Source of the DNA: Acididesulfobacillus acetoxydans
GTDB lineage: Bacteria > Bacillota > Desulfitobacteriia > Desulfitobacteriales > Desulfitobacteriaceae
DNA: 64,000 bases
Direction: 5' to 3'
NCBI RefSeq assembly: GCF_902729405.1
Contig: NZ_LR746496.1
Span: 3,534,001-3,598,000 of the forward strand
The notes beneath the pieces were generated by a model. That model did no database searches. It had not been told where the DNA came from and saw nothing but the letters and a program-made list of their open reading frames with translations. Below are positions 1 to 64,000 of the stretch, piece after piece (position 1 is the stretch's first letter; each line of letters opens with the position of its first letter). The translations under genes were made by a program, and so were the position numbers.

Positions 1-2
1 TC

Positions 3-8
3 CCTCCT
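3..8 (-). promoter_or_regulatory. Ribosome binding site of a gene beyond the left edge
   Basis: On the minus strand a perfect AGGAGG follows the ferredoxin stop codon by a few bases. It implies that another gene of the same operon starts just outside the window. In DmsABC/NrfCD/PsrABC-type operons the next gene is usually an NrfD- or DmsC-like membrane anchor; that identity is inference. Confidence 0.6.
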
Positions 9-11
9 TTC

Positions 12-728
12 TCAATCCGTCAGGCGCCCTTGCCTATCCACAGCCAGATAGTAAACGCTCGGGCGGGTCCCCAAATCAGCCAGCAACTGCCGTCCGCCTT
101 GCCGGTTCACCGCTTGGCTGACCTCACTGGCCGGGTCATTCAAGTCTCCGAAGATACGGGCTCCCGCCGGACAGGTTTCCACACACATCGGTTTTTTTCC
201 CACATCGATCCGCTCAACGCAGAAGGTGCATTTCTCAGCCACACCCACCGGGCGCACCGGCGTGAAGACGAGTCTTCCGCCCGTGCGGTAGTCCCGTCCG
301 TAACCCACCGGAAAATCCGGCGCATACTGTTCTTTTTCCCAATTGAAAGCCCGCGCCCCGTAAGGACAGGCGGCCAGACAATAGCGACAGCCGATGCAGC
401 GCTCAAAATCCACTAAAACCACTCCATCCTCCCGGCGGAAAGTCGCCGAGACGGGGCAGACCTTCTCACAAGGCGCGTCGGCACAATGCTGACAAGCAGT
501 CGGCTGATAGGCTAAGGCCAGGTTCGGAAAGACGCCGTGCGGCACATCGATCGCCTGGCTGGCCGGCGGCGCGCCGGATACGGATGCGGACGCGGACGGC
601 TCGCCTGTCAGCACCCGGTTCCAAAAGATCCCTAAGGGCTCGTTGTTGATGGATTTACAGCTCACCGCGCAGGTCCAGCAGCCCACACAGCGATTCTGGT
701 CAATCACCATGCCCCAATGCTTGGTCAT
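12..728 (-). CDS. 4Fe-4S ferredoxin subunit of exported molybdoenzyme (DmsB/NrfC type)
   Basis: 238-residue electron-transfer subunit with four cysteine clusters in the order of the DmsB/PhsB/NrfC family: CVGCWTCAVSC near residue 14, a CQHC...C...CP group, CIGCRYCLAACP, and a final CTFC...C...CP group. This arrangement normally holds four [4Fe-4S] clusters passing electrons between the catalytic subunit and a membrane anchor. It lies 7 bp after the Tat-exported catalytic gene and has no signal peptide of its own, so it would be co-exported with it. A segment around residues 45-60 is Ala/Ser/Pro-rich and looks like an insertion. The family is sure; the electron donor or acceptor is not. Confidence 0.93.
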   Translation of the reverse strand: MTKHWGMVIDQNRCVGCWTCAVSCKSINNEPLGIFWNRVLTGEPSASASVSGAPPASQAIDVPHGVFPNLALAYQPTACQHCADAPCEKVCPVSATFRREDGVVLVDFERCIGCRYCLAACPYGARAFNWEKEQYAPDFPVGYGRDYRTGGRLVFTPVRPVGVAEKCTFCVERIDVGKKPMCVETCPAGARIFGDLNDPASEVSQAVNRQGGRQLLADLGTRPSVYYLAVDRQGRLTD

Positions 729-735
729 ACTCTAT

Positions 736-3216
736 TCACCCCTTTACCTTTTCGACTTGGACCAAACAATCATAATAGGCCGCGTTGGATTGGAAGTTCG
801 GAACAATCGTCTGGGCGGGGTTGGCGATCTGATGGGTCAGATTGTTCGGGTGCCCTTCGATATAGTGTTTCACCTGGCGGGTCGCCCAGCCGCCTTGGTA
901 GCAGTTGGTCACGCCCTGTTTAATCCCTTCCGTCAGGCGGGCCCGTACTTTCATCTCTCCCCGCCCGTTAAACACCCGCACCACATCTCCGTCCGCAATT
1001 CCCCGTTTGGCGGCATCCCGCGGATTGATTTCCAGGAATCCTTCCCCGTTATTGTTGATTTCCTTCAGCCAAGGCAAATTGCAATACTGTGAATGCGTGC
1101 GGAAGCGAGTATGCGTGCTGAGAAAAACTAAAGGATATTTTTGTAAGAGAGGATTATTGGGAAAAGCCTCCGCTTGTTCTTTGTAATCACAGACCTCTTG
1201 CTCATAGGGAATGAGTAATTCCACGTAAAACTCGATTTTTCCCGACTTGGTCGGAAATTGTTTGTTGTAAAAAGGCACATAGGGGACACTTTCCGTATTC
1301 AGCCGGTAAGCACCCTTCGTCAGCTGGTCCCAAGTGAGACCGCGCACCGTGGGATCCGCTTGGGGATCCCCGATATGGAGAACTTCTTTGATAAAATCAT
1401 CCGGAGTCTTATGAAAATACTGTCCGACTCCCATCTTCTCGGCGACCAGGCCGATAGCCTCAAAGTCGGATTTCGATTCCCAAAGCGGCTGAATCGTCTT
1501 GGGCATATACTGAAGATAATAATTACCGGAGCCGAGCAAATCCGTCTTCTCCAGATAAGTGCAAGCCGGTAAGACGATATCGGCCAGTTCCGCCGTCGCC
1601 GAGAGGACATAGTCGGACACGACTAAGAAGTCCAGCGAGTTGAGAGCTTTCATCACCTTGTTGCGATCCGACATCTGCTGGGCATAATTATCAACCATGA
1701 ACCAGGCGGCTTTGACGGGATAGGGTTTGCTCTCCAGCATGGCATCACACGCCTGCATAGGGGGTAAATAAGTGTACTGTTTTTTATCGGGATAAAACCA
1801 GCTCGGAATGTCATAGGCCGTGGTCAAAAGGGCGCCGCTGTAAATAGTGACACCGCCGCCGTGCACGCCGATGTTTCCGGTCAAGGCCGACAGCGTCAGG
1901 AGCGCTTGGAAAGTCAGATCTGCGCGATACCAGTGCGAAAGACCGAAACCGGCTTTCACTCCGGCCGGATGATTCCCCGCATAAAGTTCCGCCAGTTGCA
2001 CCACGGTCTTCGCATCCACATCCGTGATCTTCGCCGTATACTCAGGCGTGTATTTATTCAGGGTATCGGCCAACACCTGCAGGGCTGTCCTGGCCTTCAA
2101 AGCGCCGACCGCGTGCGTTCCCCACAGAGACGGTTTGCTCAAGCCGGGATCGTCCCATTTCTTGACCGAACCGTCCTGTTCATCGACCACCAGGTACTTG
2201 TCCTCACCCCCGGCCACAATGTCTTTATGCTTCAAGAACTTCTTCGTCAAAGGATGAATCAGGTACGGGGCTACGGTGTATTGACGCACATAAGCCTCAT
2301 CAAAACGTTTGTTCTGAATGATCCAGCGGATCATGCCGTCGACCAAAGCTGTGTCCGTCCCCGGCCGGATCGGCACCCAAAGGTCAGCCGCCGCCGCGGT
2401 GGGCGTATAACGCGGGTCCAGCACGACGAGCTTAGTGCCGTTTTTCCGGGCATCACAAATGGTGCGCCAATCCGGAATCGAGGTCTCGGCCAGATTGTTG
2501 GCCCAGAGGAAAATCACTTTCGAATTCAGGTAATCCAGATATTCGTGCCCGTCAAAGATCCCGCCGCCATTGGCCGGAAGCGTCGGATCGGCCAAGACAT
2601 AGTTAAACCCGGCCGGGCAGGCGCTGTCCCCTTCGTTGTCTCCCTCAAAATCCCCGGCTGAAGCTCCGATGGCGCTGGCAAAACGATAACCGGCCCCGAT
2701 CACCCCTTCAATCAAACTGAGAGAACCGGTGTACGGAGCGATCCAAACCGACTTTGCGCCGTATTTCTCTTGTGCTTTGCGGAAGTTCTCGGCAATAGCC
2801 GTCGTCGCCTCTTCCCAGCTGATGCGCTCCCATTTTCCCGACCCGCGGGGGCCCACCCTCCGGTAAGGGTATTTGACCCGATCCGGGCTGTATGTGTTTT
2901 GCAATTGGGACACACCGCGCAAGCAGATACGGGGCGGATAGTCCTCTTTGACTTTCCCGTCAATGCTCGATTCCCAGGGAGCGCTCTCAATAAAAGTGGC
3001 CCGGTTGCCCACCACGTGGACCGTGTGCCCGCAGGATCCATCACAATTGTTGGAATGCCCAGTGCGGTAAAGCTTCTCCTCTGGAGCAGAAGTCAAAGGT
3101 GAAGCCGAGGCCACCCCGGCCGGCTCCAGATAACGCAGGCCGGATAGGCCCACGCCTACAGCCGCAACGCCGCCTGCCATCCCTTTAATGAACTGACGCC
3201 GCTTGATTCTTGGCAT
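736..3216 (-). CDS. Tat-exported molybdopterin oxidoreductase catalytic subunit
   Basis: 826-residue DMSO-reductase-superfamily enzyme. Residues 5-11 (KRRQFIK) followed by a hydrophobic Gly/Val-rich stretch form a Tat signal, so the folded enzyme acts outside the membrane. The N-terminal Fe-S site reads His54-x3-Cys58-x3-Cys62 with a fourth ligand Cys98. The His-first pattern is that of the NarG/DdhA/SerA (type II) branch rather than the all-Cys FdhG/PhsA pattern. A molydopterin dinucleotide-binding domain occupies the C-terminus (from about residue 690). Substrate cannot be read from sequence: DMSO, selenate, tetrathionate and other anions are all possible for this superfamily. It forms an operon with the downstream ferredoxin. 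The promoter probably lies in the gap above 3216, beyond a terminator. Confidence 0.92.
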   Translation of the reverse strand: MPRIKRRQFIKGMAGGVAAVGVGLSGLRYLEPAGVASASPLTSAPEEKLYRTGHSNNCDGSCGHTVHVVGNRATFIESAPWESSIDGKVKEDYPPRICLRGVSQLQNTYSPDRVKYPYRRVGPRGSGKWERISWEEATTAIAENFRKAQEKYGAKSVWIAPYTGSLSLIEGVIGAGYRFASAIGASAGDFEGDNEGDSACPAGFNYVLADPTLPANGGGIFDGHEYLDYLNSKVIFLWANNLAETSIPDWRTICDARKNGTKLVVLDPRYTPTAAAADLWVPIRPGTDTALVDGMIRWIIQNKRFDEAYVRQYTVAPYLIHPLTKKFLKHKDIVAGGEDKYLVVDEQDGSVKKWDDPGLSKPSLWGTHAVGALKARTALQVLADTLNKYTPEYTAKITDVDAKTVVQLAELYAGNHPAGVKAGFGLSHWYRADLTFQALLTLSALTGNIGVHGGGVTIYSGALLTTAYDIPSWFYPDKKQYTYLPPMQACDAMLESKPYPVKAAWFMVDNYAQQMSDRNKVMKALNSLDFLVVSDYVLSATAELADIVLPACTYLEKTDLLGSGNYYLQYMPKTIQPLWESKSDFEAIGLVAEKMGVGQYFHKTPDDFIKEVLHIGDPQADPTVRGLTWDQLTKGAYRLNTESVPYVPFYNKQFPTKSGKIEFYVELLIPYEQEVCDYKEQAEAFPNNPLLQKYPLVFLSTHTRFRTHSQYCNLPWLKEINNNGEGFLEINPRDAAKRGIADGDVVRVFNGRGEMKVRARLTEGIKQGVTNCYQGGWATRQVKHYIEGHPNNLTHQIANPAQTIVPNFQSNAAYYDCLVQVEKVKG

Positions 3217-3562
3217 AATCCCCCTCCTAACTTGGACACGTACTTTCTTTAAAGCGTTCTGTCAAAGCGTTTTGTCCATCGTCTATTAATACGTTTTGCC
3301 GCAAGCTTTCACCTTTGTGGAAACCACGATAAAAAGGAGTTTTCACTGTTGAAAACTCCATCTTCTCTGCTCTGCTTTTATCGGAATTCCCGATTGTTTT
3401 GGCTGCCGCATAATGTCCGAATGCGATTGTGTATTAAGATTTTGACGGGGCAAGATGTCCACATTTTCGAGCTTTTAGGGCAAAAAGGACGTTGACGGGC
3501 CCAGATTGGACACACTTTTTCCCCATTTCTTCCGCTCCTTGCGTGCACCGGCGGAGAACCCC
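3217..3562. other. Intergenic region between pucR-like gene and exported molybdoenzyme
   Basis: About 346 bp. It holds the terminator of the upstream operon (3331-3359) and, below it, an AT-rich stretch that must carry the promoter of the Tat-exported molybdoenzyme operon. Minus-strand GGAGG sits about 6 bp before the start codon at 3216. I found no convincing FNR or Mo-responsive site by eye. Confidence 0.5.
3331..3359 (-). terminator. Rho-independent terminator of the cytoplasmic molybdoenzyme/PucR operon
   Basis: On the minus strand a perfect 10-bp stem (GGAGTTTTCA / TGAAAACTCC) with a 4-base loop is followed directly by TTTTTAT. It lies 200 bp past the PucR-like stop codon and before the next operon, so the two molybdoenzyme modules are separate transcription units. 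Confidence 0.85.
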
Positions 3563-5233
3563 TCATTCCCTCTTCGGTCCCGGAGATTGCCCGCCTAAAC
3601 GTCTGACCTGCAACGCGATATAGAGGTTGGCCAAATGATCGACACGATGAAGCTCGAAACCTGTCAGTTGTTCGATCTTTTTCAAGCGGCCGCGCAAAGT
3701 ATTCTCATGCACAAAAAGAGTGCGGGCACATTCCGGTACCTGCATTCGGGCTTCAAAATAGCCCTGCAGGGTTTCCAGCAGATCCGCCTCCGTTTCTTCA
3801 TCATACCTGATAAGAATGCCCAAAATACGCTGACTGAACTCCTGCAGTTCCCGGGCGGGCTGACTGAAGATAAACTTGAGAACTCCCATTTCGGCAAAAT
3901 AGCACGGACCGTCGTAAGCGAAGGCCTTACCGAGTTCCAGAGCCAGCTTCGCTTCCTGATAGACCTTGTACACCCCATCGATCGCATCGGCGAAGGTACC
4001 GACCCCTATGTCCAGAGGGGCAAGGCCCAGACGGCCGCCCGCTTCCAGGAGATCCCCGAGGAAAGACGACACCGTCATCCTATGTTGTTTCTCCTCCTTG
4101 CCGAGTAACGGCACCAATATCAGAAGCTGGGCATTAAGAATAATAGCGTGGGGGCGCCGGGTTTCTCGGCTGTGATCCCGCCCCACCAAGGGCATGGCGC
4201 GCACTATCCAGTCTTTTAGTTTTCCCTCCGCATGTGCCGCGAAAAGGGCCGGGCCGGTGCCGAATCCATAAACGAGACTCCTTTTCTCATTCCCTTGCTC
4301 TTGCTCTTTCTCTTTCTCTTGCTCTTTCTCTTGCTCTTTCTCTTGCTCTTTCTCTTGCTCTTGCTCTTTCCCGTTCGCCGCCTCCGTCTCTTTCTTTTTT
4401 TCTTTCTTTACTTGCGTCTTTTTCTTTTCTACCTCCGTCTCTTCCTCTACCGTCGTTCCTTTCTCTAGCTTCGTCTCTTTCTCTACTTTCGCCTCTTTCT
4501 TCTCTACCTCCGCCCCTTTCTCTACCTTCGTCTCTTTCCCTTTCTCTTTCTCTACCTCGGTCTCTTTCTCTATCTCTTTGTCTCTCTTCTCCTTTTTCTT
4601 CTTCACCCCGGTTTGAATGTCCGGGGAATGTGCCCCTCCTCTTTCTTCGGCCACGACCAAAGCCCAAGCCCCGCTCAGGTCCCAATGCCAAAAGCGGGCT
4701 TTGTCAAGGATGTCCCGGCGCGAATCATAGTTGTTATAGAGAATGTCGCGGACAAATTCCGTCTGGTATCCCTCCTCCTTCAGCCGCCCGCGCTCCGTTT
4801 CCTCGAAAACGAGCAAGAGAGCCAGAGCCGCCTGCCAAAGGTATTCCTCTTCCTCCGCGGTCAGCACAGGCTGACCGAGAATGAACACAGATCCCAGGTA
4901 ACGATTTTCGGCGACTAAAGGTACGGCCAAATACTCAATCTCCCCGCTTTTCCCGCGGCCCGGCCACTTACCACAGGTTCTCGGGAGTTCGGCGCAAGTC
5001 ATGAGCGCCGGCTTCCCCCAATCTCGACCGAAGGCAAGGGGGGGAGAAAAATCCCCGGGTACAAACCCCGAACCCGAAGGGTCATGAAAAGCCAACACGC
5101 GACCCGCCGTACTGACAATCACCACCGGACGCAACAGTTTTCCGGCTATTTTACGCGCATAGTAAGGGATATCCCGACCTTTCAGGAAAGCCTCGAGCCA
5201 CTCCAGGCGAAGGCTCCGCTCATTCCTCCCCAC
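3563..5233 (-). CDS. PucR-family transcriptional regulator with Lys/Glu/Gln low-complexity insert
   Basis: 556 residues. The C-terminal 60 residues (YFEARMQVPECARTLFVHEN onward) form the PucR C-terminal helix-turn-helix. The region before it resembles the degenerate GGDEF-like domain of CdaR/PucR regulators. The N-terminal 200 residues look like a sensor domain. Residues 211-317 are almost pure Lys/Glu/Gln/Thr/Val, built on short repeats such as EKEQ, and are presumably a disordered or coiled linker splitting the middle domain. Its start overlaps the upstream ferredoxin gene by 14 bp, so it is translated with the molybdoenzyme it probably regulates. The insert is unusual for the family, whose members are generally 400-550 residues without it. 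Confidence 0.88.
   Translation of the reverse strand: MGRNERSLRLEWLEAFLKGRDIPYYARKIAGKLLRPVVIVSTAGRVLAFHDPSGSGFVPGDFSPPLAFGRDWGKPALMTCAELPRTCGKWPGRGKSGEIEYLAVPLVAENRYLGSVFILGQPVLTAEEEEYLWQAALALLLVFEETERGRLKEEGYQTEFVRDILYNNYDSRRDILDKARFWHWDLSGAWALVVAEERGGAHSPDIQTGVKKKKEKRDKEIEKETEVEKEKGKETKVEKGAEVEKKEAKVEKETKLEKGTTVEEETEVEKKKTQVKKEKKKETEAANGKEQEQEKEQEKEQEKEQEKEKEQEQGNEKRSLVYGFGTGPALFAAHAEGKLKDWIVRAMPLVGRDHSRETRRPHAIILNAQLLILVPLLGKEEKQHRMTVSSFLGDLLEAGGRLGLAPLDIGVGTFADAIDGVYKVYQEAKLALELGKAFAYDGPCYFAEMGVLKFIFSQPARELQEFSQRILGILIRYDEETEADLLETLQGYFEARMQVPECARTLFVHENTLRGRLKKIEQLTGFELHRVDHLANLYIALQVRRLGGQSPGPKRE
4283..4603. repeat. Polypurine/polypyrimidine low-complexity tract with 12-bp tandem repeats
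   Basis: Inside the PucR-like gene the plus strand is nearly pure C/T with scattered G for 320 bp. Between about 4294 and 4370 a 12-bp unit (TTGCTCTTTCTC) is repeated almost perfectly several times. All units are multiples of 3, so length changes would keep the frame. On the minus strand it encodes runs of Glu, Lys and Gln. Confidence 0.9.
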
Positions 5234-5831
5234 GCTTGGTCCCCGCTTTCCGAGCTTCCCAGTGGCGTCTGACCTGCCGTCCTTCCCGCAAAGGGTAGTA
5301 CCGGATAGAGGGATGTGTCAACTGTACGTTCTCCACTCCCGGCAACCTGCGCACCCACTCCGGGTTTTCTTCTCTCTCATCACTGAGCTCGATCAATCGC
5401 AAAGCATTGACTGGGCAAGCCTCGACACAAAAGGGCACTAGCCCCTCGTCCACCCGCTCGTAGCAAAAGTCGCATTTCAAGACCCGGCCCGTTTCAGGGT
5501 CCCGCACCGGCGCCTCAAACGGACAACCTTGCAGGCAAACCCCACACCCCGAACATTTGCCGGCATCCAGAATGACAATGCCGTCTTTGCGTTTGCGCAA
5601 CGCTTTCTCCGGACACAGGCGCACACACTCGGGGTTCTGGCATTGGTGACAAGCCGAAGACAAAAAATACTTGACCCATTGACCCTTGCGCCTGAGCTCT
5701 ACCTCCTTCACACGCCGTAAAAAGACCCCCGGCGCTAAACCCCGGTTTGCGGCACAGGCCATTTGACAGGCCCTGCAGCCGAGGCAAAGATTCGGATCCA
5801 GCAAAAAAGTTTTCTCACCCACGTTCCACAC
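5220..5831 (-). CDS. 4Fe-4S ferredoxin partner of cytoplasmic molybdoenzyme
   Basis: 203-residue DmsB/HycB-type polyferredoxin with four Cys groups: CLGCRACQMAC (16-26), CHQCQNPEC...CP, CSGCGVCLQGCP and CDFC...C...CP. It overlaps the catalytic-subunit gene by 17 bp at its start and the PucR-like gene by 14 bp at its end, so the three are translationally coupled. It likely shuttles electrons between the molybdoenzyme and a soluble carrier. No membrane anchor is encoded in this three-gene unit. Confidence 0.92.
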   Translation of the reverse strand: MWNVGEKTFLLDPNLCLGCRACQMACAANRGLAPGVFLRRVKEVELRRKGQWVKYFLSSACHQCQNPECVRLCPEKALRKRKDGIVILDAGKCSGCGVCLQGCPFEAPVRDPETGRVLKCDFCYERVDEGLVPFCVEACPVNALRLIELSDEREENPEWVRRLPGVENVQLTHPSIRYYPLREGRQVRRHWEARKAGTKRGEE

Positions 5832-7908
5832 ACCTTACCAAATTGACATAACATGATTGGAAAGAGAGCCCTTTGGCTCCGCTGCTGAGAACTCCCAGGT
5901 CGCTTTCACGCAAATTCAAAAGCACATTCAGACCCTTTTCCTTCCCATCTTGACTGCCGAGAAAAGTCACCACAAGATCTGGCGAAACAGAGCGCGTGTA
6001 AAGAGCCGGCAGGCAAATCTCCCCCAAGTCATTGTATACGCAGGCCCCTCCTCCGTCCTCGATCCCTTTGGCCCGTGCCGTATCCGGATGAACGAGTAAT
6101 TTGGGACCTTCTCCGGTCAGAAGATGAAACAGCTGGCCAAACTGGGAGTTTAAAGCGGCAAAACTGCGTACACTGAGCATTTGCAAGGGATAAACGGAAG
6201 ACCTCTTTCCCCGGCGCTCCGGAATGGGCAGAGGAGATACCCCCAACCTTTCCGCCCGTTGCGAGTAGAATTCGTATTTGCCCGAAGGGGTCAAAAACCT
6301 GCGATCCCGCCAGGGAACGGCGGGCAGGCTGAGCCGCGCCGGCCGCTCCGCCAGCTCCCGGTAATGCTTCATACCCCAGCCGGAGTAATACGGCTTCAAT
6401 GCCCTATCCAACCAGTCCTCCGCTTCTAAGTCAATTGGAAAAGTACTAAACCCGGGGCTGAGGGCATTTAGTTTTCGCGCCAGCTCACGTACGATCCAGA
6501 AATCCGGGCGGCTTTCACCGGCCGGTTCCAGGGCTTTCTGGTTGAGCGCAACCCCATAGTGCCAAGTCGAAACGATAACATCTTCGTATTCTAAAAAATC
6601 GGCTGCCGGCAAAAGGTAGTCCGCCAGAGCGGCTGTAGCCGTCATCTTTTGCTCCACCACCACCACCGTCTCCATCTGCTTGAGAACATCCCGAACACGG
6701 GCGCTCTCCGGATTCTGGGCCACCGGGTTCCGTCCGGCCACCCAAAGAAAGCGCAGGGCCGGGTCCAACTCCGCCAATTCCCGATACCGCCCGGTGGGAA
6801 TGCACCGTGATGCGTTTTTTCCATCCTCAGCCCGCAGTCCTCTTTCCACCTCAGTCTGGAAAACGAGAGCCGGAAAGGTCCCTGCCTCCGCTGCCGCGGC
6901 CGGCAGCGCATAATGCACATTGCCGCCGGGAATACCGATATTTCCCGTCAAGGCCGCCAAGGCATCGATGGCGCGAAAACTCTGACCCGCTGAGGGGTGA
7001 TGTTGGGCCCCGATCCCCAGCCATAGGGTCGCGGGCTTGTGCCCGGCAAAGAGACGGGCTAAATCCCGGATGTCCGGCTCGCTCACCCCGCTCTCCTCCG
7101 TGATGTCCGGCCAATGCAGACTCTCCACATACTCCTTGTAAGCTTCCCAACCCCAACTCGCCTCACGCAGAAACTTTTCGTCCGTAAGTCCCTCTTCCCA
7201 CAGCACCTTAGCCATCCCCAGTGCCAGATAACCGTCTCCGCCCGGTCTCACCTCCACGTAGAGGTCGCCGCGGGCCGCCGTGGCCGAAAATTGCGGATCG
7301 ATAACCACCAGCACAGCCCCCCGTGACCGCGCTTCGTAAACATAGCGCATTTGCTGGGACGCCGTCCAGGCCGGATTCGCTCCCCAAATAAAGATCAAGC
7401 GCGCCTTCGCCATATCTTCCGGATCAGGCTTCCGGCAGGCACCATAGCTGAGCAAAAGTGCATCCACCCCCGCCGGTTCACAGGGAGAGCCGATGATCGT
7501 TGTCACAGGACCCAGGCTGCGGAAAAAGGCATCGACCGTCCCGTTGAGGAGCCCTGTGCTCCCCAAGTATTTGTCCAAAGCGACAGACAACAGAGTCTTT
7601 TCTTCTCTTTTAATCCGCGCCAGTCGCTCCGCGATTTCCCCTAAAGCCTCATCCCAGGAAAGGCGCCGCCATCGCCCGGATCCTTTTCCCTCCTGTTTTA
7701 ACGGATACAGGATCCTCTCGGGGTCATCCTGTGAGCGCCGATAGGTATACCCTTTGGCACAGAGGGCGCCGTGCGTGTAGGGGTCTTTCGGATCTCCCGT
7801 GAGACTAATGATTTTTCCTTTGTCCACCGTCGTTTTTAAACGGCAACTGCTGAAACAGTCTCTGGGACAGACATTGATGAAACTCTCAGCCACGAGCTGC
7901 CACCTCAT
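5815..7908 (-). CDS. Cytoplasmic molybdopterin oxidoreductase catalytic subunit
   Basis: 697 residues. The N-terminal [4Fe-4S] motif is Cys14-x3-Cys18-x3-Cys22 with Cys50 as fourth ligand, the pattern of formate dehydrogenase/thiosulfate reductase-type enzymes. A Cys at 143 (in GSPCEPAG) sits where the Mo ligand is expected. There is no Tat or Sec signal, so it should stay in the cytoplasm. A C-terminal dinucleotide-binding domain is present. It heads an operon with a ferredoxin and a PucR-like regulator. Substrate unknown; a reductase or dehydrogenase of a small organic substrate is plausible given the co-encoded PucR-type sensor, but this is inference. The start chosen is the first Met, 13 residues before Cys14. 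Confidence 0.9.
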   Translation of the reverse strand: MRWQLVAESFINVCPRDCFSSCRLKTTVDKGKIISLTGDPKDPYTHGALCAKGYTYRRSQDDPERILYPLKQEGKGSGRWRRLSWDEALGEIAERLARIKREEKTLLSVALDKYLGSTGLLNGTVDAFFRSLGPVTTIIGSPCEPAGVDALLLSYGACRKPDPEDMAKARLIFIWGANPAWTASQQMRYVYEARSRGAVLVVIDPQFSATAARGDLYVEVRPGGDGYLALGMAKVLWEEGLTDEKFLREASWGWEAYKEYVESLHWPDITEESGVSEPDIRDLARLFAGHKPATLWLGIGAQHHPSAGQSFRAIDALAALTGNIGIPGGNVHYALPAAAAEAGTFPALVFQTEVERGLRAEDGKNASRCIPTGRYRELAELDPALRFLWVAGRNPVAQNPESARVRDVLKQMETVVVVEQKMTATAALADYLLPAADFLEYEDVIVSTWHYGVALNQKALEPAGESRPDFWIVRELARKLNALSPGFSTFPIDLEAEDWLDRALKPYYSGWGMKHYRELAERPARLSLPAVPWRDRRFLTPSGKYEFYSQRAERLGVSPLPIPERRGKRSSVYPLQMLSVRSFAALNSQFGQLFHLLTGEGPKLLVHPDTARAKGIEDGGGACVYNDLGEICLPALYTRSVSPDLVVTFLGSQDGKEKGLNVLLNLRESDLGVLSSGAKGLSFQSCYVNLVRCVERG

Positions 7909-8656
7909 TCCGGACCTGACGAAAATTGTACTTTTTTCAAAGGTATGACTATCGACAAGGTTAGAGAAACCACCGGCCTACTCAAGGAAGAAATTCAGAA
8001 CTTGTCAAGGGTAAACTGGCAGAAATTCCAGATGCAAATAGCTGTCATCGGCCAATACAGAAGACAGAGTCCATCATCTTTTTCTAAACCTTGATGGTCC
8101 GCAGATTTGCCGGTTCTGCCCGAAACAATCGGGGTGATATTAAGGTCATAAGAAGCTCAGGACGCGGTTGGCGAATATCCCGGTTGAGTGCTTAAAAAGA
8201 ATATCCTTATGCAGAGAGGGCACCTCTGTATTTCCGAAAGTTGTTAGGCCTCTCTCTTTTTGACATTATTATATCGTTATTTAGAAGCGAGGTAAAGAAC
8301 CGGAGGCCCAGAAGACGTCACTTATTCCCTCCCAAACTCCAAGTTGTTAAGTCGAATTTAGCGAGACGACTGGCTGCGGCACACCGGAAATGGCAATACC
8401 ATTAAGGTCTAAATTCGGTAACTCCAAAATTAGTTTGCGAATCCGTTCGTTAAGCCGTGCATCGGGAATCTGCGTCAGAATTACTTTAACTCAGGCCTCT
8501 ATGCCCTCTAGCGCCATAATCACGGAGTAGACACTATCAAGTGGGGGCAGTTCTGTTACGCAGAAACTGCCCGCTTGTCATGCGTTCGGGTCGAGCGATT
8601 GGTAACGTGGTGGAACAGTTGCTTGATTTAGTCAAATATGCATTAGGTTGGGCACA
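7909..8656. other. Gene-poor region with decayed coding traces
   Basis: About 750 bp without an intact gene. It contains a decayed reading frame (8343-8490) and an imperfect stem-loop (GGGCAGTT...AACTGCCC, 8545-8572) downstream of the RND gene, without a T-tract. An AGAGAGG/CCTCTCT pair followed by TTTTT near 8215-8262 could be a weak plus-strand terminator. Confidence 0.5.
8343..8490 (-). pseudogene. Unidentified C-terminal coding remnant
   Basis: Minus-strand frame reading VKVILTQIPDARLNERIRKL and on to GIAISGVPQPVVSLNST before a stop. It has the composition of a real protein. The same frame continues upstream as YSVIMALEGIEA but is broken by an in-frame TGA between the two parts and by further stops. 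I do not recognise the family. It is most likely the tail of a dead gene. Confidence 0.4.
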
Positions 8657-9181
8657 TCAATCCAGCGGGTACCCTCCCTCTTTATCGTCGATGTAACCGT
8701 TTTTAGGCAGTTTTTGAATCAGCGAATCCAAGAGCATGTACATAACCGGCACCAAAACGAGAGTAACCAAGGTGGAAAGTCCAAGACCAAATGTGATAAC
8801 GGCCGCCATCGGAGATAAAGTCTCTGTGCCGGTTCCTCCCAAGATGAGAAGAGGTGACATCGCCAGCACCGTGGCCGTTACCGTCAAACGAATGGGGCGG
8901 AGCCGGATCGGTCCTGCCCGGAGTAAGGCTTCTTTCAGGGGCAGGCCTTGACGTCGCAATTGATTCGTATAATCGACCAACACTATCGCGCTGTTGGTAA
9001 CCAATCCGATGAGCATAATCATCCCCATCAAGGAATTCATATTAAGGGTTTTGTGCATCAGGAATAGCCCCAGGATGGCTCCCGTGAAGGTGGGCGGCAG
9101 TGAGAACATGATGACGAAGGGTGTCAATAAAGACTCGAACATGCCGGCCATGACCATGTAAACCAAGATGACTGAGATCAC
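8657..9181 (-). pseudogene. C-terminal piece of RND efflux pump (frameshifted)
   Basis: Encodes the last 170 residues of an AcrB/SwrC-type (HAE1) RND transporter: the transmembrane block starting ISVILVYMVMAGMFESLLTP and the MLIGLVTNSAIVLVDY helix. The frame is open upstream of the nominal Met and there reads KDAFKALGGGLVISV, exactly the sequence expected before this helix. The piece is therefore the continuation of the gene at 9178-11781, thrown out of frame by one base near 9240. With that base restored the pump is about 1040 residues, a normal length. Confidence 0.9.
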
Positions 9182-11781
9182 GAGACCACCTCCAAGGGCT
9201 TTGAAAGCATCTTTCTGAAGTACCTGGCTGCGGCCTGAATCAATTTGTATCCTTTGGGCAGATGTAGAGCCATTAATTTTGTTTGAATGGTTTTCTCTGC
9301 TTCGCCCACGGAAACACCTCTGACTCCTGCTTTGATATGGACTGCACGCAGACCGTTTTCGTGATTGATGACGGTTGGCTGCTGGGACAGCTTTAAGCTG
9401 GCAACCTGGGATAGGGCAATAAGCTGACCTTTATTGTTCATAACCTCTGCATCGAGAACTTGCGAGACTTCGCGCGAGAATTTTCCCGGTGTTTTAAGAA
9501 TGATGTCGTACGAGTTATTTCCTTCATAAAAAGTGGAGACTGTCGCCCCGTGATTGTAGTTATAAAGGGTTGAAATAACTTGTTGCTCGCTCAGCCCGTT
9601 GGCAGCAAGAGCGTTGTGGTCTATGCTAAGTTTATAGGCGGGAATACCTGACGAAAGTTGGTTATCGATGTAGGATAGCCCAGGAACTTTCTGCAAAATG
9701 TCCGTTACTTGGCTGCTGAGGAGTGCCAATGTGTTCATATCGGGTCCGGTGAGAACCACCTCAACGGTTCCAGTCTCCGGTCCCCGCAAAGCGCTGGCTG
9801 GTTTAGCCGTTGTCTTGACACCCGGAAGAGCAGAAGTGAGTTTTTGGACCAAGTAAGCATCCTTGGTCACGTTTGTTCTCTGCTCAGGAGCCAGTGTTAC
9901 GGTCATTTTCGCTATTTCCGCACCTCCGGTATCTACGCCTGTTACACCTCCTACCTGAGTGTAAATTGAGGTCACGCCTTGAATGCCGGTGCGAATGCGT
10001 TCTTCCACGGTTTTGGCCGTGCGTTCGGTGTCTTTAATGTTGTATCCGGCAGGGCAAGTGATGTCGACATTGATCTGCCCAGTATTCACCGCGGGCATCA
10101 TTTCACTGCCGATCAGAGGGATGAGTGGCAAAACGCTGACAACAAGCAGTAGCGAAAGCAGGACTACGGTAAGACGGTGGGACAAAGACCATGCTAACAA
10201 GCGACGATAACCTTGGGTGAGCCAGTGCATCCCTCTGGCGAACCAGTCAAAAGGGGCCCAAAGGCGAAAGGGGGCGTTAAGGCCGGGAATAGATTCTTCT
10301 TGGGCAAAACGTGAACCGGCTAAAAACCGGGAAGCTAACATGGGTGTAAGGGTCAAGGCGACAATTACGGCAACGAGATGAGCAAAGACTACGACCAAGG
10401 ACATGGGTGCAAAGATCTGACCGGCGATGCCGCCTGTGAACAAAGCCGGACCGAATACACTAATCTGGGCCAACGCTGCCACCATTACGGCCATACCCAC
10501 TTCCTGTGTACCCTGACTGGCTGCGGTCTTGCTGTCCAATCCGGACTGTCTGGCCCGAAATATACTTTCCAAGACTACCACTGAAAAATCGACCAGAGAG
10601 CCCAAAGCAATTGCCAGGCTTCCTAAAGTAATGGTGTTGATGGTTAGATGAAAGAAATACATGAGGATGAAAGTGGAGAGAACAGCGATCGGGATTGCGA
10701 AAGCGATAACCAAGGTTGTACGGAAACTGCGTAAAATTCCCAGCATGAACAGGACGCCCAGTAAAAATCCCCACAGAGTGTGTTCACTGACAACCTTGAC
10801 TGTTTCCCGTATGGTTTGAGCATTGTCGCTGACCACCGTAAGGTGAACACCTTGAGGCAATTGGTCCTGCAGAGAAGCCACGGTTTTGCGGACTTCATCT
10901 GAGACCTTGACGGTATTGCCGCCACTGGCTTGTTTGATGGAAAAACCTATGGAGGGCTTATTATCCAGACGGGAGACCAGTGTAATATCGGCAAAACTAT
11001 CTTTGACAGTGGCCACATCCCGGACGGTCAACGTCGTGGAACCCACTGTGATAGGTACAGCTAAAAGCTCTTGTGGTGAGGTAAATTGTCCGCTTATGTT
11101 CAATGGAATCAGGTTCTTGTTTTGATTGACTTGACCAACATCGACCGAGATGTTGTCTGATTGGATAGCTTGTGCCACTTGTTGTATTCCCAGATGATAA
11201 TAATCCAGTTTGTTTGGATCAACATCGATATGGATTTCCCGTTTGAGATTTCCAATCTCATCAACTTGACCTACGCCACTGAGGTGCTGCAAGGTTGGAT
11301 AAACTAAGTTATCTGCAAGGGATGAGAGCACCTCCAAAGATTGGCTGCCGGAAAGAGCCAGGGTCATAATCGGTAAATCGCTGGGATTAAACTCTTTAAC
11401 AATAGGAGCTTTGGCGTCCGCTGGTAATGTATTGCTAATACTGTTGATATATCCGCGGATGTTTTCGATCTTGGCATTGAGATCTACGCCATATTTGAAC
11501 TGTACAGTGATGGTACTGACATTAGGCAAGGAACTGGAGGTGACTTGCTCGACGCCGGAGAGACTTTGCAAAGAGTCTTCAATGGGTTTGGTCACCTGCT
11601 GTTCAATAATAACAGGAGAACCCCCTGGATAAGTTGTTACAATACTGGCGGTGGGCCAACTTAGTTCGGGATAAAGATCCTGGGGTAACCCAAACATGGC
11701 CACTGCGCCCAGAAGCATAGCAGCCAGCATGATCATGGAAATGGTAACAGGCCGGCGGATCGATAAGTCCGCTATTTTCAT
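9178..11781 (-). CDS. RND efflux transporter (HAE1/SwrC type), frameshifted near its C-terminal quarter
   Basis: 867 residues covering the first transmembrane helix, the first periplasmic porter domain, the TM2-TM7 block, and the second porter domain of a proton-driven drug/solute exporter. In its last 20 codons the sequence ceases to resemble the family (AAARYFRKMLSKPLEVVS) while the +1 frame carries the correct continuation, so a single base is missing near 9236-9245. It starts with ATG overlapping the adaptor gene's TGA and is preceded by GAGGGGGG. As written, the product would lack TM8-TM12 and should be inactive, unless the shift is a sequencing error or programmed. Confidence 0.92.
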   Translation of the reverse strand: MKIADLSIRRPVTISMIMLAAMLLGAVAMFGLPQDLYPELSWPTASIVTTYPGGSPVIIEQQVTKPIEDSLQSLSGVEQVTSSSLPNVSTITVQFKYGVDLNAKIENIRGYINSISNTLPADAKAPIVKEFNPSDLPIMTLALSGSQSLEVLSSLADNLVYPTLQHLSGVGQVDEIGNLKREIHIDVDPNKLDYYHLGIQQVAQAIQSDNISVDVGQVNQNKNLIPLNISGQFTSPQELLAVPITVGSTTLTVRDVATVKDSFADITLVSRLDNKPSIGFSIKQASGGNTVKVSDEVRKTVASLQDQLPQGVHLTVVSDNAQTIRETVKVVSEHTLWGFLLGVLFMLGILRSFRTTLVIAFAIPIAVLSTFILMYFFHLTINTITLGSLAIALGSLVDFSVVVLESIFRARQSGLDSKTAASQGTQEVGMAVMVAALAQISVFGPALFTGGIAGQIFAPMSLVVVFAHLVAVIVALTLTPMLASRFLAGSRFAQEESIPGLNAPFRLWAPFDWFARGMHWLTQGYRRLLAWSLSHRLTVVLLSLLLVVSVLPLIPLIGSEMMPAVNTGQINVDITCPAGYNIKDTERTAKTVEERIRTGIQGVTSIYTQVGGVTGVDTGGAEIAKMTVTLAPEQRTNVTKDAYLVQKLTSALPGVKTTAKPASALRGPETGTVEVVLTGPDMNTLALLSSQVTDILQKVPGLSYIDNQLSSGIPAYKLSIDHNALAANGLSEQQVISTLYNYNHGATVSTFYEGNNSYDIILKTPGKFSREVSQVLDAEVMNNKGQLIALSQVASLKLSQQPTVINHENGLRAVHIKAGVRGVSVGEAEKTIQTKLMALHLPKGYKLIQAAARYFRKMLSKPLEVVS

Positions 11782-13460
11782 TGTTTTCCCCCCTCACCCA
11801 CGACTTTGACTTTATCGTTGTCGGAAAGGAGGTTCTGTCCCTCTATGACCAACTGGTCGCCCGGGTTTAATCCTTCTGTGATTTCATACACGGATCCACT
11901 CATGACGCCGGTCTTAATGATCTTGCTGTGAACGACGCCTTTATCTACTACGTAAACTGCCAGGGCACCGCTAGGCAAAGTGATAATGCTGTCCGCCGGA
12001 ACAAGAATACCTTGGTGATTTTGGTTAATTAAGTGAGCCTCGACACGCATTCCAGTGACCAGATCCCTCGGGGGGGCTTCAACAACAAGATCGACGGGAT
12101 ATTTTTCGTTCGCTGGGTCTGGAGCCGGATGAATATTCTTAACTTCCCCGATAAGAATCTTTTTCAGTGCTGGAACAACGAGTTCGAGCTTGGAACTTTC
12201 TTTTATTTTGTTCAGAATGGTTGCAGGAACCTCGATTGTTGCCATTTGCGGTTGTGTTGAGGAGAGGACAAGAAAACCGGCTTGCGGTCCTACAGCTTGA
12301 CCGGCCTGGGCGTTGACTGCGACAACATTGCCTGCAAAGGGGGCATAGATATTACCTTTGTCGATATTGACTTGAATGACCTGGGCAGCGGCCTGTGCAG
12401 AAGCTATTTGTGCCTCACTCACCAAGTCTGATGGATTGTTCAGGGTTGCCAGATAACTCGCTTGAGCCTGTTCTACCTGATTCTGGGCTAATTTTAGGGC
12501 GCTGTCCCGGGCCATCCGGGCATTTTGCACAGCCTGTTCCGCTTGAGTCACAGTAGCCTCAGCCACCTGAACTTCTTTGGCCTGGCGGGCCACTTGCAGA
12601 TTACTTAGTGCTTGTTGATAGGCAGATTGTGCAACCGCTACTGTTTTATCAGCTTGATCTGATTGAAGTTTGCCCTGGGCGTTTTGAGCAGCAATAGCGG
12701 CCTGATCGTAGCCTGCCTGAGCGGCCAGTAAATTGGGATCGGTCAGTGAGTGAGCTATTTGACGCATACGTTCTAGGATTGTTTGAGCCGTGTCAAGTGC
12801 ATCCTTAGCCTTGGTGGCGTTGTCCTGGTCCATTTGAAGAACCGCGGCCATTTTGCTTTGAGCAGCCTCCCATTGGGTCTTAGCACTTTCGACCGCACTT
12901 TTAGCTAAGCTGACGGCACTAGCACTAGCGGTTTGCGCTTTAACCAGTTGAGCCTGGGCGATGCTTAAGCTTGCTTGCGCTTGTGAGACGGCATTTCCGC
13001 CGCTCACTTGGGCGTTAGCCAAGGATGATTGGGCTGTCCTCAGGGCAGTAGCTGCAATATCAGTGTTATTCTGCATTTGGCTGGCTGCCGCTTCTCCTTG
13101 AGCCTGAGCCAAATTTTCTCCGCTGAGTGCCTGAGATTTTTGAGCGTTTAATTGATCGGTATCCAATTTGGCGAGCAATTGACCGGCGTGGACTTTGTCG
13201 CCGGGCTCAACGCAGACAGACTTAATGATGCCGGGAATGGCCGGTGCAATATCGGTCTGGACGTGGGGAGTGATGATTCCCTGAAAGATTTCCGGATCCG
13301 GTATGGCAGTAAGCTTCAGTGGCTCTACTTTGACAGGGAGTTTTGTTACTGTTGGCCCGGTAACCTGAGAGCAGCCGGTGAGGGCGAGTACTATGAGGGT
13401 ATAGGTCAAAAACAAAGACAGACGACGGGAGGCAGAACCGGACATTTTAACAAGAAACAT
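11778..13460 (-). CDS. HlyD-family adaptor lipoprotein of RND pump
   Basis: 560-residue membrane fusion protein. A signal peptide ends in the lipobox ALTGC (Cys30). It is followed by a biotinyl-lipoyl-like half, a very long Ala/Gln-rich coiled coil (about residues 95-340, many AQxA repeats), the second lipoyl half and a beta-barrel domain. The coiled coil is longer than usual for AcrA-like proteins. It is anchored on the outer face of the membrane and would link the RND pump to the envelope. RBS GGAGGAG precedes ATG by about 6 bp; the stop overlaps the RND start by 4 bp (ATGA). Gene appears intact although both neighbours are broken. Confidence 0.92.
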   Translation of the reverse strand: MFLVKMSGSASRRLSLFLTYTLIVLALTGCSQVTGPTVTKLPVKVEPLKLTAIPDPEIFQGIITPHVQTDIAPAIPGIIKSVCVEPGDKVHAGQLLAKLDTDQLNAQKSQALSGENLAQAQGEAAASQMQNNTDIAATALRTAQSSLANAQVSGGNAVSQAQASLSIAQAQLVKAQTASASAVSLAKSAVESAKTQWEAAQSKMAAVLQMDQDNATKAKDALDTAQTILERMRQIAHSLTDPNLLAAQAGYDQAAIAAQNAQGKLQSDQADKTVAVAQSAYQQALSNLQVARQAKEVQVAEATVTQAEQAVQNARMARDSALKLAQNQVEQAQASYLATLNNPSDLVSEAQIASAQAAAQVIQVNIDKGNIYAPFAGNVVAVNAQAGQAVGPQAGFLVLSSTQPQMATIEVPATILNKIKESSKLELVVPALKKILIGEVKNIHPAPDPANEKYPVDLVVEAPPRDLVTGMRVEAHLINQNHQGILVPADSIITLPSGALAVYVVDKGVVHSKIIKTGVMSGSVYEITEGLNPGDQLVIEGQNLLSDNDKVKVVGEGGKQ

Positions 13461-13472
13461 AACAACTCCTCC

Positions 13473-13955
13473 TTACTTGGTGCTTTTGGCAGCCTGTGCA
13501 CCATCCAAACCAAATCGTTCTTGCTTTTTCCCGATAGCTAAGGCCGCCACAAATGCCAAGACTATGATGATGATGGATATTTTTAAAGCGTACTGGGCAC
13601 CAGCCTGGAAAGCGAGTTGCTTGAGAGCCAACAAAAGATGTAACGCTTGTTTGGGGTTTGTTACTCCGTAGACGGAAGGACTCATTCCATAGCTCGAAAT
13701 GCCCTGTAGTACATGATTACTTAAATTCTGTAGATATGTGTTGAAAGCGGTATCCGTGTGAGTTTGCATCAAGGTACTAAGAATTGCTGTTCCGATCGAG
13801 CCGGAGACATTACGGAACGTATTCTGCAATGCTGTAGCACGACCGATTAATGGTTTGGGAACCGCATTCATCCCGGCGGTAGAAATGGGCATGTTTGTTA
13901 ATCCCTGCCCAGCTGCCGGATCATGTACACAACCATAATGCTGAAAAAAGACCAC
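13473..13955 (-). pseudogene. C-terminal third of DHA2-type MFS transporter (frameshifted)
   Basis: Codes for the last part of an EmrB/QacA-like 14-TM drug exporter, including GMNAVPKPLIGRATALQNT and the final helices. The true family sequence joining it to the middle piece reads RQLGQGLTNMPISTAG across two frames. One G is missing near 13909. Its apparent independent Met is not a real start. Confidence 0.88.
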
Positions 13956-14536
13956 TCTAGATTAAGACCAGTGAACAACACCGATGCGATAAGCATCATA
14001 CTCATGCCCACGAGCGCAATCGGTTTTATTCCAATCCGATCGAACAGTTCTCCACTGACCGGCATTAGGATCCCTGTAACTACCGCCCCTGGCATCGTGA
14101 TTAGTCCGGCCTGCAAAGGGGTTAACCCAAGGCCATTCTGCAAAAAGACCGGTAACACGAACAGTGTGGCTAACATTGCCATACTGATTAGGCTGGTAGC
14201 AATAGCGGAAATAAGAAATACATAAATCTTAAAAATCCGCAAATCGAGCATCGGGTTTGCTGAAGTGAGCTCAAGCACAACAAAGAGTGAAAGTAGGATT
14301 CCTGAGGCAGTAAAGAGTACGACGATTTCTAGGGATGTCCACCCACTGTTGGGGGCATCTGACAGAGCATAGAGTAGGCAAAAGAAACCAGTCACCGATG
14401 TCACAAAACCGGGTAAGTCAAATTTATCCGTTACTTTTTCTTTAAAAGTTGGTAAAAACATTTTAGACATAAAAATATTGATGATCCCCACTGGGACATT
14501 TATGTAAAATACCAAACGCCAATTAAGGTATTCCAC
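13898..14536 (-). pseudogene. Middle third of DHA2-type MFS transporter (frameshifted)
   Basis: About 200 residues of MFS transmembrane sequence starting EYLNWRLVFYINVPVGI, the typical segment after TM5 of EmrB-like proteins. It ends abruptly at RQLGRD, where the next frame carries the expected continuation. Together with the flanking pieces the total is about 500 residues, a normal length for this family. Confidence 0.88.
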
Positions 14537-15023
14537 AAAATATCCACTTAAAGTTGGCCCAAAAGCAGGCGCAAAGAATCATGGCGATTCCCCAGATGCC
14601 CATGATGGATCCTCTTTTTTCTGGCTTAGAGAGACTAAAAAGCATAGCCATACTGATCGGCATTAACATCGCCCCACCAATGCCTTGTATCACCCGAAAG
14701 GTGATCATGGACTGCACATTCCAGGCCATTCCACATAAAGCGGATCCCAGAGTAAATAGGGTAAGAGCGAACGTATAAACTTTACTATAGCCAAATCGAT
14801 CTCCCACATATCCGCTGGCAGGCGTTAACATGCCAACTGTCAACAAATACACTGTGACTACCCAAACTATCCGGTTTTGCGTTGTCGCAAAGACTGCCAT
14901 CATCTTGGGAATCGCTACATTCACAACACTTGAGTCTAACATGGCCATGAAAACCCCGAGCACGATCGTGACCACAGTGAGAAGTTTGATACCAATCTTT
15001 TCTTCAAACAGCAAGCTCATCAC
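14523..15023 (-). pseudogene. N-terminal third of DHA2-type MFS transporter (frameshifted)
   Basis: First 150 residues of an EmrB/QacA-type exporter, with the motif-A-like loop GYVGDRFGYSKVY and motif C region (IMGIWGIAMIL). After MIL the frame turns to nonsense (CACFWANFKWIFCGIP) while the neighbouring frame reads APAFGPTLSGYFVEYLN, the correct continuation. One extra base lies near 14558-14565. The gene starts 47 bp after marR and a large palindrome fills that gap. Confidence 0.88.
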
Positions 15024-15030
15024 CCTTTGA

Positions 15031-15055
15031 CTTTATCTTTATAGTAAAGATAAAG
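15031..15055. promoter_or_regulatory. Probable MarR operator before the efflux genes
   Basis: Perfect inverted repeat: arms CTTTATCTTTA and TAAAGATAAAG separated by TAG. It lies between marR and the MFS start codon, overlapping where a promoter for the efflux genes would be. The same core, TATCTTTA-N3-TAAAGATA, occurs again at 15838-15862. Confidence 0.8.
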
Positions 15056-15070
15056 TTTCAAAAAAAACTT

Positions 15071-15523
15071 TTATTCCCCATGGAGAATTACAGTTTGAAT
15101 TTCTGTCATTAAATCAAAAAGGGCTTGGCACTTTTCCGAGCCTAGTTGCTCAAACAATCCCGAAAATTTGCGTCTCTGGCGATCCATAGCTTCCTGAAGA
15201 ACCAGTTCGCCTGCGGTCGTGAGGGAGAATTCTGCAATTCGGTGATCTATTACATTCTGATGACGGACAATTAGCTTCTGCTCAATCAAGCGCCCCGTGA
15301 TAGTGGTTACAGGACCGGATGTGATACCCATAATACCTCCAATTTCAGAGGCTGTACAAGAGCCTTTAAGTTGAATTTGCCGCAGCAGGTAAGCTTGGGC
15401 TACGGTTAAAGCGCCGTGTTCCGTAGGACCGATTTCCATAAAACGAAGCATTAAACGGGCAAATTCAGGCATGACAACTTCCAATTGACTGACGCATGGG
15501 TTGGGTGTTGTAGATTTTGTCAT
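15071..15523 (-). CDS. MarR-family transcriptional regulator
   Basis: 150 residues from the Met of MTKSTTPNP. It has a MarR winged helix: the recognition region CTASEIGGIMGITSGPVTTI is followed by the wing containing a DHR-like signature (VIDHRIAEFSLT). It likely represses the adjoining efflux genes and itself through the two palindromes described. The open frame extends further upstream, but that extension is the dispersed repeat read in antisense and is not conserved-looking. The AAGGA before the chosen start lies within the CCTTTC/GAAAGG hairpin of that repeat, so the repeat supplies or covers the gene's ribosome binding site. Confidence 0.88.
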   Translation of the reverse strand: MTKSTTPNPCVSQLEVVMPEFARLMLRFMEIGPTEHGALTVAQAYLLRQIQLKGSCTASEIGGIMGITSGPVTTITGRLIEQKLIVRHQNVIDHRIAEFSLTTAGELVLQEAMDRQRRKFSGLFEQLGSEKCQALFDLMTEIQTVILHGE

Positions 15524-15536
15524 AGCAAAGACCATT

Positions 15537-15754
15537 CCTTTCTGCGAAAGGCACCAACAAGGAATGAAACGTGGGCCAATCGCCGTAGATTTAATTTGCC
15601 GTCCATGCCTGTAAAAATGTACTCCGTGGGACGGTATACTACAGAGCACGCGGAGGTGAGTGGTGAAGCGGTTTGCCGCTATCTCGTATAGCAATAAGTC
15701 GCCGGAAGTTCGTTCAAGCACCAACAAGTAGGACGTTGAGCCTGTAAACTAATC
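15537..15754 (+). repeat. Dispersed ~215-bp repeat, copy 1 (no transposase)
   Basis: Same order of conserved blocks as copy 2 at 27396-27611: hairpin CCTTTCTGCGAAAGGCACC, then ATGAAAC, then GGTATACTACAG plus GGAGGTGAGTGG (28 of 31 bases match over this block), a short variable hairpin ending CGTAT, and AGCC(T/C)GTAAACT(A/T)ATC. Spacings differ by only a few bases while the intervening sequence has diverged. It sits between marR and marR's likely operator and promoter, in antisense. Confidence 0.75.
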
Positions 15755-15837
15755 ATTGTAAAGACATTACTCCCTTTTTTTAGGGTGATGTGAAGATAAC
15801 ATGTTTTAGATACCTCCTCTGACCGTATTTTATCAGG

Positions 15838-15862
15838 ATATATCTTTAATGTAAAGATATAT
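15838..15862. promoter_or_regulatory. Second probable MarR operator
   Basis: Perfect inverted repeat with arms ATATATCTTTA and TAAAGATATAT around a 3-base spacer, sharing the TATCTTTA-N3-TAAAGATA core with 15031-15055. It lies about 315 bp upstream of the marR start. Downstream of it on the minus strand are GAGGAGG and an ATG opening an 11-codon frame (MLSSHHPKKRE). This probably marks the original marR promoter and leader, now separated from marR by the repeat. Confidence 0.72.
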
Positions 15863-16562
15863 GGCAAAAAAATTTCTGTCTCCACCGCCTCCATAATATC
15901 CTTCAACGCTTTCCTGAGACGGCTGGCTTCGTATTGACCAGAAAACCAAAATTTTGAACCCCACGGGTTATTCCCTCGCTTTCGACAGTCCGTAGACACG
16001 GAAAGTGCCTCAAACCCCTATGGCATCAAGGCTTCAGGCACTTGTGAATAACGTAGCGATAGGTGAGTTGTTGCCGGTCACCTTATCCTGGACTCGCGCC
16101 AGTTTCCGAATTAGCGCTTATAGAATCCCTGTGATCCTTGCGCTGCAAGACCTCCCGGCTTCAAAAGTGTATTACCCTCTTAATGCGTATTGATTTACAT
16201 TGAGCACCTCCAGCATCTTCTTTTGTTCGGGCTCCATCCTGTCCCAGGAGAAGGACTCCCGATCTTCCTTGGACGCTCCCAGCTTGGGATCCAGTCGGCC
16301 ATCTGCAGCTTGCTGGCGGGGGCGACCGCCCTGTTAATTGTTGTTAATGTGGGTTTTTTCAGGCCCTTTTATAAAGCTAGCTTATAATTTTTTTGTTACT
16401 ACCTTCCTCGCTGGTTTGTTAACCAACAGGGTTATTCTGGGAATCCAGTGTCAATAATCCATTGGGCATTGTCACAATACCTGGTGCAACCCTATCATGA
16501 GGGGCAATGCGGATTCGCGAACTCGACAAGATAGTCCGGCATGAGATAACACCCAAGCAACT
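15863..16562. other. Intergenic region
   Basis: About 700 bp. Apart from a C-terminal coding trace on the minus strand (16172-16333), I see no supported gene. Confidence 0.5.
16172..16333 (-). pseudogene. Unidentified coding remnant
   Basis: Minus-strand frame of about 53 codons closed upstream by a stop. Its end reads MEPEQKKMLEVLNVNQYALR, with a charged, protein-like composition and no start codon or RBS. Probably the tail of a deleted gene. Family not recognised. Confidence 0.3.
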
Positions 16563-17618
16563 TTACAGCTCGACAAATCGGCCAACCACTCCGCCACAAT
16601 CACTGCATTTTCCCAACAGCCCCAAGCCGAATGCGTCTTTCTGCACAGTATACTCCACCATCCGCACTATTTTGTGGCAGCGGTGGCAAAAACAATTAGC
16701 GAGCAGTAACTCTCTCTTATCTTCGGGAATGGTTAGCCACAAATCCATGGGATCTCTTCGCTTCGTTTTCTCATCTGAGGTTTCCTCCCGAGCATTCTGC
16801 CCAACCTTGGCCTGATCTCGCGAATTTTTCTGACTTCGCTGTCCATTGGCCCGAGTCTGGGGTTTAGTTGCCTTGATAGTGATTCCATACCCTTCATCCA
16901 GCCAGCTCAATAGTTTCCCGATGCGCTCCCAGGAGTACGCCTGCCCCCCCATCTCAACATACGGCTCAGACCAACCCATACGCAAAGGGCCTGTAAGCCC
17001 ATTTTTACCCAAGAAAAGTTTGAGACTCTGCTCACGGCCATCCAGTAAAGCATGCTCAAGCCGGCGGTTCACCTCACGGACAGAGAAATACTCCGGATCA
17101 TAGAGTCGCCCACCGGTATCCTTCTCCGCCCAAAGCAAGAGTTCTTCCCGTTCCGGATTGTGGCTATCCCTAATGGTTGTTAGAAAGCGCTCATAACCCG
17201 CGGCCCCACCCACATCTTCAGGTGGCCTTTGCCGAGCCCCGTCCAGACAAGCCGGCACCGCATACTTTCTACTTTCTTTTAAACGCTTCTCAATCAAAAT
17301 TTCATGCTCCCAAGAATCGCCAAAATCATACTCGTAGACACAGCGATCGCAACGGCTAAATAGATCGTCTATCAAGGTTTGACCCGAAGGCAGGGCTTGC
17401 ACAGAAGGGCCATACATCTCCTCCGCCGGAAACTCTCCATCCTCCGCAACAACTATCACTTCCCCAAAGTCAAAGTGATAAAGATGATAGTCAAGCCAGC
17501 CAAACGCTTCCTGAATAACGCGGTGCATCTGCGCAAACGTGATGTTTCCAGGGATTCTGAGCCTGCGCCAAATCGTCGGTTCAATGTTGCGGAGCACCAC
17601 TTTAAGCTGATAGGCCAT
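16563..17618 (-). CDS. pRiA4b ORF-3-like family protein with C-terminal zinc-ribbon-like tail
   Basis: 351 residues. The N-terminal 190 residues match the plasmid pRiA4b ORF-3 family: opening YQLKVVLRNIEPTIWRRLRI, then HLYHFDF and CVYEYDFGDSWEHEI. This family is common on plasmids and near mobile DNA and has no settled function. A Lys/Arg/Gln-rich linker (about 265-290) leads to a tail with two Cys pairs, CFCHRC and CSDC about 30 residues apart, that may bind zinc. It stands alone; the AAGGAGTG before ATG is a good RBS. Confidence 0.85.
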   Translation of the reverse strand: MAYQLKVVLRNIEPTIWRRLRIPGNITFAQMHRVIQEAFGWLDYHLYHFDFGEVIVVAEDGEFPAEEMYGPSVQALPSGQTLIDDLFSRCDRCVYEYDFGDSWEHEILIEKRLKESRKYAVPACLDGARQRPPEDVGGAAGYERFLTTIRDSHNPEREELLLWAEKDTGGRLYDPEYFSVREVNRRLEHALLDGREQSLKLFLGKNGLTGPLRMGWSEPYVEMGGQAYSWERIGKLLSWLDEGYGITIKATKPQTRANGQRSQKNSRDQAKVGQNAREETSDEKTKRRDPMDLWLTIPEDKRELLLANCFCHRCHKIVRMVEYTVQKDAFGLGLLGKCSDCGGVVGRFVEL

Positions 17619-18458
17619 ATCACATCACTCCTTAGATCAATCTATAGACAATTCATTGCCATTTCAGGTCCAATATCCACTTTATCCTGCCAGAAACGAT
17701 TGAAGCCCTTCGATAAAACGTGTTCTCCGCTCCGATTTGATGGAGGCAGCAACTCCCACTTATGTAGCTCGGTTCGCTGTTTCCTTTTCCTCAACAGCGA
17801 TACTTTTTCCTTTATCATGCCAGACGGGACACCTTTCGGCATCCCGTCTGCGAATGAGTCTGTATTGTAATTGTTACTGATACGACGCAGGCTAAGACGG
17901 GTCGACGCATTGACAGCTCGTGGCCTCTGTGCATTGTGCAAACAGGACCTGAAGATATGCTTTTTCTTGGTCCATCATAAAATCAAGCTTGCTCGAATAA
18001 CCTGTGCCGCCTCATCAAGAGTACGGATGCAAAAATGCAATTCGTAATCCTCCTAAGTGTGTCCACATCTATCAACGCACGTACTGTCTCTTGAAGAGCT
18101 TGCGCCTCTGTGCCAAAGCGGGCGTCGAGGTACTGACAAAGAGCTTTGGCCTCTCCTTTGGCCTCTCCTCTTGCCTCAGTTCTACACCGCCCTTTATCCC
18201 ATTATACCATCCACAAAATACCGGTCAAGGAAGAACGAAGATGGTGTTCGTCCGGCCGTGGCAACGGAAAGCTAAGCTGTCGGGGAAGTCACCGAATATA
18301 AAGATGACAATTACGGAACCCCTAATACACGATGACCCGCCCCTCATCGCCAGAGCATTCTATCAGCATAATTCATCTCACACATTTACTGACTATTCAA
18401 AGGCATGTTATAATGGTTAAAAGTGGTAACCCATTCGGGAGGGGGGGGTGAGCTATCC
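17619..18458. other. Intergenic region with Rpn-type remnant
   Basis: About 840 bp. It contains the remnant at 17975-18183 and a hairpin at 17821-17850 (CAGACGGGA/TCCCGTCTG) upstream of the pRiA4b-like gene, with no T-tract. No intact gene is supported. Confidence 0.5.
17975..18183 (-). pseudogene. C-terminal remnant of Rpn/PD-(D/E)XK-type transposase-like protein
   Basis: Minus strand reads RGEAKGEAKALCQYLDARFG and on to VRALIDVDTLRRI, the typical tail (DUF4351-like, with GEAKGEA repeats) of Rpn-family recombination-promoting nucleases. About 45 bp before the end the frame shifts by one base: the neighbouring frame gives TLDEAAQVIRAS, the expected finish. The N-terminal nuclease domain is absent. 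A decayed leftover of a mobile gene. Confidence 0.7.
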
Positions 18459-18869
18459 GTGCATCTAGACGGGCAGACCATTGATGTTATTAAGCGACAC
18501 TTACTTAAAACATTGGACGTGAGTTTAATCATCGTTTTCGGCTCCGGTACTGCCGCAGCTTTTCGTGTTGATAGTGATATTGACCTTGCTTTCTTGAGCG
18601 AAAAGTTGATCGAGGAATATCAACTGTTTATAGCGGCTCAAACATTAGCAGAATTCGTCGGTCGCGACGTGGATCTTATAGACTTAAGCCGGGCGTCTAC
18701 AGTCCTTAAAGCTCAAATCGTTGGCAAAGGCGAAGTCGTTTATTCCCGCAATCCAGGGTTGTTCAGGGATTTTCAGATAAGGACTTTCAAGGACTATGCT
18801 CTTTTGAATGAGGAACGGGCGGAAATAATGGAGGCGATCCAAACGAGGGGGTGTATATATGGCGGATGA
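18459..18869 (+). CDS. mntA: MntA-type nucleotidyltransferase antitoxin
   Basis: 136 residues from the GTG at 18459, preceded about 10 bp upstream by GGAGGGGGGGG. It is a minimal nucleotidyltransferase domain with the GS-x10-DxD active site: Gly28-Ser29, Asp40 and Asp42. In characterised pairs this enzyme AMPylates a tyrosine of HepT to neutralise it. Its 3' end overlaps the hepT-like gene by 11 bp, as expected for a cotranscribed type VII toxin-antitoxin. An upstream ATG in the same frame lacks an RBS and adds only a Gly-rich tract read from the RBS itself. Confidence 0.88.
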   Translation: MHLDGQTIDVIKRHLLKTLDVSLIIVFGSGTAAAFRVDSDIDLAFLSEKLIEEYQLFIAAQTLAEFVGRDVDLIDLSRASTVLKAQIVGKGEVVYSRNPGLFRDFQIRTFKDYALLNEERAEIMEAIQTRGCIYGG

Positions 18870-19269
18870 TGTAGTCTACAATAAGATAGCTATTATCGAG
18901 CGATGTTTGCTGAGAATCCATGAGGAGTACCAAGAAAATCAGGAAAATCTTCGGAATTATACCAAGCAAGACTCGATCATCTTGAACATTCAGCGAGCTT
19001 GTGAGGCGAGTATTGACTTAGCTATGCATATTGTGGCTTTGAAGGGCCTCGGCATTCCACAAAACAGCCGAGATGCTTTCGATATGCTTGTGGGTCACGG
19101 GATAATTGATGCGGCAGCAGCCCAACGCCTCAAGGGAATGGTTGGCTTCCGTAATATTGCTGTGCATAATTACCAAGTAGTAGACTTGGCCATTGTGCAA
19201 GGCGTGATTGAGCACAATCTACAAGATTTGCGGGACTTTGGCCGCATCGTTCTGACCAAACTGGGCTAA
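18859..19269 (+). CDS. hepT: HepT-type (DUF86) RNase toxin
   Basis: 136-residue all-helical HEPN protein. The catalytic RX4HXY motif is intact (Arg98, His103, Tyr105, within RNIAVHNY). In the family Arg/His form the RNase site of the dimer and Tyr is the AMPylation target of the partner MntA. It is one of the few intact plus-strand genes in the left half of the window, in accessory DNA next to decayed mobile remnants, as is usual for toxin-antitoxin pairs. Confidence 0.9.
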   Translation: MADDVVYNKIAIIERCLLRIHEEYQENQENLRNYTKQDSIILNIQRACEASIDLAMHIVALKGLGIPQNSRDAFDMLVGHGIIDAAAAQRLKGMVGFRNIAVHNYQVVDLAIVQGVIEHNLQDLRDFGRIVLTKLG

Positions 19270-19507
19270 GGACCCGGCCCCACAAAAAGACGCCCGTACT
19301 CCTGCCGTAAGGATGCTCTCTCCCGGGTGAGCGCCGCAAAGAGATCCGCCAGAACGTCTTCTCCGCAGGCCCTGCGAGCAGGGCCTGCTGGATGTCAAGG
19401 GCACCGACAAAGGAAGGATCCCGGCCAAACTCTCCGCCTAGCCAAGGAGTGGCTATCAACCCTAAATAACTGAATAGGGCGACGGCTGCCGCCTGCCATA
19501 TGTGTCC

Positions 19508-19615
19508 CTAAACTTTTACAACCTTTTCCCAGGTATAACGCGTGTCCCCTGGAACGGTCTGAAAGTAAACTTCATAGCCCTGAGCTTTAATGTTTCTTAA
19601 AGCTTGCAGTTCTGC
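19508..19615 (-). pseudogene. Unidentified C-terminal coding remnant
   Basis: Minus-strand frame reading QALRNIKAQGYEVYFQTVPG and then DTRYTWEKVVKV before a stop. It is closed upstream by another stop. The composition is clearly protein-like, but 36 codons are too few to name a family. Most likely the end of a lost gene. Confidence 0.35.
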
Positions 19616-19713
19616 TTAGGAGTCGTTTCTACGGCAGGAGCATTCTTTCTCCGGAACAAGGGCCTGCAGTTAGGCGTGGACGCGTCATCGGGGGGACTGT
19701 ACCTCTAAACATG

Positions 19714-19757
19714 AAACACGCGGGTTGCGGCATGTGCCAAAACCCACGTGTTTTTTA
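19714..19757. terminator. Terminator-like stem between hepT and xylB
   Basis: AAACACGCGGGTT and AACCCACGTGTTT pair with one mismatch. A run of six T follows on the plus strand. It could end hepT transcription and, less well, xylB transcription from the other side. Confidence 0.5.
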
Positions 19758-19774
19758 TAAAAATATGGCTCCCT

Positions 19775-21277
19775 TCAGTTTTCAAATTCAGTTGCTAAGC
19801 CATGCATCGTCTCTCGCAAAAGCGGATAAAGCGACCTGTAAAGGGCATAGCCTTTCTCGTAGGTTTCGCCGGCGGAAAGATCCGGTTCCTGACGGCTTTC
19901 CACCCTGACCGTTTTGCCGCAGGCTTCTGCCACCGAGGCGTAGACCCCTATTCCGGTTCCCGCCAAAAGCGCCGCACCGAAGGCCGGGCCTTCGGTGCTA
20001 TTCACTACCGTCACCGGCGCCTGAAAGATATCTGCCACAATCTGCCGCCAAAGCGCACTGCGCGCGCCGCCTCCGGAAACCCTGATCTCTGCGGCGGGAA
20101 CGCCCGCTTCCTTAATCAATTCCAAGGAATCGCGTAAGCCATATGTCACGCCTTCCAGGACGGCCCGCACCAAATGGCCCTGACCATGACGCATGGTCAA
20201 CCCGATAAACCCCCCGCGGGCCGCCGGATCGGGATAAGGTGTGCGTTCCCCTAAAAGGTAGGGCAAATACAATAAGCCTTCCGAACCCGCTTTGACGCCG
20301 GCCGCCAAAGCGGTCAAGGAGTCGTAGGACGTTTTGCACGCCAACGTCTGGCGCAGCCATTGCAAAGAAGCCCCGGCCGCCAGCATGACCCCCATGAGAT
20401 GCCATTTCCCCGGCAGCGCATGACAGAAAGAGTGCAGACCGCTTCCCGGCAGAATCTGCGCCTCATCCGCAGCGGCAAAAACCACCCCTGAAGTTCCGAG
20501 AGCCACCGAGAGCAGACCGCTTTCCACAATTCCCGCCCCCACTGCCCCCGCCGCTTGGTCCCCTCCGCCGCCGACGACCGCCGTACCCGGCTTAAGCCCG
20601 GTGAGCGAAGAGGCGACCGGAGTCACCCAACCGCTGATTTCCGTCGATTCATACACCGGAGGAAGCCAGGCTCGCGGTATGGCCAGCGCGGCCAGCATCT
20701 CCTCTGACCAGCGCCGTTTCGTTACGTCCAGCAGGAGGGTGCCGGAGGCGTCCGATACTTCGGTCGCAAGTTCTCCGGTCAGGCGCCAACGAACATAGTC
20801 CTTCGGCAGAAGCACGTGTTTTATGCGCGCATAGATCTCCGGCTCATGCCGACGTAACCAAAGCAGTTTCGGCGCCGTGAAACCCGGCAAAGCCGGATTC
20901 CCGCTCCAGGCGAAAAGCTTCTCCGTTCCCAGCTCTTCGTTCATCCATTCGCACTCCGCCCCCGTCCTCTGGTCACACCAAAGAATAGCGGGACGGAGAA
21001 GTTCGTAATCCTTATCCAGCAGCACCGCCCCGTGCATTTGACCGGAAAGTCCGACAGCCTGAACTTCTTGGCCGCTTAACCCGCTCTTCGTCAAGACCTC
21101 CCGCATTCCGGCCGCTGCCGCCTGCCACCACAGTTCAGGATCCTGCTCGGCCCAACCGGGCCGCGGCTGGGCCATGGGATATTCCTTGTAAGCCGAGGCC
21201 AGGATGCGACCGGTATCATCAATCAAAACGACCTTGGTACCGGAGGTTCCGATGTCGATTCCCGCAAGATTAATCAT
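19775..21277 (-). CDS. xylB: Xylulokinase
   Basis: 500-residue FGGY-family kinase phosphorylating D-xylulose to xylulose-5-phosphate for the pentose phosphate pathway. Visible are the N-terminal phosphate-binding turn GIDIGTSGTKVVLID (6-20), the substrate region GLSGQMHGAVLLD (76-88) with WCDQRT after it, the catalytic Asp240 in GGGGDQAAGAVG, and the adenosine-site region ISGGGARSALWRQI near residue 400. The length is normal. It lies in the same orientation as xylA and a ROK regulator, which supports xylulose rather than another sugar as substrate. Confidence 0.95.
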   Translation of the reverse strand: MINLAGIDIGTSGTKVVLIDDTGRILASAYKEYPMAQPRPGWAEQDPELWWQAAAAGMREVLTKSGLSGQEVQAVGLSGQMHGAVLLDKDYELLRPAILWCDQRTGAECEWMNEELGTEKLFAWSGNPALPGFTAPKLLWLRRHEPEIYARIKHVLLPKDYVRWRLTGELATEVSDASGTLLLDVTKRRWSEEMLAALAIPRAWLPPVYESTEISGWVTPVASSLTGLKPGTAVVGGGGDQAAGAVGAGIVESGLLSVALGTSGVVFAAADEAQILPGSGLHSFCHALPGKWHLMGVMLAAGASLQWLRQTLACKTSYDSLTALAAGVKAGSEGLLYLPYLLGERTPYPDPAARGGFIGLTMRHGQGHLVRAVLEGVTYGLRDSLELIKEAGVPAAEIRVSGGGARSALWRQIVADIFQAPVTVVNSTEGPAFGAALLAGTGIGVYASVAEACGKTVRVESRQEPDLSAGETYEKGYALYRSLYPLLRETMHGLATEFEN

Positions 21278-21489
21278 ATCCCACTACTTCTCCCCACCAA
21301 AATAACTCGAATGTTAACTTTTCGCCCCTTAACTCCCGCGTCAGGGCGCCAACTCTGTACGCCGCCCTATCCGTATCATACCCGCACCGACCTGTAAAGG
21401 TATTTCGAACCGGACCACCGTAATCCTTGCCTTATCCCTAATATGCCGCACCGACCCAGCCGGGTCTCAGCTATTACCTGCGGGTGGAC

Positions 21490-21726
21490 TTAAGCCAAGA
21501 GGGCCTTAGCACGGTCCACCGCCGTAGCCGCATCGGCCGCGTAGGCATCCGCCCCAATCTCGTCGGCAAACTTCTGGGTGACAGGCGCTCCCCCGATCAT
21601 GATCTTCACCCGCTCCCGGTGAGGCCGAAGGGCTTCAATCGTTGCCTTCATATTCACCATCGTCGTGGTCAAAAGGGCCGAAAGCCCCACCAGTTGGGGT
21701 ACTCCCACAACATTCATTCCCGCCAT
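21490..21726 (-). pseudogene. Truncated corrinoid-binding protein (C-terminal part only)
   Basis: 78 residues matching the last third of the corrinoid protein encoded at 48196-48822: VVGVPQLVGLSALLTTTM parallels PQVVGLSALLTTTM, and IGGAPVTQKFADEIGADAYA parallels IGGAPITKKFADDIGADGYA. The helical cap and the DxHxxG cobalt-ligand segment are missing. It cannot bind cobalamin as is. It sits between xylR and xylB, so a corrinoid gene was once part of this sugar locus. Confidence 0.82.
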
Positions 21727-21804
21727 TTCGCTCCTCTTGGCCCAGCAATCCGTACATGGTCATAAAACAACCCGGATTTCAAATGATTCGATCGCCCTTT
21801 GCGG

Positions 21805-22983
21805 CTAGATCACCTTCTCCTCGAGAAAGAATAACGTCTGCATCGGCAGCAAGGCGGCCCCGAGAATAGAGGCGTCCTCCCCCAGCTTGGACAAAAGGAT
21901 CTTTGTGTCCCCTCCCGTAAAGAAGTTGTTAGGCACAAAAACTTTACGGGTCAGTTCTTCGAAGAAAACATCCTTATACTTGGTCAGCCCTCCCCCTAAG
22001 ACCACATAATCCGGGTCGAGCATCAGGATAATATTTTGAATACCTATAGCCAAATACTCAAGGTACGTATCCAAGGCCTCCCGGGCGGCCGGTTCGCCTT
22101 CCCGCACCCGCGCGAACACCTCGTCTATACCCGTCACTGCCGGCCCTCCGCCTGCCCGGTAATCGTCCAGGAGTCCTCTCTCGGAAGCGTAGACTTCCCA
22201 GCACCCTTCCCGCCCGCAGTTGCAGGCTTTGCCGTGCGCCACGACCGTCATGTGCCCGAACTCACCCGCCCGTTTGTTTTTTCCTTTATATAGATGGTCT
22301 TTGATCACGATCCCGGTGCCGATCCCTTTGGTGATGGAGACATAAACCAGGTTGTTCATCTCTTTAACCACTCCGAGGGCGGATTCCGCATAAGCGGCGG
22401 CATTGGCCTCATTCTCTATATAGACGGGTAGGTTAAGCCTGTCGGCGAATTCACGCAAACTGATATTGGCAATACCCAGGTTGGGCGCGTTCTGAAGCAC
22501 CAGGCTCTCCTCGTTCACGGTTCCCGGCAGGGAGAATCCCACCCCGAGAATTTCCTTGCGCTTTAGGGAGCACCGGTCGATCATCTCCTCGATGATCCGG
22601 CAGACCTGATCGGCAATATGCTCATATTTACGCAGTTCTCGGATGGGAAAACTATCCTTCTCGAGAATCCGGCAGTCCAGATCCGTGAGGATAACCCTAC
22701 CCTCGCTGGGGGAAATATCCACTCCGAAGGCATGACGCGCATCCGCTTTAAAACGAATGATCACGGGCTTGCGTCCGCCCGTCGAGTCTGCGACCCCGGC
22801 CTCTTCGACCAAACCTTCCGCCATCAGGTCGTTTACGTTGCTGATTACGGTCGGAATACTTAGTCCCAGGCTCCGTGCAATCTCCTGTTTCGTTAACTGC
22901 CTCTCTTTATATAGAAGGTTGAGGATACGTTTGCCGTTGGCATCTTTAATGGTCTCTTGGACAATATTATCCGGCCATAACAC
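21805..22983 (-). CDS. xylR: ROK-family xylose repressor
   Basis: 392 residues from the GTG at 22983, which has GGAGG 8 bp upstream; the longer open frame adds an unlikely leader. An N-terminal winged helix (TKQEIARSLGLSIPTVISNV) is followed by a ROK domain with DxGxT-like start (FGVDISPSEGRVILTD), the ENEANAAAYAE motif and the zinc-binding CNCGREGCWE cluster. XylR-type ROK repressors release xyl operators on binding xylose. It lies between xylA and xylB in the same direction. Confidence 0.9.
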   Translation of the reverse strand: MLWPDNIVQETIKDANGKRILNLLYKERQLTKQEIARSLGLSIPTVISNVNDLMAEGLVEEAGVADSTGGRKPVIIRFKADARHAFGVDISPSEGRVILTDLDCRILEKDSFPIRELRKYEHIADQVCRIIEEMIDRCSLKRKEILGVGFSLPGTVNEESLVLQNAPNLGIANISLREFADRLNLPVYIENEANAAAYAESALGVVKEMNNLVYVSITKGIGTGIVIKDHLYKGKNKRAGEFGHMTVVAHGKACNCGREGCWEVYASERGLLDDYRAGGGPAVTGIDEVFARVREGEPAAREALDTYLEYLAIGIQNIILMLDPDYVVLGGGLTKYKDVFFEELTRKVFVPNNFFTGGDTKILLSKLGEDASILGAALLPMQTLFFLEEKVI

Positions 22984-23071
22984 CCAAACCGCCTCCGTTC
23001 TAACGGTACACCTCCTGCCTGTAGAACACACCCCTACCTGCAAGATTCACCTTCTGCTCGCAGGCCATATC

Positions 23072-24391
23072 TCACGCCTGTAGGATATACTGATTCAAAA
23101 TCGATTCCAACGTTTCCTGCTGCCCGGATTCGTTCCTGATGTCTCCCTGAGTCAGGGCGTATTCTTCCAAATCCCTGAAGTCAGCATTCCCTGCGCGAAT
23201 CTTCTGTCCTATGCCTTGTCTGTAGCTTGAGTATCTGGCTTCGACCATCTTCTCTAAAACCCCGGACTTCAAGAGTTTATAGGCCGCTTTTAAACCTATG
23301 GCAAAAGCATCCATTCCCGCGATATGGGCTTCAAACAGGTCCCTGTCGGTAAAGGAACCCCGCCGGGCTTTGGCGTCAAAATTCAAGCCTCCTTTGTGCA
23401 AGCCGCCGTTTTTCAGAATTTCATACATAGCCAGAGTTGTGGAGTAAAGATTGGTCGGAAACTGATCCGTATCCCATCCAAGGAGTTCGTCACCTTGGTT
23501 GGCGTCCACACTGCCCAGCACTCCGTTGATCCGGGCATAATGCAGCTCATGCTGAAAAGTGTGCCCGGCCAGAGTTGCGTGATTGGCTTCGATATTAACC
23601 TTAAAATCCTTATCCAATCCGTATTTTCGCAAGAAGGCCAAGACCGAGGCGACATCAAAATCATACTGATGTTTTGTGGGCTCCTTGGGTTTGGGTTCGA
23701 TGAGAAGCTGGCCCGAAAAACCAATCTCCTTGGCGTAATCCACCGCCATGCGGAAAAAACGGGCTAAGTTATCTACCTCCAACTCCATGTCAGTATTCAA
23801 TAAGGTTTCATACCCTTCACGTCCGCCCCAAAATACGTAGTTTTCTCCGCCTAAGCCCAGAGTCACCTCCATGGCTTTCTTGACTTGGGCGGCAGCGTAA
23901 GCAAAAACATCGGCGTTGGGCGAGGTGGCGGCTCCGTGCACAAAGCGCGGATGCGCAAATAGGTTGGCGGTACCCCATAACAACTTGACCTTCCCGCCCT
24001 GCATGAGCTCTTTAATATAGTCTGTTATTGCCAGCAGATTTTTATTGGTTTCGGCCAGGGACCCTCCCTCCGGGGCTATGTCCCGATCGTGAAAACAAAA
24101 ATACGGCACACCCAGCTTGGCAAAGAATTCAAAAGCAGCCTCCATTCGGGCCTTAGCTTGGTCCATGGCTTGCGGGTATTTGTCCCAGGCGCGCGCGACC
24201 GTCGCGCTGCCAAAGGGATCAATCCCTTTGCCTGTAAACGTATGCCAAACGGCCACCGAGAAGCGCAGATGCTCCCGCATGGATTTGTCCCCGATCATTT
24301 CCTCAGGATTGTAGTGCTTAAAAGCCAAAGGATTCTGCGACTCACGACCTTCATAAGAAATCATCGGTATTCCCTTAAACACTTCCTGCAT
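23072..24391 (-). CDS. xylA: Xylose isomerase
   Basis: 439-residue class II enzyme converting D-xylose to D-xylulose. Catalytic and metal residues are all visible: His101 and Asp104 ([12 protein letters not shown]), Glu232 and Lys234 (IEPKPKEP), Glu268 and His271 ([11 protein letters not shown]), Asp296 (SVDANQGD), and the WDTDQ pair at 307-309. The length is typical. It is first in the xylA-xylR-xylB order. No dedicated xylose importer is adjacent. Confidence 0.96.
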
Positions 24392-24618
24392 CCCTAATCC
24401 CCTTCCCTATTCTGAGTCTTCGCTTTCTTCTGCCTTTCGATGATCAAGCCGAATCCCAAATTCCCAACTTACGAAGCACCCGCATTTCCGCCCCGAAAGC
24501 CCCTCAAAAATTACCGGCACTTCGGCCTCAACGAGCAGCCCTACTCCGCTCGCTCTTTTTAAGCCTCTGCTTATACCGCACCCGCCCGGCATGGGGAGCC
24601 GGCCCGAAAATCGCATTT

Positions 24619-25530
24619 TTAGCAACGCCTCTCAATCTGAGTTGTGCGTATTTGATCCATTTCCTCCTCACTGCCGGGAGCGCTCACACCCGGCACGAGA
24701 TCCCAGAATTCCTGATGATATGCACTTTCCCCCGCCTTCACCACCACCAGCGGCGAAAGAGATTCCATTTCCAGCATGAATTCATTCACGTAAGTTTCGT
24801 ACGAACATCCTCCATCCGGGTAGGTTACATTTTCAGCCTCGACAAATCCCTTTATGAACATGTTCCCGTGGTTGAAATAGGAGGCCCAGCCCGCTGCGTT
24901 ATTGAGTCCTAATTTACAGGGAGTTTTGATGCCGGGTTCCTGTTTTAACCGGATATAGCGGCTTCCCCAGTCCAGCCTCGGGTCATCCATCCGCGTATAT
25001 GGCCATAAAGAAATATGGCGATTGCTGAGGTACCCTGTGTCCGTATCGGGTTGTGGAATCCACTCTTCCCCTCCCGGAGCCATCATTGTGATTCCCCACA
25101 AGGCCAAAGAAATGTCCCAGGCATTTCCGTTTTTGATCTTATGGATAATCTCAACCCGTCCCCCGCTCGGTGCCAGTGACAGTTCTACCGCTTTTTGAAC
25201 TTGCGTCCATTGTTCTTCTTTTTGAATAATGCGCAAACCATTGCGGGTCTGGAATATTTCCATAGGGTCATTGTCCGGCATGTATGTGCGCGGAAACACC
25301 TCCGGACTATGCCAGAAACGATGTCCGCCGACCGCTCTCCAGACCCCGTCACCCACTTTTCGTTCAAGATGAGCCTGAGCGCAGAGCATGTTAATGCCGC
25401 CACAAAACCCGTAAGACATAATTCTCGGACCGAAATTGCGCGGTATCAGGAGTTCAACCTCCCCATTTGTCAGGCGAATCGCGGCTCCGTACGTCGGGTC
25501 TTCTGTCTCTGCGGCGGAAATCCCCGCCAT
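24619..25530 (-). CDS. DUF4380/aldose-epimerase-like protein
   Basis: 303 residues from the ATG preceded by AAGGAG at 9 bp spacing; the frame is open 19 codons further up without an RBS. Sequence and predicted all-beta character (RLTNGEVELLIPRNFGPRIM, then GHRFWHSPE and WGITMMAPGG) resemble galactose-mutarotase-fold proteins annotated DUF4380 that accompany sugar catabolic genes. A mutarotase or epimerase role on xylose or an oligosaccharide is plausible but not shown. It lies 227 bp upstream of xylA in the same direction. Confidence 0.7.
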   Translation of the reverse strand: MAGISAAETEDPTYGAAIRLTNGEVELLIPRNFGPRIMSYGFCGGINMLCAQAHLERKVGDGVWRAVGGHRFWHSPEVFPRTYMPDNDPMEIFQTRNGLRIIQKEEQWTQVQKAVELSLAPSGGRVEIIHKIKNGNAWDISLALWGITMMAPGGEEWIPQPDTDTGYLSNRHISLWPYTRMDDPRLDWGSRYIRLKQEPGIKTPCKLGLNNAAGWASYFNHGNMFIKGFVEAENVTYPDGGCSYETYVNEFMLEMESLSPLVVVKAGESAYHQEFWDLVPGVSAPGSEEEMDQIRTTQIERRC

Positions 25531-25587
25531 AAGCAACCACTCCTTCTTCTCTTGATCCGACTCTCCGGAAAGCCCCAGTGAGAGCAA

Positions 25588-27395
25588 TCACTGTCTTACT
25601 ATTTTGCCATTAGCCAGATTATAATCCAGGGACGGACGTTTTTCAATAGGGTTTATAAAGTCCATTGCCAAACTTTTTTCTAACGAACGCCGCTATGCCA
25701 GCCCCTTCTCTATTGTCCGTAATAGGCAGTCACACCATGTTTCCTCAAAAAATGTTTGTCCAACAATATTTGACTCATCAGACAAACTTCCGGATTCAGT
25801 TGGATGTTTTAAAAGCCATTTCTGCCGCTTTCTCTAGCACAACCGCATTGTAAACCGCATTGCTTTTGATAAACCGTAAACTCCCGCTAGGGAAAATCTA
25901 CGCAATTAAAAGCAAAAGAGAACGATCTGGACACATTTGTCCTGTTTATCGTCCTCTCGCTTACCGGCCTCTAGTCCGTGCCAGCCTATCTCTTACCTAA
26001 CTAATCAGACGCGTGCTCACGTGGCCTGATGGCTATAATTTCCACCGAGGAAATCTCAACCTCCGGCCAGACCATGGCGTTCAAGAAAATCCATAAGGCC
26101 TTAACCTGTTCATCGCTCAACCGATCGACAAGGGCCTTGACATGCTCCCTCGCAACAATCACGCCAATCACCCCAAGATTATTATATCTCAAAGTTGTGA
26201 TATTTACCACTTCGCTGTTGCTGAGCATTCACGCTTATAGCTCGAACCAAGACACCGGGAACTCAAGGCGACGCATTGGACCTTGCCTTCTTTTACAAGA
26301 ATGTCTTCCGATGCCTTCCTCTTGATCTTCCGCCACCATGTCTATATATAATCTTACCAGTCTTTGTTTTGCGTCCGTACTTTTTAGCCTTATAGACCTC
26401 TCTGAAGAACCTCCGCACTATTCTAGCGAACACCTCATATCCCCACCTTGTAATGTGTTCTAATTCCCATCTTTGCTGCTTGGGAAAAACCTTTCTTGTG
26501 CCACTCAGTCCTTTTTTCAATATCGCAGCCCTCTTATTTCCCCATTTAACCTTCCGGTAGGGAAAGACTCACCCATGGAATGTTAGACGACGTTGTCACC
26601 AGGTGCTCCGCAAAAGCTCTCATTTTCTAGGTAAACCCGGGTATTTAAAACCAGATCTACTGTTCGGGCCTAGGCCCTTTTTGACCGTCCTGTGACGCCG
26701 GCGCTTGCACGGAAATACCTAGCATCCTTGCCCACCCCCTCTTTTTCGTAACTAGTTGCCGGCCGGACCACACCGGGAACACCTTCCCCCTCTCTATGCG
26801 CAGATCAAGCAGTGCTCGAACCTTTCCTTGCCTGGCTGCTGCAGCAATGATTTGCTGGTTTCGTACCCCACCGAGTTCGGCTTCATGCACTGTGTCTGAT
26901 TATAGCCCTCCTCTCAGACAGAGAATTGATACCGCCAGCTGCTCCGCGTAGTTGCTTAGATGGATTGTCACCGCCACCCTATTTTGTCGGCATCGCCGTT
27001 ACCGCCTTTCTTCGGCATTATCCAAGCCCCTCATCCTGAAATTGCTTCTGCGATGGCCCCTCCCGTAAAATGGCCCCTCCTCAAATAATCCCCTCCTTGA
27101 AAATGGCGCTTCCCCCGGCTTTTTGCTAAGCACCCCCAAACGATTCCGTACCCCATGGCCCACCTCAATGCTCCCAACGGCAATTATCTTTCGATAAGGT
27201 CTCACGGAATACCAACGGAAATTGGGTATCCGTAGATATCCGAAATATGCACCCCAGTTCGCCCAACGCGGGTAGAAGGGGCATCATCTGGTGACCACAC
27301 AAGCACGACTCGGTAATTTATTGCTTTATCGAGGCAACTATTTCTTGAACTTAGCAAGTCGCAAGCAACAAGGCGTTTACATGTGTATAAATCCG
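25588..27395. other. Gene-poor accessory region
   Basis: About 1.8 kb with at most one small gene (26001-26228). Several minus-strand frames of 60-77 codons exist (around 26293-26520, 26657-26890, 26999-27205) with basic or mixed composition; I could not tie them to a family. The inverted pair GTTTGTC (25754-25760) and GACAAAC (25781-25787) upstream of the DUF4380-like gene might be part of a sugar-regulator site. Confidence 0.45.
26001..26228 (-). CDS. Small hypothetical protein
   Basis: Up to 75 residues. The core VAREHVKALVDRLSDEQVKA followed by LWIFLNAMVWPE looks like the helical small proteins (DUF2281-like, some of them antitoxins) that carry REHVKxLVDxLSDEQ-type sequence. No strong RBS precedes the ATG. 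A GTG start at the VIVAREH position is also possible, giving about 50 residues. There is no toxin-like partner beside it. Real gene or recent remnant; function unknown. Confidence 0.45.
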   Translation of the reverse strand: MLSNSEVVNITTLRYNNLGVIGVIVAREHVKALVDRLSDEQVKALWIFLNAMVWPEVEISSVEIIAIRPREHASD

Positions 27396-27611
27396 CCTTT
27401 CTGCGAAAGGCACCGATGGGGTTATGAAACAAAAACCCATCATCCTTTCACTCTTTTTGTGCTATCCTCCTCTTGTAGGTCGCTGGTATACTACAGAACC
27501 CGAGGAGGTGAGTGGCGGGGCTGTATAGCGGCAACCCCGTATGTGTATATGGTGTCGGTCATCCGTTAAGGCATCAATGAATGGCGCAAAACAGTAGCCC
27601 GTAAACTTATC
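27396..27611 (+). repeat. Dispersed ~215-bp repeat, copy 2, upstream of IS110 transposase
   Basis: Partner of 15537-15754. Blocks: CCTTTCTGCGAAAGGCACC (27396), ATGAAAC, GGTATACTACAG (27485) running into GAGGAGGTGAGTGG, the stem GGGGCTG...CAACCCC, and AGCCCGTAAACTTATC (27596-27611). TGGTATACT resembles an extended -10 promoter. The repeat ends 78 bp before the transposase start. Strongly conserved anchors separated by variable loops, in the 5' non-coding end of an IS110 element, are what a bridge RNA would look like; that reading is inference. Confidence 0.75.
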
Positions 27612-27689
27612 TCTTCCGAAGTTGACTCGATTTCGCCGGATGACCAGTCCCTGCCATCCCTACAAGTATTTTTGCTGGAGGTACTTCTT

Positions 27690-28943
27690 TTGTTCAAAAT
27701 CTTTCGTAAAAACTGCTGTGGACTTGATGTCCACAAAACCTGGATCTATGCCTGCATCGGTATTACTGATACAAATGGCCGTACTGAGTATAAGCAAGCT
27801 CGCTTCTCTTCCTTTTCCAAGGGCCTTAGAGAGTTGGCTGATTGGCTTGCGAAATTCTCCTGTATCGAAGTTTGTATGGAATCTGCCGGCAAGTTTTGGA
27901 TTCCCGTATTCAACATCCTTGAAAAAACCTGTTTTGTTACCCTGGCACATCCCAAGTACACAAAACCTCAAAAAGGAAACAAAACGGATCGCAAAGATGC
28001 CAAATGGATCTGTGACCTCTTTATGTGCGATATGATCAAACCCAGCTTTATCCCTTCTCCTGTAATCAGGCATCTCCGTGACCTGATGCGTTACCGCTTC
28101 AAGATCACAAATATGCTGACTGGCGAGAAGAACCGTGCCCAGAACTGCCTGACTGTTTCCAACTTAAAGCTTGATGATGTCTTCAGTGATGTCTTTGGAA
28201 AGTCTGCCAGATCTATCACTACCTACATACTTGACCATCCCGGTGAACCCTTTGATGTCGCTCCCTTTGTCAATGGACGCTGCAAAACCCCTATCGAAGA
28301 GATCCAGGATGCCGTTGATGGTGCGATTTCTCCCGAGCAGGCTGTCAAGCTGCGTCAATGTCTCGCACACATTGATGAACTTGAAAACCACAAAAGGGAA
28401 ATCGAGCAGGAAATACTTTTACTTGTACAACCTTTTTCAGCCATTCTAGATTTACTTCGTACCATTCCCGGGCTCAATTCCAATCCGATGACTGCCATTA
28501 CCATTCTCTCTGAGATTGGTCCGGACATGTCCGTGTTTCCGTCATCTAAGAATCTTGTTTCCTGGGCTGGATGCTGTCCACGCAATGATCAAAGTGGAGG
28601 AAAAGTAAAATCCACCCGTATATCTCGTGCCGGCTGTTATTTGAAACCTCTTCTTGTTCAGGTTGCAAATGCACTTCTCAAGTCTAAGAAACACCCTGAA
28701 TTCAAAGAGAAGTATCACAGAATCAAGACCCGCCGGCGTCACAAAAAGGCTATCATCGCTGTCTGCAAGATGCTCTTGACCGCTATCTGGAATATCTTGA
28801 ATAAGCTGGAGCCATATACCCCCGAAGGCTTTCTGGAGCACCGCCCTGTCAATGAATCTAAGGTTCTTACAAAGGCGCAGGCTCTGGAACTTCTCAGGAA
28901 AAGAGGTTACACAATAACAGACGAATCTCCCGTAATCGTTTAA
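27690..28943 (+). CDS. IS110-family transposase (DEDD)
   Basis: 417 residues from the TTG at 27690, which has GGAGG 8 bp upstream. The N-terminal RuvC-like DEDD domain has Asp13 (GLDVHK), Glu64 (CMESAG), Asp100 and Asp103 (KTDRKDAKW). A coiled-coil middle precedes the C-terminal Tnp domain with the IPGLNSNPMTAITILSEIG stretch and NDQSGGKVKSTRISRAGC, the region that holds the catalytic Ser in IS621-type enzymes. The reading frame is intact, so the element may be active. It is one of few plus-strand genes here and interrupts the space between the xylose and hexuronate loci. Confidence 0.93.
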   Translation: MFKIFRKNCCGLDVHKTWIYACIGITDTNGRTEYKQARFSSFSKGLRELADWLAKFSCIEVCMESAGKFWIPVFNILEKTCFVTLAHPKYTKPQKGNKTDRKDAKWICDLFMCDMIKPSFIPSPVIRHLRDLMRYRFKITNMLTGEKNRAQNCLTVSNLKLDDVFSDVFGKSARSITTYILDHPGEPFDVAPFVNGRCKTPIEEIQDAVDGAISPEQAVKLRQCLAHIDELENHKREIEQEILLLVQPFSAILDLLRTIPGLNSNPMTAITILSEIGPDMSVFPSSKNLVSWAGCCPRNDQSGGKVKSTRISRAGCYLKPLLVQVANALLKSKKHPEFKEKYHRIKTRRRHKKAIIAVCKMLLTAIWNILNKLEPYTPEGFLEHRPVNESKVLTKAQALELLRKRGYTITDESPVIV

Positions 28944-29103
28944 TCCTAAAACTCCCAATGTTATTTTTTGCCATCCACAAAATGTGAATGGTTTGTTTGC
29001 TGTACGCTTTTTACTCCCTAGCCACTACCTCTTTGTTTCAAACTTGTAACCTCTCTTTCCATGTACGCGCTCAACGGCGAAGAATCCTTTGAACCCCGCG
29101 CTT

Positions 29104-30720
29104 TCAAGCCAAATATTTCTCTAACGTTCTCCGCACCGCGTTTTCCCCGGACACCATTTCCCTGAAATACCCTTCGATCTTCTCGCCCAGACCGGCCTCA
29201 TAGAGATTGAGGCCGAAGATCCCCTCGTTCGTTAGGATTGGCCTCAAGCATTCCCCGACAGATTCCGGTTCACCCAGGTGCACGCCGGAAAGGAAGGATC
29301 GCAAGGGCTCCAGCAAAGGATCAGGGCTTAAAGTCATATCCCGGCCCCTATCATCCACTCCCAACAAATAACGGCACCACCCGGCAATCACCAGGGGGAT
29401 GTAGGTCAAGCTTGCCGGCTCCAGAACCTCGCCGTTAATGTAGGCTTTGATAGTCTCACCGAACCTTATGCCAACTTTTTGCGAGGTGTCCGTGGCGATT
29501 CTCTGAGGCGTATCCGGAATGTACGGGTTGGGCAACCGCTCTTCAATGACCTCGCGCAGAAAATCTCCCGGATCCAGAAGGCCTGGGTGGACAACCACAG
29601 GCAGACCTTCCGCATACCCGATCCCTTCCACGAGTTTCTTTAAATCCCTGTCCCTCATTTCCGCGGCAATCAGATCAAAACCCAACAAACAGCCAAAGAC
29701 GGCCAGGGCTGTATGCAATGGGTTCAGGCAGGTGCAGACTTTCATTTTTTCCGTCTTCTCCACGGTCAGCCGGTCCGTGAAGAAGACACCGGCCAGTTCC
29801 AGGGGGGGACGGCCGTTGGGAAAATCATCCTCGATAATCAGATACTGGGGTCCTTCGGCGTTGACAAAAGGAGCAATGAACGTGTTCTTGCCTGTGCGCA
29901 GGATCTCCATACCGGCAAAACCTGCGCTGAGCAAAGCGGTTCGGATCGTTTCCGAGGGTCTGGGGGTGATCTTGTCGATCATCGTCCAGGGAAACGTCAC
30001 TTTGGACGGATCGTTAAGATACGCCAGGAATCCCTTTTCCACCAAACCGTTCTCAATCCATTTGTCAACCATAGTCTTCACTGCGCTCTGGAGTTTTTCC
30101 CCATTGTGAGAACAGTTGTCCATGCTGACAAACGCTATGGGGAGAGCACCGTTTTGATAGCGGGCGTAAGCCAGGGCCGCAACTTTGCCGATCATGTGCT
30201 GCGGTTGTTTCGGACCCAGCAGCATATCCTGAGCGACATCAGCCAGATACTCTCCCGAAATCTGCTTAAGACTATAGCCTTTTTCCGTAATCGTGAAACT
30301 CGCCATTTGGAGAGACGGCTTGCGAAAGATTTCCTCCAACCTTGCCCAGTCATTCGCTCGCCCCGGGTCCCCAACCAGCCCTTCGCTTATGCTTCCGACC
30401 ACCTTCTTCTCCAGAGTTCCGTCCTTGTTCATGATGGCCAGAAGACTGAGGTTGTCATACGGCCGATAGATTCGATCGACAATTTCCCAGTCAAAGCCTT
30501 CGACCGCCACGATCCCGCTCTTTGTTTGTTGTGCGTTCAGAAGCGTTTGCTGCAAGGCGGCCATAAATCCCCGGAATATATTTCCCGCTCCGAAATGGAC
30601 CCAGATCGGGCTCTCTCTGGTGGCTCTCAACATCTCATCACGCGCGAACCCCGGAAGTTCTACGCCCGCTTCCACCCAGGCCTGGGCATCCTTCATACCT
30701 TCTCTGCTTAAATCCAGCAT
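29104..30720 (-). CDS. uxuB: D-mannonate oxidoreductase (fructuronate reductase)
   Basis: 538-residue member of the polyol/mannitol dehydrogenase family, reducing D-fructuronate to D-mannonate with NADH. An N-terminal Rossmann region starts near WVHFGAGNIFRGF (40-52). The family's FVSMDNCSHNGEKL motif holds the region before the catalytic Lys, and KVCTCLNPLHTALAVFG is the typical substrate-domain signature. The length is normal for UxuB/FrlD-type enzymes. Assignment to fructuronate rather than tagaturonate or mannitol rests on uxuA and uxaC-like genes in the same block. Last gene of the hexuronate run. Confidence 0.88.
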   Translation of the reverse strand: MLDLSREGMKDAQAWVEAGVELPGFARDEMLRATRESPIWVHFGAGNIFRGFMAALQQTLLNAQQTKSGIVAVEGFDWEIVDRIYRPYDNLSLLAIMNKDGTLEKKVVGSISEGLVGDPGRANDWARLEEIFRKPSLQMASFTITEKGYSLKQISGEYLADVAQDMLLGPKQPQHMIGKVAALAYARYQNGALPIAFVSMDNCSHNGEKLQSAVKTMVDKWIENGLVEKGFLAYLNDPSKVTFPWTMIDKITPRPSETIRTALLSAGFAGMEILRTGKNTFIAPFVNAEGPQYLIIEDDFPNGRPPLELAGVFFTDRLTVEKTEKMKVCTCLNPLHTALAVFGCLLGFDLIAAEMRDRDLKKLVEGIGYAEGLPVVVHPGLLDPGDFLREVIEERLPNPYIPDTPQRIATDTSQKVGIRFGETIKAYINGEVLEPASLTYIPLVIAGWCRYLLGVDDRGRDMTLSPDPLLEPLRSFLSGVHLGEPESVGECLRPILTNEGIFGLNLYEAGLGEKIEGYFREMVSGENAVRRTLEKYLA

Positions 30721-30894
30721 GTTAATTTAGTCCTTTCATCCTTATCCTGCCGTCTAATCATGAACAAGTCGCCAGCCGCTATAGCAGCAGGTCTTCAAAT
30801 GTTTTTTACCTTTTCTCTCATCTGAGTACTAACTCACTCGGCCATAAGTGTACTCCTCAGCCCTGGCCTCGTAGCGTGAGTGTCTATCGGAAAC

Positions 30895-30966
30895 TCACGT
30901 TCCGATCACGATGCCCAAGACCGCAAAAGTCATAATAGCGCCGGCAAATCGTTTACCACACACCAT
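30895..30966 (-). other. Short hydrophobic reading frame after kdgK
   Basis: Starts with ATG immediately after the kdgK stop codon (TAAATG) and encodes 23 residues, including AGAIMTFAVLGIVIGT. It may be the end of a lost transporter gene or a tiny membrane peptide. No homolog recognised. Confidence 0.25.
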
Positions 30967-32067
30967 TTATCTTTCTACTCTGGCGCTTCCGCCCTTCATC
31001 AGGTTCTCCACTTCCTTGAGACTGGCCATGGAGGTGTCTCCGGGTGTGGTCATGGCCAAAGCGCCATGCGCGGCCCCATAATTGACCGCTTTGTGCGGAT
31101 CCCCGGTCGTGATGAGGCCGTAAATGAGACCTGAGGCAAAGCTGTCCCCGCCGCCGACCCGGTCGAAGATCTCCAGGCGGTCATAGTCGTTGGCCTTGTG
31201 TAGTTGGCCGTCAGCCCAGCAAATGGCGCTCCAATCATTGATCGTGGCTGTCCTGACCGTTCGCAGGGTCGTGGCGACCACTTTGAAATTGGGATAGGCT
31301 TGAACCACCGCGTCGATCATCTTTTTATATCCTTCCAGGTTAAGCTCCTTGAGGTTGGCGTCATTGCCTTCCACTTCAAAACCCAAGGAGGCTGTGAAGT
31401 CTTCCTCATTCCCGATCATGACATCGACATACCGTGCCAGTTCCTTGTTGACTTCCTGCGCTCTGGCCTGACCGCCGATACTCTTCCAGAGGGATGGCCG
31501 GTAGTTGAGGTCGTAGGATACAATCGTCCCGTATTTCTTAGCGATTTTCACGGCTTCCAAAACCACATCCGGCGTGGAATCCGACAAGGCGGCAAAGATC
31601 CCTCCGGTGTGAAACCAGCGGGAACCGAGTTGGCCAAAGATATATTCCCAATCGATATCTCCTTTTTTGAGTTGGGAAGCGGCGGAATTGCCCCGGTCGG
31701 ATACGCCCAAAGCTCCCCGCACGCCGAACCCTCTTTCCGTGAAGTTGAGACCGTTACGAACTGTCCGCCCGATGCCATCGTAAGGAACCCAGTGAATCAG
31801 AGAGGGGTCGACACCCCCTTGCAGGATAAAATCCTCGACCAGCCGGCCGATTTCGTTATCCGCCAGCGCGGTAGCCACACCGACGTTCAGGCCAAAACAT
31901 TTTCTTAAGCCCCGGGACACGTTGTATTCTCCGCCGCCTTCCCAGACCTTGAACTCCCTGGCATTCTTGATTCTGCCGTTTCCCGGATCGAAGCGCAGCA
32001 TCACTTCACCCAGAGAGATACAATCATAGCGACAGCTTTCTTTCGCTTTGATATCGATGATGGACAT
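30967..32067 (-). CDS. kdgK: 2-keto-3-deoxygluconate kinase
   Basis: 366-residue PfkB-family kinase forming KDPG from 2-keto-3-deoxygluconate. The C-terminal PfkB signature FDRVGGGDSFASGLIYGL includes the catalytic Asp (GGGDS), and the N-terminal GGGEYNVSRGLRKCFG is the sugar-binding motif. KdgK rather than fructokinase is inferred from uxuA upstream and eda directly before it. RBS AAGGAG lies 9 bp before ATG. Confidence 0.88.
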   Translation of the reverse strand: MSIIDIKAKESCRYDCISLGEVMLRFDPGNGRIKNAREFKVWEGGGEYNVSRGLRKCFGLNVGVATALADNEIGRLVEDFILQGGVDPSLIHWVPYDGIGRTVRNGLNFTERGFGVRGALGVSDRGNSAASQLKKGDIDWEYIFGQLGSRWFHTGGIFAALSDSTPDVVLEAVKIAKKYGTIVSYDLNYRPSLWKSIGGQARAQEVNKELARYVDVMIGNEEDFTASLGFEVEGNDANLKELNLEGYKKMIDAVVQAYPNFKVVATTLRTVRTATINDWSAICWADGQLHKANDYDRLEIFDRVGGGDSFASGLIYGLITTGDPHKAVNYGAAHGALAMTTPGDTSMASLKEVENLMKGGSARVER

Positions 32068-32202
32068 GTCATTCCACTCCTTCTCATTGGCTTTTCCCCT
32101 TTTTCTTAAAAAGCGGATTCCCGCGATGTCCTATCCTCTTTCCGGCTTCGGCTATGGTCATCCTCGGCCTTTAAGCTATTCTTTGACAGCCTGCGCTTCC
32201 GG

Positions 32203-32224
32203 CGATGGTCGCCACTGACCATCG
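32203..32224. repeat. Intercistronic hairpin between eda and kdgK
   Basis: CGATGGTC and GACCATCG flank a 6-base loop within the 235-bp gap between eda and kdgK. There is no T-tract, so it is more likely an mRNA-stability or attenuation element than a terminator. Confidence 0.4.
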
Positions 32225-32302
32225 TCACTGAAAACCAGCGCCGGCAAAGGCCTAACGCCGCTCCCGCGTCGAAGCTCTGACGCCCTGCTCGACCTGAGCG
32301 GG

Positions 32303-32953
32303 TTACTTGGCTCGAGCGACCCTGATCTTCTCCATAAACTGTCTGGCAATGCTCGTTATGGATTCATAATCCCCCGTCTTGGCACCCGCCGTCAAACTTC
32401 CGCCGACCCCCACCGCCACCGCTCCGGCCTTGATCCAGTCACTCACATTGTCCAGGCTTACCCCTCCTGTCGGCATCATGTTAACCTGCGGCAGAGGTCC
32501 TTTGATGGCCTTGATAATTGCCGGGCCAAACAGTTCTCCCGGGAAAATCTTCACGATATCCGCTCCGGCCTCCATACACTCGACTGCTTCCTTGACCGTC
32601 ATGGCTCCGGGCATACAGGGGACCTGGTAGCGGTTGCAGAGCTTGACCGTTTCCACATTCAGGCACGGGCTGACAATGTACTGCGCACCGGCTAGGATGG
32701 CTGCTCGGGCCGTCTCGGGATCCAGCACGGTCCCCGCCCCAATAATCAGGGATCCGGATGATTGATACTTCTTTACCAAATCCTTGATTAGTTCCGCCGC
32801 TCCGGGCACGGTAAAGGTGATTTCAAGCCCCACGACCCCGCCGGCTATGCAGGCCTCGGCGATCTTAAAAGCCTGTTCCGTATTCTCTGCCCGCACTACG
32901 GCAACAAGTCCGCCTTCTTTGATCCGTGAGAAAATCTCTTCTTTGATTGCCAT
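32303..32953 (-). CDS. eda: KDPG aldolase (2-dehydro-3-deoxy-phosphogluconate aldolase)
   Basis: 216 residues from the Met of MAIKEEIFSRI, with AAAGGGCG upstream. A class I aldolase TIM barrel: GGLVAVVRAENTEQA carries the catalytic Glu/Arg region, and the Schiff-base Lys lies in EAGADIVKIFPGELFG. MPTGGVSLDN is the phosphate-binding loop. Cleaves KDPG to pyruvate and glyceraldehyde-3-phosphate, finishing the hexuronate route. Located between uxuA and kdgK. Confidence 0.92.
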   Translation of the reverse strand: MAIKEEIFSRIKEGGLVAVVRAENTEQAFKIAEACIAGGVVGLEITFTVPGAAELIKDLVKKYQSSGSLIIGAGTVLDPETARAAILAGAQYIVSPCLNVETVKLCNRYQVPCMPGAMTVKEAVECMEAGADIVKIFPGELFGPAIIKAIKGPLPQVNMMPTGGVSLDNVSDWIKAGAVAVGVGGSLTAGAKTGDYESITSIARQFMEKIRVARAK

Positions 32954-33071
32954 GAAAATCGCCCTTTCTCTTTCACGAATAGTGTTGCGTGTCACATCCA
33001 CCGATTATCTTCCGGTAGGGCTTCCTTCACTTTTTCAAAATACCTCAACCGAAACTTGAGCTAAAACAGAG

Positions 33072-34151
33072 TCATGCAGAATAAGGGTTTCTTCTGTTTT
33101 TCTCCAGGGTATCCCAGATTCCCCACAGATACGTGATCCCCAGTGCTCTGTCATAAAGTCCGTAACCGGGCCGGCATTTTTCGTTCCAGATGTGCCTCCC
33201 GTGGTCCGGCCGAACATAGCCGGTAAATCCGCCTTCATGATAGGCTTTGACAATGTCAACGATATCCAGTGACCCATCACAAGTTCTATGTGATGTCTCG
33301 ACAAAATCCCCATTCTCTGAGATGCCCACGTTTCTAATGTGGGCAAAAGCAATTCTGTCGACAAATTCTCGCACCATAGCCGGAATATCATTGTTCGGAT
33401 CAGCTCCCAAAGCGCCACTACAAAGAGTCAGGTCGTTGTATGGGTTGTCAACGAGCTTAAGAAACCTGCGTAGATTTTCTTTATGGGTCATGATCCGGGG
33501 CAAGCCGAACACAGACCAGGGCGGATCATCCGGGTGAATGGCCATTTTAATGTCGTTCAGCTCAGCGACTGGAATAATCTGTTCCAAAAAATACTTCAAG
33601 TTACTCCAAAGATCCTCCTCAGTCACGTTTTTGTAGGCCTGAAAAAGTTTGGTCAAATCTTTTAACCGTTCAGGTTCCCATCCGGGCATCGTCAAATCCG
33701 GATTTGAGGCTATCTTTTTCACCAGTTCCGTGGGGTCCATGTCGTTAATCTTGGCTTTTTCATAAAAGAGAGCCGTCGAACCATCTTCTAACCTTTTGGC
33801 AAGATCTGTTCTCATCCAATCAAAGACCGGCATGAAATTGTAGCAAATGACTTTCACACCGACCTTCGCCAGTTTGGCGATTGTCTTCTTATAACTTTCT
33901 ATATAGACGTCGCGCGTAGACAGTCCCAGCTTTATGTCCTCATGTACATTAACGCTTTCCACGACGTCAATGTTGAATCCGTATGAGTCCGCTGTCTTCT
34001 TTACCTCAAGAATCCTCTCCATCGGCCACTCGTCACCGGCTGGGATATCATGCAGAGCCCAAACAATTCCCGAGACTCCGGGGATCTGTTTTATTTGCTC
34101 CAGAGTGACCGTATCATTGCCCTTGCCATACCAGCGAAAAACCATCTTCAT
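33072..34151 (-). CDS. uxuA: D-mannonate dehydratase
   Basis: 359-residue TIM-barrel enzyme dehydrating D-mannonate to 2-keto-3-deoxygluconate. Family-specific strings include FRWYGKGNDTVTLEQIKQIP at the N-terminus, CYNFMPVFDWMRTDL, and AIHPDDPPWSVFGLPRI in the middle, plus FAHIRNV and YVRPDHGRHIW near the end, which supply the metal and catalytic His/Asp residues. Excellent RBS (GGGAGGAATAAGGTT before ATG). The length is that of UxuA. Followed by eda and kdgK. Confidence 0.95.
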   Translation of the reverse strand: MKMVFRWYGKGNDTVTLEQIKQIPGVSGIVWALHDIPAGDEWPMERILEVKKTADSYGFNIDVVESVNVHEDIKLGLSTRDVYIESYKKTIAKLAKVGVKVICYNFMPVFDWMRTDLAKRLEDGSTALFYEKAKINDMDPTELVKKIASNPDLTMPGWEPERLKDLTKLFQAYKNVTEEDLWSNLKYFLEQIIPVAELNDIKMAIHPDDPPWSVFGLPRIMTHKENLRRFLKLVDNPYNDLTLCSGALGADPNNDIPAMVREFVDRIAFAHIRNVGISENGDFVETSHRTCDGSLDIVDIVKAYHEGGFTGYVRPDHGRHIWNEKCRPGYGLYDRALGITYLWGIWDTLEKNRRNPYSA

Positions 34152-34208
34152 AACCTTATTCCTCCCGCTTGTTCTCCTGTCTCATGGACAATTTTCTGAC
34201 GGTTTTGT

Positions 34209-35357
34209 CTAACGTTCTAAGATCAGCGGCCGGGCGATTCTCTCGTCGCCCACGGTCACGACCACCTCCGGGAACAGTTCGGTTCTCGTCAACATCCTGG
34301 GGCCGTTTGCCCCGAGGAGGATCGTATCCTCCGACTTAGTCCCGCGGATGCTTGGATTCCAAGCGAGCGCCTGATCTACGGCAAGCACGAACGTTGATTC
34401 CGGTGTGGCCTTGATTTCCCTGGACTGGTAGCCGGCGACACCTCCCTGGTGATGTGCAGTCCATTCACCGGGATAACCCAAGCGCGCGTAGGCTTCCGCC
34501 CCGGAGCGCAGGACCCGGTTCAACCGCGTGCCGGGCCTGGAAGCGGAGATCATGACAGCATCCACTTCCACGACCGCCTCCTGCCTCTCTCTGAGTTCAC
34601 CGGGCAACGGACCGAAATGAACCGCCCTGGTGAGGGACGCCACCAAGCCCCACTTTCTTGCCCCGAGAGCTATCACCGCATACCTCTCCACCGGATTGGC
34701 CGTCGGCAGAGGATGGCGGTACGCCAAGGCCCGGGCATCCGCTCCCACCAGACAAAGCACCGGTTCCAGGCCCCGCTCCTGACAGGCCTTGCTCAGGCGG
34801 CCTGCCACCCGGAATTCCGTCTCCCCCGGCTCAAAAACCTGACAGACACTTTCCAGAGCTTGGGCAGCCATTTGTCCAAGACTGGCAAAACGCGCTTCTT
34901 CCGAGGCATTGAGGACCAAGCGAAGCTTCTGAAATTCCTCTGACAGCGTCCCGTCAGTGGCCGTTCGCCAACCTTCAGCGCAGGACTGTTTGAGTTCCCG
35001 CATCCTCGACTCCTCGTACCAGGGATAACTCAGAATCCGGTTGCAGGCCCCTGCTATCCCCTCCTCCAGCCAGAGCCTTGAGGCCTCGATATTGTTGGCT
35101 ATGAGCACACTTTCGTCCGAACCGATCCAGATGACGGTTCCCGCCAGAGGTGCGGTAATATTGACGAAAAACCTGCCGGCCGTCAACCAGGCCAAGTTTA
35201 AAGGTGACTCTACAAACACGCCGTCATAGCCAAGGCGTGCTAACATTTTTCTCACCAAACCCAACTTATCTTGAACTTCCCTCTCCACAAGAACACATCC
35301 CACAAAATTACTTCGAAAATCACAATTGACCAATACTCTCCGCAAAGCCCCGCTCAA
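34209..35357 (-). CDS. M24-family (creatinase/Xaa-Pro peptidase-like) protein, apparently metal-site deficient
   Basis: About 370 residues with a two-domain creatinase/prolidase fold: N-terminal domain from RKMLARLGYDGVFVESPLNL to about 140, then a pita-bread domain. The HHQGGVAGYQSRE loop is recognisable, but the two Asp metal ligands expected before it do not stand out; the segment reads ALGARKWGLVASLTRAVHFG. It may therefore be non-peptidase. Such proteins recur in uronate and pectin loci without known function. The start is uncertain; a GTG about 25 codons in is an alternative. Confidence 0.65.
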   Translation of the reverse strand: MSGALRRVLVNCDFRSNFVGCVLVEREVQDKLGLVRKMLARLGYDGVFVESPLNLAWLTAGRFFVNITAPLAGTVIWIGSDESVLIANNIEASRLWLEEGIAGACNRILSYPWYEESRMRELKQSCAEGWRTATDGTLSEEFQKLRLVLNASEEARFASLGQMAAQALESVCQVFEPGETEFRVAGRLSKACQERGLEPVLCLVGADARALAYRHPLPTANPVERYAVIALGARKWGLVASLTRAVHFGPLPGELRERQEAVVEVDAVMISASRPGTRLNRVLRSGAEAYARLGYPGEWTAHHQGGVAGYQSREIKATPESTFVLAVDQALAWNPSIRGTKSEDTILLGANGPRMLTRTELFPEVVVTVGDERIARPLILER

Positions 35358-35479
35358 CCTCTCTCCGCAAAACAGAGTCAGATCACCGGCAGGCCCTTCC
35401 CCGTCTTATTTTCATACAGACATAAGCATCCATTGCGGGTAATGCCCAAAATACGTTTCGTTCACATTCCAACAATCGT

Positions 35480-36337
35480 CTATTTTCCGACCCGTCGCTG
35501 CAAGCGCCGGGACACCCACATGCTCAGGAAAGTGAACAACAACAGTGGAAGCATGAGAGAAAGCGTCAAACTGTCCAGCATCGGCTGGGGCTGCGATCCT
35601 GTGGCACTCAGAACACTGAAGACCATGACATTGAGGGTCTGCATTTTCGGTCCGGAAATGAGCAGAATTACCACAAAGGCTCCAAACATGCGGATGAAAA
35701 TGTTGATGGCGGACGCTGTAATACCGGGAATCAGCTGAGGCACGACAATCCTGGAAAACATGCGCAACCTGTCTGCTCCCAACGATTGGGCCGCAATTTC
35801 CAGTCTCGGATCCAGCGCTTCGATGAAAGGGATAAGAATGACCATGGAAAAAGGAATTCCCACCAGGAGTTGAACGATAATCAGTCCCGTAAACGTCTCG
35901 GCCAGTCCCAGCTTATAAAAGATAGCAGCCACAGGCAAAGCATAAGCTAATTCCGGCAGCATGAAAGGCAGTTGATAAAAACCTAAGAGGAAACTTTTTA
36001 AGGGAAAATCCCGCCGGGCAAAGACATAAGCCCCCGGCACGCTGAGCACCAGAGAGATGGCCGTGGCAATAAAAGTCGTCTCCAAAGACAGTTTGAAGTA
36101 GAGCCAGATATCGTATTCACTCCAGGCCTTGGTAAACCAAGAGAAAGTGAAACCGGCCGGTAAAACCGTCCCGAACCAATGCGTGGAAAAGGCGCTGAGG
36201 AAAACCGTCACGGTCATGCCCAGGATAATCAGGATAAATCCGCCAATCAAAAGCCAAAACGGCAAAGCTTTGAGGAAATTCCACAGGATCTGCCGCCACT
36301 TGTACCGATGCGTTCTTACTGTCCGTGATCCGGCATG
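35480..36337 (-). CDS. ABC transporter permease (hexuronate importer, second)
   Basis: 285 residues from the ATG preceded by GAGGAGG at 8 bp; the frame is open further up but has no RBS. A binding-protein-dependent permease with six predicted TM helices and an EAA loop (LEIAAQSLGADRLRMFSRIV). Most similar in style to the PotC/ThiP-like class that pairs with PotA-type ATPases. It works with the genes at 36354-39569. Confidence 0.88.
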   Translation of the reverse strand, partial: HAGSRTVRTHRYKWRQILWNFLKALPFWLLIGGFILIILGMTVTVFLSAFSTHWFGTVLPAGFTFSWFTKAWSEYDIWLYFKLSLETTFIATAISLVLSVPGAYVFARRDFPLKSFLLGFYQLPFMLPELAYALPVAAIFYKLGLAETFTGLIIVQLLVGIPFSMVILIPFIEALDPRLEIAAQSLGADRLRMFSRIVVPQLIPGITASAINIFIRMFGAFVVILLISGPKMQTLNVMVFSVLSATGSQPQPMLDSLTLSLMLPLLLFTFLSMWVSRRLQRRVGK

Positions 36338-36353
36338 CATCTTTTCTTCCTCC

Positions 36354-37226
36354 TCACTTGAACGTCGACGCAGAACCGACATAGCCCTTCTTGCGAATGT
36401 AATGAACAACGCCCAAACAAATAAACTGCACCGCGGCCATAATCACCGCGATGGTCTCCGCCATATTGTAATTGAAATACTGCATGGCCTGCTCAAATGC
36501 CACCACGGAAAAGACCCGGGTGCTGGAGGCCGGATTTCCCACAATAATCGCAGACGAGTAGACAGCCAACTGCATGATGACATTGAGCGAGAAAATATTC
36601 CACACTCCTGAACGAATCAGAGGATAAAAAACCCGGATGAAGGTCTGAAACCCGTTAGCTCCCAAAGAACGGGCTGCTTGCTCGAAGCTGGGATCGATCG
36701 AATCCATCAAGCCGACTAAATTGGAAAATATGAATCCAACCCCCAAAATCGTGAGGGAGATAAAGGTCCCCCAGAAATTATAGAGTAATTGGGCCGGCTG
36801 GTGGAGGATGCCCAAATGCATGAGAAACAAGTTAAACCAGCCGTTCGGCTTGAAAAAGTCAATCATCCCCACGGCCACGATCAGAGGTCCCAGGGTCAGA
36901 GGGAACATGATCAAGCCGTTTAGCAACCCCTTACCCCGAATCGGCTTGCGCAAATGGTAGGCCATGGCAAAAGCCAAAGTCATCTCCAAGATGGAGGACG
37001 GAATGACCAAAACCAGCGTGCGAAAGATCGTATTAGAGAAATCCCGCACCGTAAAGAACTGAATATAATTGTAGAAAGTAAAGCCAGCTTCCCCATTTTT
37101 GTGCAACGTTAACAGAATTCCTTGGATCAGCGGATAAAGAAAAATGAGAAGAAGGGGAAGCAATGATGGCAACAGCAGCAAGGTGTCCTTCTGGAAATGC
37201 CCCGTGTCCTGATGATCAGCCTTCAT
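36354..37226 (-). CDS. ABC transporter permease (hexuronate importer, first)
   Basis: 290 residues with about six TM helices and the EAA loop (FEQAARSLGANGFQTFIRVF). First permease of the pair, 6 bp after the ATPase gene. GGAGTG precedes ATG. Confidence 0.88.
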   Translation of the reverse strand: MKADHQDTGHFQKDTLLLLPSLLPLLLIFLYPLIQGILLTLHKNGEAGFTFYNYIQFFTVRDFSNTIFRTLVLVIPSSILEMTLAFAMAYHLRKPIRGKGLLNGLIMFPLTLGPLIVAVGMIDFFKPNGWFNLFLMHLGILHQPAQLLYNFWGTFISLTILGVGFIFSNLVGLMDSIDPSFEQAARSLGANGFQTFIRVFYPLIRSGVWNIFSLNVIMQLAVYSSAIIVGNPASSTRVFSVVAFEQAMQYFNYNMAETIAVIMAAVQFICLGVVHYIRKKGYVGSASTFK

Positions 37227-37232
37227 TCCCGT

Positions 37233-38330
37233 TCACTCCTTCGCGACCATAAGTAAGTGGGCTGGATCAAGATAAAGAGTCAATTCCGTTCCCTCCGGAA
37301 AAGATTCAAAACCTAAGACATTGACCTTGAGATGGTCCCCGAATTCGGAAAGGACTTCGTAGCCTGTGGTATTGCCTACATAATCACTCACCACAACCCG
37401 TCCCCCGACTGAGTTTCGTCCACTGAGACCCTCCACCAGCTTTATGTTTTCTGGTTTGATCGTCAGCAAAACAGAATCTCCGACAGAGTGCGCCTGATCC
37501 TTTTTGGTTGCCAAAACCAATCCATCTTCTGAGCGGAAGATGAAGTTATCCCCGGATTCCCCCTCCAGACGGCCTTCAAAAAAATTGGCATAGCCGATGA
37601 AGTTGGCTACAAACTGATTGCAAGGATGTAGGAAGATTTCTTGCGGTGTACCGATTTGCTGCACGACCCCCTGCGACATAACCGCAACCTGAGTGGACAA
37701 GGAAAGGGCTTCTTCTTGATCATGGGTGACATAGATGGTCGTAATTCCCAAATCTTGATGCAAACGTTTGAGCTGGATCCGCATCTCTTTGCGCAGCTTG
37801 GCATCTAAATTGCTTAATGGCTCATCTAAGAGGAGTACCTTGGGCCTCACGACCAAAGCCCGGGCCAACGCAACCCGCTGTTGCTGCCCACCGCTCAACT
37901 GCTTCGGATAGCGCTCCGCCAAAGTCTCGAGCTGAACGAGAGATAAAGCGTCTTCCACCCGTTTTTCCCGTTCCTTCTTGGGAACTTTACGCATATCCAG
38001 ACCGAAACCCACATTGTTCCGGATACTCATATGCGGAAATAGGGCATAGTTTTGAAAGACCATGCCCACATCCCGTTTATGCATGGGGATGTCGTCCACC
38101 CGGGTCGCGTTGAAAGAGATTTCCCCATCTGTCACATCCAGTATCCCGAGAATCATCGACAGCAAAGTGGTCTTACCGCATCCACTCGGCCCCAGCAGTG
38201 ACATGAATTCACCGCTTTTAATATTCAGGCTGACGTCATTGACAGCAGTGGTGTTACCGAATCTTTTTGTGACATGTTCAATTTGCACGCTGGTGCTCGT
38301 TTGAGCACCGGCAGGATTCTGCGGGCTCAT
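37233..38330 (-). CDS. ABC transporter ATPase (PotA/UgpC-like)
   Basis: 365 residues. Walker A GPSGCGKT (47-54), Q-loop FQNYALF, signature LSGGQQQR (145-152), Walker B VLLLDE (165-170), H-loop VTHDQEEA. A C-terminal TOBE domain starts near 240. Powers the importer formed by the two downstream permeases and the upstream binding protein. Context suggests a uronate, uronide or related acidic sugar as cargo; the sequence alone does not prove it. Confidence 0.92.
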   Translation of the reverse strand: MSPQNPAGAQTSTSVQIEHVTKRFGNTTAVNDVSLNIKSGEFMSLLGPSGCGKTTLLSMILGILDVTDGEISFNATRVDDIPMHKRDVGMVFQNYALFPHMSIRNNVGFGLDMRKVPKKEREKRVEDALSLVQLETLAERYPKQLSGGQQQRVALARALVVRPKVLLLDEPLSNLDAKLRKEMRIQLKRLHQDLGITTIYVTHDQEEALSLSTQVAVMSQGVVQQIGTPQEIFLHPCNQFVANFIGYANFFEGRLEGESGDNFIFRSEDGLVLATKKDQAHSVGDSVLLTIKPENIKLVEGLSGRNSVGGRVVVSDYVGNTTGYEVLSEFGDHLKVNVLGFESFPEGTELTLYLDPAHLLMVAKE

Positions 38331-38351
38331 GCTCTTCTGCCTCCCTGTCCA

Positions 38352-38389
38352 GAGTGTAACGGCCCCGCGACGCCGGGGCCGTTACACTC
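38352..38389. promoter_or_regulatory. Large intercistronic stem-loop after the binding-protein gene
   Basis: Perfect 16-bp inverted repeat (GAGTGTAACGGCCCCG and its complement) around a 6-base loop, filling the gap between the solute-binding protein and the ATPase. No T-tract follows. In ABC operons such structures stabilise the upstream mRNA so that binding protein is made in excess; that role is inferred here. Confidence 0.75.
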
Positions 38390-38396
38390 CATGCGG

Positions 38397-39569
38397 TTAT
38401 TTGTTAGCCTGAATCTTTTCTTGCCAAAGTTTGTAATGGGCCAAAGTCACCTCCGAATTCGGGAACAACAAGGAATCCGCAGGAATGATCAGGTTATTTC
38501 CAGACTTCAGCTGAGGCGGAATGGCAGCCAACTGTTTTTCATACCGAGCCCTGTATTGAGGAAGCATCTGAGCTACCGAGGCATCCTGGTTCGTCGGCGG
38601 GTAGACGATCGCGTACAGCTGTGATTGCGCCTCTTTGGACATAGCAAAATTGATGAAAGCCAAGGCCGCTTTTTGGGCGTCCGCTGAGATATTCTTGGGC
38701 ATGACGTAGAATTGGGCATCCAAGAATTGCGGCACTCCGGTTAACATAACCGCCTTAATATTCTTGGCGAGCGTTCCGTCCGCAACCTGTTGCGCATACC
38801 AGCCCGGCAGATGCGGAGCAATGTAGATGGTGCCGTCGTTGAGGAACTTAAAAGTGTCCCCGGTAGCAGCCGGATAGCTGGTGATGTTCTTACCCAAGGT
38901 CGTGAGATAATTCCACGTTTGGTTCAAACTATCCGGCTTATTGACGTTTTCGCCTAAGGAGTGGATCAGCCCAAAATACAAGCCCCGAGCCGGACCACTC
39001 GTAGGTACTGTCGCATACATGAACTTGCCGGGATGGGCCGCCACCCAACTCTGCAGTTCAGCGTAGGTCGTCGGCGGCTGCTTCACCTTATCACTGTTGT
39101 ACACGAGCATGGGACCGCCATAGGAGGTAAAGGCCGGAACTCCATAACCCTGGAAGAGATCAGTGTAGGCCTTACCGAATTTGTTCAGTTCACTATAGTG
39201 AATATCCTGGGCGTAAGCCGGATTCAATTGCTGCCAGACACCGGCTTGCATCCCACCGGCCAGACCATCCAGCCCTGTGGCCAGGACGTCGATATCCACT
39301 TTGTTTCCTTCGGACTTAATCTTGTTGACGATCTGCTGCCAAGGACCCCGACCATACTGGACTTTGTATTTACCTTTGGTCGCCTTCTCAAACATTGGCA
39401 CCAAAATGTCGTGGAAATAGTTGTCAGTTCCACCCAGACTGTAAAATGTAATGGTAACCGGTTGGGAACCGCTCGGGGCATTGGAGGTCTGGGGAGCGTT
39501 GCTTCCACACCCTACCAGAGCCAGTGCCAGAATAACCACGAGACTGAGAAATACGGAGATTTTCTTCAT
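38397..39569 (-). CDS. ABC transporter solute-binding lipoprotein (hexuronate block)
   Basis: 390 residues from MKKISVF; signal peptide with lipobox ALVGC (Cys21). A periplasmic-binding-protein fold of the SBP_bac_1/6 type (VTITFYSLGGTDNYFHDILV; later QLYAIVYPPTNQ). Tethered to the outer membrane face, it delivers substrate to the two permeases downstream. A Gly-rich RBS (AGGGGG) lies about 10 bp upstream. The open frame extends 12 codons further up without a signal-like sequence. Confidence 0.9.
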   Translation of the reverse strand: MKKISVFLSLVVILALALVGCGSNAPQTSNAPSGSQPVTITFYSLGGTDNYFHDILVPMFEKATKGKYKVQYGRGPWQQIVNKIKSEGNKVDIDVLATGLDGLAGGMQAGVWQQLNPAYAQDIHYSELNKFGKAYTDLFQGYGVPAFTSYGGPMLVYNSDKVKQPPTTYAELQSWVAAHPGKFMYATVPTSGPARGLYFGLIHSLGENVNKPDSLNQTWNYLTTLGKNITSYPAATGDTFKFLNDGTIYIAPHLPGWYAQQVADGTLAKNIKAVMLTGVPQFLDAQFYVMPKNISADAQKAALAFINFAMSKEAQSQLYAIVYPPTNQDASVAQMLPQYRARYEKQLAAIPPQLKSGNNLIIPADSLLFPNSEVTLAHYKLWQEKIQANK

Positions 39570-39718
39570 AGACTTTTTCCCCCTTTTTTTGAGAATTCTG
39601 CCCATCTTAGCTAAGCCCGTTCATTGTGCGGGCAAAACAACAGCGCGACAACACCCCCTTACCGCTCGCCTCTCAACCTTGGCCCCTTGAATCTTCCTTC
39701 AGCCTCACAGCGTCCGGC

Positions 39719-40762
39719 CTATAACTCAACCGTTTGGCCCGTCTTCATCGCTTGGTAAAGAGCCAAAACGATCCTTAAAGGCTTCCTTCCCTCTTCTCCG
39801 TTGACCAAAGACTCCCGGTCTTCCCGAATGGCCTCAACCATATCTTTCACCTGTTGTCCATGCGCCCAGGGATCCAGTCCGCCCGGATTCACGGCAGTGG
39901 GGGCGTCACCGCCCTCGGCACTTTCCGGCGACCCCGGCCGTTCTTTCTCCGCCTGCTCAGCGACTGTGTGGAAATAGACCAATTTGTCCGCATCAATCAC
40001 GGCAGACCCCTTGTCCCCGTGAACTTCCAGCCGGGCACTGAGTCCCGGGTAAGCACAGGTTGTCGCCACGATCGTACCCAGAGCGCCTGAGCGGAATTTA
40101 ACGGTGGCTGTCGCCACATCTTCCACTTCAATGCGTTCGTGTCCCAGGGTGGCGGTGTTGGCACTGATCGAAGCCACATCGCCCATAATGTACTGCAGAA
40201 GATCCACCGTATGAATCGCCTGGTTCATCAGAGCGCCTCCGCCGTCAAGTGCCCAGGTCCCGCGCCATTCCCCGCTGTCATAATAGGCCTGAGTCCGGAA
40301 CCACTTGACGGAGGCATCGCCCAGGGCCAACCTCCCCAGCCGGCCCTCCGTGACCGCCCGTTTAAGATACACCGTCGATGGATCAAAGCGGTGCTGGGAA
40401 ATAACGGCCAACTTGACTCCGTTCTCGCGGCAGGCCGTGATCATCCGATCGGCTTGAGCCAGAGTAATGTCCATAGGTTTCTCGACGATCACATGTTTTC
40501 TCTGCCGGCTCGCTTCCACCGTCATATCGGCATGCATTCCGCTCGGAGTGCAGATATTGACCACGTCGATATCACTTCTCTGCAACATCTCCCGGTAATT
40601 GCTGTACACATCGGCCCCCCAGGCACCGGCCAGAACTTCTGCTTTTTCCGGCACCACGTCCGCGCAAGCGACCAACTCACCACCCGCCTGTTGAATGGCG
40701 TACACGTGCGTCTTGGAGATAACCCCGCAGCCGATGATGCCAAAGCGCAATTTTTTGTTCAT
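39719..40762 (-). CDS. Gfo/Idh/MocA-family oxidoreductase (hexuronate block)
   Basis: 347 residues from the ATG preceded by GGAGG at 10 bp; that ATG overlaps the upstream stop (ATGA). Rossmann motif GIIGCGVISKTH at the N-terminus and the EKPMD catalytic-Lys motif (HVIVEKPMD). C-terminal alpha/beta domain with GGALMNQAIHTVDL. NAD(P)-dependent sugar or sugar-acid dehydrogenase; substrate unknown. Coupled to a TIM-barrel isomerase, a pairing typical of inositol and keto-sugar pathways. Confidence 0.9.
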   Translation of the reverse strand: MNKKLRFGIIGCGVISKTHVYAIQQAGGELVACADVVPEKAEVLAGAWGADVYSNYREMLQRSDIDVVNICTPSGMHADMTVEASRQRKHVIVEKPMDITLAQADRMITACRENGVKLAVISQHRFDPSTVYLKRAVTEGRLGRLALGDASVKWFRTQAYYDSGEWRGTWALDGGGALMNQAIHTVDLLQYIMGDVASISANTATLGHERIEVEDVATATVKFRSGALGTIVATTCAYPGLSARLEVHGDKGSAVIDADKLVYFHTVAEQAEKERPGSPESAEGGDAPTAVNPGGLDPWAHGQQVKDMVEAIREDRESLVNGEEGRKPLRIVLALYQAMKTGQTVEL

Positions 40763-41583
40763 TTTAAGCAAACCTCCCTCCGAACAGATACCAGTCCTCT
40801 AAAAGAATCTACCGCTAAAGAAAACATCTCTTCTCCCCCACCGGGCTGGCTGCCATCCGCCAGGTGCGGCTCAATGGAAAAAAATCCCTCAAACCCTTTC
40901 CGAACCACTTCTCTCAGAAAATCCGGATACCTGCTATCGCCCAGCCCGGCGGGACAAACCTGTCCATTGGCTGCCAGAGCATCTTTGACATGGTAATAGA
41001 CGATCCATTCTTTCAGGAGGTGATAGGCGTGCGGAAAAGGCTCAGCCCTCACTTGAATGAAATTCGCCGGATCAAAAGTCGCTCGCAGAAACGGAGAATT
41101 GATCGTGCGCAGAATATCCAGACAACGTTCGGGTGTGTCGCCGAAGATCTCCTTTTCATTTTCATGCAGTACGACAATCTTTTCCTTTTCCGCCAGTTCG
41201 ACCAGCCGACCAATCCGGGAAACCACCTCATCCCGATAGAAGCCGGCCTCCTCCGGAGTCAGGTAGAAAGAAAAGATCCGGATGAACGGAGCCTTCAGCT
41301 CTTTCGCCACCGCAAGAACCCGCTGGAAGCTGGTCAAAGTCAATTCAAAGGGTTCCGAAATAGGTGTTTTGCCGATTGGAGATCCGATGGCCGATACCCC
41401 GACCCCATATTTCTCCAGCTTAACCCGGATCCCACGGATATCCTCATCACTGAGAGAGAGGACATCTTTGCCATCGACTGAGCGCAGCTCAAGATGCCGG
41501 ACTCCGTTTCTGTTCAGGACCTTTAGTTGCGTTTCGAGATCCGGCGCGATCTCATCGCCAAAAGCGCTTAATGTCCATTCCAT
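40759..41583 (-). CDS. Sugar phosphate isomerase/epimerase (TIM barrel, AP-endonuclease-2 fold)
   Basis: 274 residues. Metal-ligand segments of the IolE/hydroxypyruvate-isomerase superfamily are visible: LRSVDGK, VLHENEKEIFGDT, ATFDPANFIQ, YYHVKDAL and SIEPHL. Overlaps the oxidoreductase gene by 4 bp and follows the UxaC-like gene by 13 bp. Probably isomerises or epimerises the product of one of them. Confidence 0.88.
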   Translation of the reverse strand: MEWTLSAFGDEIAPDLETQLKVLNRNGVRHLELRSVDGKDVLSLSDEDIRGIRVKLEKYGVGVSAIGSPIGKTPISEPFELTLTSFQRVLAVAKELKAPFIRIFSFYLTPEEAGFYRDEVVSRIGRLVELAEKEKIVVLHENEKEIFGDTPERCLDILRTINSPFLRATFDPANFIQVRAEPFPHAYHLLKEWIVYYHVKDALAANGQVCPAGLGDSRYPDFLREVVRKGFEGFFSIEPHLADGSQPGGGEEMFSLAVDSFRGLVSVRREVCLK

Positions 41584-41596
41584 TCCACCGGTCCCC

Positions 41597-42892
41597 CTAT
41601 AACTTTAAATTTTTGAATCTCCAAAAGTTCCCCGCAAACAAGGCCTCCACATCCCGGCGAATGTCCTCCTCCGAAACCGGCCAGCCTGCTTCGGACAGGT
41701 CGCCGTATTTCTCAGCCAACACCTTAGCGATCACCTGCTTGGAATGAATCCATTTGTAGATCAACTGCTCCAGAATGCGGGCATCAGAATGTTGGGGGAT
41801 AAAGGATGTCCCCAACAACTCCAGGCGCATCCGGGTTATTTCTCCTACCAAACTGGGATTGTTAAGAAACCACCAACTGCCAAATACCATAAGATTACGG
41901 AATTTCCGGCCAGTAACCGTTAGCTCATGCTGATTCTCACGTGACAGCATGGTGACCATAAATTTGTTGTGTGGAAAACCGGCACAAAGTCTTTCCACAG
42001 CCCGGATATCCGCCTTCCCCACGCTGTCCCCCGCCTCCCTCAGAGCAGGATTTACGCCCCGTTTGACTCCGATCATCATGGCCAGCGGGAGATCCTTAGC
42101 CCGGCAAACCGGTAAAACCACCTCTGTCAAAAGTGTGCTGCGGACTGAGCTGTCTGGAAAAGAAAACGTTTCCGGCAAGGAAACGGCGACATAAACCGCC
42201 TTCATACGTTCAATCCATTCGTTGAGAAAGCGCCGGAGTTCGGCCACAGTCTCCTCAGTCAATGCGGAGCCTGCCCGGTATCCCCAGTTGTTTAGCTTCC
42301 CGGATAGAGACTGGTAGTCATTGAGCAAGGGGTCCAGCCTCAGTGCCGCCAGAAAATAGCTTTCCATAGGGCCCGCAGCCAGCCAGATCTCTCTTTCTTG
42401 GGGGTCAAAAGGATCGTTCGTCATGACGACTTGTTTCACCCCGGCTAAATCCAGGATTTTCTCCGCATAATCCCCATCGCTCGGATTCGGCCATCCCCTT
42501 CGGATATCATCCAGGCTTTTGCCCTCAGTGGGCAAGCCGAATCGTTTAAGTACGGTAATGACACCCCGGGCCGCTTCGCTGACAGGCGTCCTCTCCACAA
42601 ACAAGGTCTTCCAGATGAGTTCTGCCTGACGTTCTCTATCTAAACTCCAATACTCATCATAGCCCAGGGGAAGTATTCTCAGAGTTTCCGCGATAAGATA
42701 ATGATACGTGAGCAACTCGTCCACCCCGGACAAGGCCAGTTTAACAAACCGGCGAGGAAATAAGTGCGTATGCATGTCAAGCACCGGTGTCTCAAAAACG
42801 ACCTGCTTGACTCTTTCCAACCAGGTATTTGTTTCGTTTGGTTCACGTTTAGATACCACTATTACTTCTCTTCTTTCCTGTACAAGCATCAT
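41597..42892 (-). CDS. uxaC: Glucuronate isomerase (UxaC-like)
   Basis: About 431 residues of the UxaC family, amidohydrolase-fold enzymes converting glucuronate to fructuronate. HTHLFPRRF near residue 40 is the metal-binding HxH. VMTNDPFDP and FGSWWFLNNPSLVGEI are family features, and IPQHSDARILEQL supplies the late His/Asp. Somewhat shorter than E. coli UxaC (about 470), and divergent, so a related uronate or tagaturonate substrate is possible. No clear RBS precedes the first ATG; a start at VSKREPNETN is an alternative. Confidence 0.82.
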   Translation of the reverse strand: MMLVQERREVIVVSKREPNETNTWLERVKQVVFETPVLDMHTHLFPRRFVKLALSGVDELLTYHYLIAETLRILPLGYDEYWSLDRERQAELIWKTLFVERTPVSEAARGVITVLKRFGLPTEGKSLDDIRRGWPNPSDGDYAEKILDLAGVKQVVMTNDPFDPQEREIWLAAGPMESYFLAALRLDPLLNDYQSLSGKLNNWGYRAGSALTEETVAELRRFLNEWIERMKAVYVAVSLPETFSFPDSSVRSTLLTEVVLPVCRAKDLPLAMMIGVKRGVNPALREAGDSVGKADIRAVERLCAGFPHNKFMVTMLSRENQHELTVTGRKFRNLMVFGSWWFLNNPSLVGEITRMRLELLGTSFIPQHSDARILEQLIYKWIHSKQVIAKVLAEKYGDLSEAGWPVSEEDIRRDVEALFAGNFWRFKNLKL

Positions 42893-42931
42893 AAGCTGTT
42901 TTTTCTGTCTTCTGTCCTCTTTGTTGTTTCC

Positions 42932-44161
42932 TCAGTCCAGCAACTGCCCTCCCCTATCCGGATCAAACAACTGTTCAATGACGCCCACGCAAGCTCCGTA
43001 AAAACCCGTGTCCTTGCCCAGCCTGGATATCTGAATCTTGGTCGAACCCGCCATTTCGGGAAAGGCATGACTTTGGACGACCTCAGTCAACGGCTCAAGC
43101 AAAAGATTTCCCGCTTCGGATAGAATTCCTCCCAAGGAAACCAGAGCCGGATTGTACAAATTAATAAGGCTAGCCACCCCGAGTCCGATGTACCTGCCCG
43201 CCTGCTCAATCACCTGGCGGGCATACGATCCCCGACCTTGCGCCGTGACCAGGATATCCTTGATGCCAACTTCGCCTTGCTCGAGAAATATCTTCTTGAG
43301 TGGATCGTCGTCCGGGCACAGGGGGAGTTCGTTGTTCACTTTGCGAACCAACGCCGGAACCGCATACAAACTTTCCAGACACCCCTTGTTGCCGCAATTG
43401 CAAAGGGGGCCGTCTTCGACCAGCACCAAGTGTCCAAACTCCCCCGCATAACCCGAAGCCCCGAGGACCAAGTTGCCTCCCAGGAGAACTCCCGACCCAA
43501 ACCCTTCGCCCAAGTTAATGTAGACCAGATCTTTCGTTTCTTTGCCCTGCCCAAGCACATACTCCGCCAAAGCCGCTGCATTGGAGTTGTTTTCAATAAA
43601 CACGGGAACATGAATATCTCTCTCCAACCATTCTTTTACGGGAAGGTCCCGCCAAGCCTCACCCAAATTCGGTGCCCGCTTCAGAACCTTCGTGTGTTTG
43701 TCAATTAAACCAGGAAAGACAAATCCGGCTCCCAAGATTCTTGCCTCCGCAATCCCGGAGTCCGTCACGACCCGCCGCAATGCCGGGATGAGTTCCCGCA
43801 GCCCGGTCACCGGATCGGACATATCGAGAGACTGTTCCTTAATTAACAGCGGCTTGGCCTGAAGGTCCGCAAGACCGATCACGGTCTTTTGACGGGTAAT
43901 TTCCACTCCCACCACATACCCGGACTCGGGGCTGAACTGCAACTTGACCGGACGCCTCCCGCCGCTGGATTTTCCCAGGCCCACTTCCTGAACATAGCCC
44001 AGTTCGACTAGTTCACGCACGATCCCTGTCATGGCGGCCGGTGTAAGACGGGTCAACCCACACAATTCCTGGCGGGAAACCGGACTTCGTTCACGGACAA
44101 GACTCAGTACGTTTAAGCGGTTTAGCTTTTTGAGCGATTCCAAATTACGAGCGGAAGGCAA
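42932..44161 (-). CDS. ROK-family regulator of the hexuronate block
   Basis: 409 residues from the TTG at 44161 (AAAGGTG 7 bp upstream). N-terminal winged helix (SRQELCGLTRLTPAAMTGIV), ROK ATPase-like core with VFIENNSNAAALAEYVLGQG and the zinc site CNCGNKGCLE. First gene of the co-directional run down to uxuB, 39 bp before the UxaC-like gene, so likely a repressor responding to a hexuronate intermediate. Confidence 0.88.
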   Translation of the reverse strand: MPSARNLESLKKLNRLNVLSLVRERSPVSRQELCGLTRLTPAAMTGIVRELVELGYVQEVGLGKSSGGRRPVKLQFSPESGYVVGVEITRQKTVIGLADLQAKPLLIKEQSLDMSDPVTGLRELIPALRRVVTDSGIAEARILGAGFVFPGLIDKHTKVLKRAPNLGEAWRDLPVKEWLERDIHVPVFIENNSNAAALAEYVLGQGKETKDLVYINLGEGFGSGVLLGGNLVLGASGYAGEFGHLVLVEDGPLCNCGNKGCLESLYAVPALVRKVNNELPLCPDDDPLKKIFLEQGEVGIKDILVTAQGRGSYARQVIEQAGRYIGLGVASLINLYNPALVSLGGILSEAGNLLLEPLTEVVQSHAFPEMAGSTKIQISRLGKDTGFYGACVGVIEQLFDPDRGGQLLD

Positions 44162-44540
44162 CGTCAATCACCTTTCTTTAATAGTGTTAATCAACATGTC
44201 AATTGTATCTTGGTTTCAGGCCTATTTTAACAATATCGGAGTGATTCTTGTCTTACTTGTTTCACTGTGTTAATTATCTATCTAGCTAATTAGTTCGACG
44301 TCTTTGTCAATTCTCCTTCTGATCTTCAAATGTTTTTTCAGCATTTTCATAAAAAAATAGCGGCCTTCATACTGCCCCCCATTCCCTCAGTGCCCTGCAC
44401 CTTGCTCCCGTTCTCTCATTGTCCTGCACCGTTCTCACCTGCACATGAACACCTCTTTTCCGGAGTAACAAAAAAAGGAACACGAAATACTCCCCATGTC
44501 CCGCACTCCCTGTTGAAACGCAGCCGAAAGCCCACAGTTA

Positions 44541-44816
44541 ATGCGCTATCAAGATGAGAACATCCGGCTCGCGCAAAAGATGCTTGCGACGCTTTATGAC
44601 GTGGACGTGCGGATGCTAAACGAACATATACAGAAAATATACACAGAGCATGAATCGGAACCGGAAGCAACTATCCGGAATTTCCGGATAGTTCAAGCTG
44701 AAGGTTCACGCCAAATTGCTCGCGAAGTTAAGCATTATAACCTGCAAGTGATTATCGCTTTCGGTTTCAAAAATTAATTCCGGCCGCGCCGTGCTGTTCC
44801 GCAAATGGGTTGCGTC
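44541..44816 (+). pseudogene. RhuM-family protein remnant
   Basis: Reads MRYQDENIRLAQKMLATLYD and later EATIRNFRIVQAEGSRQ and REVKHYNLQVIIAFGFK, typical of the N-terminal half of virulence-protein RhuM/Fic-associated genes. At 44774 the frame stops; dropping one A in the AAAAA run restores INSGRAVLFRKWVAS, after which homology ends. So one frameshift and a large 3' deletion. Confidence 0.8.
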
Positions 44817-45006
44817 AGATTGTGACAGTGATTTTATTCAGCAAACGGGGAGTATCGGGATCCTTGCCTTGCTTGCCGGCCAGTTCGCAGGCAAAAGGCT
44901 GAATTGCGGCGGCATTGACAAAAGGCGCGGTGATCTCGTTCACAGCGGGCACGGCGATAACGATGTCGGCATATTTGCCAAGCAATTTGGACGGCGTGAC
45001 CAGCAT
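44815..45006 (-). pseudogene. C-terminal fragment of a SIS-domain sugar isomerase
   Basis: Minus-strand 63 codons: KYADIVIAVPAVNEITAPFV, then LAGKQGKDPDTPRLLNKITV. This is the typical end of GlmS/AgaS-like SIS-domain phosphosugar isomerases, including the PDxPRxLxKxTVT finish. The rest is gone; it abuts a PtsI fragment in another frame. Confidence 0.72.
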
Positions 45007-45009
45007 GAG

Positions 45010-45215
45010 GGCTGCCCCGCCACAGAGGCTTTCATCCGATCAACGACAAGAGTATGTTGAGTAAAATCATTCGTGCCGATGGAAAAGAAATCAGCAACTC
45101 AGTTCTGAACAGGCCAATGCCGTCCACCCAAGTTTTTCAGCACTGAGTCAAGATCCGAAAGATTTCCGATATTGGCGCTTATCTCCACCGGCACGAAGCT
45201 ACGCGACCGCGGCAT
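45010..45215 (-). pseudogene. Fragment of phosphotransferase system enzyme I (PtsI-like)
   Basis: Two pieces of PEP-utilising enzyme sequence on the minus strand: ANIGNLSDLDSVL followed in a shifted frame by DGIGLFRTELL, then FSIGTNDFTQHTLVVDR. In intact PtsI these motifs are more than 150 residues apart, so an internal deletion has joined them; one frameshift and a stop are also present. Confidence 0.72.
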
Positions 45216-45223
45216 TTTGCCGT

Positions 45224-46060
45224 CTATTTCACAGAGCCATTGGTTAGGCCGGAGACAAAATAGCGTTGAAAACACAGAAATAGAATTACAATCGGTATAA
45301 TTGCCACAACCGAATATGCTGCCATCGATCCATAATCGGCCATGCGGGAACCCAGCGCATTTTTGATCCCCACGGGCAATGTGCGCATGACCGTTGTGGA
45401 TGTGAGGGAAAGCGCAATGATATACTCATTCCAGATTCGGACAAAAACAAAAATTGCCGAGGCTCCCAGGCCAGGCACAGCCGGTGGTAAAATAATCTTA
45501 TAGAAGATTTGCAGCTGCGAACAGCCGTCCAGCATCGCTGCTTCTTCGAGTTCCATGGGGATAGACTCAAAAAATCCCTTCATGATCCATGTCACCACAG
45601 GGATACCAGTCGCCATATAGGCGATGATCAGCGCGGTATAGGTATTGAGCAAGTTGATTTTATACATAATGACATACAGAGGAATAATGCTCAGCAGCGC
45701 TGGAATCATCCGCACGGCAATGATAGTATAGAAAAGCACCCTGCGCAGCGGAAAGGCTTTTCGCGCGAATACATAGGCCGCAATTGACCCAAAGGCCAAC
45801 GACAGGACCAGGGCACCGCCGGAAACAATGATACTGTTTGAAAAGAACCGGGGAAGTGGGGAATTGGCGAAGGCGTTGATATAATTGACGAGCGTCGGGT
45901 GTTTCGGAATCATGGTGGGCAACCCGTTCCATTCACTTTGGGTCTTAAAGGAAAGGCTTACCAGCCAAAGTAACGGAACCAGCGAAATGACTGTCCATAT
46001 GGTGGAGTACGTATAAGCGCCTAAACTGCCAAAAGCTGGTATACCGCACTCTTTTCTCAA
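45224..46060 (-). CDS. Carbohydrate ABC transporter permease (MalG/CUT1 type), possibly 5'-trimmed
   Basis: 278 residues with six TM helices and a normal EAA loop (LEEAAMLDGCSQLQIFYKII). The body from LGAYTYSTIWTVISLVPLLW onward is a complete MalG-type permease, but the first dozen residues (from a TTG at 46060, no RBS) look foreign. No partner permease, binding protein or ATPase lies beside it. Its 5' end meets the divergent ROK gene with only 8 bp between, leaving no promoter. Probably an orphan left by a deletion. Confidence 0.8.
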   Translation of the reverse strand: MRKECGIPAFGSLGAYTYSTIWTVISLVPLLWLVSLSFKTQSEWNGLPTMIPKHPTLVNYINAFANSPLPRFFSNSIIVSGGALVLSLAFGSIAAYVFARKAFPLRRVLFYTIIAVRMIPALLSIIPLYVIMYKINLLNTYTALIIAYMATGIPVVTWIMKGFFESIPMELEEAAMLDGCSQLQIFYKIILPPAVPGLGASAIFVFVRIWNEYIIALSLTSTTVMRTLPVGIKNALGSRMADYGSMAAYSVVAIIPIVILFLCFQRYFVSGLTNGSVK

Positions 46061-46068
46061 GGGGAGAA

Positions 46069-47091
46069 ATGTCCAAGGCAGAGCTCAGCCGGATAACCGG
46101 AATCAGCGCCCCAACGATCTTGAAAATTATCGATTATTTTATTAAAATCGGCTGCGTTGTCGAAGTCGGCGAGGGGGATGCCGCACTCGGAAGGAAGCCT
46201 CAGATGCTGCGGCTGAACTCGCAGGCGGCCTTCGCTATCGGCGTTGAGTTTAACGGCTTCGAAATAAAAATGGGCATTGTCGATATGGCGGGGGAAATCT
46301 GCAAGTTGCGCGTCGAGGCCGCCGTGCCGAGTTTTAAAAAGGTTATCGGCATTGAACTGGTCGGCAAGCTCAAGGAACTCATTGCCGAAAGCAAGATTCC
46401 CACGGACAAAATTCTGGGCGTCTGTATCGGCGTGCCTGGGGTGATCAACCCGGAAAGCAGAACCATCGATCTGGCGCCGCTCGAGGGCGTGACGGAAAGC
46501 ACCGACTACGCCAGAATTATTGAAGACCTTACCCGGCACTTGAATATGCCCGTTATAATCGAAAATGACGCCAACGCGGCCGTCATCGGGGAATTCCACT
46601 GCCGGGGGTTTGGAAACAGGGATGACCTTCTGTTCATCCTTATCGGCAAGGGCATCGGCGCGGGCATCATATTCGACGGAAAAATCCGAAGAGGTCGCTC
46701 TCTCGTCGCAGGCGAGATCGGTTATATGGTGTTTGACGAAAAAAGTGTCACAGATAAGAAGCAGGAGGGCTGGCTTGAGAAGAAGCTGAACCTCGACCTG
46801 CTGATGCAGAGTCGGAACAATGTCCCCGAGGAGTATTTTGACACAATCGCCGCGAATCTGGCGCTCGTCATTGTCAATATCTGCGTGCCGCTTGAGATCA
46901 ACCATATCGTGCTCGGGCACATCATTGATGAGCGATTCGATACCCGGCTGCTTGAAAGAATCAATACCTATGTCCGCTCGCTCTCTGTGCTGGATCTTAT
47001 CTGCCAGTTTCCGCTCTGCCGGGAGCCTGTGATTGCGGGCTGCGCCAATCTGGTCATGGAGCCCGTGCTCGACAGGATCCTTACGGATTGA
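46069..47091 (+). CDS. ROK-family regulator, N-terminally truncated
   Basis: 340 residues. It opens in the middle of the winged helix (SKAELSRITGISAPTILKII), whereas intact ROK regulators carry 20-25 more residues before this point, including the first helix. The ROK core has VIIENDANAAVIGEF, but the usual CxCGxxGCxE zinc cluster is replaced by FDEKSVTDKKQEGWLEKKLN, so zinc binding is absent. The distance to the divergent permease is 8 bp. Likely non-functional or altered. Confidence 0.78.
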   Translation: MSKAELSRITGISAPTILKIIDYFIKIGCVVEVGEGDAALGRKPQMLRLNSQAAFAIGVEFNGFEIKMGIVDMAGEICKLRVEAAVPSFKKVIGIELVGKLKELIAESKIPTDKILGVCIGVPGVINPESRTIDLAPLEGVTESTDYARIIEDLTRHLNMPVIIENDANAAVIGEFHCRGFGNRDDLLFILIGKGIGAGIIFDGKIRRGRSLVAGEIGYMVFDEKSVTDKKQEGWLEKKLNLDLLMQSRNNVPEEYFDTIAANLALVIVNICVPLEINHIVLGHIIDERFDTRLLERINTYVRSLSVLDLICQFPLCREPVIAGCANLVMEPVLDRILTD

Positions 47092-48195
47092 TTCTGTCTG
47101 CCGCCTGCGCGCAGAGGTACACTGAACGTTAGGAGCATTTGGACACGCTTCACTCGCAAGCTCGCGGAGCTCAAGCACAACAATCTCGACGCGCCACCAG
47201 GATTATAAGATCTCTGGGGTATTTGATCGTGTCGCCGGAAGGAAAGACAGCAAGCTGGGCTTTGAGAATCTGACGCTAGGTGTGTTCGACGGCAAGAGCT
47301 TTAGCCCTCTGGATTTCACATTACAGGCCGAAAAACCACTTAAGAACTCACGGCACCATAAGAAACGGTATTAGGAAGGCAAGAGATCTCCGGTCTTGCG
47401 GGGCCAAACGTATCCGGGAATTGAAATGTCAGCAAAATCACGAATGGCCTTAACATGCGGGCGATAAAGCGAGGATTCCGTGCGAAATACGTACGGGTTG
47501 AAAGTTTGGTTTAGCAGTCACGAGTTCCTTGAGACCGTTCGGAATCTGGATAAACAGCCAATGCATGTGATCTGTGGCATAAGGCCAGGCAGGCGCAAAT
47601 ATGGCTACAAAGGGGATTCCCTGAACGCGGGTGACCTACATAAAGTTCTGAAAAGCGAGGGGAAGAAAAGCGTTGGCAAAGGTATTCTTGCTGATTGTTC
47701 CCCTTTGCCGGAGTAATTGGGAGAATAGCCTCAGATCCACCCTCCTGGAGCACGGCGGCCCGTAGACTGTGTTCAATATCCGCTTGCCGGCGGGTCTCAT
47801 CGAAGTCCCAATCGAGCCAATCCCGAGCAAACGTGATATCACTGTTTTGTTGCACCTCAACGATAAAATTGCCGGCATCCAAACCCTGAATCAGCGACTT
47901 TGCTTCCTCCAATCGGTTCACGATGAAAATTCGGTTGCTAATCCGATTACAGGGCGGCTTCCACACGATACTGTCTTCGCAAGGCTAACAGCTAAGGGTA
48001 GGCATAAAACAAGCCACTCAAAAGTGGATGGCTCCTTGTTCCTTGGTGATGGCGGTGCTCGACACTCGCATTGGGATTCCAAGACTGCCATTTGTAAACG
48101 GGTCTGTGAAGAGATAAAGCGAACAACTCTCAGCAAAGAACTATCCCAAGGCTATCAACTATTGCCTGAACGTGACTTGGTTCATAGCCGCCTTT
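47092..48195. other. Region with IS4-type transposase remnant
   Basis: About 1.1 kb. The transposase remnant occupies 47190-47716. From 47720 to 48195 a minus-strand frame (RLEEAKSLIQGLDAGNFIVE and on) and a plus-strand frame both look partly protein-like, but neither could be assigned. No intact gene. Confidence 0.5.
47190..47716 (+). pseudogene. Decayed IS4-type (DDE) transposase
   Basis: Plus strand reads LGFENLTLGVFDGKSFSPLD, then after a stop and frame changes VWFSSHEFLETVRNLDKQPM and RPGRRKYGYKGDSLNAGDL. The order (GxxDGxSFxPLDF, then WFxSHEFL, then RKYxYxGxxLNAxxL) is that of DDE transposases of the IS4 group. At least two in-frame stops or shifts and missing ends make it inactive. 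Confidence 0.72.
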
Positions 48196-48822
48196 TTAAC
48201 CGAGACCGAGCAGTTCCCGAGTCAGATCAACCGCGGTGACGGCATCCGGAGCATAACCATCAGCCCCGATATCATCGGCAAACTTCTTGGTAATCGGCGC
48301 GCCTCCGATCATCACCTTCACTCCGGACTGCTTCAGGGCTTCTACAGTTCTCTTCATTTGCGCCATGGTGGTGGTCAAGAGGGCCGATAGTCCCACCACT
48401 TGGGGCCGGTGCTGTTTTACCGCTTCCACAAACTTCTCAGCCGCTGCGTCGACCCCCAAATCGATTACGTTGAAGCCACTGCCCTGCAACATGATAATAA
48501 CCAAGTTTTTACCTATATCGTGCAGGTCGCCTTTAACCGTGCCCATCACCACCGTTCCCTTCGAGGCAATCTCGACGTCGCCGATAAGCAGGGGTTTGAC
48601 GATGTTCATTCCGGCCTGCATCGCGTTAGCGGCAACCAGTACCTCGGGCATGAAAATCTCCTCATTCCTGAACCGGACCCCAATCACCTGCATACCGCTG
48701 ATAAGCCCGTCGTTGATAATTGCCGACGGTGCCAGTCCGGCGTCCAGTGCCTGCCGGACGCAACTCTTGACCTTCTCCTTGTTACCCTCAATCAAGGCCT
48801 CTTTAATTTCATCAAGAATCAT
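48196..48822 (-). CDS. Corrinoid (B12-binding) methyltransferase protein, MtbC/MtaC-like
   Basis: 208 residues. An N-terminal helical cap domain (1-85) is followed by a Rossmann-like cobalamin domain with the cobalt-ligand motif DLHDIG (Asp99, His101, Gly104), then SALLTTTM and IGGAP loops. It carries a methyl group on Co(III) between a substrate methyltransferase and a methyl acceptor in methanogens, acetogens and Desulfitobacterium-type O-demethylases. It directly follows a URO-D-family methyltransferase. No corrinoid activator (RACE protein) or methyl-THF methyltransferase is encoded nearby. Confidence 0.93.
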   Translation of the reverse strand: MILDEIKEALIEGNKEKVKSCVRQALDAGLAPSAIINDGLISGMQVIGVRFRNEEIFMPEVLVAANAMQAGMNIVKPLLIGDVEIASKGTVVMGTVKGDLHDIGKNLVIIMLQGSGFNVIDLGVDAAAEKFVEAVKQHRPQVVGLSALLTTTMAQMKRTVEALKQSGVKVMIGGAPITKKFADDIGADGYAPDAVTAVDLTRELLGLG

Positions 48823-48881
48823 TTCCGTCTCTCCCCAATTAAATTTTTAAATGGTTCTCGCTTTTTTGAGGGGCTCTTACT

Positions 48882-50138
48882 TCATCTCCGGTAAACCCCG
48901 TATTCCCGGGTCACCTTGAACATGGCCTGCATATTTTCCGGCTTGGCATCATCGACCATGGCCGCCGTATCCATCATGAACCCCCCGCCGGGAGCGCAGA
49001 CATCGATCAGTTTCTTGCAATATTCCTCCACCTCTGCGGGCGTACCGTAGGAAAGCAGAGCGTTAGGCACATTGCCGGCAATGCAGGCCACATCGCCCAA
49101 TACCTTCTTGGCTTCAAACATGTCGATATCCTCAAAGTCATAAACGACCTTGCCCTTAGGCACCTCCCGCAAGAATTCCAAACGCTTGTGATAGCTCCCT
49201 TCAACGTAGATGAAAGGAGTGAGCCCGGCGTCTACCAACTCCTGAATATACTGCCGGAGGCTAGGCCAATAAAATTTCCCAAACTGTTCCTTAGACATCA
49301 ACTGGTCAACCCCTTTGTGCAACCAGACCCAGACGAAGGGCCGCCCGCTCGCTTTAGCCCCGTTAATGGATGCCTCTACCGCGATGGGGGTAAACCTTTC
49401 TATGGCGGCCAACAACTTGTCCGGCCGTTCCCGGATATCCCGCAAAATCGGTACGGTCCCCCTCATGGTATCGCCTAACCAGTCAAACGGCGCGTATCCC
49501 CAGGCACCGTAAGCAAGAGGAACCCCAAATTCGTTTTCCATTTTCTTGTCGTACTCACCCAGGAAGGTATACCATTTGTTCATTTCCTCGGCGAATTTCA
49601 AGAGGGTCTGAAGGGAATCCTGCACCTCTTTTCTGCCGAAAACAGGGAAGGTGTTAAAAAAACCAAACCAGATCGAATCACGCAGGGCCAGGTATTTCAA
49701 ACCGTCCAGAGCACCAAAGGAACGGGGAATCCACTTTGACTGAATGAAGTGGGTGGGGTCCAGCAACAACTCATCATACTCATCCTCAGTCATGTATTCT
49801 TTTTCAATATACTGGTACATCGAGTTTGGGTCCTCAATACCCCGACCCGGCCACTGGAACCATTTCATATCCAGTAGTTCCATGATTTTGCCCGGATACA
49901 TCAAGACCGGATCCCAGCCCAGATCGGGATGGAAATCAGCGTAAAATTTGTCCAGAGCGGCGCCGGCTTTATGGTAGTCGTACATCCCCTCCTGAATGGT
50001 GAGCCCGGCATAATAATAGGGAAAAGCCTCAACCACCGGAATCAAGGGAACCCTATCGGGCTCCTTGAGTTTGATCGCATCCAGCACCCTGTTTAAGCTG
50101 GCTTGATACTGTTGTTTGGCATCCGCATTCATACTCAT
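48882..50138 (-). CDS. Uroporphyrinogen-decarboxylase-family methyltransferase
   Basis: 418 residues from MSMNADAK, preceded by GGAGGGG; the open frame runs 19 codons further up without support. URO-D-fold protein of the kind that serves as methyltransferase with corrinoid proteins (MtaA/MtbA and relatives). The usual His-x-Cys zinc motif of MtaA/MtbA is not evident: the corresponding strand reads PFIYVEGSYHKR. This suggests a different substrate-binding chemistry. It lies 59 bp before the corrinoid gene, and after a sugar-type ABC importer, so it may demethylate the imported substrate. Confidence 0.88.
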   Translation of the reverse strand: MSMNADAKQQYQASLNRVLDAIKLKEPDRVPLIPVVEAFPYYYAGLTIQEGMYDYHKAGAALDKFYADFHPDLGWDPVLMYPGKIMELLDMKWFQWPGRGIEDPNSMYQYIEKEYMTEDEYDELLLDPTHFIQSKWIPRSFGALDGLKYLALRDSIWFGFFNTFPVFGRKEVQDSLQTLLKFAEEMNKWYTFLGEYDKKMENEFGVPLAYGAWGYAPFDWLGDTMRGTVPILRDIRERPDKLLAAIERFTPIAVEASINGAKASGRPFVWVWLHKGVDQLMSKEQFGKFYWPSLRQYIQELVDAGLTPFIYVEGSYHKRLEFLREVPKGKVVYDFEDIDMFEAKKVLGDVACIAGNVPNALLSYGTPAEVEEYCKKLIDVCAPGGGFMMDTAAMVDDAKPENMQAMFKVTREYGVYRR

Positions 50139-50367
50139 ACAATCCCCTCCCATATCGAGTGATGTTTTCCGCAATCCGCAACCCCTTACGAGCAACGTAA
50201 TTCCCTATACCGCCTTTTCAGTTTCACCGCTGCTGGCAGTGTCAACTGGAGACTTTCGTTGCCGAAACCTCCCTATTCAGTTTTAGCCAAACAAGTTCAC
50301 TCGGACCTTGGATCGGTATCCACGCAGTTTCCAGTACCCTCGTAGTTGACCGGTATTCTCGTGGCTG

Positions 50368-51339
50368 TCAGGCATCCTTTGGCTGACGCGTGTAGATGGA
50401 CAGCAGCACCAGCAAGACCACGCCGTTAATAATCCCCCGAGTCGCCTCTCCCATGTGCAGGGTGGTTAGAAGGCTATCCAGAACTGTTAACAGAATAGCC
50501 CCAACAACCGTACCGATGTATCCTCCGCGTCCGCCAGAAAGCGCAGTCCCGCCTACAACCACGGCCGCGACGGATGGCAGGATATAGACGTCTCCGATAT
50601 TCAGATAGGTCGTGTTCGTATATCCCAGGAACAAAATGCCCGTACAGGCGCTGAAAAATCCACTCAGCGCATAAGTCCCCACAACTAGTTTGGCAACCGG
50701 CACCCCGCTCATTCTGCCCGCACTGCGATTGTCCCCCACTAGAAACAGGAGCCGTCCATACACAAGGTACTTGAGCACGTACCAGATAATAAGTGTGAAC
50801 ATAGCCCATACGATGATCAACCAGGGAATCCCCAAAACCTGTCCGGTGCCCAATGCCGCCAGGAACGGCGGCGCCTGTCCTTTCGGTTGTCCCTGCGTAT
50901 AAACCAGAACAATGCCTTCTATAACGCTCGACATTCCCAGTGTCATAATGAGAGGCGGGACCTGTGCCAAATAAATTCCTAAACCGTTGACAAGGCCCAG
51001 CAATACACCCACAACGAGTGTCACGACAACAGCCGGGAGCAAGAGACCGTTTTGTCCGTTGGAAATCTGTGAAGTGAGAACCGCTGACAGAGAAATGACT
51101 GCCCCTATTGACAAATCAATTCCTTCCCCCCCGCTAAGTACGACCAGGGTCTGCCCTGCGGCGGCCAGGCCGAGCAACGAAGAGATCGCCAGCAGGTTAA
51201 GCAGATTTGACGGCGACACAAACCCTCTATTGAAAGCACCTCCGACTGCCGTCAGAAGTACGGCAACTCCCACCGCGATCCCCAAAGAGTTTCGAGAGCT
51301 CTGTCCGAGCCGTTGCTTCACTCGTTCTGTGAAGGCCAT
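50368..51339 (-). CDS. RbsC-type sugar ABC permease 2
   Basis: 323 residues, about 8-10 TM helices of the BPD_transp_2 (RbsC/XylH/AraH) class. Includes VLSGGEGIDLSIGAVISLS and VVGGTALSGGRGGYIGTVVG, the two conserved motifs of the family. Follows the first permease by 4 bp; together they would form the heteromeric channel for the RbsA-like ATPase. Confidence 0.92.
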   Translation of the reverse strand: MAFTERVKQRLGQSSRNSLGIAVGVAVLLTAVGGAFNRGFVSPSNLLNLLAISSLLGLAAAGQTLVVLSGGEGIDLSIGAVISLSAVLTSQISNGQNGLLLPAVVVTLVVGVLLGLVNGLGIYLAQVPPLIMTLGMSSVIEGIVLVYTQGQPKGQAPPFLAALGTGQVLGIPWLIIVWAMFTLIIWYVLKYLVYGRLLFLVGDNRSAGRMSGVPVAKLVVGTYALSGFFSACTGILFLGYTNTTYLNIGDVYILPSVAAVVVGGTALSGGRGGYIGTVVGAILLTVLDSLLTTLHMGEATRGIINGVVLLVLLSIYTRQPKDA

Positions 51340-51343
51340 ATCA

Positions 51344-52330
51344 TCACCTCCCGTTGGTCAGGCGCCATTTACCTGACCGCGCATATAAGACTCCGGTTGT
51401 CGCCAAACCCATAACCACAATGAGACCCGAAACCAACGTCTGATAATATGAAGGTACATTTGCGAAGTACACAATATTTTGCACAAGAATCAGGAACAGC
51501 GCACCCCCCACCGAGCCGCTGACTGAACCCCGACCGCCCGCGAGCGCCGTGCCGCCCAAAACTACCGCTGCCAGAGAATTAAGCGCATAAGACGCACCAA
51601 TAAGCGGATCGCCCGAACTCACCTCCGCGGTGAGAAACAGTCCGGCCAAGCTGGCGAACATCGCTGACAGGACGTAGGATTGAAACCTCACTTTTGTAAC
51701 CGGGATACCGTTGGCCCGACTGGACCCAGCCGCCCCGCCAACCGCGATTAAATAACGGCCGATTTTACGATACCGGAAAACCACCCACAACAAAACCCCA
51801 ACAATAATGAGGAGTAGTGGAAACGGCAGGCCCGCTACCGTATTACCATAAATCTGATAAATATCCGCCGGAATCTGTCCGCCGGGTTGAGGAAGGATGG
51901 CGAGTGCCACACCGTTGATAATTGACATCATGGCAAATGTAACCAGCAAGGCCGGAATTCGCACAATACTGATAATGAATCCGTTAACCACCCCGACCGC
52001 AATCCCGGCCGCGACCCCAAGAATCGCCGCCAGCCAAAAGCCGGTGTGATGAAAGCTGCACAAGCTTACCACCAGGACATTTGTCAGCGTCACAATGGCA
52101 CCTACGGACAAGTCAATCCCGCCCGCCAACACAGCGGCCGTCTGCCCAATGGCTACCATTACCAGCGGAGCCGCCAGCCCCAGGTTGGAGTTAATGACGG
52201 ATAGTTTGAATAGTGTAGGTTGAACGATCGCGTTGGCAACCAGGCCGAGTAGAAACAACACCCATCCAATCATCGCGGGGGAACGGAATATCCGCGTGGC
52301 CGTCTGATTCGAACTAAAGCGAGTCCGCAC
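51344..52330 (-). CDS. RbsC-type sugar ABC permease 1
   Basis: 328 residues from the GTG at 52330, with AGGGG 9 bp upstream and a 17-bp overlap with the ATPase gene; the frame is open another 55 codons inside the ATPase gene, which is a shadow. BPD_transp_2 permease with AVLAGGIDLSVGAIVTLTNV and VLGGTALAGGRGSVSGSVGG motifs. Confidence 0.92.
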   Translation of the reverse strand: MRTRFSSNQTATRIFRSPAMIGWVLFLLGLVANAIVQPTLFKLSVINSNLGLAAPLVMVAIGQTAAVLAGGIDLSVGAIVTLTNVLVVSLCSFHHTGFWLAAILGVAAGIAVGVVNGFIISIVRIPALLVTFAMMSIINGVALAILPQPGGQIPADIYQIYGNTVAGLPFPLLLIIVGVLLWVVFRYRKIGRYLIAVGGAAGSSRANGIPVTKVRFQSYVLSAMFASLAGLFLTAEVSSGDPLIGASYALNSLAAVVLGGTALAGGRGSVSGSVGGALFLILVQNIVYFANVPSYYQTLVSGLIVVMGLATTGVLYARSGKWRLTNGR

Positions 52331-53840
52331 GTGTTTCAGCCCCTTTCCCCTTTTCCGATTGAGCCCCTTCAATCGACGCTTTTGTAATATGGGAGGGCTG
52401 CAGGTCACCTGTAAGTTCCCTAACAATCCGTCCCTCGTACATAATGAGCACACGGTCGCAAACTCCGGCCAGTTCCTCGTCATCGCTGGATGCAATCAGG
52501 AGCCCCACTCCTGCGCCGGCCATGCTGCGCAGCAGTCGGTGAATCTCCATTCTGGTGGACACATCCACGCCCTTGGTCGGATCATCCAAAATAACAACAT
52601 TCGGCCTTGAAGCCAGCGTCCGGGCGAAGAGTACCTTTTGTTGATTTCCCCCGCTCAAACCCCTCACTTCCTGAGTGAGGGAATGGTGAACAATCTTCAG
52701 TTGCTCGACCAAATCCCGGACCGCTCGGTTTTTTCCACGCTGCCAAGCCCTTTGCCACAGTGGAGAAGTGGCGATACGGCCTATCATTATATTTTCGTAG
52801 ATGGAGCGCTGGCCGAATACCCCCTCACGCCCACGGTCGCCGGAAATGAAACGAACCCCACTCTCAGCCGCATGTGACGGATTCCGAAACAGCCCCCGAT
52901 GACCCTCCGTTTCCAGGTCGCCGCGAACCAGAATTGCGCCAATGAGTGCACGCAGGAGGGCGGTCTGACCCTGTCCTTGAAGGCCCCCGATTCCCACAAT
53001 TTCCCCCGCGCTGACTTCCAAATCCACGCCTCCTAGTTCCGAGTTCGTCAGAGATCTCGCTTTCAAACGAAGGGACTGCTTTTTAATCGAGTTCCCGGTT
53101 TCCTGCCGCACCGGTTCCAGCGAGATTCTTTGGCCGATCATATCCTGAATGAGTTCTTCCCGCGATGTCTTACTTAAAGACCGGGTGCCGACCACGGCTC
53201 CGTTGCGCAGAACCGTGGCCCGGTCGCAAATCGCATAAACTTCGTCAAAGCGGTGGGACACAAACAGGATTGCTGCTCCTTCATCCCGAAGGCCGCAGAC
53301 GATACTAAAGAGCCTTTTTACCTCTTCGCGGCGCAAAGCCGCGGTTGCTTCGTCCAAAACCAGGTACTTGGGCCTTTTGACAAGTGCCTTCCCGATCTCC
53401 AAGAGGTGCTGGGCATTCGTGGGCAACTCTGCGACAGGAACATCCGGCGGAATGTTTAACTCCAGTTGGTCGAGGATCTCCGCCGCCCGCTCTCTAATGG
53501 CCCGGCGCGCCACATACCCGGCTTTCCCTGTGGGCTCGATTCCGAGCAGCAGGTTATCCGCCACCGACATGCTGGGCACCAGACTCGTCTCCTGGTAAGA
53601 AACGGCAATGCCCTGATGAATCGCGTGCGCCGGACTGCCGGTCTCTAGCCTTTGCTCATCGACCCATATCATTCCCTCTGTAGGACGAACGACACCCCCT
53701 AGCATTTTTACCAGCGTGCTCTTCCCAGACCCGTTCGCTCCCAACAAGGCATGTATGGTGCCGGGCACAAGTGACAAAGATGCACCTTGCAAGGCGACAA
53801 CCGCGCCGTACTCTTTCCGAAGCCCTTCTATCGTCAGCAC
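52314..53840 (-). CDS. RbsA-type sugar ABC ATPase (two nucleotide-binding domains)
   Basis: 508 residues with duplicated ATPase domains. N-domain Walker A is GANGSGKST (34-42) and Walker B YLVLDEATAAL; its signature region (LPTNAQHLLEIGKAL) is degenerate as usual for RbsA. C-domain has a weak Walker A (GGLQGQGQTALL) but a good signature LSGGNQQKV. Energises import by the two RbsC-type permeases downstream. Class is used for pentoses, hexoses and cyclitols. Confidence 0.94.
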   Translation of the reverse strand: MLTIEGLRKEYGAVVALQGASLSLVPGTIHALLGANGSGKSTLVKMLGGVVRPTEGMIWVDEQRLETGSPAHAIHQGIAVSYQETSLVPSMSVADNLLLGIEPTGKAGYVARRAIRERAAEILDQLELNIPPDVPVAELPTNAQHLLEIGKALVKRPKYLVLDEATAALRREEVKRLFSIVCGLRDEGAAILFVSHRFDEVYAICDRATVLRNGAVVGTRSLSKTSREELIQDMIGQRISLEPVRQETGNSIKKQSLRLKARSLTNSELGGVDLEVSAGEIVGIGGLQGQGQTALLRALIGAILVRGDLETEGHRGLFRNPSHAAESGVRFISGDRGREGVFGQRSIYENIMIGRIATSPLWQRAWQRGKNRAVRDLVEQLKIVHHSLTQEVRGLSGGNQQKVLFARTLASRPNVVILDDPTKGVDVSTRMEIHRLLRSMAGAGVGLLIASSDDEELAGVCDRVLIMYEGRIVRELTGDLQPSHITKASIEGAQSEKGKGAETRADSL

Positions 53841-53872
53841 CCCCGGTCCCCTCCTTGCTTTGTCAAGTCATT

Positions 53873-54973
53873 TCACTGGAAGTACGCGTCCACCTGGGAA
53901 GGGGTAAGCCACGCATCCAAACTGTATGAACTCGGTTTGCCCTTCATTGTCGAGTTCCAAACCTGTTGCAGATTGGAGTCCGTCACGGTCAGCGGCGACT
54001 TCACAAGAACCGTGTTCGTTTCCGACGTATCCACCGGATTCGCCTGAATAGACGAGCTCTTAAGTTTTTTGCCCTGCAACATATTAACCGTGAACTCCAG
54101 CGCCGTCGCTCCGATTCCCGGCGGATTGGACTCAACGTAGCTGTGGAACCCGGAATTCTCATGTTCTGTCCAGTACTTAAAGAAGCCCACCGTGACATCT
54201 CCAGTCATCAACGGCGGCGTTTTGTGCGCTGCGGTGTAAGCTTGTACAATTCCCATTCCCATGCCGTCCTGGGTATAGATTCCGTCGATATTAGGATAAG
54301 TCGCAATCAGACTCGTCATCTTTTGCTCGGCTGTTGCCTCGGCCCAGCCACCGAACACTTTCTGCAAAACATGGATACCCGGGTACTTGGAGAAAACATC
54401 CTGCTCCGCTTGCGCCCGGATATTCTCGGCAGGCACTCCCGCCAAGCCGTCCATCAGGATAATATTTCCTTTGCCATGCAGTTGATCCGCCAGCCACTCA
54501 GCCCCTCCTTTGGCCCAACTGTATTGGTCGGTTGTAATGTTTGTTACTTTCGGATTATTAACGACACCGTCAAACGGAATGACCAGAATGCCGGCTTTCT
54601 GAGCCTTTTGTATGGCCGGCACGAGTGCGGTTGCCGACACCGGGTCGATCATAATCGCATTCACACCGGAGTTGATCATATTTTGAATCTGCGAGATTTG
54701 CTGTGTTACATCATTATTCGCGTTTTCAACGATGAGTTTGGAGATAACCCCCTGTTTCTCATATGTCTTCGCGACCTGTTGCACATCCGCGATCATTTGT
54801 GTGCGCCAGTCATTACCGATATAGCCGTTTGCCACGCCAATGACAAAGGACTTCCCTGAACCGCCGCCGGAACTCGCTGTGCCCTTGCCGGTCGGTGTTC
54901 CGCATCCTGCCGCCAACAAGAAGACCGCCACCAGACTTAATGCGATTGTGGTTGCCAGACCTTTCTTCAGCAT
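53873..54973 (-). CDS. RbsB-type sugar-binding lipoprotein
   Basis: 366 residues. Signal peptide with lipobox LAAGC (Cys24), a Gly/Ser linker, then a type I periplasmic binding protein fold: FVIGVANGYIGNDWRTQMIA, NDVTQQISQIQNMI, GVNAIMIDPVSATALVPAI, and GIYTQDGMGMGIVQAY. Members of this family bind monosaccharides, inositol or autoinducers. First gene of the importer, 32 bp before the ATPase. Confidence 0.93.
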   Translation of the reverse strand: MLKKGLATTIALSLVAVFLLAAGCGTPTGKGTASSGGGSGKSFVIGVANGYIGNDWRTQMIADVQQVAKTYEKQGVISKLIVENANNDVTQQISQIQNMINSGVNAIMIDPVSATALVPAIQKAQKAGILVIPFDGVVNNPKVTNITTDQYSWAKGGAEWLADQLHGKGNIILMDGLAGVPAENIRAQAEQDVFSKYPGIHVLQKVFGGWAEATAEQKMTSLIATYPNIDGIYTQDGMGMGIVQAYTAAHKTPPLMTGDVTVGFFKYWTEHENSGFHSYVESNPPGIGATALEFTVNMLQGKKLKSSSIQANPVDTSETNTVLVKSPLTVTDSNLQQVWNSTMKGKPSSYSLDAWLTPSQVDAYFQ

Positions 54974-55255
54974 GCTAATGTTATCCCCCTTCTACTTTTA
55001 GTACACCCACCCTTGCCCTGTGCCGCCATCTAAATCGCCGGGATTCCCCACCCGGGGACCCTGCCGGCTGACGATCACCCCCCTCCGATTCATTCCCGAC
55101 CATCCACTACGATCTGCAAAATTTCTTTCACTAGGCCGCCTGGTTCACGGGTTCGCCGGCTAATTGTGCGGGATTAACTCCCTTCATACCGGAATGCATT
55201 GCTCGGGCAGCGACGAGGACTTGGGGGAATGTCACTTAAGACTCCGGCTCTGATC

Positions 55256-56227
55256 TCATACCCACCAGGTAGCGCTGGCCGGTTCGCGCACGATACAGCG
55301 TTTGAGCAACTCGACAGACCTTCTGAATCCTTCCAGGGGCGACATCATCGAATCCTCATGCTCAATGCTTAGAACTCCATCGTAACCAGTGAGTCTGAGC
55401 GCGCTGATCATGTTTTTCCACTTCATCTCGGTTTGACCATAACCGACCGTGCAAAAAGTCCAAGAACGCTCTGAAACTCGGGAATATGATTTTGTATCCA
55501 ACACGCCCTGGACATGAATGTTGTGCTCAGCCAAAGCGACGTCCTTGGCATGAAAATGAAAGAGCGCGCCCCTCTCTCCCAGGTAACGGATAGCATCCAC
55601 AGGGTCGATCCCTTGCCAGACCAGATGGCTGGGGTCAAAATTGGCCCCGATCTGTGACCCTACTGCTTCGCGCAGGCGCATTAGGGTTTCCGGGTTGTAC
55701 ACCATAAATCCGGGATGCATTTCAAAAGCGATCTGCTGAAGCCCGTGGTTTTCGGCAAATTGGGCCTCTTCTTGCCAATAGGGAATGAGCTTATTCTCCC
55801 ATTGCCAGCGCAGAACCCTCTCATAGTCGGGCGGCCAGGCACAAGTCACCCAGTTTGGCGCTGAGGCCAGGTCCGAATCCCCGGGACAACCGGAAAAGAC
55901 GTTGATACAATGAACTCCGATTCGTTCCGCCAATAAAACGGTTTTCCGCCAGACATCGTGTGCCTGCCGCGCCACATCTTCTCTTGGGTGCAACGGGTTA
56001 CCCTGGCAACTCAAGGCACTGACCGTCAACCCGTGACTGGCTATGGCATCCTGCATTCTACGCAACTTAAGCGCATCGGACAGCAACTCGTCTGGGTTGC
56101 AGTGCGCATTGCCCGGATAGTTTCCCGTACCCAGTTCGATCGCGTCTAAGCCGAACTGCTGTACGATATCCAACATTTCCTCTAAAGGTTTGTCCTGGAA
56201 CAGAACCGTCAGTACCCCTAATTGCAT
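55256..56227 (-). CDS. Sugar phosphate isomerase/epimerase (TIM barrel)
   Basis: 323 residues from MQLGVLTVLF, preceded by GAGGTG; 64 codons of open frame further up lie inside the oxidoreductase gene end and lack an RBS. AP-endonuclease-2 fold with metal-ligand segments AIELGTGNYPGN, VNVFSGCPGD, AFEMHPGFMVYN, ANFDPSHLVWQ, FHAKDV and SIEHEDSMMSP. This subfamily of isomerases or epimerases, with IolE/IolI-like relatives, accompanies Gfo/Idh/MocA dehydrogenases in cyclitol and keto-sugar catabolism. Substrate unknown. Confidence 0.9.
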   Translation of the reverse strand: MQLGVLTVLFQDKPLEEMLDIVQQFGLDAIELGTGNYPGNAHCNPDELLSDALKLRRMQDAIASHGLTVSALSCQGNPLHPREDVARQAHDVWRKTVLLAERIGVHCINVFSGCPGDSDLASAPNWVTCAWPPDYERVLRWQWENKLIPYWQEEAQFAENHGLQQIAFEMHPGFMVYNPETLMRLREAVGSQIGANFDPSHLVWQGIDPVDAIRYLGERGALFHFHAKDVALAEHNIHVQGVLDTKSYSRVSERSWTFCTVGYGQTEMKWKNMISALRLTGYDGVLSIEHEDSMMSPLEGFRRSVELLKRCIVREPASATWWV

Positions 56228-56256
56228 ATTTACTCTCACCTCTTTTCTTAAAATAA

Positions 56257-57471
56257 TCAGTTCAGATAAGAGACCTCTGCCCACCTCCGGGTTCTGTGGC
56301 TTTCCCAAACCGCATCCAAAACGCATTGCAACCGGTGTCCGTCCGCAAAAGTCGCAAACTGTCCCGACTCGCCGGATGACCGCAGACTCCCTTGAGCACG
56401 GTTTCCCTTTTTCTCGCATTGAATGACTTCACGGTAAAACTGGCGCATCATATTCGTCAATGCATCAGGCCATCCCTGGTTATGCCCGCCAGGATAGCGA
56501 ATGTAATCCATTACATTCTGACCCAGCAAGAGCGGGTCCGCCATCAGCAACTCGTTAGCCCTATCTCTGTGTCCAATCCAAACTTTCTCCGATTCCTCCT
56601 GGGACCAGTAAGCCGAAGCCTTGCTACAATCGATTTCACAAACTAGATGGTTCTTCCGGCCGGGCGTCACCTGAGACACCGTCACGGTTCCCACCGCTCC
56701 GCCGCTGAAGTGTACCAATAGGGTCGCATAGTCTTCCGTTTCTACCTTGACCTGCTCAAAATTTTCCTTACTGTTTACAGTTCCAGCCGCGCCCTGCGCC
56801 TGAGAAAAAGTGAATCTCTCGTCCGTTGGGCGCTTTCGCACCGGCAAAACCGTGGCGAGATCGGCAAACACCTCCGTGATCCTCTGACCCGTGATGTGTT
56901 GCACCAGGTCGAGCCAATGAGAGCCGATATCTGCCACCGCCCGCAACGGACCGCCCAATTGCGGCTCAATCCGCCAGTTGTAATCCGTATCCTCAGATAA
57001 CCAGTCTTGAAGGTAATTTCCGCGAATTAAGCGCACCGTACCCAATTCTCCACTCTTAATGAGAGAACGGAGATGTTGGACCAGGGGATACTGCCTGTAA
57101 TTGAAGTTGACTCCATGGACAATCCCCCGCGTTTCCGCCAGGCTCAGGAGTTCCGAAGTCTGTGATCTTGACAAGGCCAAGGGTTTTTCGGAAAGCAAAT
57201 TTTTACCTGCAAGGATACTGTCCCTGTTCACCCTGTAATGTAAATGGTTAGGCGTACAATTGTGAACCGCCATGATCTCAGGATCGTCCAACAGCTCCCG
57301 ATAATCTGCGTAAGCCTTAGGGATCCCGAGTTCTCCGGCCACCTTGTCAGCAGACGCCTGATCCACTCCCGCAATCGCCGCAACCTCCACATGACCCAAG
57401 CGGCGAATGGCCTCAACGTGAGCAGGGCCGATGAATCCCGTACCGATTACGCCAACTTTGAACGAATCCAC
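56257..57471 (-). CDS. Gfo/Idh/MocA-family oxidoreductase (LacI operon)
   Basis: 404 residues. N-terminal Rossmann motif GVIGTGFIGPAH (7-18) and EKPLA (catalytic Lys), C-terminal substrate domain with GGPLRAVADIGSHWLDLVQH. NAD(P)-dependent oxidation of a sugar or cyclitol hydroxyl is expected. First structural gene after the LacI regulator (83 bp away) and 29 bp before the isomerase. Starts with GTG after a Gly-rich RBS. Confidence 0.92.
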   Translation of the reverse strand: MDSFKVGVIGTGFIGPAHVEAIRRLGHVEVAAIAGVDQASADKVAGELGIPKAYADYRELLDDPEIMAVHNCTPNHLHYRVNRDSILAGKNLLSEKPLALSRSQTSELLSLAETRGIVHGVNFNYRQYPLVQHLRSLIKSGELGTVRLIRGNYLQDWLSEDTDYNWRIEPQLGGPLRAVADIGSHWLDLVQHITGQRITEVFADLATVLPVRKRPTDERFTFSQAQGAAGTVNSKENFEQVKVETEDYATLLVHFSGGAVGTVTVSQVTPGRKNHLVCEIDCSKASAYWSQEESEKVWIGHRDRANELLMADPLLLGQNVMDYIRYPGGHNQGWPDALTNMMRQFYREVIQCEKKGNRAQGSLRSSGESGQFATFADGHRLQCVLDAVWESHRTRRWAEVSYLN

Positions 57472-57553
57472 TCTCCTGCCCCCTTTTTTCTCTCTACATT
57501 TTCCCGGTGATCAACACTACCCCAGCGGCAATGATAAAGGATCTGGGGGCCTT

Positions 57554-58573
57554 CTACCTGCCTCCCCCATGAGGAGGGCTCGGCGGCGCCGTTGACCCTC
57601 GGATCATCAGCCTGTGCGGTAAGATTACCTGTGTCCGTTCCAATTTCTTGCCCTCAACAATATTGAGGAGCATGCGAATTGCCAACTCTCCCAACTCACG
57701 TTTTGGCTGCCGCACTGTGCTCAATTCCGGTTCCACCATCTCGCTGAGGGAAATGTCGTCAAAGCCCATAACCGACATATCGTTTGGCACTCTTAACCCC
57801 TTGGCTTTCAAACTCTTCAGTGCCCCCACCGCCATCTCGTCGCTAGCCGCGAATACCGCGGTCGGTAATTGATCCATGGCTAAGATGCGGGACATGGCAT
57901 TCATCCCCGATTCCATGGTCCAGTCGCCCTCTTGGATCAAGCTCTCCTGCACGGGAAGCCCACTGTATTCGAGGGCCTGACGGTATCCGCGTATCCGATC
58001 ACGATTCAGCACAATGTTGAAACGTCCGGAAATAAGCGCAATTCTGCGATGCCCGCAATCAATCAGATATTGGGTCGCCTCCCGTGCCGCCACGACGTTG
58101 TCAATGGATACCGTGGGAATGGAAATTCCGTCAAAATATTCGCAAGCGACAACAAGGGGCAGCTCCCTGCCGAGTTTTTCAATTTCCTCATTGGTAACCC
58201 GGGCCGTCGCCAAAATGACCCCGTCCGCCAACTGCTCCCGTACCAGTTCCATAAGGTCCCGTTCAACGTTCAAAGAATTGCCGGTATCCCCTAATAGAAC
58301 GTGATATCCTCGTTCGGCAGCCACCTTTTCCAACCCTTTCACAACCTCCGAGAAAAAGGGATTGGTGATATCGGGAATAATCGCCAGAACCGTATGGGAG
58401 CTGCTTTTGCGAAAGTTGCTTGCCAGCCGGTTTGGCGTGTAGCCTAGAACATCAATGGCCTTAAGTACCTTGTTACGGGTTTCCTCCGAGACATAACCTT
58501 CTTTGCTCAAGACCCTGGACACCGTCGCCGTAGAGACATTTGCGCGTTTTGCGACATCGCTCATTTTTACCAT
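57554..58573 (-). CDS. LacI-family transcriptional regulator
   Basis: 339 residues. N-terminal LacI helix-turn-helix (SDVAKRANVSTATVSRVLS) with hinge helix (YTPNRLASNFRK), then a periplasmic-binding-protein-like effector domain with ATQYLIDCGHRRIALISG. It heads the operon running to 48196. A perfect LacI-type palindrome precedes it, suggesting autoregulation and operon control by a sugar effector. Confidence 0.94.
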   Translation of the reverse strand: MVKMSDVAKRANVSTATVSRVLSKEGYVSEETRNKVLKAIDVLGYTPNRLASNFRKSSSHTVLAIIPDITNPFFSEVVKGLEKVAAERGYHVLLGDTGNSLNVERDLMELVREQLADGVILATARVTNEEIEKLGRELPLVVACEYFDGISIPTVSIDNVVAAREATQYLIDCGHRRIALISGRFNIVLNRDRIRGYRQALEYSGLPVQESLIQEGDWTMESGMNAMSRILAMDQLPTAVFAASDEMAVGALKSLKAKGLRVPNDMSVMGFDDISLSEMVEPELSTVRQPKRELGELAIRMLLNIVEGKKLERTQVILPHRLMIRGSTAPPSPPHGGGR

Positions 58574-58594
58574 TGTCTACAATTCCATTCGTTG

Positions 58595-58608
58595 TGTAAT
58601 CGATTACA
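58595..58608. promoter_or_regulatory. LacI/CcpA-type operator
   Basis: Perfect 14-bp palindrome TGTAATCGATTACA, 22 bp upstream of the LacI-family start codon. It fits both the central-CG operator class of LacI regulators and the catabolite-response-element pattern TGWNANCGNTNWCA. It probably serves autorepression and operon control; CcpA binding is an alternative. Confidence 0.75.
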
Positions 58609-59150
58609 GGGACAGTTTAGCATAGTCCTATTTCATTGTCAATCCCTTAATGGCGTGACCGATCATGGGATCTTCGGATCTTCCATAGCTAATAGCTATT
58701 ACCCCCGGTTATTTCCTGATTTCTTCATTTATGGCATCGGTGTTAAGTAACTCCGTATAGCCGCCAAAAATATTTCAGTACTTTCTAAATGATAACGCGT
58801 GTTGAACATTCCGAAGGCACAAAATGCAGCTTTTCTGATGAAGATTACCGGAAGCAGGGCCTGTGCTCGTTCTCGGCGCCAAAGCGTCGAAAACCATGAA
58901 AAGAGCTAAAAAAGCTACGCTGAAGAACATGCGCCCATGTGCGGTGATTGTGAATGGGGCGATTAGAATATAAGATAATCAATCAATTTGAACGACCGTT
59001 GATTTTACAAAAAGTAACCACCCATCAATTGACAGATGACTAGTTTTGGTTCTGGTTAAGCTTTCACATTGATTCCCCTGGTAAAATTATTTTCAGATGG
59101 AGTACTTTGATTGCCTAATGCCTGAGTGTAGGATGGTTGACGGCGCACCT

Positions 59151-59187
59151 TAAAAAGCGATATCTCCGGAATTCCGAAGATATCGCT
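59151..59187 (-). terminator. Rho-independent terminator after peptide-binding-protein gene
   Basis: On the minus strand a 32-bp near-perfect palindrome (AGCGATATCT...AGATATCGCT, one mismatched pair, centred on GGAATTCC) runs into TTTTTAAG. It lies 185 bp past the stop codon at 59372. Confidence 0.82.
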
Positions 59188-59371
59188 GTCGGGTACGGAA
59201 CACTCGGTTAGCGCTGTACGATCGGCTAGCGCTGCACGAATGGAACAATCGGGCAAAGTCCGAAACCAGCCGCTTGTGTGCTCAGCCTGCGGACATGTTC
59301 ATCGTTCGCCGCCGGCGTTAAACGGCATGCGGTCAGTTTCACGCTTCCCCCAAACATTGAGCACCCCGGGG

Positions 59372-61057
59372 TTACTTAGTTGCAGCCTGCTCGGCCCGCG
59401 CGTCGATCCACATGGTCGGATAGTAAAAGTAAACAAAGACAGGATGTAGTTCGGCATTATGAACCCATGGCTGGACAAGGTAGAATTCTTTGTCATGATA
59501 AAGCGGTACCACCGCTCCGTCAAGGAGAATTTGCCTCTCTGCCGCCTGGTAGCCCGGAATCGCGTTCTGCAAATCCGTCTCCGTTGCCAGGGTGTCCAAC
59601 TGTTTATCTACAGCCGGGTTGCTATAACAGACGTTGTTGTTGGACGGAATCTGGTTGGAATTAAACAGGATATTCAAGAAATCGTCCGGATCTGGATAAT
59701 CCTGCATCCAATCACCGTAAACCAGGTCCTCTTTTCCCTCCGAAACCGTGTTCACATATTGGGCATGAGGTACGCCATCCAGCCTTACCCTGACCCCTAC
59801 CGCCGCCAATTGGGCCTGGATATTTGTCGCCAAAACATTGGTAACGTTATTCTTAGGATAAATCATCGCGTGCTCACCGGGAAGGCCCTGGGGATAGCCG
59901 GCTTGGGCCAGTAGTGCTTTAGCTTTCTGCGGGTCGTACTTGTAACCTGCTGGGTTCGCCAGATAACCGGGCATGTTCGGTGGCAGGATTCCCCAGGCAG
60001 GTACCGCCCTATTATTGTAAAGTTTAAGCAAAGCCTTTTTGTCAATCGCATACTCCAGCGCTTGTCTGACCAATGTCTGATTCCATGGGGATTTTTTGAT
60101 GTTTCCGCCCAAATACCAATAGTCGTTCACGACCAGGCTCTTGACGTCCTTTTTCATATTTGCATCGTTCATCGTATTGACAAAGTCCGCAGTCGGGATC
60201 CAGGCGAAGTCCAGTTTCTTATCCTTGAATTTCAGATAGGCGACAGAATCCGAGTATCCCAGGTTCCAAGTGATTCCATCCATGTAAGGTAATTGTCTGC
60301 CGTCTTGATCTTTCATAAAATAAGCAGGATTGCGCACTAACTTGATCTCCTGTCCTTTTTTCCACTCCACAAACCGGAAGGGCCCAGTGCCCATTGGGCG
60401 CTGCGAAAGCTCTGCCGGACTGGCCAAACTTGAGGTATACTTTTTGTCCAGGATATAGGCATACGGTATGGTCAGGACATCGAGGAAAGTGCGATTCGGC
60501 TGGTTTAAATCGAACTCAACTGTATACTCACCCTTCTTAACCACTCCGGAAACCGTCTGGGCCTTGCCGGCGAAGACATCATCCATTCCTTTGATCATGG
60601 AAAAATAAGATTCTCCTTCTGAAGCAATACTTTTCGAAGCCTCTCGATTGAAGCTGTAAACCACATCGTCGGCCGTGAGCGGATCACCATTTTGAAACTT
60701 GACATCTGTGCGCAGCTGGAAGGTGTAAGTCTTACCGCCATTGCTAACCGTGGGCATCGCCACAGCCAGATCGGGAATGATCTTCTTGCCGGATTGATCC
60801 CAGGTCAATAGACCGTCGTAGATATTCTGCTGGACATCGCAAGATCCCAGGTCGGAGCAGTGAGCGGGATCCAGGGATTTTGGATCGCTCTGTCTCCACA
60901 TGCGGAGCACCCCGCCTCTTTGCGGAGTGAGGTTCCCCGCGGACTGCTGCGTCTGCGAAGTGGCTGGACGGCCGCAACCGCTGAGCGCGGATACGAGCAG
61001 CAGGGAAAGGGTCAGCACCCCCACCTTTAACGACTTTCTCCTTGTCTGTGTTGGCAA
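59372..61057 (-). CDS. Peptide/oligopeptide-binding lipoprotein (OppA/DppA, SBP family 5)
   Basis: 561 residues. Basic N-terminus, hydrophobic signal and lipobox ALSGC (Cys28). The family 5 binding-protein fold is marked by VLRMWRQSDPKSLDPAHCSD and FQNGDPLTADDVVYSFNREA at the N-terminus and by YGDWMQDYPDPDDFLNILF near the C-terminus. Captures peptides, nickel or other solutes outside the membrane. No permease or ATPase genes follow it here, so it depends on a transporter encoded elsewhere. Downstream of an M20 dipeptidase gene, which supports peptides. Confidence 0.92.
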   Translation of the reverse strand: MPTQTRRKSLKVGVLTLSLLLVSALSGCGRPATSQTQQSAGNLTPQRGGVLRMWRQSDPKSLDPAHCSDLGSCDVQQNIYDGLLTWDQSGKKIIPDLAVAMPTVSNGGKTYTFQLRTDVKFQNGDPLTADDVVYSFNREASKSIASEGESYFSMIKGMDDVFAGKAQTVSGVVKKGEYTVEFDLNQPNRTFLDVLTIPYAYILDKKYTSSLASPAELSQRPMGTGPFRFVEWKKGQEIKLVRNPAYFMKDQDGRQLPYMDGITWNLGYSDSVAYLKFKDKKLDFAWIPTADFVNTMNDANMKKDVKSLVVNDYWYLGGNIKKSPWNQTLVRQALEYAIDKKALLKLYNNRAVPAWGILPPNMPGYLANPAGYKYDPQKAKALLAQAGYPQGLPGEHAMIYPKNNVTNVLATNIQAQLAAVGVRVRLDGVPHAQYVNTVSEGKEDLVYGDWMQDYPDPDDFLNILFNSNQIPSNNNVCYSNPAVDKQLDTLATETDLQNAIPGYQAAERQILLDGAVVPLYHDKEFYLVQPWVHNAELHPVFVYFYYPTMWIDARAEQAATK

Positions 61058-61385
61058 TTGTTTCTCCCCCTTTGTACTTTCTGAATTACTCCTTGGTCTG
61101 GCCTGCTATCCTCCTTTCGTAGTCTTTCCTTGAATTCTATGGTTCGTGACACGACAAAATCTTCCCACAAGGCTCCTGAAGCCTCCGCGTCACGCAATCC
61201 CCTAACCGTCGAATACTGTAAGACATGCCTCCCTGTCGCAACGAATTTTGTCGAATATTCCGATAACTGAGTTCATAAAGACGCCTCCCCTTCTTGTTTT
61301 TCTTTAGAAATATCCCCGCTTTTCCCTGTCAAGTGCTCTCTCCGTTTTTCCTTTCTATCTGGAATACACCCTTATTTAAGCCCCT
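61058..61385. other. Intergenic region between peptidase and binding-protein genes
   Basis: 328 bp. GGGGGAGAAACAA before the OppA-like start is its RBS. An AT-rich stretch near 61295-61320 may contain its promoter. I see no hairpin with a T-tract or other element. Confidence 0.45.
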
Positions 61386-62813
61386 TCACTCACTGCCAGC
61401 AAGGGCGAGAATAGCCCGGGCATAAATTTTACTGCAGAGAATAAGCTCCTCAACGCTTATGTACTCATTCGCCGCATGGGTAGTATCGGGCTCCCCGGGA
61501 AAAACCGGTCCGAAAGCCACCGCTTGGGGAATAAGTTTGGCATAAGATCCTCCCCCACTCCCAGACACATACGGCTTGAAGCCGGTAACCCCCGCATAAA
61601 CTTTGAGCAATTCTTGTACAAGATCACACTCCTGGGGAACGTAATGCGGCGCCTGCTCGCTCAAAACGCACAGCGTGAACTCGGCACGCCTTGCCTCTTC
61701 CTCAATAGGAGCGAGCACCTCTTCACGGCTGCAGGTCACGGGATAACGAATATCCAGTACCAGGCGCAGGCTTTCGCCGGATAGATGCAACATCCCCAGG
61801 TTGAGAGACAGATTTCCGGAAGGCTTATCCTCAAAGGCCAGGCCAAACCCCTCGCCACTGTAACCTTGGCCCGGGTGTACCAAAACCCAATCCAGCAAAG
61901 TCTTTTCCTCCCTGCTCAAGGGAAGACCCTGCAAAAACCTCAAAGCATAAATGATCGCATTTTCTCCGTTTTGCGGCAAACTGCCGTGCGCCCCCACCCC
62001 GCTGAAAAGAACTTCTACCTCCCCGCCTTTCTCAGCCCAAGTGACTCCGACCGTCGCCGGAAAAGAACATGTCGCCGACCGTGCTTTAAGCGTTTCGGAC
62101 TTAATACCCCGCAGTACTACCCGGCAGGTATCCGGAACTACATTGGCCCGTTCCCCGCCCCCAATGGCTCGAACATGGGGAAAATCCGCATGGCCTTTCT
62201 CTAAGGCTAAATGGAGCACTCCCTTCTCCGCATTAATAACCGGGAATTCCGCATCCGGGATAAAGGCAAGGTGCGGTTTTTCCTCACGTTGTAAGTAATA
62301 ATCCATATCCAGCCAACCGGATTCCTCATCTGTACCCAGAATGAGGCGAACTCTCTTTTGCAAAGAGATACCACAATCCTTGATCGCCTTCATCGCAAAT
62401 AAAACTGCTAACATGGGCCCTTTGTCGTCCATAGCACCCCGGCCCCAGACCTTGCCCTTTTTGACCACACCGCCAAAAGGCGGAACCTGCCAACCGTCCC
62501 CTGCGGGGACGACATCCACGTGTCCCAGTATGCCGAGAATTTTGAGCCCTGCGCCCATTTCAACATACCCGGCATAACCATCTAAGTTTTTGGTCTTGAA
62601 CCCCAGGCTCTCTCCCAAAGCCAGGCTCCACTCCATAGCGCGCTTAATTTCTGCTCCGAAGGGAGCTCCTTCTCCCCGCTCTTCCAGGTTTGCAACACTG
62701 GGAATCCGGATACATGCCTGTACCGCTTGGACCAGCCTTTCTTTCAGGCTATCGATTGCCTCTTCTACGCACTCCAAATGAATCAACCCCTCGTGAGAAA
62801 ATTCCACTCTCAC
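61386..62813 (-). CDS. M20 family dipeptidase (PepV-like)
   Basis: 475 residues from the GTG at 62813, which overlaps the upstream stop codon by 4 bp (GTGA) and has AAGGAG upstream. A di-zinc peptidase with the expected ligands: His in GHVDVVPAGDGW, bridging Asp in AMDDKGPM, the catalytic Glu pair in GTDEESGW, Asp in PDAEFPV and His in DTTHAANEY. The lid domain lies between about residues 200 and 390. Cytoplasmic hydrolysis of dipeptides, in step with the neighbouring binding protein and amino-acid-degrading enzyme. Confidence 0.92.
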   Translation of the reverse strand: MRVEFSHEGLIHLECVEEAIDSLKERLVQAVQACIRIPSVANLEERGEGAPFGAEIKRAMEWSLALGESLGFKTKNLDGYAGYVEMGAGLKILGILGHVDVVPAGDGWQVPPFGGVVKKGKVWGRGAMDDKGPMLAVLFAMKAIKDCGISLQKRVRLILGTDEESGWLDMDYYLQREEKPHLAFIPDAEFPVINAEKGVLHLALEKGHADFPHVRAIGGGERANVVPDTCRVVLRGIKSETLKARSATCSFPATVGVTWAEKGGEVEVLFSGVGAHGSLPQNGENAIIYALRFLQGLPLSREEKTLLDWVLVHPGQGYSGEGFGLAFEDKPSGNLSLNLGMLHLSGESLRLVLDIRYPVTCSREEVLAPIEEEARRAEFTLCVLSEQAPHYVPQECDLVQELLKVYAGVTGFKPYVSGSGGGSYAKLIPQAVAFGPVFPGEPDTTHAANEYISVEELILCSKIYARAILALAGSE

Positions 62814-64000
62814 ACCGCTTTTTTCTCCTTGTGGAGCATAATATCCAGGATTGTTTCCTCGGCACAAGTCATCCCGGCCGAACTCAGCCGGCCCAGGTTA
62901 CGTACGGTGGCCTCCACCGTGGGGGAAATAATCCCGTCAACCGGATTAATAATAACCCCTGCCAAGGCCATTTCGGAAGAAAGGATCGCTTCGGCGGCTG
63001 CGGTTGAAAGCTTAAACGCACATCCCCCTTTGGCCCCGTCACAGATCATTCCCGCTAAATTCCCTATGATATTCTGTACGGCTCCGGCGACTTGTTCCGC
63101 CTTGCCCCCCTGCAGCCAGGCGGCGGCCGCCGCCGCTCCGGCCCCGGCGGCAACCGCACAACCACACATTGTCGAGAGCCTGCCCGTATACTGCTTGACA
63201 AAAGCAGTAACCAAATGACTTAAGGCTAAGGCGCGCAGGGTTCGTTCCTCAGTCGCCCCTATCTCTTGCGCCAAAACGGCCACTGTGACAATGGCCACAA
63301 TCCCGTGGTTACCGCTCCCCATGCTGCTCATGACCGGCTGATCACTTCCGGCCATACGAGCGTCACAGGCTGCGGCCACGGCCACGCGAGCCCGATTGCC
63401 GACATCATCGCTGAGGAACCCTCTTTCGATCAGGGACTTAAGGCCCGCTCCCAACGCGAGGCCGGGCTTGGACTGTAAACCTAATTCTGCCATGGCCAGA
63501 TTCATTTCTAAACCGTCCCGCAGAAACTCAATGTCTTCCGGCCGTAACCTCTCCACCTGCTCCACCAGTTCACTCAGCTTATATTCGTCGGGAAACCAGC
63601 TGCCACTTCTCTCTTGCTTGTCATAACCTTCCTCTTGCTGTCTCATTTTGCCGTTAACCCTTACGGAGGCCACATGGGTATGCTGGTCGGCTATAACAAC
63701 TTCCACCCAACCCCGTTCCCCCTCCAAATGAGCTTCAATAAAAATGCCTTCGCGATCGGCTATCCGGACTTGTGCCAAACCCCTGGCCACAAGAAGTTTA
63801 GCCTGTTTTACCTCGGCGGGCCCAACCCCCGCAAAAACCTCCAGCCCCCTATCGGCCTCTCCCTTTAACAGACCTAGGACCGCTGCCATTTCCAGGCCCG
63901 CCTCTTCCGTGTGGGGAATCGTCACGGCCAAGGCATTTTTGTAAATGTTGCCGCTCACAGCCAGTTTTATCCCGTCAATTCTGCCTCCCAAATAATCCCG
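62810..64000 (-). CDS. UPF0597/L-cysteine desulfidase-like protein (5' end outside window)
   Basis: At least 397 residues; the frame is open to the window edge (RDYLGGRIDGIKL...) and the family's N-terminal 30-40 residues, with its first conserved Cys, must lie beyond it. It matches the serine dehydratase alpha-like UPF0597 family: NIYKNALAVTIP, SGNHGIVAIVTV, TMCGCAVAAGAGAA and MICDGAKGGCAFK. The Cys in the last two motifs are the [4Fe-4S] ligands in characterised cysteine desulfidases. Likely releases pyruvate, ammonia and sulfide from cysteine, or acts on serine. Translationally coupled to the dipeptidase. Confidence 0.88.
   Translation of the reverse strand, partial: RDYLGGRIDGIKLAVSGNIYKNALAVTIPHTEEAGLEMAAVLGLLKGEADRGLEVFAGVGPAEVKQAKLLVARGLAQVRIADREGIFIEAHLEGERGWVEVVIADQHTHVASVRVNGKMRQQEEGYDKQERSGSWFPDEYKLSELVEQVERLRPEDIEFLRDGLEMNLAMAELGLQSKPGLALGAGLKSLIERGFLSDDVGNRARVAVAAACDARMAGSDQPVMSSMGSGNHGIVAIVTVAVLAQEIGATEERTLRALALSHLVTAFVKQYTGRLSTMCGCAVAAGAGAAAAAAWLQGGKAEQVAGAVQNIIGNLAGMICDGAKGGCAFKLSTAAAEAILSSEMALAGVIINPVDGIISPTVEATVRNLGRLSSAGMTCAEETILDIMLHKEKKAV

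What the first reader, a model, noticed from the sequence alone, without database searches (positions are those of the whole stretch)
15537..15754. Orphan copy of the IS110-adjacent repeat wedged between marR and its operator
The same block order and spacing as at 27.4 kb occurs here with no transposase. It lies antisense between marR and the palindrome at 15838, and its 5' hairpin coincides with the marR ribosome binding site. It may be a relic or minimal derivative of an IS110-like end, or a separate RNA element that both loci share. In either case it should change marR expression.
Basis: seen in the sequence. Interest (0 to 1): 0.62.

Follow-up and report, generated by a model that had tools for sequence, protein, structure and literature searches.

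The report
IS110 relic serving as marR ribosome-binding site
A jumping gene whose guide RNA steers it to the spot between a gene's ribosome-binding site and its start codon landed in front of a regulator gene and lost its enzyme, leaving behind an outer end that now appears to serve as that gene's ribosome-binding site; dozens of genes in related bacteria carry the same kind of leftover.

Summary
Window 15528-~15811 is a transposase-less remnant of an IS110-family element: left end (LE), most of the bridge-RNA (bRNA) gene and a probable right-end stub. It is related to the IS110 at 27387-29045 but comes from a different, divergent element. Across 25 elements, the four variable bases of the bRNA left target guide match the element's own insertion site at 95/100 positions (41±5 when shuffled); the remnant matches its own site 4/4. 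These elements insert between Shine-Dalgarno (SD) and start codon. The remnant sits exactly there, between marR's native SD (AGAGGAGGT, 15820-15812, minus) and its ATG. Its outer hairpin coincides with the marR RBS because the LE brings a replacement SD (AGAAAGGA). In the bacterial family, 47 of 54 transposase-less LE ends abut an intact start codon (0-11 of 97 at control offsets); one relic shared by two species is conserved while its flank diverged, which suggests selection. The remnant's bRNA has lost its donor-loop and closing stems and is probably dead. IS900 is a precedent for the targeting. Use of the LE as marR's RBS and any effect on marR expression are inferred, not shown.

The parts
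15521..15527 (+). Left target, CATAGCA: antisense marR start codon plus 4-nt spacer (target-derived)
   Evidence: Same place and class in all relatives; target-derived by comparison with empty paralogous sites
15528..15811 (+). IS110-family remnant: LE, partial bridge-RNA gene, probable RE stub; right boundary approximate
   Evidence: Alignment to LEs of complete elements
15536..15543 (-). Replacement SD AGAAAGGA carried by the LE, 12 nt upstream of the marR ATG
   Evidence: Sequence; anti-SD duplex -10.4 kcal/mol for the LE stretch, as strong in 1.3% of random 20-mers of the window
15537..15551 (.). LE hairpin CCTTTCTGCGAAAGG; on the marR mRNA it overlaps the replacement SD
   Evidence: same hairpin position in relatives
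15635..15640 (+). TATACT, possible -10 of the bridge-RNA promoter (inferred)
   Evidence: Sequence; not part of any promoter match
15652..15660 (+). GGAGGTGAG, nearly invariant SD-like segment; candidate right target guide (inferred)
   Evidence: Conserved in the family
15687..15693 (+). Left target guide TATAGCA, matches the element's own left target (4/4 variable bases)
15744..15754 (+). GTAAACTAATC, position of the left donor guide
   Evidence: This segment equals the RE end in complete relatives
15803..15811 (+). GTTTTAGAT, probable degenerate RE stub
   Evidence: Resemblance to RE ends such as TTTCAGACTT and TTTTCAGATTT; weak
15812..15820 (-). Native marR SD, AGAGGAGGT
   Evidence: Sequence; anti-SD duplex -11.7 kcal/mol for 15825-15812
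15827..15855 (-). marR promoter TTTACA-17-TAAAAT, overlapping the operator palindrome
   Evidence: 10 of 12; about one such match expected by chance in the region
15841..15862 (.). Operator-like palindrome, repeated at 15030-15056 before the MFS efflux ORF
15071..15523 (-). marR, 150 aa
   Evidence: PF01047 and PF12802
27387..29045 (+). Complete IS110-family sister element used for comparison (ORF from 27672)

Best explanation
An IS110-family element, guided by its bridge RNA, inserted into the interval between marR's Shine-Dalgarno and start codon. The left target guide read the antisense start codon plus spacer (CATAGCA); the nearly invariant GGAGGTGAG probably read the antisense SD (inferred). 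The LE of this IS type carries, in antisense, a hairpin and an SD-like AGAAAGGA upstream of the captured ATG, so the host gene could still be translated from read-through mRNA (inferred). The transposase and the 3' part of the bridge RNA were then lost or decayed. What remains is an immobile remnant whose outer end is probably kept because it is now marR's ribosome-binding site, inside a leader of about 300 nt between the original promoter/operator and the ORF. Shown here: homology, guide-site match, target rule, missing parts, and the commonness of such relics. Inferred: use of the LE as RBS for marR and any change in marR level.
For: Whole-length block homology to LEs of IS110 elements; covarying bridge-RNA structure, 19 of 29 pairs with compensatory changes; guide-to-own-site match 95/100 vs 41±5 shuffled, orphan 4/4; insertion rule from flanks of 8 copies, empty paralogous sites and unrelated Bacillota; native SD and promoter directly beyond the right boundary; 47 of 54 transposase-less LE ends at intact start codons versus 0-11 of 97 at seven control offsets; LE block of a relic shared by two species conserved 22/25 while the next 50 nt are 16/50; broken donor-loop and closing stems in the orphan.
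Against: No empty marR orthologue was found to prove the insertion directly. The RE stub is weak. Replacement SD-ATG spacing (12 nt) is long, and the hairpin may hide the SD. Relics were found by their LE ends, so retention is partly ascertainment; the selection argument rests on one clear species pair.
Confidence: 0.8

Rival explanations
1. Miniature element (MITE) that moved to marR with a recombinase and/or bridge RNA supplied in trans, instead of a full IS that decayed in place.
For: LE and a possible RE stub flank the remnant; mini-IS can be moved when transposase and the non-coding region are supplied in trans (PMC11187229).
Against: Single copy in the genome; the other transposase-less ends break off at different points, which fits decay.
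Confidence: 0.1
2. A still active orphan bridge RNA that uses recombinase from the sister IS110 copies in trans, for example to rearrange DNA at marR.
For: Promoter-like TATACT, target-loop stem and both guide segments are kept.
Against: Donor-loop basal stem keeps 5 of 8 and the closing stem 3 of 5 pairs (others 7.6 and 4.8), with duplex z +1.4 and +0.3; no matching donor was identified.
Confidence: 0.04
3. A host regulatory leader RNA (attenuator-like) that was captured by IS110 elements.
For: The outer hairpin overlaps the SD on the marR mRNA and alternative pairings exist.
Against: The conserved guides match the element's own junctions, and full elements with transposase are widespread in Bacillota.
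Confidence: 0.04
4. Chance: a common promoter/RBS pattern explains the similarity.
For: The core does look like a -10 box followed by an SD.
Against: Ordered similarity over about 220 nt; zero hits for the reversed pattern; covariation; guide-site match.
Confidence: 0.01

Closest known systems
IS900 (IS110 family) of Mycobacterium avium subsp. paratuberculosis
   Same: Reported to target translation initiation signals (title of Doran et al. 1997, cited in PMC8141618)
   Different: Described for a hed ORF on the opposite strand of the IS that lacks its own RBS and start codon; here the host gene keeps its start codon and the LE supplies a replacement SD, and the target rule is tied to bridge-RNA guides. 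No sequence comparison with IS900 was made
IS621 / IS110-group bridge RNA system (PMC11208160)
   Same: Structured RNA in the LE; a left target guide matching the left target and a left donor guide matching the RE end
   Different: The candidate SD-reading segment lies 5' of the left target guide here; the target is the SD-start codon interval; the marR copy has no recombinase
seekRNA of IS1111/IS110 elements (PMC11187229)
   Same: RNA from the non-coding region selects the target; transposase and non-coding region can act in trans on a mini-IS
   Different: No start-codon targeting or retained ends found in the text searched

Membership tests
IS110 family (autonomous element) | DEDD transposase gene with PF01548 and PF02371 | tested here: not met
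   None at the orphan; present in the 27.4-kb sister element. The orphan is filed as a remnant, not a member in its own right
IS110 family (autonomous element) | Long non-coding LE with bridge RNA | tested here: met
Functional bridge RNA | Target loop with a guide matching the insertion site | tested here: met
   TATAGCA vs CATAGCA; family-wide 95/100
Functional bridge RNA | Intact donor loop and closing stem | tested here: not met
   Stems broken
Functional bridge RNA | Donor guide matching the RE end | tested here: inconclusive
   Holds in complete relatives (47/48); the orphan RE stub is degenerate
Functional bridge RNA | Binds the recombinase and directs recombination | not testable with these tools
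   Needs a biochemical assay
MITE | Several near-identical short copies with both ends | tested here: not met
   One copy in the genome
IS900-like start-site targeting | Insertion between SD and start codon | tested here: met
IS900-like start-site targeting | Sequence kinship with IS900 | not tested
   IS900 was not compared

The most novel reading that the evidence does not exclude
A Bacillota-wide lineage of IS110 elements encodes the translation start site itself in its bridge RNA (a fixed SD-mimic guide plus a variable start-codon/spacer guide) and carries a replacement RBS, so insertion is nearly silent; decayed copies have become a recurrent source of new leaders and RBSs for host genes, marR among them.
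Probability: 0.6. Interest if true: 0.75.

Novelty: new variant of a known kind. Interest (0 to 1): 0.6.

Why it matters
If true, it shows how an RNA-guided mobile element can exploit the near-universal SD-start codon signal while sparing the host gene, and that its debris is reused as ribosome-binding leaders. It gives a natural set of guide-target pairs for IS110 programming, and it predicts that the leaders of many Clostridia genes, including this marR, are IS-derived.

Tried and rejected
Common promoter/RBS pattern as the whole explanation: rejected. Orphan as a direct deletion of the 27.4-kb IS: rejected, since it is divergent and carries different guides. Known Rfam RNA in the window: none. 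Empty marR orthologue in 23 related genomes and in GTDB contigs: not found, only distant MarR proteins at about 20-35% identity. Single-sequence folding of the block was uninformative for the orphan (z 0.57) and better for the IS (z -2.29). A first consensus fold without the closing stem was poor; with flanks it gave -56 kcal/mol (orphan left out) or -20.8 kcal/mol with 19 of 29 covarying pairs (orphan included). Control offsets -8 and +12 are not valid controls because they fall on in-frame codons inside the LE. The RT background mean is spoiled by sequences with no duplex, so only the rank (2.4%) is usable. An early guess that guide A was the donor guide was dropped once the empty sites showed that the bases after CAT come from the target.

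Full report
Observation. The orphan block shares with the LE of the IS110 element at 27.4 kb the hairpin CCTTTCTGCGAAAGGCACC, the 31-bp core and the terminal GCC.GTAAACT.ATC, in the same order and with spacings within about 10 nt. In its own genome only the core reaches significance by BLAST (90% over 31 bp, E 1e-4). In related genomes the best matches run over about 148 nt at 70-73% identity and are LEs followed by IS110 transposases or their remains. A core pattern found 54 places in 20 of 46 family genomes and none when read backwards.

The sister element. The window's IS110 (PF01548 and PF02371) has seven full and one truncated copies. Comparing flanks of the copies puts the LE boundary 4 nt after an antisense start codon (CATNNNN) and the RE boundary after CAAACTT, followed by antisense SD sequences such as CTTCCTCC, CCCTCTCC or AGATCCTCC. 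Paralogous empty sites of the truncated copy read TTTGGGTCATACGTAACACCTCC and GGGTCATGCGAAGCACCTCC. The NNNN is thus target-derived, and the target is the reverse complement of SD-spacer-ATG. The copy in this window (27.4 kb) sits at such a motif without an ORF behind it.

Bridge RNA. An alignment of 17 sequences gives a consensus fold in which 19 of 29 pairs have compensatory changes; with flanks and without the orphan the consensus reaches -56 kcal/mol. A segment beginning [C/T]A[T/C]NNNN matches the element's own left target at 95 of 100 variable positions over 25 elements, versus 41±5 for shuffled pairs (maximum 62 in 20,000 shuffles). The pairs were read off by eye, and some elements are related, so the shuffle is not a strict probability. 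Several mismatches are C/T and would be G-U wobbles. A later segment (GTAAACTT, GCAGACTT, GCACGCTA, GCAAGCTA, GTAGATTT) equals the RE end of the same element (47/48). This is the left-target and left-donor guide logic published for IS621 (PMC11208160). GGAGGTGAG is the obvious candidate to read the SD, but it lies 5' of the left target guide, unlike in IS621, and its role is inferred.

The marR remnant. Its left junction is GTCATAGCA|AAGACCATTCC: the marR ATG plus spacer, then LE. Its own guide is TATAGCA. On the right, GTTTTAGAT resembles an RE end and is followed by ACCTCCTCT, the antisense of a strong native SD (duplex -11.7 kcal/mol). A promoter-like TTTACA-17-TAAAAT lies immediately upstream, overlapping a palindrome that is repeated in front of the neighbouring MFS efflux ORF. 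Without the remnant the sequence would read AGAGGAGGT, a spacer of 4-6 nt, and the ATG. The donor-loop and closing stems are broken and no transposase is present, so it is most likely immobile and inactive as a bridge RNA.

Why it may stay. In antisense the LE places AGAAAGGA, complementary to the 16S tail UCCUUUCU (established for Bacillota, not checked in this genome), after a hairpin and 12 nt before the captured ATG; other LE subtypes carry GAAAGGA or GGAGG. LE-end searches and the core search recovered 97 distinct LE ends: 34 with transposase, 54 without, 9 at contig ends. Of the 54, 47 abut an ORF of at least 40 codons at the predicted base (±2), against 0-11 of 97 at seven control offsets. 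Three lie in this genome: the marR remnant and two short relics near 920.4 kb and 1180.8 kb. That is what selection on a domesticated RBS predicts, but it is one clear case, and LE-based searching biases the sample.

Generality. In the loci returned, guides again match sites that begin with an antisense start codon, and 29 of 40 transposase-bearing elements with a clear guide match sit at an ORF of at least 40 codons (the match search required a start-codon-like site, so it is not an unbiased test of the codon itself).

Relation to known work. The mechanism is described in the bridge RNA and seekRNA papers (PMC11208160, PMC11187229). Targeting of translation initiation signals is reported for IS900 (Doran et al. 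1997, cited in PMC8141618). Searches of the held literature found no description of start-codon-encoding bridge RNAs or of IS110 ends kept as host RBSs; most subscription journals are absent from that library.

Limits. No empty marR orthologue exists in the searched genomes; the RE stub is weak; there is no expression evidence. Both the LE hairpin and an upstream CATTCCTT can pair with the replacement SD, so marR may be translated less, or conditionally; only an experiment can decide.

Noticed in passing
L083, L085, L088, L089 (G001, Peptococcaceae bacterium CEB3): The left target guide changes far faster than the rest of the element: L088 vs L083 differ at 3 of 4 guide bases but 9 of 556 others, L085 vs L083 at 1 of 4 but 0 of 556; L088 and L089 each match their own insertion site fully. 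Guide diversification, or copying from the target, would be worth testing.
   Followed up: partly
window 13473-15023 (minus): The MFS transporter next to marR appears as three overlapping ORFs (14523-15023, 13898-14536, 13473-13955), suggesting frameshifts or decay of the efflux gene.
   Followed up: no
window 15030-15056 and 15841-15862: The same TATCTTTA..TAAAGATA palindrome stands before the MFS efflux ORF and before marR, a likely MarR operator pair.
   Followed up: partly
L012, left flank: The IS110 copy has a tandem duplication TAATTCCTGTTCATGTG at its left junction.
   Followed up: no
window 27380-27386: The 27.4-kb IS110 sits at a start-codon/SD-like motif with no ORF behind it (ATG TAA).
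   Followed up: partly
L223 and L224 (own genome, near 920.4 and 1180.8 kb): Two further short LE relics before host genes, both also present in G001.
   Followed up: yes
window 15528-15570 (minus): An upstream CATTCCTT in the marR leader can pair with AAGGAATG at the replacement SD, a possible alternative to the local hairpin.
   Followed up: partly
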